This document shows, in pieces, positions 1 to 26,118 of a stretch of 26,118 bases of DNA. The translations under genes were made by a program, and so were the position numbers. This DNA comes from a virus, in the IMG/VR virus record IMGVR_UViG_3300035665_000213, positions 1 through 26,118 of that record; one strand, given 5' to 3'. The notes beneath the pieces were generated by a model. The model was not told where the DNA came from. It saw nothing but the letters and a program-made list of their open reading frames with translations, and did not search any database. How positions within the stretch are numbered: position 1 is the stretch's first letter; the number at the start of each line of letters is the position of its first letter.

Positions 1-104
1 GCAGCAGCCCACGAAGCAGCCCCCGCAGCATCCCCCGCAGCAGCCAACGAAGCAGCCCCCGCAGCATCCCCCGCAGCAGCCCACGAAGCAGCCCCCGCAG
101 CAGA
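1..104. repeat. 36-bp in-frame tandem repeat
   Basis: Three tandem copies of a GC-rich 36-bp unit lie at 1-36, 37-72 and 73-104 (the third is cut short by divergence). They differ by single bases; copy 2 has one change that turns Trp into Leu. The unit length is a multiple of three and encodes a 12-residue Ala/Gly-rich repeat of the minus-strand protein. The array runs off the left edge, so the copy number is not known. Confidence 0.85.
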
Positions 105-428
105 CAATTCTTCCAATGTTATCAATCCATTTGCGTAATCCCTTGCTGCTTGTATTGCTAATCGTGGGCGTTTATCATCGGGGTAATCTTTCTCATAAAT
201 AGGCAGCACCAATTCAGCGCAATCAGCCGCAAATAATCTGATTTCTTTATCCTTTCCTTCTACTGCTCTAAAAGCCCAAATAGTATCATTTAACCCGTTT
301 GATTCAAGTATTGTACGCAGTTCTAAAGGCTCATCATCTGACTGCGTTTTGTTCAAATGATTGAGTAATTTCTCCCACCCATCTTCGCAGGGTGAATGTA
401 GTTTTATTTTGTTGAGTGTGGTTTGCAT
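1..428 (-). CDS. Ala-rich repeat protein, Imm-5-like, partial
   Basis: The minus-strand frame is open from an ATG at 428 to the window edge (142 codons), so the C-terminus is missing. The start reads MQTTLNKIKLHSPCEDGW, followed by a globular part with LFAADCAELVLPIYE and a segment RLAIQAARDYANG. From about residue 108 it becomes Ala/Gly-rich in a 12-residue repeat (AAGDAAGAASWA). The arrangement P-C-E-D-G-W, then ARDYANG, then an Ala/Trp-rich repeat tail resembles small proteins annotated as Imm-5-like putative immunity proteins, which are common in bacteria and phages. That match is from memory of the family, and the function is unknown. A terminator lies just upstream, so it is probably transcribed separately from the genes to its right. 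No clear promoter is visible in 429-460. Confidence 0.75.
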   Translation of the reverse strand, partial: MQTTLNKIKLHSPCEDGWEKLLNHLNKTQSDDEPLELRTILESNGLNDTIWAFRAVEGKDKEIRLFAADCAELVLPIYEKDYPDDKRPRLAIQAARDYANGLITLEELSAAGAASWAAAGDAAGAASLAAAGDAAGAASWAA

Positions 429-460
429 GGTTTGTATTTTGATTGTGTAATTAAAGTGAT

Positions 461-488
461 AAAACCCCCCGACACTTCTGCCAGGGGG
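461..488 (-). terminator. Rho-independent terminator, leftward
   Basis: On the minus strand CCCCCTGGCA (488-479) pairs with TGTCGGGGG (474-465 including the last G): ten base pairs with two G-T wobbles, a GAAG tetraloop, then TTTT. It lies ten bases after the stop of the 129-aa gene and before the Ala-rich gene, so it ends the leftward early transcript. The stem has the same layout as the terminator at 7382-7412. Confidence 0.75.
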
Positions 489-497
489 AAACCAAAA

Positions 498-887
498 CTA
501 ACCATGCCCTTGTAAGTTAAGCAATTCTGCTGAAAATGGCAAGGCGAACAACTCCTGCATTAATTCACGGCTTACCAAAATTGCCCCATTGTTGTAAGTT
601 GACCGGATAGACTTGTAAGGGATGTGCATTTCGTTAAAATCCAAATCTTCGAGCATCCTTTCCTTTGTCGGATATTCCTCATACCGATTAGCGTTCGGGC
701 TGAAGATTTCATACACCGTGCGAATATCTACTAACTCCGTGCGCTGCATGTAGAATTTAATCGTGTAGATAGGCTCGCCCGAATCATCGTAGCAAACGAA
801 AGAGTTACCTTTTCTGTCATACTGTAAGCCCGTACGATCTGCATACTGCTGGGCTAATTGCGGGGTTGAAAGTACTACTGTTGTCAT
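498..887 (-). CDS. Hypothetical phage protein, 129 aa
   Basis: A 129-residue acidic soluble protein starting MTTVVLSTPQLAQQYADRTG. I recognise no family, membrane segment or signal peptide. The pattern of short polar strands (NSFVCYDDSGEPIYTIKF) followed by helices suggests a small mixed alpha/beta fold, which is inference. It is the last gene of a leftward group of three (with the 58-aa and 47-aa genes) and is followed at once by a strong terminator. Spacing to the 47-aa gene is 12 bases, consistent with one transcript from the divergent promoter near 1280. Such leftward early genes next to a small repressor-like gene are often accessory or host-takeover genes, but nothing in this protein shows a role. 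Confidence 0.7.
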   Translation of the reverse strand: MTTVVLSTPQLAQQYADRTGLQYDRKGNSFVCYDDSGEPIYTIKFYMQRTELVDIRTVYEIFSPNANRYEEYPTKERMLEDLDFNEMHIPYKSIRSTYNNGAILVSRELMQELFALPFSAELLNLQGHG

Positions 888-899
888 GGTTGTTTTGAT

Positions 900-1043
900 T
901 TAATATAATGAATGAATAGTTAATACTCCGGTGTATTTGTTATCCCTACGTATTCTAATACATTGCTTCTTTGCATCGTGCAAACTTTGTGCAAGGATAA
1001 TATCTCGCAGGATGTTGTTGAAGTAGATTAGGTAGGTGTTCAT
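900..1043 (-). CDS. Small hypothetical protein, 47 aa
   Basis: A short minus-strand ORF (ATG at 1043, TAA at 902-900) encodes a 47-residue basic protein beginning MNTYLIYFNNILRDIILAQS and containing LHDAKKQCIRIRR. The layout, a beta-strand pair followed by a helix with a D-A-K-K motif, resembles small phage proteins of unknown function that start with a TYxVYFNN-like strand. That resemblance is from memory and weak. Support comes mostly from context: it fills the gap between two better genes on the same strand, 12 bases before the 129-aa gene and 39 bases after the 58-aa gene. It could also be a chance ORF. Confidence 0.5.
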   Translation of the reverse strand: MNTYLIYFNNILRDIILAQSLHDAKKQCIRIRRDNKYTGVLTIHSLY

Positions 1044-1082
1044 GAGATCAAAGATATAAATTCAATCCAATACCACCCAAAT

Positions 1083-1259
1083 TTATTTTATACTTTTTTT
1101 CAATTCTTTTAGTATCTCTTTGATTTTCAATGATTCATCTTCCGTAATTTGCGACTTACCATTGCGAAATTCATGTAATTTCAGTTTACGGATGCCGGCT
1201 TTCCTTTCAATTTCGGTAAGGTTTAACATTCTGTCTTGTAGGATTGAGTGTAGATTCAT
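1083..1259 (-). CDS. Small HTH-like DNA-binding protein, 58 aa
   Basis: A minus-strand ORF (ATG at 1259, TAA at 1085-1083) encodes a 58-residue, Lys-rich protein. Residues about 14-50 (LTEIERKAGIRKLKLHEFRN then GKSQITEDESLKIKEIL) follow the usual spacing of a short XRE/Cro-like helix-turn-helix: helix, Gly turn, recognition helix with Leu/Phe, G-K, then a helix. It is the first gene of the leftward transcript, directly beside the divergent promoter region and its palindrome. It is thus well placed to be the phage's early regulator, binding its own operator. The identification rests on pattern and location; no catalytic or unique residues exist to confirm it. At 58 aa it is shorter than most Cro proteins. 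Confidence 0.6.
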   Translation of the reverse strand: MNLHSILQDRMLNLTEIERKAGIRKLKLHEFRNGKSQITEDESLKIKEILKELKKSIK

Positions 1260-1282
1260 GATTAAAATATATTTTTACAAAC

Positions 1283-1302
1283 CTACAAAATAATTTTGGT
1301 AG
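1283..1302. promoter_or_regulatory. Candidate operator palindrome
   Basis: A 20-bp interrupted palindrome of the form CTACnAAAnnnnTTTnGTAG; 14 of 20 positions are symmetric. It sits between the divergent gene sets and overlaps the -7 boxes of both the leftward and rightward promoter candidates. A regulator bound here could control both. The natural candidate is the 58-aa HTH-like protein encoded next to it, which is inference. Confidence 0.5.
1291..1298 (+). promoter_or_regulatory. Rightward early promoter -7 box
   Basis: TAATTTTG matches the Bacteroidota -7 consensus TAnnTTTG and lies 48 bases before the RecT start codon. No convincing TTTG is visible at the matching -33 distance. The promoter may therefore be weak or need an activator. 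It lies inside the operator palindrome. Confidence 0.4.
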
Positions 1303-1346
1303 TATCAAAACTATTTGCAATCTTTGACTTCTAAAACTTTAAACAC

Positions 1347-2012
1347 ATGAACATCGTAAAACACACCGCCACCGAAATAATGAGCATCGGTAAGGCGTTT
1401 GCGGAATCGGGAATGTTCCCCGACATCAAATCCGCCGCTCAAGCAATCGTAAAGATACAAGCAGGTGCAGAGTTGGGTATCGCACCTTTTGCCGCAATGT
1501 CCGGTATACACATTATTTCCGGCAAGCCTACCATTGGGGCGGGCGTTATGGCTGCAATGGTTAAAGCATCGGGTAAGTACAATTATCGGGTAACGGAGCA
1601 GACCGACAAAGTATGCTCTATTGATTACTACGAAGGTGCTGAAATGATAGGTACCTCAACCTTCACTATTGAAGATGCAAAGAAAGCAGGTACTAAAAAT
1701 ACCGACAAGTTCCCACGTAATATGTTATTTGCCAGGGCGATGAGTAACGGTGTTAAGTGGTACACCCCGGATGTATTTGCCGGCCCTGTGTACGTGCCGG
1801 AGGAGATGGAGTTCCCTATGATACAGGAACCTACAAAACGCATCCTAACGGATAGTGAGTTTCAAACTGCTATCGTAAAAATTCAAGACGGCGAATGTAT
1901 CAAAGGCAGCACCGTAACCGTGTACGATTGGGTGAAAACCGAATGCCAATTAACTGAAGCACAACAAAATACCTTTAACCTTTTAAACACCCAAGACAAT
2001 GGAATTAATTAA
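1347..2012 (+). CDS. recT: RecT-family single-strand annealing protein
   Basis: A 221-residue protein with the RecT/phage annealing-protein signature. The region IVKIQAGAELGIAPFAAMSG (about residues 35-54) followed by a G-K-P-T-I-G stretch and a Y-N-Y-R-V strand is typical of RecT-like annealases that coat single-stranded DNA and pair complementary strands. Length is on the short side but within the family. The start ATG at 1347 has an A-rich leader and no Shine-Dalgarno, as usual for Bacteroidota. It heads the rightward early operon and overlaps the next gene by 14 bases, suggesting translational coupling. A dedicated RecE/lambda-exo partner is not visible; the nuclease at 4440 is of another type. 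Role: recombination-dependent replication or repair in the infected cell. Confidence 0.85.
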   Translation: MNIVKHTATEIMSIGKAFAESGMFPDIKSAAQAIVKIQAGAELGIAPFAAMSGIHIISGKPTIGAGVMAAMVKASGKYNYRVTEQTDKVCSIDYYEGAEMIGTSTFTIEDAKKAGTKNTDKFPRNMLFARAMSNGVKWYTPDVFAGPVYVPEEMEFPMIQEPTKRILTDSEFQTAIVKIQDGECIKGSTVTVYDWVKTECQLTEAQQNTFNLLNTQDNGIN

Positions 2013-2463
2013 ATTCAACCACACAACTAAGGAAGAACGCACACAGGTTGTGCATGAAATTTTCCAAGAATTACTACATGGGCGCATTAACCCTATGGAA
2101 CTTCACATTCGGATGAAGTGTATTGAGGAAGTTGTTAAGCAACTCACATCAATGCCTGCGTACAAAGCAATCGTACTGGATGATGCTGAAAAACACGGCA
2201 AGTCCTTTCAGTATCACAATGCTAAGGTTGATATTCGGGAGGTTGGGGTGAAGTATGATTATACAATGAGTGGTAGTGCTGAACTGGAGGAGTTGTATAA
2301 GCAACAGGAGGCAATATCTGAACGTATTAAGGCATTAGAAACCTATCACAAAGGACTGCCCACCTCCGGCATACAGGTACTCAATCCATCCACAGGCGAA
2401 GTTGAAACACATTATCCACCTGCGAAAACTTCTACCACGAGTGTAGCGGTAACGCTTAAATAG
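1999..2463 (+). CDS. Conserved phage protein beside RecT
   Basis: A 154-residue, mostly helical protein. The start MELIKFNHTTKEERTQVVHE leads into a helix (EIFQELLHGRINPMELHIRM). A central motif FQYHNAKVDIREVGVKYDYT is followed by a coiled-coil-like helix (ELEELYKQQEAISERIKALE) and a Pro/Thr/Ser-rich tail ending in VAVTLK. I recall similar proteins from Bacteroidota phages with the same A-K-x-x-x-x-E-V-G-x-K-Y-D-Y motif, always without assigned function. It overlaps recT by 14 bases. A partner role in recombination is therefore plausible but unproven. Confidence 0.7.
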   Translation: MELIKFNHTTKEERTQVVHEIFQELLHGRINPMELHIRMKCIEEVVKQLTSMPAYKAIVLDDAEKHGKSFQYHNAKVDIREVGVKYDYTMSGSAELEELYKQQEAISERIKALETYHKGLPTSGIQVLNPSTGEVETHYPPAKTSTTSVAVTLK

Positions 2464-2470
2464 AACGACT

Positions 2471-2683
2471 ATGATTAACACAGTATTAAACTTTTATGCA
2501 AACGGGAAATGGCATGAATTAGATTCTAATTTTCCGGAAATACCATTAATAGGGCATTGTATAAATATTAGAATTAGTGATGACATTAAATGTAGTGAAT
2601 GGATCGTTACTGCAATTATATATCACTTATCACCGGATGGCAGGCTAAGCTATGTTGAGGTAGAGTGCAACCCAAAAGATTAA
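2471..2683 (+). CDS. Small hypothetical protein, 70 aa
   Basis: A 70-residue protein starting MINTVLNFYANGKWHELDSN, rich in beta-prone stretches (CINIRISDDIKCSEWIVTAI). I recognise no family. It lies 7 bases after the RecT-partner gene in the same operon and just before the tRNA-like element. It looks like one of the small early genes phages carry in replication blocks; no catalytic motif or membrane segment is visible. Confidence 0.6.
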   Translation: MINTVLNFYANGKWHELDSNFPEIPLIGHCINIRISDDIKCSEWIVTAIIYHLSPDGRLSYVEVECNPKD

Positions 2684-2691
2684 ACACAGGC

Positions 2692-2783
2692 AACCACCTT
2701 GGCGTAACCGAAAATAAATATCGGCTTGGGATAACGTCCTCATACAAGATGGGGAGATACGAGTTCGAATCTCGTAGGTGGTT
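2692..2783 (+). tRNA. Atypical tRNA or tRNA-like element
   Basis: About 92 bases fold like a tRNA. The acceptor AACCACCT (2692-2699) pairs perfectly with AGGTGGTT (2776-2783). The T arm is ACGAG, loop TTCGAAT, CTCGT (2759-2775). An anticodon-like arm is CCTCA, loop TACAAGA, TGGGG (2738-2754), followed by a 4-base variable loop. U8, A14, a GG pair and A21 are all placed as in real tRNAs, with D stem GCGT/ACGT. Oddities: the D loop is 28 bases and contains an extra small hairpin (CCGA at 2708, TCGG at 2721), the base before the putative CAA anticodon is A rather than U, and CCA is not encoded. It may be a degenerate phage tRNA or a tRNA mimic. The anticodon is uncertain. Confidence 0.45.
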
Positions 2784-2819
2784 CTAAAAGGCGCTGGCTC
2801 CCTATATCCAGTCTTAAAC

Positions 2820-3092
2820 ATGGCTACATTCTACACAGGCAGCATCTGCCTATCAGACATCCCTAAGGACAAAATTACCGAAGCAAAGAACGGTAAGAAG
2901 TATCTAAATTTAACCCTATGGGTGAATGACACGGCCGACCAGTACGGAAACATTGGAAGCATTCAAGTTTCGCAGACTAAGGAGCAAAGGGATGCACAGG
3001 AAAAAAAGCAGTATATTGGGAACTTTAAGACACCAACTGCACAAGCAGCACCTGCGCAGGCAGCTACTGAAGATTCCGGATTACCATTCTAA
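2820..3092 (+). CDS. SSB-like single-stranded DNA-binding protein
   Basis: A 90-residue protein. The first two-thirds form an OB-fold-like strand pattern (MATFYTGSICLSDIP, then GKKYLNLTLWVND). The C-terminus is a flexible Ala/Gln/Pro-rich linker ending in DSGLPF, the acidic-hydrophobic tip by which SSB proteins recruit partners. It is shorter than bacterial SSB (about 110-180 aa), as for compact phage versions. The frame stays open upstream to 2778, but that would run into the tRNA-like element; the ATG at 2820 starts where the folded part starts. Its place in the recT operon supports a role in replication and recombination. The hairpin right after its stop may tune expression. Confidence 0.75.
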   Translation: MATFYTGSICLSDIPKDKITEAKNGKKYLNLTLWVNDTADQYGNIGSIQVSQTKEQRDAQEKKQYIGNFKTPTAQAAPAQAATEDSGLPF

Positions 3093-3099
3093 CTAACCA

Positions 3100-3132
3100 G
3101 GGAGGGGCAAATTAACCCCTCCCTTAACTTTA
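3100..3132 (+). terminator. Strong hairpin after SSB gene, possible terminator
   Basis: GGGAGGGG (3100-3107) pairs perfectly with CCCCTCCC (3116-3123) around an 8-base AT-rich loop. The following TTAACTTT is only weakly T-rich. It could be a partial terminator, a transcript-stabilising 3' end for the SSB mRNA, or an attenuator inside the early operon. Confidence 0.5.
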
Positions 3133-3137
3133 CAACC

Positions 3138-3332
3138 ATGACCATCCACCAATACATCGAAAGAAAATACTTCCGGCTAAACACTATGGCAACAATACGC
3201 AACGGGGTATTATACCATTGGGTTAATAACCGTTGGATGCCGAACAAGGAATTTGAACGGATATACCCTCTGCCGAATAAGGTGGGAAAGCAACTTACTA
3301 ATCTTGATAAGAATAAGAACTCATTACTATGA
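3138..3332 (+). CDS. Small hypothetical protein, 64 aa
   Basis: A basic 64-residue protein starting MTIHQYIERKYFRLNTMATI, with a Trp-rich centre (LYHWVNNRWMPN). I recognise no family. An internal Met17 is an alternative start. It follows the hairpin after the SSB gene, and its stop overlaps the methyltransferase start (ATGA, 3329-3332), so the two are likely translationally coupled. A small helper of the methyltransferase is possible but not shown. Confidence 0.55.
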   Translation: MTIHQYIERKYFRLNTMATIRNGVLYHWVNNRWMPNKEFERIYPLPNKVGKQLTNLDKNKNSLL

Positions 3333-4474
3333 CACACGGATCATTATTCTCCGGCATAGGCGGCTTTGACTTAGCTGCCGAATGGATGGGTTGGGAAAAC
3401 GTATTCCATTGCGAATGGAATGAGTTTGGTAAAAAAGTATTACATCATTATTGGCCACAATCAATTTCATATCATGACATCACTAAAACAGACTTCACTA
3501 TTCACCGAGGAAAAATTGACATCCTCACGGGTGGTTTTCCGTGCCAACCGTACTCAAGTGCCGGAAAGCGAAAAGGCAAAGAAGATGAGCGACATCTCTG
3601 GCCGGAAATGCTTAGAGCAATTAGAGAAATTCAACCACGTTGGGTTGTGGGCGAGAATGTTCTCGGCCTTGTTAATTGGTCAGGGGGATTGGTTTTCCAC
3701 GAGGTGCAAGCTGACTTGGAAGCTGCGGGGTACGAAGTATGGCCGTATGTACTTCCAGCTGTATCCGTTAACGCTCCCCACAGAAGAGATAGGGTTTGGT
3801 TTGTTGCCTACGCCAACTTGTGCGGAAACGATACAACCGAAGGAGGCAAGAGAAGTTTTCGGAAACAACCGAATAAAAAGCAACAACGGGATAGAAGGGC
3901 AATGCAAACTAACGGACTTAGCAATGAATGGCCTACTCCCCACCCCAACGGCGTTCGATTACAACAGCGCAAGAACACCGGAGAAATGGGAGGAGGACAA
4001 ACAGAAATGGGCGGACAAAGGAGTGAATCTACAAATGCCATTGAAACAAATGGCAAGGCTGCAAATGTTACCCACCCCAACGGCAATGGATTCAACCAAC
4101 GCAACGGCAACGATGAAGAGCAGCCAAGTGAAAGAGGGGAGTATGCACTCTGTAACGCTGACACGGGCGATGAGTATGGGGATGTTGCCGACACCAATGG
4201 CATCGGATTGCGGGGAGAAAGTAACGGGATTGGAAAATCAAGATTCACTAACGAAGCGGGCGAGATTGGAAACTGGCAAAACTTCCCAACTCAATCCCCT
4301 ATTTGTTCTCGAAATGATGGGCTTTCCTCCCGACTGGACAACATTACCTTTTCTAAGTGGAGAAACGAATCAATCAAAGCAGCAGGTAACGCTATAGTAC
4401 CGCAAGTCGTTTTAATGATATTTAAGGCTATTGAAGAATATGAAACAACACCCCCTCTGGAAAATACGCTATAA
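3329..4474 (+). CDS. dcm: C5-cytosine DNA methyltransferase
   Basis: A 381-residue protein with the ordered motifs of C5-cytosine methyltransferases. Motif I LFSGIGGFDLA (residues 6-16) binds S-adenosylmethionine; motif IV GGFPCQPYSS (68-77) holds the catalytic Cys72; motif VI ENV (109-111); motif VIII HRRDRVW (151-157); and motif X GNAIVPQV (353-360) closes the fold. Between about 165 and 315 the target-recognition part is Asn/Gly/Gln-rich and carries repeated N-G motifs (HPNGVR, HPNGNG, DTNGIG). The enzyme would methylate phage DNA and probably shield it from host restriction; no cognate endonuclease is recognisable. A 307-codon ORF in another frame lies wholly inside this gene, which explains the odd composition. 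It overlaps the genes on both sides. Confidence 0.9.
   Translation: MTHGSLFSGIGGFDLAAEWMGWENVFHCEWNEFGKKVLHHYWPQSISYHDITKTDFTIHRGKIDILTGGFPCQPYSSAGKRKGKEDERHLWPEMLRAIREIQPRWVVGENVLGLVNWSGGLVFHEVQADLEAAGYEVWPYVLPAVSVNAPHRRDRVWFVAYANLCGNDTTEGGKRSFRKQPNKKQQRDRRAMQTNGLSNEWPTPHPNGVRLQQRKNTGEMGGGQTEMGGQRSESTNAIETNGKAANVTHPNGNGFNQRNGNDEEQPSERGEYALCNADTGDEYGDVADTNGIGLRGESNGIGKSRFTNEAGEIGNWQNFPTQSPICSRNDGLSSRLDNITFSKWRNESIKAAGNAIVPQVVLMIFKAIEEYETTPPLENTL
3474..4397 (+). CDS. Overlapping LPTP-repeat protein nested in the methyltransferase gene
   Basis: A 307-codon ORF in the +1 frame relative to the methyltransferase, from ATG 3474 (the frame stays open with an earlier ATG at 3420). It does not look like a shadow. 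It begins MTSLKQTSLFTEEKLTSS, contains CLEQLEKFNHVGLWARMFSA and STRCKLTWKLRGTKYGRMYF, carries four LPTP motifs (residues 111, 155, 199, 238), and ends with SQLNPLFVLEMMGFPPDWT. I recall such LLPTPTAxD and LNPxFVxxMMGFPxxW stretches from phage and bacterial proteins annotated near or as cytosine methyltransferases. The function is not known; a DNA-recognition partner of the methyltransferase is a guess. Expression would need internal initiation inside the methyltransferase mRNA. Confidence 0.65.
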   Translation: MTSLKQTSLFTEEKLTSSRVVFRANRTQVPESEKAKKMSDISGRKCLEQLEKFNHVGLWARMFSALLIGQGDWFSTRCKLTWKLRGTKYGRMYFQLYPLTLPTEEIGFGLLPTPTCAETIQPKEAREVFGNNRIKSNNGIEGQCKLTDLAMNGLLPTPTAFDYNSARTPEKWEEDKQKWADKGVNLQMPLKQMARLQMLPTPTAMDSTNATATMKSSQVKEGSMHSVTLTRAMSMGMLPTPMASDCGEKVTGLENQDSLTKRARLETGKTSQLNPLFVLEMMGFPPDWTTLPFLSGETNQSKQQVTL

Positions 4475-4886
4475 CACCGCCCATTACAATTACACCCTTG
4501 AGCGTACCCCGAATGTGGTAAAGGATGGATTCTACACCGGGCCGCCTACGCCTGTGGTTACTAAGTCCAATGGGCTGACAACATTCATAATCAACTTCCT
4601 GAACTGGTCGGGCTACCGGGCTACACGGATCAACACTATGGGTAGGCAGATTAACGGTAAGTTTATCCCATCGGCAACCCGGAAGGGTACGGCTGATATT
4701 TCGGCTACGATTCGTGATAAGAACGGAATAGGCAGAAGCATTATGATAGAAATAAAAGTTGGGAAAGATAAAGCATCGCAGTATCAATTAGATGAGCAAA
4801 AAAAAGAAAGACAGGCAGGCGGCATCTATGAATTTATATCTACACCGGAACAATTCTTTACGTTATTTGATTCAATAATAAATTAA
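4440..4886 (+). CDS. PD-(D/E)XK nuclease, VRR-NUC-like
   Basis: A 148-residue protein from ATG 4440 (a TTG at 4431 is a less likely start). The core is GTADISATI, then SIMIEIKVGKDKASQYQLDE and a Tyr/Phe strand. This gives the G-x-x-D ... E-x-K of PD-(D/E)XK nucleases of the VRR-NUC/Hjc type, with the Asp in G-T-A-D and the Glu/Lys in E-I-K. The later Gln in Q-Y-Q-L-D-E is typical of the family. Such phage enzymes cut branched or flap DNA in recombination. It overlaps the methyltransferase end by 35 bases. It could supply nuclease activity for the RecT system or resolve replication intermediates. Acting as the restriction partner of the methyltransferase is possible but less likely. Confidence 0.75.
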   Translation: MKQHPLWKIRYNTAHYNYTLERTPNVVKDGFYTGPPTPVVTKSNGLTTFIINFLNWSGYRATRINTMGRQINGKFIPSATRKGTADISATIRDKNGIGRSIMIEIKVGKDKASQYQLDEQKKERQAGGIYEFISTPEQFFTLFDSIIN

Positions 4887-4895
4887 ACTAACACA

Positions 4896-5084
4896 ATGAA
4901 AATTAATAATCAATCAAAAGAAAATAGAGAGAAATTAAAAGATGAATTTTGTGAAATCTTTAAAGAATTAATTAATGAAAATAGGATTATTATTCGACCT
5001 AGCAGTTATTCAGGAAGAGGGTGGATTGATATACATATTTACATAGATGATATTTTTATTTCAGATATTGGATGCTCGATTTAG
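4896..5084 (+). CDS. Small hypothetical protein, 62 aa
   Basis: A 62-residue charged protein starting MKINNQSKENREKLKDEFCE: an amphipathic helix followed by beta strands (WIDIHIYIDDIFISDIG). The gene is visibly more AT-rich than its neighbours, which may mean recent acquisition. I recognise no family. It sits 9 bases after the nuclease gene and before the promoter-like box upstream of the primase gene. Confidence 0.55.
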   Translation: MKINNQSKENREKLKDEFCEIFKELINENRIIIRPSSYSGRGWIDIHIYIDDIFISDIGCSI

Positions 5085-5094
5085 TTATATAACT

Positions 5095-5102
5095 TATATT
5101 TG
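5095..5102 (+). promoter_or_regulatory. Promoter -7 box before primase gene
   Basis: TATATTTG fits TAnnTTTG. An upstream TTG (5068-5070) is 24 bases away, slightly long. Transcription would start about 15-20 bases before the ATG at 5126, giving the primase/helicase its own promoter in addition to readthrough from the operon. Confidence 0.4.
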
Positions 5103-5125
5103 ACACCCTATAACCACCACCACCC

Positions 5126-7327
5126 ATGCACCAATACACCGATTACCAACAACTCGGCCTCAAGGTCATCCCCATACAATGGGATAGCCAGGCTAAACAA
5201 CCCGTATCACATCGCAACTGGAGTAATCCCGATGACCTGCACCTACGCCCTACGGATAATGGGTTAATGATTCTTACAGGCAATAACTACGGCTGCCTTG
5301 ACTTCGACCTAAAGAATACAAAGGATAAAGAACTATTCAGTAAGTGGATGGCAATTATAACCAACGAGGCACCAGAAATCTTTAGCAAGGTATTCATTGA
5401 GCAAACCCGCAACGCCGGATACCACGTGTGGCTAAACTACGCAGCACTACCCAACAAAACACCCCTCGCTGAATCCCCCGAGGGTAACGAGGTAATCGCC
5501 CTGTATTCAAATGGCCCGGTAGTTTACACATTTCCAACACCCGGTTATACAGAATTCCATCAAAGCATGGAAGATGTGCAGGAGTTGACCGAATCGGAGT
5601 ATAACTACCTAATAGAAGTTTCACAATACTTTAACGAATATAAACCCAAGTACGATCCGAGTAAGAAAGCAATCAGCTACCCGGCGGGGTATGAATCGCA
5701 GTTGGCAGAATTTGACAAGTCCATTACGGATGAAGCGTTCGACACTATTCTGCAATCAATAGGGCTGCTGCCTATACAGGGCTACCGCTACGGCAAGAAT
5801 GATAAGTTCCAGGCCTACAGGCGCAAGGGTAGTGATTCGGCCGGCATCTCCGCTAAAGTGTACTATAATGCACGAAGGGTTATGATATTCAGCGCATCCA
5901 TGAGCAACTTTCCCCATTGGCATAACAAGGAGCAGTATCCTGTCTGGTGCCTGCCGCCTTCGTTTATTCTGTTCTACCACCTCGGCAGGGATTGGGATGC
6001 CGTACTTAAAGCCCTCGAAATCGAACCCGTAGAACAGGGTTACCCTTATAGTATTTTCCCACAACTTATTAACAATTCGCTGCACGAAGTAGCAACTGAA
6101 ATGAGCCTATGCCCGGAGTTTCTCGCTACCGCCGGAATATGGACTATCGCATCACTTGCAGGGAACTGCTATACATCCGACTTTCACAATGTAAAAAACA
6201 TCGTATTTGCTATTATGATAGCCCCCGTATCGGTGGGTAAAACTCCGGCATTTAAAGCTATGTGTGAGGAACCATTAGCCGACTTACTAAAATCGGAAGA
6301 TGCAGCCTTCAAATTAGCGATGGATAACTGGCTGATTGAGAAAGCAGCAGCCAACGTAAATAAGGAATCATTCAGCAAGCCTAAACCCAAACGATTCCAT
6401 CCATTTGCAGTTGATGGCACCACCGAGGGCTACATAGCCCTAATGCAAGACCAGGAGGCAGGGATGGGAGTATATCACGATGAAGCGGAAACTATCCTAA
6501 ACGCAGGGGCGCACAAAGCGAATAACGATGCTATTTCATTCTTTACTCAAGCATTCACCGGGGGCAGGTACACCCAAATTAGAGCGGATCGGGAGAAAGA
6601 AAGAGTAGTTAAATCACTTAACATATCCCTTTTGATGGGTACGCAGCCATCCAGGTTGGCACACATATTCGGGGCTGATAAAATTCAATCAGGATTCGCC
6701 TCACGTTTCCTTATGGTTAAATCCGATTACATCAAACTGAATGAAGATGCCGACCCATTTAGCGGTGGCCGGCAAATGTGTAAGGAGTGGAAAGAATTGG
6801 TAACTCACCTGTACCGCATCAACAAAGAATTTGCAGCCGGAGATTGTGCGCCCATACGGATTGAGATTACACCGGAGGCGAAAACACTATACACCAAATA
6901 CTACAGGCAGAATTTAGCGGATGCGAATAGCCGGATGGCAGGCAAGGCGGAGCAGTACATAATGGGCGCGGAAGCTAAAATGTCGGCATACTTCCCCCGT
7001 ATGTGTCATGTGGTAAGTATCTGTCATAATCCACTAAAACCCGTTATAACGGTGGAAATAGTCAACAAAGCATATAACCTTTACAGGTACTATGCCGAGA
7101 GTACCATATCTATAATTAGTGAGTTATGCGCGGAAACGGAATCCGGCCTACCTGCAGACCTGCGCCTGTTAGTTGATAACCTACCGCCAAAGTTCACAAC
7201 AAAGGAGGTAGATTTGCTTTGTATTAGGTTGAACATAAAGCCTAAGAGATTCTTCGATGCTATGCGTAGGGCTGATTTTGCAAGGGTGGTAAAGAGGGTG
7301 GCGCATGGGCAGTATGAGAAAATGTGA
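5126..7327 (+). CDS. Primase-helicase (Prim-Pol and DUF3987 domains)
   Basis: A 733-residue replication protein. Residues about 1-170 resemble a bifunctional primase-polymerase (Prim-Pol, AEP type): LDFDLKN puts the metal-binding D-x-D at 59-61, and the second motif TRNAGYHVW carries His100. Residues about 215-300 (GYRYGKNDKF, PVWCLPPSF) form a linker domain. From about 310 a DUF3987-type ATPase follows, with a Walker A-like IAPVSVGKTPAFKAM (GKT at 371-373) and a Walker B-like GMGVYHDEAE (DEAE 452-455). The enzyme would prime and unwind DNA at the phage origin. It is the last gene of the early operon, and the repeat array at 7511-7742 begins less than 200 bases after its stop, supporting an origin there. 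Length is normal for this fused class. Confidence 0.85.
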   Translation: MHQYTDYQQLGLKVIPIQWDSQAKQPVSHRNWSNPDDLHLRPTDNGLMILTGNNYGCLDFDLKNTKDKELFSKWMAIITNEAPEIFSKVFIEQTRNAGYHVWLNYAALPNKTPLAESPEGNEVIALYSNGPVVYTFPTPGYTEFHQSMEDVQELTESEYNYLIEVSQYFNEYKPKYDPSKKAISYPAGYESQLAEFDKSITDEAFDTILQSIGLLPIQGYRYGKNDKFQAYRRKGSDSAGISAKVYYNARRVMIFSASMSNFPHWHNKEQYPVWCLPPSFILFYHLGRDWDAVLKALEIEPVEQGYPYSIFPQLINNSLHEVATEMSLCPEFLATAGIWTIASLAGNCYTSDFHNVKNIVFAIMIAPVSVGKTPAFKAMCEEPLADLLKSEDAAFKLAMDNWLIEKAAANVNKESFSKPKPKRFHPFAVDGTTEGYIALMQDQEAGMGVYHDEAETILNAGAHKANNDAISFFTQAFTGGRYTQIRADREKERVVKSLNISLLMGTQPSRLAHIFGADKIQSGFASRFLMVKSDYIKLNEDADPFSGGRQMCKEWKELVTHLYRINKEFAAGDCAPIRIEITPEAKTLYTKYYRQNLADANSRMAGKAEQYIMGAEAKMSAYFPRMCHVVSICHNPLKPVITVEIVNKAYNLYRYYAESTISIISELCAETESGLPADLRLLVDNLPPKFTTKEVDLLCIRLNIKPKRFFDAMRRADFARVVKRVAHGQYEKM

Positions 7328-7381
7328 GTTGGTTACAATACATAACCGACTGAGATAATATTTCATGTGGTGTTTTGGTTT

Positions 7382-7412
7382 CCCCTGGTGTTTCTACATC
7401 GGGGGTTTTTTT
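7382..7412 (+). terminator. Rho-independent terminator of early operon
   Basis: CCCCTGGTG (7382-7390) pairs with CATCGGGGG (7397-7405) with two wobbles around a TTTCTA loop, followed directly by seven T. A weaker 8-bp hairpin at 7328-7350 precedes it. It closes the early operon 55 bases after the primase stop and insulates the repeat region from readthrough. Confidence 0.85.
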
Positions 7413-7482
7413 ATACGCATTAATGCCCAATTTGGGGGTAATAGTCAACATTATACCTAAATGTGTATTATAATGATTGATA

Positions 7483-7501
7483 TATCGGACAAGTTCCGAT
7501 A
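7483..7501. repeat. Perfect 7-bp inverted repeat
   Basis: TATCGGA (7483-7489) and TCCGATA (7495-7501) form a perfect inverted repeat with a 5-base CAAGT loop and no T run. It lies 9 bases before the heptamer array. A protein-binding operator or a structural part of the origin are both possible. Confidence 0.5.
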
Positions 7502-7510
7502 ATTGACCAT

Positions 7511-7742
7511 ATTCGCACCAAATTCGCAATATTCGCACCGACTGCGAATTTATAACTGATTGATTACCATAGGCTAACTAACCATATTCGCATATTCGCA
7601 GAAATTTCAAAGAAATAATAATATTATATATCTATACATAATACTCTATATTACTAAGGAGGTGCGAGAAATATGCGAATACTGCGAATTTGACTGATTA
7701 TCAATGAGTTATCTGCGAATTTGACCGCGAATATCTGCGAAT
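7511..7742. repeat. Heptamer (iteron) array with AT-rich core, candidate origin
   Basis: Ten exact copies of ATTCGCA or its complement lie in 232 bases: ATTCGCA at 7511, 7522, 7531, 7586, 7594; TGCGAAT at 7543, 7674, 7683, 7714, 7736; plus a CGCGAAT at 7726. Left copies mostly point one way and right copies all the other. They flank 7601-7660, which has only 10 G/C in 60 bases by my count. Iterons flanking an AT-rich unwinding zone beside a primase/helicase gene are the classic look of a phage origin. The last copy touches the late promoter, so the array could instead, or also, regulate late transcription. The 471 bases from 7328 to 7798 hold no gene; this array is their main content. Confidence 0.65.
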
Positions 7743-7774
7743 TTGGTAGTTAGTGTGAAATATGGGTACCTTTG
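7742..7774 (+). promoter_or_regulatory. Late-operon promoter
   Basis: TTTG (7742-7745), 21 bases, then TACCTTTG (7767-7774): a full Bacteroidota-type promoter. Transcription would start about 20 bases before the ATG at 7799 and run into the packaging and head genes. Its upstream element abuts the last heptamer, so a heptamer-binding protein could repress or activate it. Confidence 0.65.
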
Positions 7775-7798
7775 TAATTAAATAGAGGTTTTTAGATT

Positions 7799-8068
7799 AT
7801 GGCTATTGGAAAAAAGACAGGAGGCAGAACAAAGGGGGCGGTTAATCACTTTACTCGCTCGGTACGTGAGGTTATTACTGATGCGTTTCACGAAATGCAA
7901 CTTAAGCCAGGGGTTAATATGTTGGAATGGGGCGAACAAAACCCAACCGAATTTTACCGCCTGGCATCCAAACTGATTCCGCTACAGGTAGCCAACGATC
8001 CCGATAACCCAATGCCGACTACCATCATTCAGATTATCCCCGACACCAAATCCCACCCCATTGTATAA
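7799..8068 (+). CDS. Possible small terminase subunit, 89 aa
   Basis: An 89-residue protein: a basic N-terminus (MAIGKKTGGRTKGAVNHFTR) followed by a helical part (VREVITDAFHEM, then LEWGEQNPTEFYRLASKLIP) and a beta-like tail. Similar short proteins with a G-R-x-K-G head and a W-G-x-x-N-P-x-x-F-Y motif stand just before terminase large subunits in many phages. They are taken to be DNA-binding small terminases. Here it is the first late gene, but the large subunit follows only after six sugar/methyl-transferase genes. The family is recognised by pattern only; it could be another small DNA-binding protein. Confidence 0.5.
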   Translation: MAIGKKTGGRTKGAVNHFTRSVREVITDAFHEMQLKPGVNMLEWGEQNPTEFYRLASKLIPLQVANDPDNPMPTTIIQIIPDTKSHPIV

Positions 8069-8132
8069 ATTGTGTGTTTATTGTGGAAAACAAAAGTGCC
8101 GTCTTCAGATGGACCATACCAAAGATATTTGT

Positions 8133-8140
8133 TATCTTTG
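8133..8140 (+). promoter_or_regulatory. Possible promoter -7 box before glycosyltransferase
   Basis: TATCTTTG fits TAnnTTTG and lies 20 bases before the ATG at 8160, but there is no convincing -33 element. If active, it gives the sugar-transferase cassette its own promoter and supports the ATG at 8160 as the start of the first gene. Confidence 0.35.
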
Positions 8141-8159
8141 TGAAACACGAGCAGACACC

Positions 8160-8819
8160 ATGCACATACATTACAACTTTGCCACACGTAGCCGGCCCGA
8201 AAAGATGGCTGCTGCATTTGCTACCATTCAGGCATATTCACATTCTAAGAAGTACACGGTTGGACTGACCGTAGATGATGATGATACCGTTACGCTAAAC
8301 TCAAATGAGTTATCCGACCTGCTAAAGTTCCCCAATGTATTTATCACAATGGGTAAATCAAAAAGCAAGGTACACGCCATCAACCGGGGTATGGAAGGAT
8401 GGCAGGGTGATATAGTTGTGAATATGTCCGATGACATGCGTTTCCTAAAGCAGGGCTATGACATTGATATTATCAATGCATTTGAGGGTAACTTAGACCT
8501 ATTCATTCACTTTCCCGATGGGCGGGTTAATCACCTGCTGCCAACGATGTCAATCATGGGTAGAACGTATTATGAGCGGTTCGGGTACATCTACCACCCC
8601 CAATATGAATCCCTTTGGTGCGATAACGAGGCTATGGATGTGGCGAAGATGTGCAATTCGTATAAATACGTAGATAAGCGGATATTTGACCACTACCACC
8701 CTGCATGGACTGGGGAGCCTGTAGATGCGTTGCTTAATCATACTCAATCGTTTTACCGGGCGGATGAGATTACTTACATCCGGAGAAGTAAGGCCGGGTT
8801 CCCTAAACACAACGTATGA
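8160..8819 (+). CDS. Glycosyltransferase, GT-A fold
   Basis: A 219-residue protein from ATG 8160. The frame is open back to a TTG at 8061, and that extension has two C-x-x-C pairs, but no good start. The body has the GT-A glycosyltransferase layout: NFATRSRPEKMAAAF near the N-terminus; VDDDDTV (about 38-44) after a strand; KVHAINRGM, a typical sugar-nucleotide loop; and NMSDDM (88-93) as the D-x-D-like metal site. Late residues form an acceptor part (WCDNEAMD). It would transfer a sugar from a nucleotide donor; donor and acceptor are unknown. It overlaps the next gene by 4 bases (ATGA), so the two are coupled. This opens the glycan cassette between the terminase genes. Confidence 0.75.
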   Translation: MHIHYNFATRSRPEKMAAAFATIQAYSHSKKYTVGLTVDDDDTVTLNSNELSDLLKFPNVFITMGKSKSKVHAINRGMEGWQGDIVVNMSDDMRFLKQGYDIDIINAFEGNLDLFIHFPDGRVNHLLPTMSIMGRTYYERFGYIYHPQYESLWCDNEAMDVAKMCNSYKYVDKRIFDHYHPAWTGEPVDALLNHTQSFYRADEITYIRRSKAGFPKHNV

Positions 8820-9358
8820 CCCTATCCATCCTAATTTGCACCCTACCCCAACGCATAGGCTACCTATCGCAGTTGCTACAGGTACTGACACCGCAACGTA
8901 CACCGGAGGTTGAAGTTCTAACTGAATCGGACAACGGTGCAATGACTACAGGGCGTAAACGTAACCTACTCTTACAACGCAGCACAGGCAAATACGTGGT
9001 ATTTATTGATGATGATGATATGGTTGCAAGTACCTACATAGCCGATATACTTGCCGCCGCCGAATCTAATCCCGATGCCATTGTATTTAACGGCACAATG
9101 ACCACCAACGGCACGGATGAGCGTAAGTGGTACATATCAAAGGATTACGGCTACGAGGCGAAGGGTGGGGCTTATTACCGCTATCCTAATCATATCGTAC
9201 CCATTAGAAGGGAGATTGCAATGGCATTCCCTTTTATGGATATACGTATAGGTGAGGATTATGCGTGGGCTACTGCTATACACAATGCAGGGCTGATTAA
9301 GACAGAGGTGAAGATTGAGAAGGAACTTTATCACTATCAATTCCGTACAAACAAATGA
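8816..9358 (+). CDS. Glycosyltransferase family 2
   Basis: A compact 180-residue GT2 enzyme: MTLSILICTLPQRIGYLSQL is the nucleotide-binding start of the family, GRKRNLLLQRSTGKYVVF precedes the metal site, and IDDDDMV (about 64-70) is the D-x-D motif. GEDYAWA (about 148-154) fits the catalytic E-D loop near the end. It is shorter than typical GT2 proteins (about 230-330 aa) but has the core. It overlaps the genes on both sides by 4 bases. Probable role: adding a sugar to a virion or cell-surface glycan along with its neighbours. Confidence 0.85.
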   Translation: MTLSILICTLPQRIGYLSQLLQVLTPQRTPEVEVLTESDNGAMTTGRKRNLLLQRSTGKYVVFIDDDDMVASTYIADILAAAESNPDAIVFNGTMTTNGTDERKWYISKDYGYEAKGGAYYRYPNHIVPIRREIAMAFPFMDIRIGEDYAWATAIHNAGLIKTEVKIEKELYHYQFRTNK

Positions 9359-9954
9359 GATATAGCCAAAATAACGAGCAGGATATAATCCTTGCCTACT
9401 TCCAATCCCGCAAAGGATTCTTTCTGGATATTGGTGCGAACGATGGCGTTACCCTATCCAATACCTACGCATTGCAGCAACAGGGTTGGAGTGGTGTACT
9501 GGTAGAACCGAGCGAGGAAGCCTTCAACCGCATCTTAGCCAATCCTATGGTACACAAATTCAATGTAGCCATAGGCGAAACGGATGGGCATTGTACCTTC
9601 CATGAGATGGGCAATCATTTGGGTAGGGGCGATGTATCGCTGCTTAGTACAATCAAACGCAACGAAACTAAACGATGGCCGTGTACGGAGTTCAAAGAGC
9701 GAATGACCGAGGTATGGACTTACAACACCCTGGTAAAGAACTCCCCATTAAAATACTTTGATTTCATCTCTATTGATGCCGAGGGGGTAGATTATGAGAT
9801 ATTAGAACAGATTAACCTGAAGCATACGCAAATGGTATGCATTGAACATAATGGTAACGTAGACCTGTTCCATTTAATTAAAGACTACTGCAATGCAGCA
9901 GGGTTGAATAAATGCTTATTAACTAACTTAGAGAATGTAATATGGGCCAGATAA
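9355..9954 (+). CDS. FkbM-family methyltransferase
   Basis: A 199-residue S-adenosylmethionine-dependent methyltransferase of the FkbM family. FFLDIGANDGVTLSNTYAL (about 22-40) is the SAM-binding motif I in the FkbM form. GVLVEPSEEAF follows as motif II, and KYFDFISIDAEGVDYEIL is the characteristic downstream D-x-E-G segment. FkbM enzymes usually O-methylate sugars or hydroxyl groups on glycans. In this cassette, capping or masking a sugar chain is the likely job. It overlaps the following gene by 13 bases. Confidence 0.85.
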   Translation: MRYSQNNEQDIILAYFQSRKGFFLDIGANDGVTLSNTYALQQQGWSGVLVEPSEEAFNRILANPMVHKFNVAIGETDGHCTFHEMGNHLGRGDVSLLSTIKRNETKRWPCTEFKERMTEVWTYNTLVKNSPLKYFDFISIDAEGVDYEILEQINLKHTQMVCIEHNGNVDLFHLIKDYCNAAGLNKCLLTNLENVIWAR

Positions 9955-10679
9955 CATCGGGTAAAGTAATTGTATCCCTATCCTCAACAGGCAGGGAAAA
10001 CTACAACGAGGCACAACTCGGACTAATCAGAAGTATAGACCGCAAGGCACCTGATTACGATGTACACCTTCGGAGTGTGGATGGGTATGTTGATGAATAC
10101 CTTGAGCGTAAGATTCACCTCGGAGACTGGCCTAATACCGAACGATGGGGTAAGTCATGGAATCACCAAAATATGCCTTATCAATTCAAGCCGTTTATGG
10201 TAGCGGAGGCACTTGAGATGGGATACCGGAAAATCATTTGGTGTGATTCAACAATCAGGGTACACCAGAATCCCGATCCGTTGTGGGCATTAGCAGCCAA
10301 GCATGGGATAGTAGCATGGAACAACGAAGGGCATCCGTTACACAAGTACATACCCGACCATCAAATCAAGTTCTTAGGGCTAAATAGCTATAGGTATGTG
10401 ATTACCATGTACCAAATTATGGCCTGTTGTATTGTGTTTGATTTCGACCATCCTGCAACGATGCCTATCTTTGAGAAATGGATACAGGGAGCGAAGGAGA
10501 ATTGTTTTCATCACAACGAATCGGTTAATCCGCAATATATCAGCAGCCGACATGACCAGGCACTACTATCCGGATTGATGAATCTTGCAGGGATTCCGGT
10601 GCAGCCGTACGGAGGATTAGCATATCGGCACTATCTACCTGTTGAACCATTCTTTATTAATTGGGGGGTAAAGGATTAA
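9942..10679 (+). CDS. Putative glycosyltransferase, GT8-like
   Basis: A 245-residue protein starting MGQITSGKVIVSLSSTGREN. KIIWCDSTIRVHQNP (about 96-110) resembles the strand-and-metal site of GT8-like or related GT-A enzymes, with a D-S in place of a strict D-x-D. QFKPFMVAEALEMGY just before and RHDQALLSGL (about 205-214) after are typical of nucleotide-sugar transferases that read D-Q in the acceptor loop. No exact family can be named; a sugar transferase in the same cassette is the best reading. It overlaps the FkbM gene by 13 bases and ends 2 bases before the next ATG. Confidence 0.6.
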   Translation: MGQITSGKVIVSLSSTGRENYNEAQLGLIRSIDRKAPDYDVHLRSVDGYVDEYLERKIHLGDWPNTERWGKSWNHQNMPYQFKPFMVAEALEMGYRKIIWCDSTIRVHQNPDPLWALAAKHGIVAWNNEGHPLHKYIPDHQIKFLGLNSYRYVITMYQIMACCIVFDFDHPATMPIFEKWIQGAKENCFHHNESVNPQYISSRHDQALLSGLMNLAGIPVQPYGGLAYRHYLPVEPFFINWGVKD

Positions 10680-10681
10680 TT

Positions 10682-11296
10682 ATGGACTTCACCAAAGAGC
10701 AATTCATCAACTTTTGGGGCAGCAATGGCTACTATGAAGCGTTTACCTATGGGATAGGCATACAGGAAGTAATTAACCGAATTATCTATCCGTTTGGTGG
10801 TGTTGAAACCTGTTTAGAGATAGGATGCGGCGGAGGTGTATTTACTAAAGAATTATCGCATACTTTCAGTAAGGTTATCGGTATTGATGTTATTCCCCTA
10901 CATGCCGGAGTGATATACCATAATTTAGAATACAAGGAATTAGATAACCAAGACTATAAATGCACAGGTGTAGATGATAACTCAATCGACCTTGTATTCA
11001 GTTACGGAGTATTCTGCCATTTCTCAAATGATGCCATCAAAGAGTATCTGCAATCTATTTACAGAGTGATGAAGAAGGGCGGTGATTGTGTGATAATGAT
11101 TAGTAACTTTGATAAACTGAAAGCAGAGTTCCCCGACTTCGATGATTGGAGCAAATACAAGTTAGGGGATAGAATGTTAATCGGGCATTTTTACCAAGAT
11201 GATAGAACGGTGGATATTATGAAAGATAAATTCAAAATTGTTAGCCGTAATTTAACACCCGACCACAGGGATATAGTGGTACATCTAAAGAAATAA
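10682..11296 (+). CDS. Class I SAM-dependent methyltransferase
   Basis: A 204-residue methyltransferase from ATG 10682 (an upstream in-frame TTG at 10661 would overlap the previous gene). TCLEIGCGGGVFTKEL is a textbook motif I, IGIDVIP motif II, DNSIDLVFSYGVFCHF motifs IV/V, and RVMKKGGDCVIMIS motif VI. The later part (residues about 150-204) gives a small substrate cap. The substrate cannot be read from the sequence; its cassette suggests sugars or lipids rather than DNA, as no DNA-methylase N/D-P-P-Y motif is present. It is 2 bases from its neighbours on both sides, indicating one operon. Confidence 0.85.
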   Translation: MDFTKEQFINFWGSNGYYEAFTYGIGIQEVINRIIYPFGGVETCLEIGCGGGVFTKELSHTFSKVIGIDVIPLHAGVIYHNLEYKELDNQDYKCTGVDDNSIDLVFSYGVFCHFSNDAIKEYLQSIYRVMKKGGDCVIMISNFDKLKAEFPDFDDWSKYKLGDRMLIGHFYQDDRTVDIMKDKFKIVSRNLTPDHRDIVVHLKK

Positions 11297-11298
11297 TA

Positions 11299-11877
11299 AT
11301 GGGCTACACTCACGAAACAACAAAACTAATAGACCCCTACCTGCCTTTCATTCAATCGGTGGTAGATTTAGGAGCGCAAAACGATTACAGGGTGCCATTA
11401 CCCGCCCCATACACTAAAGACAGTTACTATGCAGGCAAAGAATACGAAGCCATTGACATATCGGGTGAGAACGGCTCAACCCCGTTGGACTTGTCCGTAC
11501 TTCACAAGTTCAGCAAGCAGTTTGATTTATTGGTGGATGCCGGCACAAGTGAACACGTTGGCACCAATGGGAAGCATGACATCAAGGCCATATACAACTG
11601 TTGGAAAAATAAACACAACCTCGTTAAACTCGGAGGTTATATCATCTCCGAAAACCCCAAAACAGGCAACTGGCCCGGACATGGATTCAACTACTACACC
11701 GAAGCGTTCTATCGTAATCTGGCTGCAATCTGCGGCTATAACCTTATCAATGTTGGTAGCGTTGCTGCTATGGGCAATACTACTGATGGGTGGAATGTTT
11801 ACGCAACTTTACAAAAGACTAAAGAAGAGTTTTGTACGTTAACTGAATTTAAGACCTGTGGAATTAAAACAGATTAG
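11299..11877 (+). CDS. Methyltransferase-like protein
   Basis: A 192-residue protein with a Rossmann-like start: SVVDLGAQNDYRVPL in the place of motif I, then a further acidic motif (YEAIDISGENG). FDLLVDAGTSEHV (about 75-87) matches the post-motif strand of class I methyltransferases, and GGYIISENPKTGNWPGHGF lies where a product-release loop would be. Motif I lacks the usual G-x-G, so it may be a divergent enzyme or an inactive relative. It ends the sugar/methyl cassette and overlaps the large terminase start by 20 bases. Confidence 0.65.
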   Translation: MGYTHETTKLIDPYLPFIQSVVDLGAQNDYRVPLPAPYTKDSYYAGKEYEAIDISGENGSTPLDLSVLHKFSKQFDLLVDAGTSEHVGTNGKHDIKAIYNCWKNKHNLVKLGGYIISENPKTGNWPGHGFNYYTEAFYRNLAAICGYNLINVGSVAAMGNTTDGWNVYATLQKTKEEFCTLTEFKTCGIKTD

Positions 11878-13024
11878 AGCAACCCCCGTATTCTACGAAA
11901 ACGTAGCAGCATACAAAAGCGATGCCCCGATAATTTGTAACGAGGGCGGCTCACGTAGTAGCAAGTCCTATAGCATAGTACAACTTCTTATCTCAATCGC
12001 AGCCGATAAGAATGCTAAAAACATCCGCATCTCTATTGTATCGCACTCCCTACCACACATCAAACGTGGGGCATACAGGGATTTCAAAACAATCATGGAA
12101 GAGTGGCACCTATGGGATGACAAGAAATTCAGCTACACCGATTTTATCTACCGATTTGATAATGGAAGCTACATCGAACTATTTGGACTTGAAGATGAGG
12201 GCAAAGCAAGGGGGCCGGGCAGAGATATACTATTTGTAAACGAAGCGAACCTAATCCGTAAGGCGTTATTTGACCAACTGGCAATGCGTACAACGGGTAA
12301 GATATTTCTCGACTGGAATCCTGCGGACTTCGTTTCATGGGTGTACGAAGTATCAGACAACCCGATTAACAAACGCATACATTCAACCTATCTTAATAAC
12401 CTCGGCAACCTTTCGCAAATTCAGATAGACACGATTGAAAGCTACAAACTACTACCGGATGATTTCATGTGGAAAGTTTACGGACTCGGTCAGCGTGGCG
12501 CTGCGAAGGAGATTATTTATACCCAATGGCAAATTACAGATGAGTTACCGGAGGGCGGCGATATATTCTATGGATTAGACTTCGGATACGTTCACCCTTT
12601 GGCGCTTGTCAAGGTATGCCATTACCAGGGGGCGAATTATGTAAAGCAACTCATTTACAAATCCGGATTAACCCCATCTGAAATTAGCAGGGAAGTAAAA
12701 GACCATATCAGCGACCGCAAGCCCGTGTACTGCGATGCAGCCGAACCGAAAAGCATTGAGGAACTTTACAGGGGCGGTATCAATGCACAAACTGCAAACA
12801 AGGAAGTATGGGCAGGGATATTGAAAGTGAAATCATACCCGTTATTCGTGCATAAGGATAGTAAGGACATCATTCGTGAACTGCAATCGTACAAATGGCG
12901 CAAGGATAAAAACGATAATGTAATTGATGAGCCTGTGAAAGAATCAGATGATGCCCTTGATGCAATGCGCTATGCCATATTCACCCACCTACATAAGCCA
13001 GCGTTCAAGGTGGCGGTATGGTAA
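11858..13024 (+). CDS. terL: Terminase large subunit
   Basis: A 388-residue packaging ATPase-nuclease. Walker A is GGSRSSKS (residues 30-37), preceded by ICNE. Walker B with the catalytic Glu is DILFVNEA (123-130). The C-terminal RNase H-like nuclease shows GLDFGYVHP (Asp241), VYCDAAEP (Asp293) and ESDDALDAM (Asp364, Asp365, Asp368). Length is near the small end for the family. The start is a GTG at 11858; it overlaps the preceding gene by 20 bases, consistent with coupling. It cuts concatemers and pumps DNA through the portal encoded next. Confidence 0.95.
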   Translation: MELKQIRATPVFYENVAAYKSDAPIICNEGGSRSSKSYSIVQLLISIAADKNAKNIRISIVSHSLPHIKRGAYRDFKTIMEEWHLWDDKKFSYTDFIYRFDNGSYIELFGLEDEGKARGPGRDILFVNEANLIRKALFDQLAMRTTGKIFLDWNPADFVSWVYEVSDNPINKRIHSTYLNNLGNLSQIQIDTIESYKLLPDDFMWKVYGLGQRGAAKEIIYTQWQITDELPEGGDIFYGLDFGYVHPLALVKVCHYQGANYVKQLIYKSGLTPSEISREVKDHISDRKPVYCDAAEPKSIEELYRGGINAQTANKEVWAGILKVKSYPLFVHKDSKDIIRELQSYKWRKDKNDNVIDEPVKESDDALDAMRYAIFTHLHKPAFKVAVW

Positions 13025-13036
13025 GGGTTTTCGGTG

Positions 13037-13044
13037 TAATTTTG
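13037..13044 (+). promoter_or_regulatory. Possible promoter -7 box before portal gene
   Basis: TAATTTTG fits TAnnTTTG and lies 16 bases before the portal ATG in the only sizeable gap of this operon, but no -33 element is visible. It may add transcripts for the head genes. Confidence 0.3.
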
Positions 13045-13060
13045 TATAAATCTTTTAAAT

Positions 13061-14434
13061 ATGGGTTTATTCGATTTTCTTAATCGTAAGGCGGCACCCG
13101 CTAAGATGCCTGTGCAAATGTCGGTTGAACGTGGACTACTAACGTGGGATGGGCAAAACCAAGCAGAGATAGTTAGGGATAGTTACATAGGCAATGATTT
13201 AGTGTATGCCATCATTACGCTGATAACCCAAAAAGCAAAGGTTGCGCCCTGGTTTGTGTACCGTGTAAAGAATAAAGCAGCGCAGAAGCGCTACATGGCT
13301 AAGATGCAGCAACCGGATGCGATTACCGACTATGCCAAACTGAAGGAACTGAAAGAAGAAGCCTTTGAAATATACGAAGGTGATAGCCGACTGAATGAAT
13401 TACTGAAATACCCGAATAGTGAAGATACATGGAGCGATATTATAGAGCAATGGGTTGGCTTTAAGAAGATAACAGGTAACGCTTTCATGTATGCAAAGCA
13501 GGTAGGTGAGGAATCAGTAAACAGGGGCAAGCCGTTAGAACTTTACATGCTGCCATCGCAATACATGGCAATCAAAGTAGATATTGAGCAGTTCCCGCCA
13601 AAGAAGGTAGCCTATCAGTTGTACTATGGGCAGTATATCCCTTTCAATACAATAGAGATTCTGCATGATAAATATTTTAACCCCGAATGGAATGCGACTG
13701 GAGGGCAGTTGTACGGATTATCACCGCTTAGGGCAGCATCTAAGGTACTGACACGTTCAAATGCAAGCAAGGAGGCATCCGTTGCTATGTTCGATAATAT
13801 GGGGCCGTTAGGGGTGTTATACATGGATGACCAACGCTTTGACCCGCTATCGGGTAGCGAACAAGCACAGGCACTCAAGATGCAAATATCAGCCAACACA
13901 GGTTCACATAAGCACGGCAGCGCAGCCGTGAGCGGTTACAAAGTAGGATGGGCGCAGATAGGGTTACCTGCAAAGGACTTGCAACTTATTGAAGCGGAAA
14001 AGTGGGATAAAGAGGCCCTATGCTCAATATACGGTGTACCTCCGGTGTTACTGGGTAATACCGATGCTGCCACGTACAACAACATGAAGGAAGCAGAGAA
14101 ATCACTAACCATTCGGGCGGTGTTACCCGAACTAACTGCTATCAGAGATAACATCAACCGAAAGATGCAGACCGATTGGGGGTATAAGGGTAGCGATATA
14201 TTCGTGGACTTTGACATGAGCATCTACTCCGAACTCGAAGCGAACAGAGCAGAGCAATCTACCTGGCTCAATACTGCATGGTGGTTAACACCGGAGCAAA
14301 AATTAAAGATACAGGGGCTTGCACCCGATCCGAATGTACCTATTGAAGATTATCAAAAGTTGTACGTGCCATCCGGACTTACTCCGATAGATGATTTCAC
14401 TAACCTGCCTTTGAATGTACCGCCAACTTTATAA
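13061..14434 (+). CDS. Portal protein, HK97 family
   Basis: A 457-residue portal protein. The N-terminus MGLFDFLNRKAAPAK is followed by DLVYAIITLITQKAKVAPWF, the central strands (LKELKEEAFEIYEGDSRLNE, then YGLSPLRAASKV), and the sequence MFDNMGPLGVLYMD. Further on come YGVPPVLLGNTDAATYNN and the C-terminal Pro-rich end, all typical of the HK97-type portal fold. The ring forms the DNA gate at one capsid vertex, binding the terminase outside and connector proteins later. It follows the large terminase after 36 bases and overlaps the MuF-like gene by 20 bases. Lengths and order are normal for siphovirus head modules. Confidence 0.92.
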   Translation: MGLFDFLNRKAAPAKMPVQMSVERGLLTWDGQNQAEIVRDSYIGNDLVYAIITLITQKAKVAPWFVYRVKNKAAQKRYMAKMQQPDAITDYAKLKELKEEAFEIYEGDSRLNELLKYPNSEDTWSDIIEQWVGFKKITGNAFMYAKQVGEESVNRGKPLELYMLPSQYMAIKVDIEQFPPKKVAYQLYYGQYIPFNTIEILHDKYFNPEWNATGGQLYGLSPLRAASKVLTRSNASKEASVAMFDNMGPLGVLYMDDQRFDPLSGSEQAQALKMQISANTGSHKHGSAAVSGYKVGWAQIGLPAKDLQLIEAEKWDKEALCSIYGVPPVLLGNTDAATYNNMKEAEKSLTIRAVLPELTAIRDNINRKMQTDWGYKGSDIFVDFDMSIYSELEANRAEQSTWLNTAWWLTPEQKLKIQGLAPDPNVPIEDYQKLYVPSGLTPIDDFTNLPLNVPPTL

Positions 14435-15251
14435 CGCATATCGCAAACGATACAGGGTACTTATCAAGCGTGAGTTGGATAAGCAGACCAAGCAAATACT
14501 TAATGGCGAGCAGCCAAGTAAGGAAGGGCTAAAAAATACACTACGTAATTTGCAACAGGGGGCAAGCAAGGCAATGGCAAAGCACTCATACACCAAAATA
14601 CGCAAGTCGGCAGGTGTAAAGGATTCCATGACACCTGAACAGAAATGGGCAGACATCATGAGAATACTAATAGAGAAATCATTAGAAAAACTTGTTGATG
14701 ACATTACAGAAACAACAAAGGAAAAAGTAAGGCAAGCACTAATAAAGGGAGTACAGGAGAATTGGGATTTACGAAAGATTATTCAAGAGATAGAGAAAGC
14801 AGGGGTAAACGCATATCGTGCAGAATTAATTGCACGTACCGAAACTACTAAAGCAGCTAATCAAGGTTCATTACTTGGGGCAGTATCAACCGGATTGCAA
14901 TCTGTTAAAGAATGGATAGCAATATTAGATGATAGAACACGTAGAACCCCTCGTGATATGTTTGACCATTTTACTATGGATGGTAAGCAAGTGCCGATTG
15001 ATGAATTGTTTACCGTTACCGGAAGTGAATCTACTGCATCAATGGAATACCCCGGAGATCCAAGCGGAGGGTTAGGTAATATTTGTAATTGCAGGTGTAC
15101 AATAGGATTCGAGGCATTAAGAGATGCAAACGATAAACCGATACCAATACAAGGTGGATTACGTGGCGCAGCCGGGGAGATGTGGAACCTATGGAATAAC
15201 CCCGTATTTTTGCAAGTAAACAGAGGAGTATATGAAGCATTACCAGGTTAA
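14415..15251 (+). CDS. MuF-like minor head protein
   Basis: A 278-residue protein of the phage Mu F / SPP1 gp7 type. The N-terminal half is helical and Lys-rich. The MuF signature begins at about residue 138 (ELIARTETTKAANQGSLLG), with the strand WIAILDDRTRR (167-177). The domain ends with a Gly-rich loop GGLGNICNCRC (218-228), whose Cys cluster is the usual end of the domain. Such proteins sit inside the capsid or at the portal and aid assembly or DNA injection. It overlaps both the portal and the protease genes by 20 bases. Confidence 0.85.
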   Translation: MYRQLYNAYRKRYRVLIKRELDKQTKQILNGEQPSKEGLKNTLRNLQQGASKAMAKHSYTKIRKSAGVKDSMTPEQKWADIMRILIEKSLEKLVDDITETTKEKVRQALIKGVQENWDLRKIIQEIEKAGVNAYRAELIARTETTKAANQGSLLGAVSTGLQSVKEWIAILDDRTRRTPRDMFDHFTMDGKQVPIDELFTVTGSESTASMEYPGDPSGGLGNICNCRCTIGFEALRDANDKPIPIQGGLRGAAGEMWNLWNNPVFLQVNRGVYEALPG

Positions 15252-15957
15252 AGATATTAGCAACGGCATCGAGGATATGGATATTCGTTCACGTAACGTG
15301 AAAACGGTATGGGCTATGTGTGGCAATGTTGATTTAGATAACGATGTGATTGTACCGGAAGCATTTACAAAGACTATACAGGAACGTGGGCCGCTTGGTA
15401 AGAATCTAATATGGTCTTTAGTTGACCATAAGAGTTCAATGAAGTACGCACTTGGTAAGCCGAAAGAATTATACGTGGAAGGGAATGCACTTATTGCCGT
15501 TACTGAAATTATAGAAACGGAAATGGGTGAAGATATGCTGAAACTTTATGAGGCTAATCTAATCAATCAGCACTCAATCGGTTTTAGTACTATCAAATCC
15601 GAAATGGATAATTCTACAGGCATCCGCACAATCAAAGAATTGATGCTCTATGAAGGTAGTGCCGTTTTATGGGCAGCCAACCCCGAAACACCTACATTAG
15701 CAATGTATAAAGGAATGGAGCAAGCAGAGGTGCAGGAAACGCTCAATGGCAGATTAGAAAAGCTACTCAAAGCGTTCAAGCATGGCACATTTACAGATGA
15801 AACTTTCTCTTTATTAGAGATAGAAATAAAACAAATACAGAAAGCAATTTCAGACATTACCACTCAACCCGCAGCGAAAGCAGTCGAGCCGGATACGAAT
15901 GCAATAGTATTTGAAGCACTCAAACAATTTAATCACTCGTTAAAATCATTAAAATGA
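15232..15957 (+). CDS. HK97-type prohead protease
   Basis: A 241-residue protein of peptidase family S78. IWSLVDHKSSMKYALGK holds the catalytic His66 and NQHSIGFST the catalytic Ser115. The N-terminal part (MKHYQVKDISNGIEDMDIRS) fits the family start. The C-terminal third (about 165-241) is helical and Lys/Glu-rich, like a scaffold or linker segment, ending near the capsid gene start. The protease matures the head by trimming the capsid protein's N-terminal segment. It overlaps MuF by 20 bases and capsid by 4 bases, a tight head operon. Confidence 0.9.
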   Translation: MKHYQVKDISNGIEDMDIRSRNVKTVWAMCGNVDLDNDVIVPEAFTKTIQERGPLGKNLIWSLVDHKSSMKYALGKPKELYVEGNALIAVTEIIETEMGEDMLKLYEANLINQHSIGFSTIKSEMDNSTGIRTIKELMLYEGSAVLWAANPETPTLAMYKGMEQAEVQETLNGRLEKLLKAFKHGTFTDETFSLLEIEIKQIQKAISDITTQPAAKAVEPDTNAIVFEALKQFNHSLKSLK

Positions 15958-17102
15958 CAAACGAACAAATCGCTGCGGAGGTAAAATCTATTGGAGATAA
16001 TCTTACGCAAGTATTGGCAAATTCTGCCAATGCAAAAACTGATGCGGCTGATGCCAAATTAGTAGTTACCGAACTTAAAAGCAAATTAGATTCAGTAGTT
16101 ACACCTGCTGACCTTGCCGAGTTCAAAGGAGTTATGCAAAATCAATTTGATGCCCTTACCATTAAGGTAAAAGCCGGCAATCCTGATTCTGCAAAGAGTT
16201 TCAACGAAGTATTATCCGAGAAGTTAGAAGGCCGCAACATCGAAGCCGAAATCAAAAAGAATGGCCGTGTTCTGATTGAGATGCCCGAAGTAAAGACTAT
16301 CACTTTGGCCACTAACCTTTCCGGTGATAGCGTTGCGACTTACAATAGCCGCCAAGCTACCCAACCTGCGCAGTTGGTAAATATGCGTGATTTCGTTCCA
16401 ACCGTTCAAAGCCCTACAGGTTTGTATGTAACCTATCGTGAGGCTACTGGTAATGCGAACAACATCGCTGCACAACTTGAAGGATCATTAAAGCAAGAGA
16501 ACAACTATTCTCTGACCGAGGTTAAGACTGTTAATCAGTTCATCGCCGGATTCAGCAAGTTTAGCCGTCAGATGCTTGCATCTTTGCCATTCATGAGCCA
16601 AACGTTACCACGTTTGTTGACTCGTGATTTCTTCAAAGCAGAGAATAGTTCTTTCTTCTCTACCGTATCGGCTGCCTCTACTGGTGTAACTACCACTTCT
16701 GCATCTACCAACCTCGGAGATTTGATTCAGTTGATTGGTAATCAGCGTGCTGCTGATTTCAGTCCTTCTGTAATCTTCGTGAGCAATGCTACTTATAGCA
16801 CTTTGCTGATTGAATCTTTCACCAATGGTTACTACCTCGGTGCAGGTTCTTTAGGTATCGGTGCAAACGGTGCTTTGAATCTTGTTGGCGTGCCTATCGT
16901 TGGCGTTAACTGGATTCCTACCAACCGTGCTTTGGTACTTGACAACTCATTTATTGAGCGTGTAGAGGTAAACGGTTTGAACATTGAGTTAAGCTACGAA
17001 GACCAAAACAACTTCGTGACTAACATGGTTACTGCAAGAATCGAATGTTATGAGGCTATCAACTTGATGCTTCCTAACTCTTCTATTTACGCTACTATCT
17101 AA
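15954..17102 (+). CDS. Major capsid protein, HK97 fold
   Basis: A 382-residue HK97-type capsid protein. Residues about 1-75 (MTNEQIAAEVKSIGDNLTQV, then TDAADAKLVVTEL) form a coiled-coil scaffold-like delta domain, probably removed by the prohead protease. The mature part from about 100 onward shows the fold's typical strands: VNMRDFVPTVQSPTGLYV, FIAGFSKFSRQMLAS with TLPRLLTRDFFKAENSSFF as the spine helix, and a long A-domain ending in ARIECYEAINLMLPNS. No lysine-rich crosslinking loop is obvious. A terminator follows 8 bases after the stop, as expected for a highly expressed gene. Confidence 0.9.
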   Translation: MTNEQIAAEVKSIGDNLTQVLANSANAKTDAADAKLVVTELKSKLDSVVTPADLAEFKGVMQNQFDALTIKVKAGNPDSAKSFNEVLSEKLEGRNIEAEIKKNGRVLIEMPEVKTITLATNLSGDSVATYNSRQATQPAQLVNMRDFVPTVQSPTGLYVTYREATGNANNIAAQLEGSLKQENNYSLTEVKTVNQFIAGFSKFSRQMLASLPFMSQTLPRLLTRDFFKAENSSFFSTVSAASTGVTTTSASTNLGDLIQLIGNQRAADFSPSVIFVSNATYSTLLIESFTNGYYLGAGSLGIGANGALNLVGVPIVGVNWIPTNRALVLDNSFIERVEVNGLNIELSYEDQNNFVTNMVTARIECYEAINLMLPNSSIYATI

Positions 17103-17109
17103 ATTTAGT

Positions 17110-17141
17110 GGGGAGGGGTAAAATCCTCCCCATTATTTTTT
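17110..17141 (+). terminator. Terminator after major capsid gene
   Basis: GGGGAGG (17110-17116) pairs perfectly with CCTCCCC (17125-17131), followed by ATTATTTTTT. It limits readthrough from the abundant capsid transcript into the glycosyltransferase and tail genes. Confidence 0.8.
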
Positions 17142-17164
17142 CCCCATGAAACATATTTCTAAGC

Positions 17165-18112
17165 GTGAGCGAAAACACCCCACCAAAAAGACTACGCATA
17201 TTGTGGCACGTACAGAATTACTTGCCAATGGCAAAATCTGGATCCGAATGGAACGCCCACAACATCAACAAATGGTTGATGAACAGAGGCCACCGGGTAA
17301 AGGTAATGACCTCAAAGATGAATAATGAGAATTACGAATACGATGGCATCCACGTATTCAATAGAAGCAATGATTGGTACTTTCACCATGAATGGGCTGA
17401 TATAATCTTTACACAATTAGACTTCGCAGGGGATGTAGCTATTGACTGCAAAAGCACAAAGAAGCCGGCCGTTTGGTTTGCTCATAATACTTTCATGTAC
17501 TCATCCGTTAGAACACACAGGGAGTTGAATGTAGTGTATAATTCATACTGGAATAGTGAGGAATGCAAGTATGCTAACAACGGATTCGTATTGCAGCCAC
17601 CGGTTGACATCAACCATTACAGGGGTGAGAAAGGAGATAAGATTACCCTAATCAATCTCAATCACAACAAAGGTGCTGAAATGTTCTACCGCATTGCTGA
17701 AGCTATGCCGGATAGGCAATTCTTAGCCATACAAGGCGGGTACGGGCAGCAGATATACAAAGAGTTACCGAATGTAGAGTTTATGGCTAATCAGTCGGAT
17801 ATACGAATCGCATATCGCAAAACGAGAATACTACTAATGCCATCCCACTACGAATCATGGGGGCGAACGGCTACCGAGGCAATGGCATCAGGTATCCCTG
17901 TTATTTGTACTAATCTACCGGGGCTGCGTGAGAACTGTGGAGATGCAGGTACGTACTGCAAACAGGATAGATTGGATGAGTGGGTGGCGGCTATACGAAA
18001 TGTGGAGGAAAACTACGAAATTTGCAGTAATAAGGCATACGATAGAGCAAATGAATTGCAGCCGGAAAACAATCTAATAAAATTCGAGCAATGGGTAACT
18101 ACTCTTACATAA
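17165..18112 (+). CDS. Glycosyltransferase, GT4 (GT-B) type
   Basis: A 315-residue GT-B glycosyltransferase starting with GTG at 17165. RILWHVQNYLPMAKSGSEWN (about 11-30) and HNINKWLMNRGHRVKVMTS form the acceptor-side Rossmann domain. LINLNHNKGAEMFYRIAEAM (162-181) starts the donor domain, and MPSHYESWGRTATEAMASGI carries the E-x7-E motif (Glu230, Glu238) that holds the nucleotide sugar. VNPGGL-like loops are replaced by ICTNLPGL. It lies between the capsid terminator and the connector genes, which it overlaps by 22 bases, so it is not a random insertion. Glycosylating a structural protein is plausible but unproven; the acceptor cannot be read from sequence. Confidence 0.85.
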   Translation: MSENTPPKRLRILWHVQNYLPMAKSGSEWNAHNINKWLMNRGHRVKVMTSKMNNENYEYDGIHVFNRSNDWYFHHEWADIIFTQLDFAGDVAIDCKSTKKPAVWFAHNTFMYSSVRTHRELNVVYNSYWNSEECKYANNGFVLQPPVDINHYRGEKGDKITLINLNHNKGAEMFYRIAEAMPDRQFLAIQGGYGQQIYKELPNVEFMANQSDIRIAYRKTRILLMPSHYESWGRTATEAMASGIPVICTNLPGLRENCGDAGTYCKQDRLDEWVAAIRNVEENYEICSNKAYDRANELQPENNLIKFEQWVTTLT

Positions 18113-18621
18113 TTGATTCTAACATCACGGAGGTAAGCTATGCCGAACCCGTAACGCTGGCAGAGGCGAAATTATACATTCGTGTTTCGCATACTTCCGA
18201 AGATGCGCAAATATCGGAAATGATACGTGCTGCCCGAATGATTATAGAGAAAGCTACCGGGCTATCCCTTATCACAAAGCAGGCCGAGGTATGGTTTTGC
18301 AACAAAGGGGGATGGTTTCAGTTCCCACACGGCCCGATTACTTCATCTATTACCCTGTATGATGTAACCTCTGGCACCGAACTAACCGACAAGACTATCA
18401 TGGGTGGCAAGCATCCGGTTATTACATTCCCTGCTATTGACAAAATGCGGGCGGTGTATAATGTTGGGTTCACGGCACTACCCAATCCTTTGAAAACGGC
18501 AATACTTGACCAAGTGAATCACTTGTATGAGAATAGAGGGGCGTTCGATGAAACGATGGGGGTTTGTCAGAAGGCGTGGCGCACTTGTCAGAGTTACACT
18601 AAAACATCGCCAATCCTATGA
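18091..18621 (+). CDS. Head-tail connector, HK97 gp6-like
   Basis: A 176-residue protein of the phage gp6-like connector type: EVSYAEPVTLAEAKLYIRVS and EDAQISEMIRAARMIIEKAT form the helix pair typical of the family. ALPNPLKTAILDQVNHLYEN closes the domain. It forms the ring under the portal that caps the filled head and receives the tail. It starts inside the end of the glycosyltransferase gene (22-base overlap), and the next gene begins with a 4-base overlap. Confidence 0.85.
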   Translation: MGNYSYIIDSNITEVSYAEPVTLAEAKLYIRVSHTSEDAQISEMIRAARMIIEKATGLSLITKQAEVWFCNKGGWFQFPHGPITSSITLYDVTSGTELTDKTIMGGKHPVITFPAIDKMRAVYNVGFTALPNPLKTAILDQVNHLYENRGAFDETMGVCQKAWRTCQSYTKTSPIL

Positions 18622-18959
18622 GAATAAAAGGAAATAGCCCTAAATTTCTATCGGCTGAATTACTCATTGAGCCGATGGTATTAATGGTGCCTACTACCTT
18701 GACCGATAGTGAGGGGGGCTTTACGGTTACCTATGCGGCAGGCAGTACGATTTGGGGAATGTATGTACCGCTTGGGCAAGACCGACAATTATTATCAGCG
18801 GAGGTAACTTTCACCGATTCGGCAAGGGTGTATATCCGCTACCCCCTCACTTTCGATAACACGTATAAAATACAGATTAATGGGTTTGATTATACAATCC
18901 ATTCGATAACTGATATTGAGAATAGGAAGGAGTATTACGAAATCACAATATTTAGATAA
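18618..18959 (+). CDS. Head closure (head-tail joining) protein
   Basis: A 113-residue small beta-barrel protein of the SPP1 gp16 / HK97 gp7 head-tail joining type. A central YAAGSTIWGMYVPLGQDRQ and SARVYIRYPLTFDNTYKIQI are followed by FDYTIHSITDIENRKEYYEI, the strand layout of the family. It seals the connector and forms the surface the tail docks to. Gene order and 4-base/1-base overlaps with neighbours fit the standard connector block. Confidence 0.8.
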   Translation: MRIKGNSPKFLSAELLIEPMVLMVPTTLTDSEGGFTVTYAAGSTIWGMYVPLGQDRQLLSAEVTFTDSARVYIRYPLTFDNTYKIQINGFDYTIHSITDIENRKEYYEITIFR

Positions 18960-19546
18960 TGGCTAAGGTAGAACTCGACTTATTGGGTGGCAAGGCGGTG
19001 AGGCGAATGTTTGCAATAGCAGCCGAAAAGGTAGGCCCGCAACTTGCAAAGGAGATGAATGCATCCGCTTTAACGATTGAGAAAGATGCAAAGCGGTTAG
19101 CACCTGCGAACTTTGGGAAATTACGCCAATCCATAAAGCACAATATTGGTGAGCCGTTAATGAAATCGGTATATTCAGAATTAGGTTATGCGCCCTATGT
19201 AGAGTTTGGCACGAAATCTAAAGCAATGACAAACCCAATCCATAAAGGGTTTTCAGCATATGCCGCACAATTTAAGGGGAAGGGTGAGGGTGATTATGGA
19301 GATTTGATATTATCACTTCTTTATTATGTAAAGCGTAAAAAGTTAGCCGGAACATACAAAGTAAAATCAAAGAGAAGGGTAGGGAATGCTAATCAAAGGT
19401 TAGATGAGGATTTGAGAGTGGCAGAACGCATGGCATACTTTATACTGAAAAATGGAATTAAGCCACAACCTTTTCTTATACCTGCCTACCTCAATGAAAA
19501 GCCGAAACTTATTAAACGAATAGTAGAATTATTGAAGTTCAAATGA
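18959..19546 (+). CDS. HK97 gp10-like tail completion protein
   Basis: A 195-residue basic protein of the HK97 gp10 type. An N-terminal helix (VGPQLAKEMNASALTIEKDA) leads to KRLAPANFGKLRQSIKH, the family core with R-Q-S-I, then YAPYVEFGTKSK, the Y-x-x-x-V-E-F-G-T signature. An insertion of about 60 residues (LSLLYYVKRKKLAGT and a Lys/Arg-rich stretch) lies before the C-terminal PQPFLIPAY segment. It helps finish the head-tail joint or tail end. Confidence 0.85.
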   Translation: MAKVELDLLGGKAVRRMFAIAAEKVGPQLAKEMNASALTIEKDAKRLAPANFGKLRQSIKHNIGEPLMKSVYSELGYAPYVEFGTKSKAMTNPIHKGFSAYAAQFKGKGEGDYGDLILSLLYYVKRKKLAGTYKVKSKRRVGNANQRLDEDLRVAERMAYFILKNGIKPQPFLIPAYLNEKPKLIKRIVELLKFK

Positions 19547-19959
19547 TAATGAAAAACCCCGCCATACCGATAAAACAATGGTTAGTTGCCCGCCTACAGG
19601 CATACGCCTATATTGATGTGTACGATGGCATGACTCCAACGGATGCAGATGGGGAGTATATTGTTATCACTTCCCGAACTGCGAACCAAGGGGAAGGTAA
19701 AGACTGCTTCCAATTTGAGGTATCGGCTAACGTGGATATAGTAACTAAGGGCAGTAACTTCGGATTCAAGAGAGCAGAGCAAATAGCCGAACTTGTAGTG
19801 GGCGGTATCAATTCAGATACGGTGGTAACCTTACCTGTTGGTTGGGATTGTAAAAACGTGGTATGTGAATCAATCAACAACTTAGAGGACTTAGACCCCT
19901 TTGAGAATACTTTTCGTGTAATAATTCGTTATACCTTTGTAATCACTCAAACAATATAA
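19543..19959 (+). CDS. Tail terminator-like protein (DUF3168-like)
   Basis: A 138-residue protein that starts MIMKNPAIPIKQWLVARLQA (the second Met, 6 bases on, is a possible start) and continues with YDGMTPTDADGEYIVITSRT and FQFEVSANVDIVTKGSNFGF, ending in FRVIIRYTFVITQTI. The helix-then-strands pattern and its position between gp10-like and tail tube genes match DUF3168-type tail terminators, which stop tube growth at the set length and join tail to head. Identified mainly by position and fold pattern. Confidence 0.7.
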   Translation: MIMKNPAIPIKQWLVARLQAYAYIDVYDGMTPTDADGEYIVITSRTANQGEGKDCFQFEVSANVDIVTKGSNFGFKRAEQIAELVVGGINSDTVVTLPVGWDCKNVVCESINNLEDLDPFENTFRVIIRYTFVITQTI

Positions 19960-19960
19960 A

Positions 19961-20401
19961 ATGGCATACACTTTCGTAAACGGCAGAGATATAATTCTGC
20001 AAATTGACTGGGATAATAATTCTACGTTTCTCCCGGTTGCGTGTTTAACCTCTGTATCAATGGATGTAAAAAGAGATGCCATTGATGCTGATTCTAAATG
20101 TGGCGACCAACAATTACCTGGTGATAGCGTGATGCAGACCATTTCGGTTAGCGGTAATGCAATCGACCAAACAGGTACAATCGATAAAGAAAGCTACGAG
20201 CGATTGTATTCTTTGGTAGGTAGCAAGGCAGTAGTAGCTGCTAAATTCGGCCCTGCATCTCCTGTATCCGGCGACATCGTTTATACTGGTAATATATTTG
20301 TTACCTCTATAAAATTGGATGCAAAAGACAAAGACTTGATGAAGTTCGATGCAGAGTTTGGTGTGCAAAGTGCGCCAATGACCCAAACTAAAACGTACTA
20401 A
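19961..20401 (+). CDS. Major tail tube protein
   Basis: A 146-residue tail tube protein of the TP901-1 major tail type. The start MAYTFVNGRDIILQIDWDNN leads to CLTSVSMDVKRDAIDADSKC, the usual loop-and-strand region, then TISVSGNAIDQTGTI, and YTGNIFVTSIKLDAKDKDLM with a final F-D-A-E-F-G strand. Rings of this protein stack to form the tail tube. It is next to the terminator-like protein and the tail chaperone genes, as expected. A second protein of similar type is encoded at 24679. Confidence 0.85.
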   Translation: MAYTFVNGRDIILQIDWDNNSTFLPVACLTSVSMDVKRDAIDADSKCGDQQLPGDSVMQTISVSGNAIDQTGTIDKESYERLYSLVGSKAVVAAKFGPASPVSGDIVYTGNIFVTSIKLDAKDKDLMKFDAEFGVQSAPMTQTKTY

Positions 20402-20404
20402 TTT

Positions 20405-20746
20405 ATGACGCCATACGAATTGAATATTTCGGGGGGTGTTGTAAAATTGGAATGGGGTACATGGGCGATGCACCGCTACTGCGAACTGAATGGGGATATT
20501 CCTATCAGCAAGTTGTTAAGCCTGTATAACGGTGAGGTGTTTTCCTTCAAGCATATTATAACGATGGTACAGGCAGCAAGTGAGAGCGCAGGGCAAGTGA
20601 TAGATGATAGGACTGCTGCAAGGTACATAGATGAAGCGGGCGGGGCGAATGGTAAGGCGGTGAATGAGTTTATCCACTACACTATAAAGTGTATGACACC
20701 GGATGTGCCAACGGATGAAAAGCCTGTGGAAGAAAAAAAAAGTTAA
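20405..20746 (+). CDS. Tail assembly chaperone, short form (gpG-like)
   Basis: A 113-residue protein in the usual place between tail tube and tape measure genes. It begins MTPYELNISGGVVKLEWGTW, has a helical core (YCELNGDIPISKLLSLYNGE, then FKHIITMVQAASESA), and ends in the Lys/Glu-rich tail PVEEKKS. The end of the gene is a run of nine A (20733-20741), the typical site for the -1 frameshift that makes the longer gpGT-type product. The short form helps assemble the tube around the tape measure and is not in the virion in lambda-like phages. It is reported here as the in-frame product. Confidence 0.85.
   Translation: MTPYELNISGGVVKLEWGTWAMHRYCELNGDIPISKLLSLYNGEVFSFKHIITMVQAASESAGQVIDDRTAARYIDEAGGANGKAVNEFIHYTIKCMTPDVPTDEKPVEEKKS
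20734..20740 (+). other. Programmed -1 frameshift site
   Basis: The heptamer A AAA AAA in the zero frame allows both tRNAs to slip back one base. After slipping, reading continues K-L-R-E-K-T-W-D-E-I-L-V-L into the next ORF with no stop until 21054. In the zero frame a stop follows two codons later (TAA, 20744-20746). No structure computation was possible; a short G-rich stretch follows downstream. Confidence 0.8.
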
Positions 20747-21054
20747 GGGAAAAGACTTGGGATGAGATACTTGTTCTCGCCATTGAAGCCGGAATGACCA
20801 TCGAAGGTTTTTGGAGGGCTACATGGCGAGAATTTTTGCTTTATAGGAAAGGTTACGAAGCAAAGCAGTTAGCCGAATGGCAGCGTACACGAATGATAGC
20901 CTATATCATTTATTGCACGAACACCGAAAGCGGCAAGCGAAAAGATATAGGAGAGTTCTTACCTTTGTCAACAGATGAGCAGCCGGATCGGGGAGAGAGA
21001 TTAACGCAGGAACAATTTATAGAGAACATGAAGAAACTTAGTCAAGCAATATAA
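20740..21054 (+). CDS. Tail assembly chaperone, frameshift extension (gpT-like)
   Basis: This ORF is in the -1 frame of the chaperone gene and is open from the slippery site to 21054. The fusion made by the frameshift is about 216 residues. The extension starts KLREKTWDEILVLAIEAGMT and has a helical core with WRATWREFLLYRKGYEAKQL and MIAYIIYCTNTESGKRK. An ATG at 20794 (MTIEGFWR) would be the start if it were a free gene, but the region before it is coding-like and in frame with the slip site. In lambda-like phages the T part binds the tape measure, so the fused form joins the tape measure to the tube proteins. Confidence 0.8.
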   Translation, partial: KLREKTWDEILVLAIEAGMTIEGFWRATWREFLLYRKGYEAKQLAEWQRTRMIAYIIYCTNTESGKRKDIGEFLPLSTDEQPDRGERLTQEQFIENMKKLSQAI

Positions 21055-21055
21055 G

Positions 21056-22633
21056 ATGGCAGAAGAAAAACTCCGGATAGTATTAACCGCCGATAATAAG
21101 GATGCGCTTGCAAAGTTAGAACAGACTATTGCAGGGCTTGATGGAATTGAAAAGGCAAGCGGCAAGGCGGGTGGTGCAACTAAGAAACTCGGTACTGACT
21201 TCACCGGAATGAGTCGGGTTATTCAGGATTTACCATTCGGATTTATGGCAATCCAAAATAACTTAACTCAATTATTGCCGGCGGCAGGTGCAGCAGGGTT
21301 GGCATTTTCTGCTTTAATGGCAGGGATACAATTTGCCCAAGTAGGGTTAACGTATTGGACAAGAGGCTCAAAAGATGCTACAAGTGCATTGCAAGAGCAA
21401 ACAAAATCTCTAACTGAATTTAATATAAAATTATATAGTGTTAAAGATGCTTTTGAATCAGCAAGAGCAGGCACATTAAGCAAAAAAGAAGCATTAGATA
21501 AATACAATGAAAGTTTAGGCAGTAGTATAGGCTATGCAAATAGTATATCAGAAGCAGAAGATTTGATGGTAAAAAATACTGCTACCGTAATTAAGGCAAT
21601 GCAGTTAAGGACACAAGCTAATGTATATTCTGCAAGGGCTGCTGAATTAAATGCTAAAATGGTTAGCGGTGAAATGTTTGATGCAAATAGTAGTTGGATG
21701 GAGTCTGCATTAAATGCCACAAAAAACTATTTTAGAGGGATGAATGCTGGACAAATGATTGTGGAAAATGTAAACACATCATTAGACCAACAAAATAACT
21801 TAATGTCATCTTCTAATAATCTTATTCAAGATGCAATAAAATTAGAGAAAACATTAGCAGGTTCACGAACTAAACCTGATGCAGGTGGCGGTGCGACACA
21901 AGGAGAAAAAATCAACGGAGTATTTGAAAACTACATGAACAATCTCAAAGAGATTCTTCCGTTGTTAGAAAGATTTAACGCTCAAAATGATAGGTTAAAC
22001 TTCGGGCAGAAAGGTGGGCAACAAACTGAAATGCTTGCCCCGCAACGTAACACAGGCACACAGGATTTACAAAATTTACAATTACAAGTAACTGCTAACA
22101 ATACGTTGAACAATGCGCTTGCCGTAAGAAATTCGGAACAAATGAAGTACGAAGAGCAATTAAGAGAATCGAAAGCGGCTGCACTTACAAATACTTTAAT
22201 GAATAGTTTTACCGGATTATTTAATGCTATGCAGAACGGTGCAAGTTTAGGCGATGCATTGGGTAATATGTTTAAGCAGGTTGCTATTGATATTGCAAAG
22301 GCAGCAGTTCAAGCAGCTATATTTCAAGGTATTTTGATGGCGTTTGGGGGCGGCGGAGGATTATCGTTCGGGCAAGGGTTCTTAGGTGGATTCAAGAAAC
22401 TCCTCGGCTTCTCCGAAGGCGGTACCGTATCCGGCCCCCAATCCGGTTACCCTGTAATGTTACACGGTACAGAGCATATTGTACGCCCCGACCAGATGAA
22501 ACAAATCATTGCATCGGCATCGCAAATGGGGGGTACTGGTGCAAGTAAGGTTATAGTAGAGGGCAGAATACAGGGGCAAGATATTTGGTTAAGTCAGCAA
22601 AGAACAAACACGTTCAGAGGTTTAACAAACTAA
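21056..22633 (+). CDS. Tape measure protein
   Basis: A 525-residue protein that sets tail length. It is helical and Ala/Gln-rich with hydrophobic stretches at about 70-95 (LLPAAGAAGLAFSALMAGI) and about 415-440 (VQAAIFQGILMAFGGGGGL), and a helical coiled core between. The C-terminus SEGGTVSGPQSGYPVML, then HGTEHIVRPDQM, is typical of tape measures. At 525 residues it is short; with the usual rough rule of 0.15 nm per residue, the tail would be about 80 nm. It directly follows the chaperone pair, as in most siphoviruses. Confidence 0.9.
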   Translation: MAEEKLRIVLTADNKDALAKLEQTIAGLDGIEKASGKAGGATKKLGTDFTGMSRVIQDLPFGFMAIQNNLTQLLPAAGAAGLAFSALMAGIQFAQVGLTYWTRGSKDATSALQEQTKSLTEFNIKLYSVKDAFESARAGTLSKKEALDKYNESLGSSIGYANSISEAEDLMVKNTATVIKAMQLRTQANVYSARAAELNAKMVSGEMFDANSSWMESALNATKNYFRGMNAGQMIVENVNTSLDQQNNLMSSSNNLIQDAIKLEKTLAGSRTKPDAGGGATQGEKINGVFENYMNNLKEILPLLERFNAQNDRLNFGQKGGQQTEMLAPQRNTGTQDLQNLQLQVTANNTLNNALAVRNSEQMKYEEQLRESKAAALTNTLMNSFTGLFNAMQNGASLGDALGNMFKQVAIDIAKAAVQAAIFQGILMAFGGGGGLSFGQGFLGGFKKLLGFSEGGTVSGPQSGYPVMLHGTEHIVRPDQMKQIIASASQMGGTGASKVIVEGRIQGQDIWLSQQRTNTFRGLTN

Positions 22634-22634
22634 A

Positions 22635-24674
22635 ATGGCATACGGCAAAAAATACATATTTTCAGCTATCAGCAAATCGGGGTTAACCTACACGGCTGAA
22701 ATGTGGGAGAACGGCTACACAGGGCCGGAGTACAATGTTAACTCTGGTATGAGTCCGTTTGTGCTAACCTGCGCAGGGTCGGGCGATGACCCATTCCAAC
22801 CGATACTACCTACTATATTTAACATCAGGGCAGACTTCACCGATTTTACAGGGCCTTACCCGGATTTAGTTTCTACGGATGACAGGAAGTATTACGTTCG
22901 CTTTGTTGCCAATAATGGAACGTACTTTATATGGCAGGGGTTTGTATTAATGGATAGCATAGCCATACAATTTACAACTGGCAGAAACTTTGTTGATATT
23001 ATTTGTGTAGATGGGTTAGGGTTACTGAAAACCGTACCATATCAACCTTCATCCGCAACAATTAACACATCCGAATCGCTACTGCAAATTATCCGCAACT
23101 GCTTACTGAATATAGCTTATCCGGTTACAATCTATATCAATTCGGCTATCAATTATTATGCTACCGCCCATAGTACGGCTGAATCTTATATCCGCAAAAC
23201 TCACATATTCCCAACTACTTGGACTAACAATGATTATACGTTCAAAAGTTGTTACGATGTGTTACAGGATATTTGTGTGGCACATGGAGCGCAGCTATAT
23301 CAGTCCGGTGGTGAGTGGTGGATTACCTCGGTGAACGAAAGGGCATCCGATACGCTGCGTGTATTTCGTACCGATAGCACAAGCGCAACCGATACCTTGA
23401 GTACGGTTAACATTAACAGAAGAATAACACCATATCTAAGTGATGTTAGTACACCTTATTACTTTATTGATAATAGCCAAACTAAAGTAATTAAAAAGGG
23501 CTTTACATCGCTTGAGGTTATATCTGATTTAAACTATGCACAAAACACGGTTGATAACGGCAATATGTTTTTGCTTGACTACGGTACTGGCATACCCACT
23601 AATTGGAGTAGGTCGCTTGGAAGCGGTGGTACTTTTACAATGACTACGGTTGATGGTATCTATGGGGCGCAAATCACATCCGGTAGTACTAATACTACTC
23701 TAAACGCTTTATCCTGTGGGGTTGTAAATGAGGGAGATATTATTACAATAGAATATCAAACCAAATGCAATGTTATAGGTAATTTAGGTGTAGAAATAAA
23801 GATTACATCAGGAATGTCAACTACAAACTATGCAAAACTAATATCAGGTGCAGGGGCGTGGGGTGCAACTCAATACTATGATGATGAGATAACAAATACA
23901 ACCTTTCAGACTCGAACAATAACAACACTACCTGCGCCCGCTACAGGCAATCTAACTATATCTTTTCGGGCTTTATCATCAGGAATAACATCCGTATTTA
24001 TTGCTAATCTAAAAAAGACAGGTTCATCTACGTTAGCAAAAAAGCAAACTTTATACAATCAGACATCTAATAACCTTTATAAGAAGTCTATTAACTCGCC
24101 CATTGGCGGGCCATTCCCATCAACTAACGTATCGCAAATACAATCTATTTTATCCGTTTCAGATAATGCACTTGTAACATTTTCTCGCTTTTCCGGGGGG
24201 CCTTCTTACTCCAACTTGACTGCGTTACTATTTAGCCAACTATACAATATTTACGGAAAAGCAAATATTAACCTACAATTAACGCAGTACAATTTATTTA
24301 CCGGATCAAAAGTAATCGGGTTGGTTGATAACTTTGGAGTTGAAGACCCAACATCCGTAATTAGCATAAATACTGCAAGGTTTACGTATAGCAGTTGCAC
24401 ATTAGATTACGTTAACAACACAATATCCGGTACTGCATTAGAGGTATCTAATACTAATTTGCCGTACACATTAGTAAGTTCAATACCGCCAACACCGCCA
24501 ACACCCTGCTTTAATTGGTACAATAATTCAGCAGCCAACTGGTTAGGCGATTACGTTGCATGTGATGGAACTTCTTACCCGGCTGCAACATTAACCCCTG
24601 GGCAGTTTGTATGCGCACAGGGTACACCATTTACTTTAACAGGCACCGATTTAGAACAAGGCGCACAATGCTAA
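22635..24674 (+). CDS. Large distal tail protein, possible carbohydrate-binding insert
   Basis: A 679-residue protein next to the tape measure, the place of the distal tail/baseplate proteins. The first 300 residues include YIFSAISKSGLTYTAEMWEN and DDRKYYVRFVANNGTYFIWQ, beta-rich like a tail tip protein with an embedded FVDIICVDGLGLL. Residues about 308-461 (YGTGIPTNWSRSLGSGG, then GDIITIEYQT, ending ITSVFIANLKKTG) look like a jelly-roll carbohydrate-binding module. The end is Pro-rich (IPPTPPTPCF, residues about 617-626) then FNWYNNSAANWLGDYV. It may join the tail end and bind host glycans. I cannot name the exact family. Confidence 0.65.
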   Translation: MAYGKKYIFSAISKSGLTYTAEMWENGYTGPEYNVNSGMSPFVLTCAGSGDDPFQPILPTIFNIRADFTDFTGPYPDLVSTDDRKYYVRFVANNGTYFIWQGFVLMDSIAIQFTTGRNFVDIICVDGLGLLKTVPYQPSSATINTSESLLQIIRNCLLNIAYPVTIYINSAINYYATAHSTAESYIRKTHIFPTTWTNNDYTFKSCYDVLQDICVAHGAQLYQSGGEWWITSVNERASDTLRVFRTDSTSATDTLSTVNINRRITPYLSDVSTPYYFIDNSQTKVIKKGFTSLEVISDLNYAQNTVDNGNMFLLDYGTGIPTNWSRSLGSGGTFTMTTVDGIYGAQITSGSTNTTLNALSCGVVNEGDIITIEYQTKCNVIGNLGVEIKITSGMSTTNYAKLISGAGAWGATQYYDDEITNTTFQTRTITTLPAPATGNLTISFRALSSGITSVFIANLKKTGSSTLAKKQTLYNQTSNNLYKKSINSPIGGPFPSTNVSQIQSILSVSDNALVTFSRFSGGPSYSNLTALLFSQLYNIYGKANINLQLTQYNLFTGSKVIGLVDNFGVEDPTSVISINTARFTYSSCTLDYVNNTISGTALEVSNTNLPYTLVSSIPPTPPTPCFNWYNNSAANWLGDYVACDGTSYPAATLTPGQFVCAQGTPFTLTGTDLEQGAQC

Positions 24675-24678
24675 TAAT

Positions 24679-25368
24679 ATGACCCCCGTAACAGGCCAAA
24701 AGCTAAACATATACAAGTACAACTCAATAGCAATGACTGACACGCTTATTGCATGTGCAAGGAATTGTACATTCAGCGTGAATGTAAACGAGATGGAAAC
24801 CACAGGCATTGCTTCTGCATGGTTCAAAGAATCTCGCCCGGATGTGGCTTCGTGGAGTATATCCTGCGATGGGTTGGTGGTGTTAGATGACTATTCGTAC
24901 CTGTTTATGCTGAACTCCCAACTTGCCAGGGAGATAGTATCTTTCAAGTTTGTTATTGATAACGGTACTACAGGAGGGTTGGTTATCGTATCGGGCTTAG
25001 TATGGTTACAATCAATCTCATTACAGGGCAATAACAAGGACATTAGCACCTACCAGGTAAACTATCAAGGTACTGGGGCGTATTCATTAGCAGGCACAAC
25101 CATAACCCCCACAGGGGTTGTTATTAGCGGAACTACTACACAGGTACTGCAATACACCGCCGGGGGTGGGGAAACATCTATCGTTATACCGGGTGGGGCG
25201 GGTAAAACTATGTTATACGGTTCACGTGGCGGTACATCGTTTGAGACCATTGTTTATTCGGGAACACCGGGTACGGGGGCAAAGTGGACTATCTCAAGTG
25301 GTACGCTCGAAGTAGATGCCGGAGTGCCATTCTTTACAGGGGAGAAAATTATTATTTTAGTACAATAA
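24679..25368 (+). CDS. Second tail-tube-like protein
   Basis: A 229-residue protein whose first 155 residues read like a tail tube protein: PVTGQKLNIYKYNSIAMTDT, CTFSVNVNEMETTGIASAWF, and RPDVASWSISCDGLVVLDDY, followed by VSFKFVIDNGTTG and GLVWLQSISLQGNNKDISTY. The C-terminal part (VISGTTTQVLQYTAGGGETS to the end) is Gly/Thr-rich beta, like an Ig-type or adhesion decoration. It stands after the distal tail protein, not in the normal tail tube place, so it may be a tail-tip ring or a decorated tube variant. It starts 4 bases after the previous stop. Confidence 0.6.
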   Translation: MTPVTGQKLNIYKYNSIAMTDTLIACARNCTFSVNVNEMETTGIASAWFKESRPDVASWSISCDGLVVLDDYSYLFMLNSQLAREIVSFKFVIDNGTTGGLVIVSGLVWLQSISLQGNNKDISTYQVNYQGTGAYSLAGTTITPTGVVISGTTTQVLQYTAGGGETSIVIPGGAGKTMLYGSRGGTSFETIVYSGTPGTGAKWTISSGTLEVDAGVPFFTGEKIIILVQ

Positions 25369-25377
25369 ACACTAACT

Positions 25378-26118
25378 ATGTTACAAAGATTATTATTAAT
25401 TACCCTTACTCTGTGTTCGCTATCAGCATCCGCACAATGGCAGCAAACAGGTAGTAAAGTGCGTTACGTAAACGGGTTGGGTATTCCTACAAAGGACACC
25501 GCCGCCGGAGTTGCGGCTGATAGTTCGCAGATATTGATTCGCCCGGCTGATTCATCTCTGTATATTAAGTACAAGCGTACATGGGTGAAGGTTGGCGCAG
25601 GGGGAGGTGGTACCATTGGGGGGAGTGGTACTACGAACAGGGTGCCTAAGTTTACCGCAAGCACAACACTCGGTAACTCATCCATTGTGGATTCGGCTTC
25701 TGCGGTGGCTATGACTATTAATCCGAGCGGTAAAGTAGGGATTGGAACTTCAAATCCATGGGAAAATTTATCAATACCATTTAATTCTAAACTATCATTT
25801 GGCGATTCTGCATATCCTTTAAGTATTAGTAGAAGTGCTGCGGCTAATCTTATTACTACTATTTCTGATAATTATGATGTAAGTAATACAAGAATTGATT
25901 TTGTAATGCGTAATGGAAGTGCTAATCAAAATACTCCGTTATCAATTTTGAGTACAGGAAATGTAGGTATAGGTTACACCGCACCTGCTTCAAAACTTGC
26001 AGTATCCGGCACAACCCTAATCAATACCAACACCGATAACGGAGTTGATAAATTGCAGGTGAGTGGGAGTGCAATAGCTGAAATACTAAAAGCAACAGGG
26101 ACAGGTAATAACCTTGCA
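25378..26118 (+). CDS. Tail fibre-like protein with signal peptide, partial
   Basis: An open frame runs from ATG 25378 to the window edge (247 codons, no stop). Residues 1-19 form a classic signal peptide: MLQRLLLITLTLCSLSASA, with cleavage expected before Gln20. After a linker rich in Gly/Ser/Thr (VKVGAGGGGTIGGSGTTN) come two copies of VGIG(T/Y)xxP (residues 120 and 196), a motif of surface-exposed fibre and adhesin repeats in Bacteroidota. Its place at the end of the tail gene set says receptor-binding fibre. A signal peptide is unusual for a virion protein that normally folds in the cytoplasm. The rest of the gene, including any trimerisation or chaperone domain, lies outside the window. 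Confidence 0.7.
   Translation, partial: MLQRLLLITLTLCSLSASAQWQQTGSKVRYVNGLGIPTKDTAAGVAADSSQILIRPADSSLYIKYKRTWVKVGAGGGGTIGGSGTTNRVPKFTASTTLGNSSIVDSASAVAMTINPSGKVGIGTSNPWENLSIPFNSKLSFGDSAYPLSISRSAAANLITTISDNYDVSNTRIDFVMRNGSANQNTPLSILSTGNVGIGYTAPASKLAVSGTTLINTNTDNGVDKLQVSGSAIAEILKATGTGNNLA

Follow-up and report, generated by a model that had tools for sequence, protein, structure and literature searches.

The locus and its two reading frames

The window, by which we mean the whole stretch of DNA analysed, is a virus record of 26,118 bases that carries tailed-phage genes for a RecT-like protein, a helicase/primase, a terminase, and portal and capsid proteins. One of its genes, here called alpha, encodes a C5-cytosine methyltransferase and encloses a second long frame, here called beta, that is read in the +1 frame of the same strand. 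The features of the locus are as follows.

3329 to 4474, + strand: alpha, C5-cytosine methyltransferase, proposed catalytic subunit, 381 aa (PF00145, PHROG_363, AlphaFold)
3474 to 4397, + strand: beta, nested gene in the +1 frame, proposed target-recognition subunit, 307 aa (PHROG_1008, 465 IMG/VR relatives, 316 loci, dNN/dNS 0.38)
3600 to 3800, + strand: conserved N-terminal block of beta (G43, C46, W73, L80, W82, R91, L96; near-invariant alignment columns), overlapping alpha motifs V-VIII (alpha 0.18, beta 0.40)
3801 to 3932, + strand: LPTP module 1 of beta, 44 aa (module parsing)
3842 to 4342, + strand: variable and motif IX region as read in the alpha frame, residues 172-338 (pLDDT 34-48; alpha dNN/dSN 1.06 and 1.17)
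3933 to 4064, + strand: LPTP module 2, 44 aa, a type seen 11 times in 215 non-redundant loci (module parsing)
4065 to 4181, + strand: LPTP module 3, 39 aa, the commonest type, seen 73 times in 215 non-redundant loci (module parsing)
4182 to 4289, + strand: LPTP module 4, 36 aa, a type seen 29 times (module parsing)
4284 to 4340, + strand: motif IX in the beta frame, SQLNPLFVLEMMGFPPDWT, with invariant L273, M282, G283 and P285 and reversed codon positions
4382 to 4405, + strand: motif X in the alpha frame, AGNAIVPQ (invariant GNA..P columns)
4431 to 4886, + strand: downstream VRR-NUC-type endonuclease-like gene, given as context outside the enzyme (weak PHROG_93 endonuclease match, E 1e-4)

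Residues 2-369 of alpha match PF00145 (E 4.7e-45), and the protein also matches PHROG_363 (E 2e-71). Motifs I, IV (PCQ), VI (ENV), VIII and X occur in order, as judged from PF00145 and invariant columns, so that the motif set is I-VIII plus X; a pattern search did not find motif IX in the alpha frame of the window, and the motif occurs in the +1 frame. M.HhaI could be aligned by sequence to residues 5-163, and the fold of the alpha model matches the C5-methyltransferases M.HhaI and M.HaeIII. The AlphaFold model, like that of beta built from alignments that left out two GenBank loci, is ordered at residues 1-165 and 341-374; the disordered part, 172-338, is the stretch spanned by the modules and motif IX.

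The open stretch of the +1 frame within alpha begins at 3375. Its first ATG, at 3420, would give a protein of 325 aa, and the inner one, at 3474, gives a protein of 307 aa. In-frame stops, mostly TAA, are found in 98 of 147 relatives at the position equivalent to 3441 and in 24 of 147 at that equivalent to 3465, and a beta-frame ATG lies inside the equivalent of 3450-3540 in 145 of 149 loci. A start at 3420 is ruled out by the stops, and we prefer 3474 because many relatives carry stops upstream of it and nearly all have an ATG close to it.

We assessed the length of the nested frame against synonymous shuffles that retain the alpha protein and its codon usage. Of 5000 such shuffles of the window gene, only one left at least 307 +1 codons open. 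Across 220 non-redundant loci the +1 frame stays open for a mean of 287 codons where 111 are expected, and 192 of these loci exceed all 200 of their shuffles; the same test found no excess of open runs in the +2 frame. An earlier note on this DNA had described a 307-codon +1 frame at 3474-4397 lying wholly inside the methyltransferase gene, a methyltransferase frame with motifs I, IV, VI, VIII and X, and a nested frame with four (L/M)LPTP motifs and the end SQLNPLFVLEMMGFPPDWT. Each of these descriptions was borne out, including the choice of start and the motif assignment (PF00145, E 5e-45), and its view that both frames look like real proteins is supported both by the shuffles and by the selection measured over the whole overlap (alpha dNN/dSN 0.44, beta dNN/dNS 0.38). 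On sequence evidence, the nested ORF is a genuine, widely conserved gene.

Searches with beta against structures were uninformative. The protein had no match in a PDB sequence search, Foldseek with its model found nothing, and the AlphaFold model of beta alone is weak (pTM 0.27), which might be expected of a domain that depends on a partner but equally of an unrelated disordered protein. A Pfam match to Hantavirus nucleocapsid protein (E 0.012) was seen in 1 of 107 relatives only and was set aside as chance.

Distribution of the nested pair

Beta lies in the same frame within alpha in 316 fetched loci (220 non-redundant), which come from tailed phages and from contigs of Bacteroidota, Bacillota, Planctomycetota and others. 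It matches PHROG_1008 (E 7e-31) and 54 annotated phages of Bacteroides, Paenibacillus, Lactobacillus, Porphyromonas and other hosts, and its relatives number 465 in IMG/VR and 177 in bacterial genome contigs. Loci found through beta show same-frame nesting in 81 of 83, 75 of 80 and 79 of 80 cases. When loci were instead found through the N-terminus of alpha alone, beta was nested in 79 of 80, and the one remaining locus is truncated by a contig end. Diverse phages and bacteria thus carry homologues of both frames in this same overlapping arrangement, and the case that the earlier note named as refuting, an intact methyltransferase with a broken second frame, was encountered in none of the loci found through the alpha N-terminus. 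As those loci are close relatives, we infer from them that beta is never lost within the clade of the window; they say nothing of methyltransferases at large.

Annotators of Paenibacillus phages had already marked the beta homologue as an internal gene. PHROG_1008 and the "internal genes" of the Paenibacillus phages Shelly (g55) and Lily (g62) belong to the same nested family and lie at the same position, but are labelled only as DNA methyltransferase or hypothetical protein, without function or domain logic. The PHROG_1008 label "DNA methyltransferase" is misleading, in that the members seen here are the nested frame and lack catalytic motifs. Separately, in two loci (L005, near 3026, and L076, near 3503) alpha is broken by an in-frame stop or frameshift, either a sequencing error or a real loss, and the nested beta is still open.

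Selection along the overlap

To follow selection in each frame, substitutions were sorted by their effect in both, using 33 disjoint pairs of loci more than 78% identical, with bootstrap intervals over pairs. Over the whole overlap both frames are constrained, with the interval for beta at 0.31-0.44. Upstream of the beta start alpha is strongly constrained (0.08) and the +1 frame is not (1.03), and over motifs V-VIII (3600-3823) both frames are under constraint (alpha 0.18, beta 0.40). In the variable region alpha stands at 1.06 (0.96-1.18) and beta at 0.31 (0.24-0.38), and in the motif IX region at 1.17 (0.88-1.68) and 0.31 (0.23-0.39), respectively; on the motif X side (4350-4397) the alpha ratio falls to 0.05. 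The +2 frame, taken as a control, is nowhere below 1 with support. The ends of beta, its first ~40 residues and its tail, are only weakly constrained. Past the beta stop the +1 ratio is 0.57, probably because the beta frame extends further in some relatives; given this value outside beta, little weight should be put on any one short region.

Codon-position diversity in 149 loci changes in the same region. Outside the overlap the third positions of alpha are the most variable (0.48-0.54). Within the motif IX stretch these third positions rank near the bottom in variability (0.19), and the most variable are the first positions of alpha (0.32), which are the third positions of beta. Selection thus alternates, acting on both frames up to motif VIII, on beta only over the variable and motif IX regions, and predominantly on alpha at motif X. 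Residues 172-338 of alpha are accordingly best described as predicted to be disordered and as without detectable selection of their own. The earlier note had proposed a conserved pair with constraint in both frames, and this holds for the overlap as a whole but not for every part of it at once.

Location of motif IX

In the window it is beta that carries motif IX (LNPLFVLEMMGFPPDW). Compared by hhalign, the beta motif IX is linked to the motif IX of a single-frame alpha protein with a probability of 81%, and no link was obtained to the Streptococcus enzyme; its equation with the canonical LTPRE-type motif IX is provisional and rests on position and pattern. We assigned the frame of the motif by regular expression in 494 classified loci: 439 showed it in the +1 frame and 30 in the alpha frame, 25 showed it in neither, and no locus showed it in both. 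Many of the 25 are truncated by contig ends or were missed by the pattern. That the motif never occurs in both frames is, for a regular-expression search, a strong tendency and not proof. Canonical methyltransferases that we checked individually (L495, L497, L498 and L326) have motif IX in frame and contain no long nested ORF resembling beta.

Relatives of the window pair distribute these segments differently. The enzyme of a Mycobacterium phage (L325) holds its LPTP modules together with motifs IX and X in the alpha frame (hhalign 95.7%). In the class of L334 and L415 motif IX alone has moved to alpha; this division, with the modules still in the +1 frame, is found in a Megaera plasmid and about 25 relatives in IMG/VR. 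Most lineages therefore carry motif IX in beta, and others carry it in alpha. The same segments can be read in either frame, and this ties beta to the enzyme.

Some further observations concern this region. In the actinophage loci L325 (1832-2227) and L328 (1544-2122) motif IX is in alpha, yet the +1 frame retains a beta-like N-terminal block and additionally one or two LPTP modules. This could be a beta reduced in length or a switch of frame that is only half complete. In the alpha frame, 4290-4342 of the window contains a conserved DDGLS..LD stretch, replaced by VADGVP.RVDR in other groups, which looks familiar from many annotated phage methyltransferases but is likely only a shadow of motif IX cast from the other frame, and may have been mistaken for a methyltransferase motif. 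A Bacillus pumilus plasmid (L499, 1426-2568) contains an unannotated C5-methyltransferase that ends inside motif IX and looks broken.

A reshuffled array of LPTP modules

The part of beta that separates its N-terminal block from motif IX is made up of one to six modules, which start with (L/M)LPTP and have a median length of 41 residues, as obtained by module parsing. The 215 non-redundant loci contain 282 module types at 70% identity, and the commonest type occurs at varying positions, next to 31 different types on its upstream side and 38 on its downstream side. Modules of one type have an amino acid identity of 0.71-0.91 when read in the beta frame; read in the alpha frame, the same DNA gives 0.39-0.64. 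Arrays differ even among loci whose first 480 alpha bases are identical: L017 and L024 differ by one inserted module, and L030 and L032 have exchanged their last modules. Both frames survive such exchanges because the swaps are made in whole codons. From their place, size and shuffling, we infer that the LPTP modules are target-recognition domains.

Discussion

A proposed split methyltransferase encoded in two frames

We consider it likely that the locus encodes one C5-cytosine methyltransferase split over two overlapping frames, with a catalytic domain in alpha and a target-recognition domain in beta; this division of roles, like expression, binding and methylation, is inferred. In this model alpha would fold as the catalytic large domain, formed by motifs I-VIII and completed by motif X, and would carry a floppy read-through linker in place of a recognition domain. 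Translation of beta would begin at an internal start of its own on the mRNA shared with alpha, and beta would bind alpha as the small domain of a two-chain enzyme, with its N-terminal block as a possible docking domain and motif IX organising the small domain. The earlier note had taken the nested frame for a partner of the enzyme made from one transcript with it, perhaps for target choice. The pairing is supported by the sequence evidence, with the coupling through one transcript inferred, but beta is better read as the missing half of the enzyme, with its modules and motif IX, than as a separate protein.

We put forward with less confidence, although on balance we favour it, a scheme of combinatorial targeting in which beta is a reshuffling array of autonomous modules, each for one sequence, that plugs into alpha, and in which segments hop between frames by insertions and deletions. 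Already in the split-enzyme model itself, each module of ~41 residues would recognise one DNA sequence, and the number and order of modules would set the sites that the phage methylates. Module swaps could then shield phage DNA from changing host restriction enzymes and leave the catalytic part untouched. Orphan phage methyltransferases guard phage DNA against restriction (PMC4190342), which would give a reason for rapid exchange of modules.

Alternative explanations

The alternative that survives best, though we regard it as unlikely, keeps the split enzyme and takes the LPTP modules as spacer or docking repeats, with specificity residing elsewhere in beta or in alpha. The nearly invariant LPTP start of every module would suit such a role, and there are no structural or specificity data. 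On the other hand, the modules occupy the recognition-domain site at a uniform ~41 aa, differ chiefly in what follows LPTP and are shuffled as cassettes, and a spacer has no need of 282 sequence types.

We give little credence to the idea of an independent beta protein, such as a regulator or restriction inhibitor, which merely shares DNA with an alpha that acts alone. The labels hypothetical protein and internal gene in Paenibacillus phages leave room for it, but no locus has motif IX in both frames, the predicted disordered gap of alpha falls exactly at the region in question, and homologous segments sit in the alpha frame of other enzymes.

It is also very improbable, in our estimation, that the two frames yield a single fused protein by programmed frameshifting near motif VIII, perhaps with a return before motif X. 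Relatives such as L325 and L334, which hold modules and/or motif IX in the alpha frame, indicate that the segments are workable in one chain. However, programmed frameshifting would leave the alternative frame constrained only 3' of the shift site, and beta does not behave in this way, being constrained already at 3600-3823, upstream of a useful shift point. Moreover, its ATG is kept at a similar place in nearly all loci, usually behind an in-frame stop, and motif X could be reached only through two opposite shifts.

Finally, the +1 frame might be a mere by-product, left open and conserved-looking by the conserved residues and codon usage of alpha, and it is true that conserved motif VIII yields TGETASGLWPTP-like strings in the +1 frame and that this frame is fairly open under codon shuffling (mean 124 codons), but the possibility is refuted by the rejection of the codon-shuffle null in nearly all 220 loci, by the codon-position reversal and dNN/dNS, which place constraint on beta and not alpha over the variable and motif IX region, and by the far greater similarity of the modules in the beta frame.

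Relation to known systems

The small ORF of the naturally split methyltransferase M.EcoHK31I (YGGCCR) is also nested in another frame, and beta, in the +1 frame, meets that description. By its motif layout, the alpha/beta arrangement resembles this enzyme, which carries motifs I-VIII and X on one, larger polypeptide and motif IX on the other, smaller one (PMC3404938). Both polypeptides of M.EcoHK31I are required for methylation, which for alpha and beta is only inferred. There are also differences. The predicted recognition domain of M.EcoHK31I is said to be in the larger chain, with only motif IX in the small one, whereas selection puts the whole variable region of the window pair, with one to six modules in the family, in beta; and M.EcoHK31I belongs to a restriction system, whereas no restriction enzyme was identified adjoining the alpha gene in the window. 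An EcoHK31I-like nested pair was sought in four plasmid methyltransferase loci and an E. coli plasmid, which yielded canonical enzymes only. M.AquI is also a two-chain C5-methyltransferase, but its type of split, with motifs IX and X on the second chain, is not met here, motif X being in alpha.

The recognition domains of multispecific Bacillus phage enzymes are ~40 aa long. The beta array, with modules of recognition-domain size, resembles the tandem target-recognition domains of such enzymes from Bacillus subtilis phages (M.SPRI, M.phi3TI, M.rho11sI and M.H2I), in which several such domains lie between motifs VIII and IX (Wilke 1988; Gunthert & Reiners 1987; cited in PMC8936443). Those enzymes are single chains, whereas the window array is on a nested second frame and each of its modules starts with LPTP; modules and catalytic motifs in one chain are absent from the window pair and found only in L325-like relatives. 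The HsdS protein of type I restriction systems is, like the proposed beta, a separate subunit bearing swappable recognition domains, but it serves unrelated adenine enzymes, is not nested and has two recognition domains.

In a literature search that excluded subscription papers, we found no description of the nested family beyond M.EcoHK31I, nor of the combination of two frames, the hand-over of selection and the shuffling of modules. To our knowledge, few long gene pairs nested on the same strand show demonstrable selection in both frames. The present pair occurs in hundreds of phage and prophage loci, where gene callers usually retain only one of the two frames. In it, the two domains of what we propose to be one enzyme would be written in two frames of a single stretch of DNA, and selection changes frame where one domain gives way to the next. 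Should the modules be recognition domains, their natural arrays together with phage methylomes could reveal which module specifies which sequence for 5-methylcytosine, and the pair could serve as a ready-made split methyltransferase open to reprogramming.

The surroundings of the gene offer some minor observations. In related Bacteroides phages a VRR-NUC gene is annotated directly upstream of the methyltransferase. Elsewhere in the window, a cluster of glycosyltransferase-like and SAM-methyltransferase-like genes (8061-11296) lies between the replication and head genes, and a further glycosyltransferase-like gene is found at 17165-18112.

What the first reader, a model, noticed from the sequence alone, without database searches (positions are those of the whole stretch)
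3801..4215. Same repeats read as LPTP in one frame and as N-G motifs in the other
At 3804, 3936, 4068 and 4185 four similar DNA units are spaced 132, 132 and 117 bases apart. In the nested frame they give LPTPTCA, LPTPTAF, LPTPTAM, LPTPMAS. In the methyltransferase frame the same bases give VAYANLCG, HPNGVR, THPNGNG, ADTNGIG. A short DNA repeat thus carries two protein repeats at once, in the region where the methyltransferase should recognise its target. It suggests the recognition part grew by duplicating a unit that encodes both proteins.
Basis: seen in the sequence. Interest (0 to 1): 0.75.

Follow-up and report, generated by a model that had tools for sequence, protein, structure and literature searches.

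The report
Nested, shuffled DNA-recognition modules in methyltransferase
A phage DNA-methylating enzyme is encoded as two proteins written over the same DNA, and the hidden inner protein carries a row of interchangeable, never-repeated modules (most likely its DNA-reading parts) that phages swap as whole units, so the outer protein reads the same DNA only as filler that must stay free of stop codons.

Summary
In detail: LPTP heads at 3804, 3936, 4068 and 4185, with the same bases read differently in the methyltransferase frame. The outer ORF (alpha, 3329-4474) is a C5-cytosine methyltransferase with motifs I-VIII and X but no motif IX. The nested +1 ORF (beta, about 3474-4397, phrog_1008) carries motif IX, preceded by an array of 28-50-residue modules that each begin with LPTP. 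In 239 of 240 related loci beta lies in the same +1 frame. Among 205 distinct loci, 633 modules fall into 164 families, recombined as whole units. No array holds one family twice (0 of 168; 17 expected on shuffling), and modules within an array are no more alike than random ones, so local duplication is not supported. In the modules the beta residues are under selection; alpha residues drift neutrally (51 silent changes, 51.1 expected) but alpha stops are avoided (35 against 207). Alpha there is predicted disordered. Best reading: a split C5-methyltransferase like M.EcoHK31I whose nested subunit carries exchangeable tandem target-recognition modules, as in multispecific phage methylases. The split, nested architecture is known; the shuffled array in an overprinted frame looks like a new variant. 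Recognition itself is inferred.

The parts
3329..4474 (+). alpha: C5-cytosine DNA methyltransferase, 381 aa; motifs I-VIII (residues 1-164) and X; lacks motif IX
   Evidence: PF00145 E 4.7e-45; profile matches M.HhaI over motifs I-VIII only; AF2 residues 1-164 pLDDT mostly 80-95, Foldseek M.HhaI
3474..4397 (+). beta: nested +1-frame protein (ORF open from 3375, ATGs at 3420 and 3474; conserved ATG at 3474, 307 aa)
   Evidence: phrog_1008 E 1e-30; +1 overlap in 239/240 loci; beta-frame stops vanish from about 10 codons upstream of PCQ onward while third-frame stops stay at 5-10%
3804..3935 (+). beta module 1 (family m31), head LPTPTCAE
3936..4067 (+). beta module 2 (family m03), head LPTPTAFD; same family in 19 loci
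4068..4184 (+). beta module 3 (family m01), head LPTPTAMD; the commonest module, in 70 of 86 loci
4185..4286 (+). beta module 4, last of array (family m02), head LPTPMASD
4281..4337 (+). motif IX in beta (TSQLNPLFVLEMMGFPPDW)
   Evidence: matrix from beta motif hits motif IX in exact register in 75 of 78 single-chain C5-MTases; absent from alpha
3821..4312 (+). alpha residues 165-328: predicted disordered filler that overlaps the module array
   Evidence: AF2 pLDDT under 50, almost no secondary structure; alpha residues neutral in modules
4385..4411 (+). alpha motif X (GNAIVPQVV); beta stops inside it
   Evidence: alpha-only selection resumes here

Best explanation
The locus encodes one heteromeric C5-cytosine methyltransferase in overlapping frames. 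Alpha supplies the catalytic domain (motifs I-VIII and X). Beta, started internally and read in the +1 frame, supplies motif IX and, in front of it, a row of LPTP-headed modules that I infer to be target-recognition modules. Each module would read a different short target, so the enzyme would protect phage DNA from several restriction systems at once. Phages exchange, gain and lose modules as whole units through recombination at the near-identical head DNA. Alpha reads the array only as a disordered linker whose sequence does not matter provided it stays open. Shown here: the split of motifs, the +1 nesting, modularity, non-redundancy, whole-unit indels, beta-only constraint and alpha stop avoidance. 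Inferred: alpha-beta assembly, recognition by the modules, multiple targets, anti-restriction role, and the recombination mechanism.
For: Alpha matches M.HhaI only over motifs I-VIII and keeps motif X; beta has motif IX, whose matrix falls exactly on motif IX in 75 of 78 single-chain C5-MTases (column-shuffled mean 0.20, max 11). Nesting in +1 in 239/240 loci; the exception L143 has a frameshifted alpha. The constrained frame switches along the gene (changes at alpha-codon positions 1/2/3): alpha-only 424/208/1399; motifs IV-VIII 898/473/1978; modules 2468/992/639; motif IX 573/170/225; motif X 109/72/350. In modules, beta-silent changes number 2372; of these alpha-silent 51 (51.1 expected), alpha stops 35 (207 expected). 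633 modules in 164 families; no repeats in 168 distinct arrays (shuffles mean 17.2, min 7). L021 and L014 have identical flanks and one exact 96-bp module indel between 17-bp identical heads. Alpha 165-328 predicted disordered. Module length and place (28-50 aa, directly before motif IX) resemble tandem TRDs; the SPbeta MTase has two TRD-like cores about 45 aa apart.
Against: No biochemistry. The beta AF2 model is poor (pLDDT 53), so a TRD fold is not shown. Beta has no PDB or Pfam sequence hit. The module-head matrix on T-[LIVM] TRD cores of single-chain enzymes is only suggestive (25/78 against shuffled mean 9.8 but max 51). For M.EcoHK31I the literature places the predicted TRD in the large subunit (PMC3404938). 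Non-redundancy could also arise because identical modules delete each other by recombination. Parsimony counts do not model recombination between modules.
Confidence: 0.72

Rival explanations
1. One reading: a dual-coding DNA unit duplicated locally, and both protein readings of the repeat are functional and selected.
For: Heads do repeat in both frames and units vary by whole numbers.
Against: No array repeats a module family; within-array similarity equals between-array similarity. Alpha residues in modules evolve neutrally and the alpha stretch is predicted disordered.
Confidence: 0.05
2. Beta is a motif-IX-bearing partner of alpha as in M.EcoHK31I, but the modules are not recognition domains; they are spacers or protein-binding repeats that evade host anti-methylase factors.
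For: Motif IX is shown; TRD homology of modules is not.
Against: Alpha has no other folded region between motifs VIII and X that could recognise DNA; place, size and non-redundancy match tandem TRDs.
Confidence: 0.17
3. Beta is an independent protein (for example an anti-restriction or regulatory factor) overprinted on the methyltransferase, with the motif IX likeness coincidental.
For: No experimental link; beta alone has no Pfam domain.
Against: Exact motif IX register in 75/78 enzymes and its absence from alpha in the same loci; invariable nesting.
Confidence: 0.06

Closest known systems
M.EcoHK31I (YGGCCR), two-polypeptide C5-methyltransferase
   Same: Large subunit with motifs I-VIII and X, small subunit with motif IX (PMC3404938); beta nested in alpha in another frame (from memory of Lee et al. 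1995, NAR 23:103; paper not held)
   Different: There the predicted TRD is assigned to the large subunit; here the alpha stretch is disordered and neutral in the module array, and beta carries up to six exchangeable modules. Sequence kinship could not be tested.
Multispecific phage C5-methyltransferases (SPR, phi3T, rho11, SPbeta, H2)
   Same: Several tandem recognition units of about 40 aa directly before motif IX, phage-borne (PMC8936443 for the tandem domains; SPbeta mtbP; unit size partly from memory)
   Different: Those are single chains in one frame; here the units lie in a separate, nested, +1-frame subunit and show combinatorial shuffling over at least 164 families.
Paenibacillus larvae phage internal genes (Diva gp50, Lily gp63), phrog_1008
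   Same: Nested +1 ORF inside a C5-methyltransferase, already annotated as internal gene or DNA methyltransferase
   Different: These nested proteins are shorter, with one to a few units; I found no described function for them.
M.AquI split C5-methyltransferase
   Same: Two polypeptides make up one C5-MTase (PMC3404938)
   Different: Described as split within the variable region, with motifs IX and X both in the small subunit.
ShiLan hidden HNH endonuclease in a phage methylase (PMC11855218)
   Same: Alternate-frame gene read as open filler by a methylase
   Different: A mobile homing endonuclease, not part of the enzyme.

Membership tests
C5-cytosine DNA methyltransferase (PF00145), alpha | Catalytic motifs I, IV (PCQ), VI (ENV), VIII | tested here: met
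C5-cytosine DNA methyltransferase (PF00145), alpha | Motif IX in the same chain | tested here: not met
   absent in alpha, present in beta
M.EcoHK31I-type split C5-MTase | Motifs I-VIII and X in large chain, motif IX in small chain | tested here: met
M.EcoHK31I-type split C5-MTase | Small chain nested in the large gene in another frame | tested here: met
   that this holds for M.EcoHK31I itself is from memory
M.EcoHK31I-type split C5-MTase | Sequence homology to M.EcoHK31I alpha and beta | not testable with these tools
   its sequence is not held
M.EcoHK31I-type split C5-MTase | Recognition domain in the large chain (as predicted for M.EcoHK31I, PMC3404938) | tested here: not met
   alpha 165-328 predicted disordered, residues neutral in modules
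M.EcoHK31I-type split C5-MTase | Both chains needed for activity | not testable with these tools
   needs biochemistry
Multispecific phage C5-MTase | Tandem, mutually different units of about 40 aa before motif IX | tested here: met
Multispecific phage C5-MTase | Units homologous in sequence or fold to TRDs | tested here: inconclusive
   head matrix suggestive only; beta model poor
Multispecific phage C5-MTase | All in one polypeptide | tested here: not met
   split between frames
Multispecific phage C5-MTase | Methylates several different targets | not testable with these tools
   needs methylome data
phrog_1008 | Profile match | tested here: met
   E 1e-30 for the window, all 56 members of the alignment match

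The most novel reading that the evidence does not exclude
A multispecific methyltransferase whose recognition repertoire is a combinatorial, non-redundant, recombination-swapped module array written in a frame overlapping its own catalytic subunit, so that evolution of specificity is confined to the nested frame while the overlapping subunit tolerates any sequence that stays open.
Probability: 0.65. Interest if true: 0.78.

Novelty: new variant of a known kind. Interest (0 to 1): 0.66.

Why it matters
It would show how phages assemble broad anti-restriction protection from swappable cassettes, explain why a large family of nested ORFs (phrog_1008), annotated only by association, keeps its LPTP repeats, and give a naturally split C5-methyltransferase with plug-in specificity units. 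It is also a clean case of overlapping genes in which constraint switches from one frame to the other and back. Each module predicts a distinct methylation motif, so the idea is directly testable by co-expression and methylome sequencing.

Tried and rejected
Beta structure prediction (51 sequences) was low confidence (pLDDT 53, pTM 0.24); the fold search with it gave only one match (Z 2.4, 45 residues) and is uninformative. Beta profile against PDB sequences: no hit; Pfam: only chance hits such as Hanta_nucleocap at E 0.012. HHalign of beta C-terminus against a single SPbeta sequence failed because the profile had one member; replaced by matrix scans. Module-head matrix against TRD cores: suggestive, not significant. 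Chance open frame rejected: beta-frame stops near zero over about 17,900 locus-codons while third-frame stops stay at 5-10%. Special conservation of the N-G motif in alpha: base usage at the beta wobble positions of the heads is not far from that elsewhere in the modules, so the motif looks like codon choice. Literature: M.EcoHK31I appears in 4 held papers; Lee 1995 is not held; no held paper found describing LPTP arrays.

Full report
OBSERVATION. The same bases read VAYANL, HPNGV, HPNGN, ADTNGI in the methyltransferase frame. DNA likeness between units is limited to the head, except for 47 nt at 72% between units 2 and 3.

WHAT THE TWO FRAMES ARE. The outer frame (alpha) is a C5-cytosine methyltransferase (PF00145). 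Its profile matches M.HhaI only through motif VIII; it keeps motif X (GNAIVPQ) but has no motif IX. AlphaFold gives a confident catalytic domain at residues 1-164 and unstructured sequence at 165-328, just where the repeats lie. The nested +1 frame (beta) matches phrog_1008 and ends in TSQLNPLFVLEMMGFPPDW plus a short tail. A matrix from 115 such beta segments, scanned over 78 non-redundant single-chain C5-methyltransferases, has its best window exactly on their motif IX in 75, against a mean of 0.2 (maximum 11) for column-shuffled matrices. So the missing motif of alpha sits in beta.

CONSERVATION OF THE NESTING. Relatives in viral contigs, bacterial genomes and annotated phages gave 240 sequences including the window; in 239 beta lies in the +1 frame of alpha and overlaps it. 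The exception, L143, has a frameshifted alpha. More distant phages (N15 gp58, SEN5_42, BcepC6B gp33, Xanthomonas PhiXhv-18) also hold a nested +1 frame with LPTP-like units (W in place of L) and a motif-IX-like end. Stops in the beta frame are common upstream (0.02-0.06 per codon over most bands) and vanish from about ten codons before PCQ onward, while the third frame keeps 0.05-0.10. A start codon, mostly ATG, lies 22, 23 or 27 codons before PCQ in many loci; the window's is 3474.

MODULES, NOT DUPLICATES. Cutting beta at the heads gives 633 modules in the 205 distinct loci (28-50 residues as a rule, mostly 1-6 per array), in 164 families at 50% identity. Families recur in different arrays with many different neighbours: the commonest has 30 different left and 37 different right neighbour families. 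No array has the same family twice (0 of 168 distinct arrays; shuffled mean 17.2, minimum 7). Within-array identity outside the head is 0.167, the same as 0.172 between unrelated modules. This argues against growth by local duplication. The window array is m31-m03-m01-m02 in the numbering. Loci L021 and L014 have identical flanks and differ by one exact 96-bp module, bounded on both sides by the same 17-bp head sequence GGGATGTTGCCGACACC; 136 pairs of loci have at least 90% identical upstream flanks but different arrays.

WHICH READING IS SELECTED. Substitutions reconstructed by parsimony show a switch of frame. Upstream of beta and in motif X, alpha codon position 3 changes most. In motifs IV-VIII alpha still dominates, but beta stops are avoided: 35 against about 109 expected from the share of alpha-silent changes that would make one (computed). 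In the modules the pattern reverses: position 1 of alpha, the wobble base of beta, takes 2468 of 4099 changes. Among 2372 beta-silent changes in modules, alpha-silent ones number 51 with 51.1 expected, so alpha residues are free; yet alpha stops number 35 with 207 expected, so alpha must stay open. In motif IX both frames show constraint.

MECHANISM. The parts add up to one split enzyme: alpha catalyses, beta completes the small domain. Since alpha has no folded or conserved stretch between motifs VIII and X, target recognition has to come from beta, and the modules lie exactly where TRDs lie. Their tandem order, mutual difference and position are those of multispecific phage C5-methyltransferases, in which tandem recognition domains give multiple targets (PMC8936443 and references therein). 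I infer that each module reads one target and that phages collect modules against the restriction systems they meet. Assembly, recognition and expression are not shown here; the beta model was too poor to test the fold.

COMPARISON. M.EcoHK31I has the same division of motifs between two chains (PMC3404938), and I recall that its small chain is nested in the large gene. Nested ORFs in Paenibacillus phages are already annotated as internal genes. What I could not find described is the exchangeable module array in the nested frame, nor the neutrality of the overlapping alpha sequence. The literature places the M.EcoHK31I TRD in the large chain; if it belongs to this family, the present data suggest that this should be re-examined. 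The literature search covered open-licence papers only.

LIMITS. The 240 loci include overlapping fetches of the same contigs; 205 are distinct. Module borders were set by pattern and a few are wrong. Parsimony ignores recombination. Non-redundancy has an alternative cause, deletion between identical neighbours, which would also favour varied arrays.

Noticed in passing
window 1347-2009: RecT-like single-strand annealing protein upstream of the methyltransferase (phrog_561, E 2.6e-20); a phage recombinase tolerant of short homologies could drive module exchange.
   Followed up: no
window 4431-4883: Weak endonuclease match (phrog_93, E 1.4e-4) of an ORF whose start overlaps the end of alpha; Bacteroides phages L081 and L082 have VRR-NUC genes a few genes upstream of theirs.
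   Followed up: no
L143: Mucilaginibacter locus with alpha frameshifted near motif VIII while beta and its modules stay open.
   Followed up: partly
L014 and L021: Exact one-module indel between otherwise identical arrays, bounded by 17-bp identical heads.
   Followed up: yes
L025, L028, L029 (beta): The commonest module is shortened by 57 nt in frame (LPTPTAMDSTNATSTMSMGM, 20 aa), perhaps a dead module on its way out.
   Followed up: no
L294-L373: SPbeta-like single-chain C5-methyltransferases in viral contigs vary widely in length; some carry several P-T-[LIV] cores about 40 aa apart, a possible single-frame counterpart of the module array.
   Followed up: partly
window 2700-2785: Sequence resembling a tRNA 3' half (GTTCGAATCTCGTAG) at the start of the 2778-3092 ORF, but ARAGORN finds no tRNA.
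   Followed up: partly

Follow-up and report, generated by a model that had tools for sequence, protein, structure and literature searches.

A likely replication origin behind the gene of a DUF3987 primase-helicase in a Bacteroidota phage, with repeats that covary with a C-terminal helix of the protein

The window analyzed here is a virus record of 26,118 bases from a Bacteroidota phage, and the features around its one repeat array are listed in Table 1. As stated in a preliminary description of this DNA, the array lies between the primase-helicase gene and the late promoter, and no plausible gene was found from the stop codon of the former (7327) to the ATG at 7799. The promoter was assigned by sequence, from the Bacteroidota-type consensus. 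Elsewhere in the window, a cytosine-5 DNA methylase is encoded at 3329-4474 (PF00145, E 4.7e-45), a spot held in G002 and G004 by unrelated-looking methylase genes, and a block of glycosyltransferase- and methyltransferase-like genes extends from the first late gene to the large terminase gene (8061-11296), an unusual location. At the left edge, the minus strand of 3-428 encodes Ala/Gly/Trp-rich protein repeats (GAASWAAAGDA), and the related region of G002 contains 15 copies of CGCAGCA. Endonuclease-like genes (GIY-YIG-like and HNH-like, by sequence) directly precede the primase in G004 (reversed, 21246-21983) and G002 (18971-19741).

Table 1. Coordinates of the array, its neighbors and the putative initiator in the window
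Feature	Position	Strand	Basis or remark
Primase-helicase (DUF3987), 733 aa, putative initiator	5126..7327	+	Pfam PF13148, E 3.1e-33
C-terminal winged helix, residues 675-733, putative repeat reader	7148..7324	+	AlphaFold2 models
Predicted recognition helix, residues 706-713 (PKRFFDAM)	7241..7264	+	residues 710-711 vary with repeat motif
Terminator-like hairpin and T run, between primase gene and array	~7384..7414	+	sequence; in relatives too
Inverted heptamer (iteron) array, putative origin of replication	7511..7742	.	10 exact ATTCGCA/TGCGAAT
Left arm	7511..7600	+	repeats 7511+, 7522+, 7531+, 7543-, 7586+, 7594+
IHF-consensus site AATCAATCAGTTA, left arm	7553..7565	-	WATCAANNNNTTR; kept in 17/17 arrays examined
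AT-rich core, candidate unwinding element	7601..7673	.	78% A+T
Right arm	7674..7742	-	repeats 7674-, 7683-, 7714-, 7736-; one-mismatch copy 7726-7732
IHF-consensus site TATCAATGAGTTA, right arm	7699..7711	+	kept in 15/17 arrays
Bacteroidota-type promoter of the late operon	7742..7774	+	TTTG 7742-7745, N21, TACCTTTG 7767-7774
Small 89-aa protein, first late-operon gene	7799..8068	+	phrog_11043 match, no function given; terminase-small-like by position

Recounting agreed with the ten exact copies of ATTCGCA/TGCGAAT reported for the array; the whole window holds 13, and those outside are singletons, with one array per contig. The excess over chance, for which about three copies had been expected, was upheld: dinucleotide shuffles of the whole window gave a mean of 3.74 and a maximum of 11 copies, and none of 100 shuffles reached 13. 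In an unbiased scan of all heptamers, the ATTCGCA array, with 10 copies in 300 bp, was denser than any other cluster in the window, and the densest cluster in each of 40 first-order Markov windows had at most five copies. The two groups of repeats had been said to face opposite ways, and the arms are indeed mostly inverted about the core (left, five plus and one minus; right, all minus), with an eleventh copy on the minus strand bearing one mismatch (CGCGAAT). The described 60-base AT-rich stretch with 10 G/C was counted at 7601-7660. The preliminary description overlooked two perfect IHF-consensus sites, inverted to each other, inside the array; only six such sites occur in the 26 kb window. 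No DnaA box (TTWTNCACA) was found inside the array, and those elsewhere were scattered and single, without a cluster. GC skew was weak and inconsistent (G004 was a misfit), did not single out the array and was not used as origin evidence.

Inverted arms with IHF sites also occur in lambda attP, and such an arrangement could serve recombination or partition, with an integrase (attP arm sites) or ParB (parS) binding the arms. We consider this extremely improbable: neither protein was found among the scanned proteins of the window and of the circularly complete G002 (not every protein was scanned), and the repeat motif tracks a helix of the primase, as described below. Lambda cosB likewise combines repeats with an IHF site, and the array adjoins the terminase-small-like gene, as expected of a packaging site (cosB/pac-like) at which a small terminase subunit from that gene binds the repeats and IHF sites. 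This reading is also very unlikely. The 89-aa protein was rejected as the repeat reader because the ATTCTCA phage G003 has the same protein as the ATTCGCA window (100% identity), and ATTCGCA also occurs with alleles that share only 72% identity with that of the window, for example in G001. Moreover, the array changes place together with the helicase and leaves the 89-aa gene behind, and elements without a terminase have comparable arrays (both below). No comparable array was present upstream of distant homologs of the 89-aa protein (L053-L063).

An initial genome scan with the window primase returned no relative, and the contigs that support the following results are mostly metagenomic fragments. 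Two relatives look like complete circular genomes of ~35.3 kb, namely G002, whose ends share an exact repeat of 123 bases, and G003, whose ends overlap by 185 bases at 99.5%. Absence of the array from related phages with the same primase had been named as a refutation; the array was instead present in every such relative whose contig reaches far enough, and always lay 3' of the DUF3987 initiator gene where enough downstream DNA was available. It was the densest heptamer cluster of each contig, with the exception of one coding repeat in G002. Relatives whose primase is 95-98% identical retained the array along with its spacing and IHF sites, and their repeats were either all ATTCGCA or all ATTCTCA; a relative with a 79% identical primase, which is among the arrays counted for IHF sites, carried AAGTTCA repeats. 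Searching with the next glycosyltransferase yielded many further phages of the same backbone and the motifs ATTTGCA and AATTGCA, giving five versions in all. Thus the layout expected in relatives was retained, whereas the heptamer itself is not fixed and changes with the recognition helix of the primase. Extra genes lie between the primase and the array in several phages (G001:8335-8529, minus strand; G008 after 3033; L346, L351, L361, L372 and L377), encoding a small GKRTGAGRP-type protein, a PAPS-reductase-like protein or a 284-aa protein, and the array is kept each time.

An earlier study (PMC5862659) predicted that DUF3987 acts as a replication helicase in mobile elements. Pfam detected no primase domain in residues 1-300 of the window protein, and AEP-like motifs were recognized in the N-terminal part by eye only. 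Since the full-length AlphaFold2 model was poor before residue ~310 (mean pLDDT 52), no fold was assigned to this part. The C-terminal model aligned to winged-helix proteins in VIA-align with Z up to 6.1, which reflects a common arrangement only; Foldseek gave nothing at E ≤ 0.001 for this model, and a sequence search of solved structures gave no match.

Comparison of the ATTCGCA and ATTCTCA phages showed that, among the 733 residues, only 702, 711 and 713 distinguish the two types, and residues 711 and 713 sit on the predicted recognition helix. At the DNA level, four of 585 polymorphic coding sites (in codons 675, 711, 712 and 713) segregated with array type. The whole primase was discarded as a type marker, being 95-98% identical regardless of type; the C-terminal helix alone segregates. 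Across all five motifs, 35 of the 36 distinct arrays fitted one rule for residue 711, Asp if the motif ends in GCA and Asn if it ends in TCA, and residue 710 followed the two bases before the last three (Phe or His with TC, Val or Ile with TT, Lys with GT). The sole exception, L357, encodes a Val-Asp helix in its first 84 bases and carries an AAGTTCA array; this mismatch reflects either a genuine recombinant or a chimera at the contig end. The change from one type to the other in L357 (1-500) falls inside the first 90 bases of its contig. A tree built from 14 close relatives was set aside for a wider set, as it held only two changes and was almost unresolved, a probable effect of recombination. 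In a tree built from the helicase core, from which the C-terminus was excluded, the motif class and residue 711 changed together at least ten times, and all six independent pairs on supported branches agreed (P = 0.031).

The end of the primase gene and the array are just 0.2-0.4 kb apart in most phages, and the two might simply be inherited together by proximity while another protein reads the repeats. The intervening DNA argues otherwise. None of the polymorphic linker columns segregated with array type, 24 of them showed all four allele/type combinations, and linkers were 91-99% identical yet the phages differed jointly at both ends; L367 (Val-Asp, ATTTGCA) and L348 (Lys-Asn, AAGTTCA), for instance, share 99% identity over 141 linker bases. 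Recombination has therefore mixed the linker without breaking the match between primase and array, and linkage alone is insufficient to explain the covariation because the linker does not segregate by type. L346, L351 and G008, with 0.9 kb of extra DNA including a gene in between, still match, and neither the DnaA-like nor the 89-aa protein tracks type. Hence we give co-inheritance by proximity very little credence.

The preliminary description suspected the primase and an early HTH protein as binding partners. The covariation supports the primase; the HTH protein is not needed, because this DnaA-domain-IV protein is identical in the CGC-type phage G001 and the CTC-type phages G007 and G014, for which reason it was rejected as the repeat reader. 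In G002, the protein is a 144-aa product of the minus strand (G002:C1:13573-14004, L186; Pfam Bac_DnaA_C, E 9.7e-22), and a 60% identical version is present in G003. That the repeat specificity is set by the C-terminal domain of the primase-helicase is suggested by covariation only, without binding data.

In G012 and L043, which share the backbone, the DUF3987 primase is missing and a BT4734_N/PriCT_2/VapE primase-helicase is encoded instead. In both, GTAAAGG is repeated 11 times about an AT-rich core, starting within a few bases of the stop codon of the VapE-type gene, and further such replacements were found in L384-L386 and L388. The late promoter and the 89-aa gene stay put in these phages, and the array adjoins neither, lying instead upstream of a VRR-NUC gene. 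The array moves with the helicase and therefore belongs to the initiator, which is strong evidence that neither packaging nor promoter control is its principal role.

Similar arrangements were found outside phages. In Bacteroides integrative elements, distant DUF3987 proteins (~20% identity) end in a homologous domain, and short inverted repeats directly follow the DUF3987 stop codon and precede a partner gene that has the annotation DUF6371. The inverted-repeat score exceeded that of all 100 shuffles in 10 of 12 distinct downstream regions, and control segments were mostly near zero. These arrays are probably small versions of the DUF3987 origin, with a role as RNA hairpins not excluded. Across L240-L319, the short inverted arrays of Bacteroidota integrative elements have ~9-base spacing and clade-specific motifs (TTGTCG, GCATTTTC and others).

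Both data sets bear on whether the array is an operator, to which the primase-helicase or a repressor binds so as to control the late promoter while replication starts elsewhere. The last repeat of the window array overlaps the -33 element of that promoter, as an operator might; in the VapE-type phages, however, the promoter keeps its place and the array follows the helicase gene, and the repeats of the integrative elements are flanked by two genes of a single operon rather than placed ahead of a promoter. We regard an operator as unlikely, although promoter control could be a second function of the array.

Taken together, the array is likely the replication origin, bound by the DUF3987 primase-helicase encoded just upstream. 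Its conservation in relatives and its covariation with the primase support the iteron-origin reading of the preliminary description; these, like its anatomy and its exchange upon exchange of the initiator, were directly observed. Binding and origin firing are inferred, as no binding or replication data are available. One point against an origin here is that the DnaA-domain-IV protein of these phages could act in initiation elsewhere. Binding, unwinding, priming and initiation can be pictured only by analogy with known relatives. The C-terminal winged helix would bind the repeats, with heptamer specificity set by recognition-helix residues 710 and 711, and bending by IHF or HU at the two inverted sites may join the arms over the AT-rich core. 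Opening of the core would then allow helicase rings to be loaded, plausibly as a head-to-head pair, with priming by the same polypeptide and extension by a host polymerase.

More broadly, we propose an undescribed, Bacteroidota-wide origin class in which phages and integrative elements encode DUF3987 primase-helicases whose C-terminal winged helix reads short inverted iterons just behind their own gene, with a two-residue code (710/711) switched repeatedly on a near-constant background, probably in escape from competitors or origin-directed attack. The chances that this wider proposal holds appear evenly balanced. What drives the switching is a matter of speculation; candidates are competition, with other phages or with satellites, and nucleases directed at the origin, of the kind seen in ICP1 and PLE. 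The many matched specificity switches on a nearly constant backbone are the surprising part of these results, and they make it testable why phages change origin specificity. A likely origin, its reading domain and its specificity residues can now be named, and natural cognate and non-cognate pairs are available for a swap test. If the arrays of the integrative elements act alike, origins could be mapped in many Bacteroidales elements of the gut and serve to build vectors. What is new is a likely origin for the DUF3987 family, a natural specificity series and the probable small versions in Bacteroidota integrative elements; the literature searched contained no paper combining DUF3987 with iterons and no iteron origin for DUF3987.

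Several known systems resemble the one described here. In SaPIs, the repeats flank an AT-rich segment and the iterons are island-specific. The SaPI initiator is a helicase whose C-terminal DNA-binding domain binds a multi-repeat origin directly downstream of its own gene (PMC7581432). The window system likewise has its array directly 3' of the initiator gene and a predicted C-terminal winged helix on a DUF3987 ATPase. It differs in residing in a tailed Bacteroidota phage, not a satellite, and in its inverted arms and conserved IHF sites. In the initiator, Pfam found only DUF3987, and no DUF927 or D5/Primase_Cterm helicase; the system therefore works like the SaPI type without being a member. 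In SCCmec (Cch2/CCPol-MP), the C-terminal domain of the helicase also binds repeats downstream of its own gene (PMC7581432). There, the repeats of the putative origin are three short direct ones (AAGTG), the primase is a separate, polymerase-type protein and the helicase is of another family.

P4 also requires a second site, crr, and no crr-like second array was found in the window, each contig having one array. According to PMC4234260, P4 alpha is a single polypeptide that combines primase and helicase with a winged helix for origin binding and acts on repeats, as proposed here, and its primase is of the TOPRIM type. ORF904 of the crenarchaeal plasmid pRN1 is a primase-helicase with a C-terminal winged helix and an essential region just downstream of its gene (PMC4234260), but its origin is a stem-loop without iterons. 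In PLE of Vibrio cholerae, the initiator RepA belongs to the RepA_N type without predicted helicase or primase activity (PMC7145576), and the RepA_N domain, not a C-terminal winged helix, is the reader. As in the phages studied here, the DNA-binding domain of RepA covaries with the origin repeats and whole replication modules are exchanged, and swapped pairs showed function in cognate combinations only (PMC8263062).
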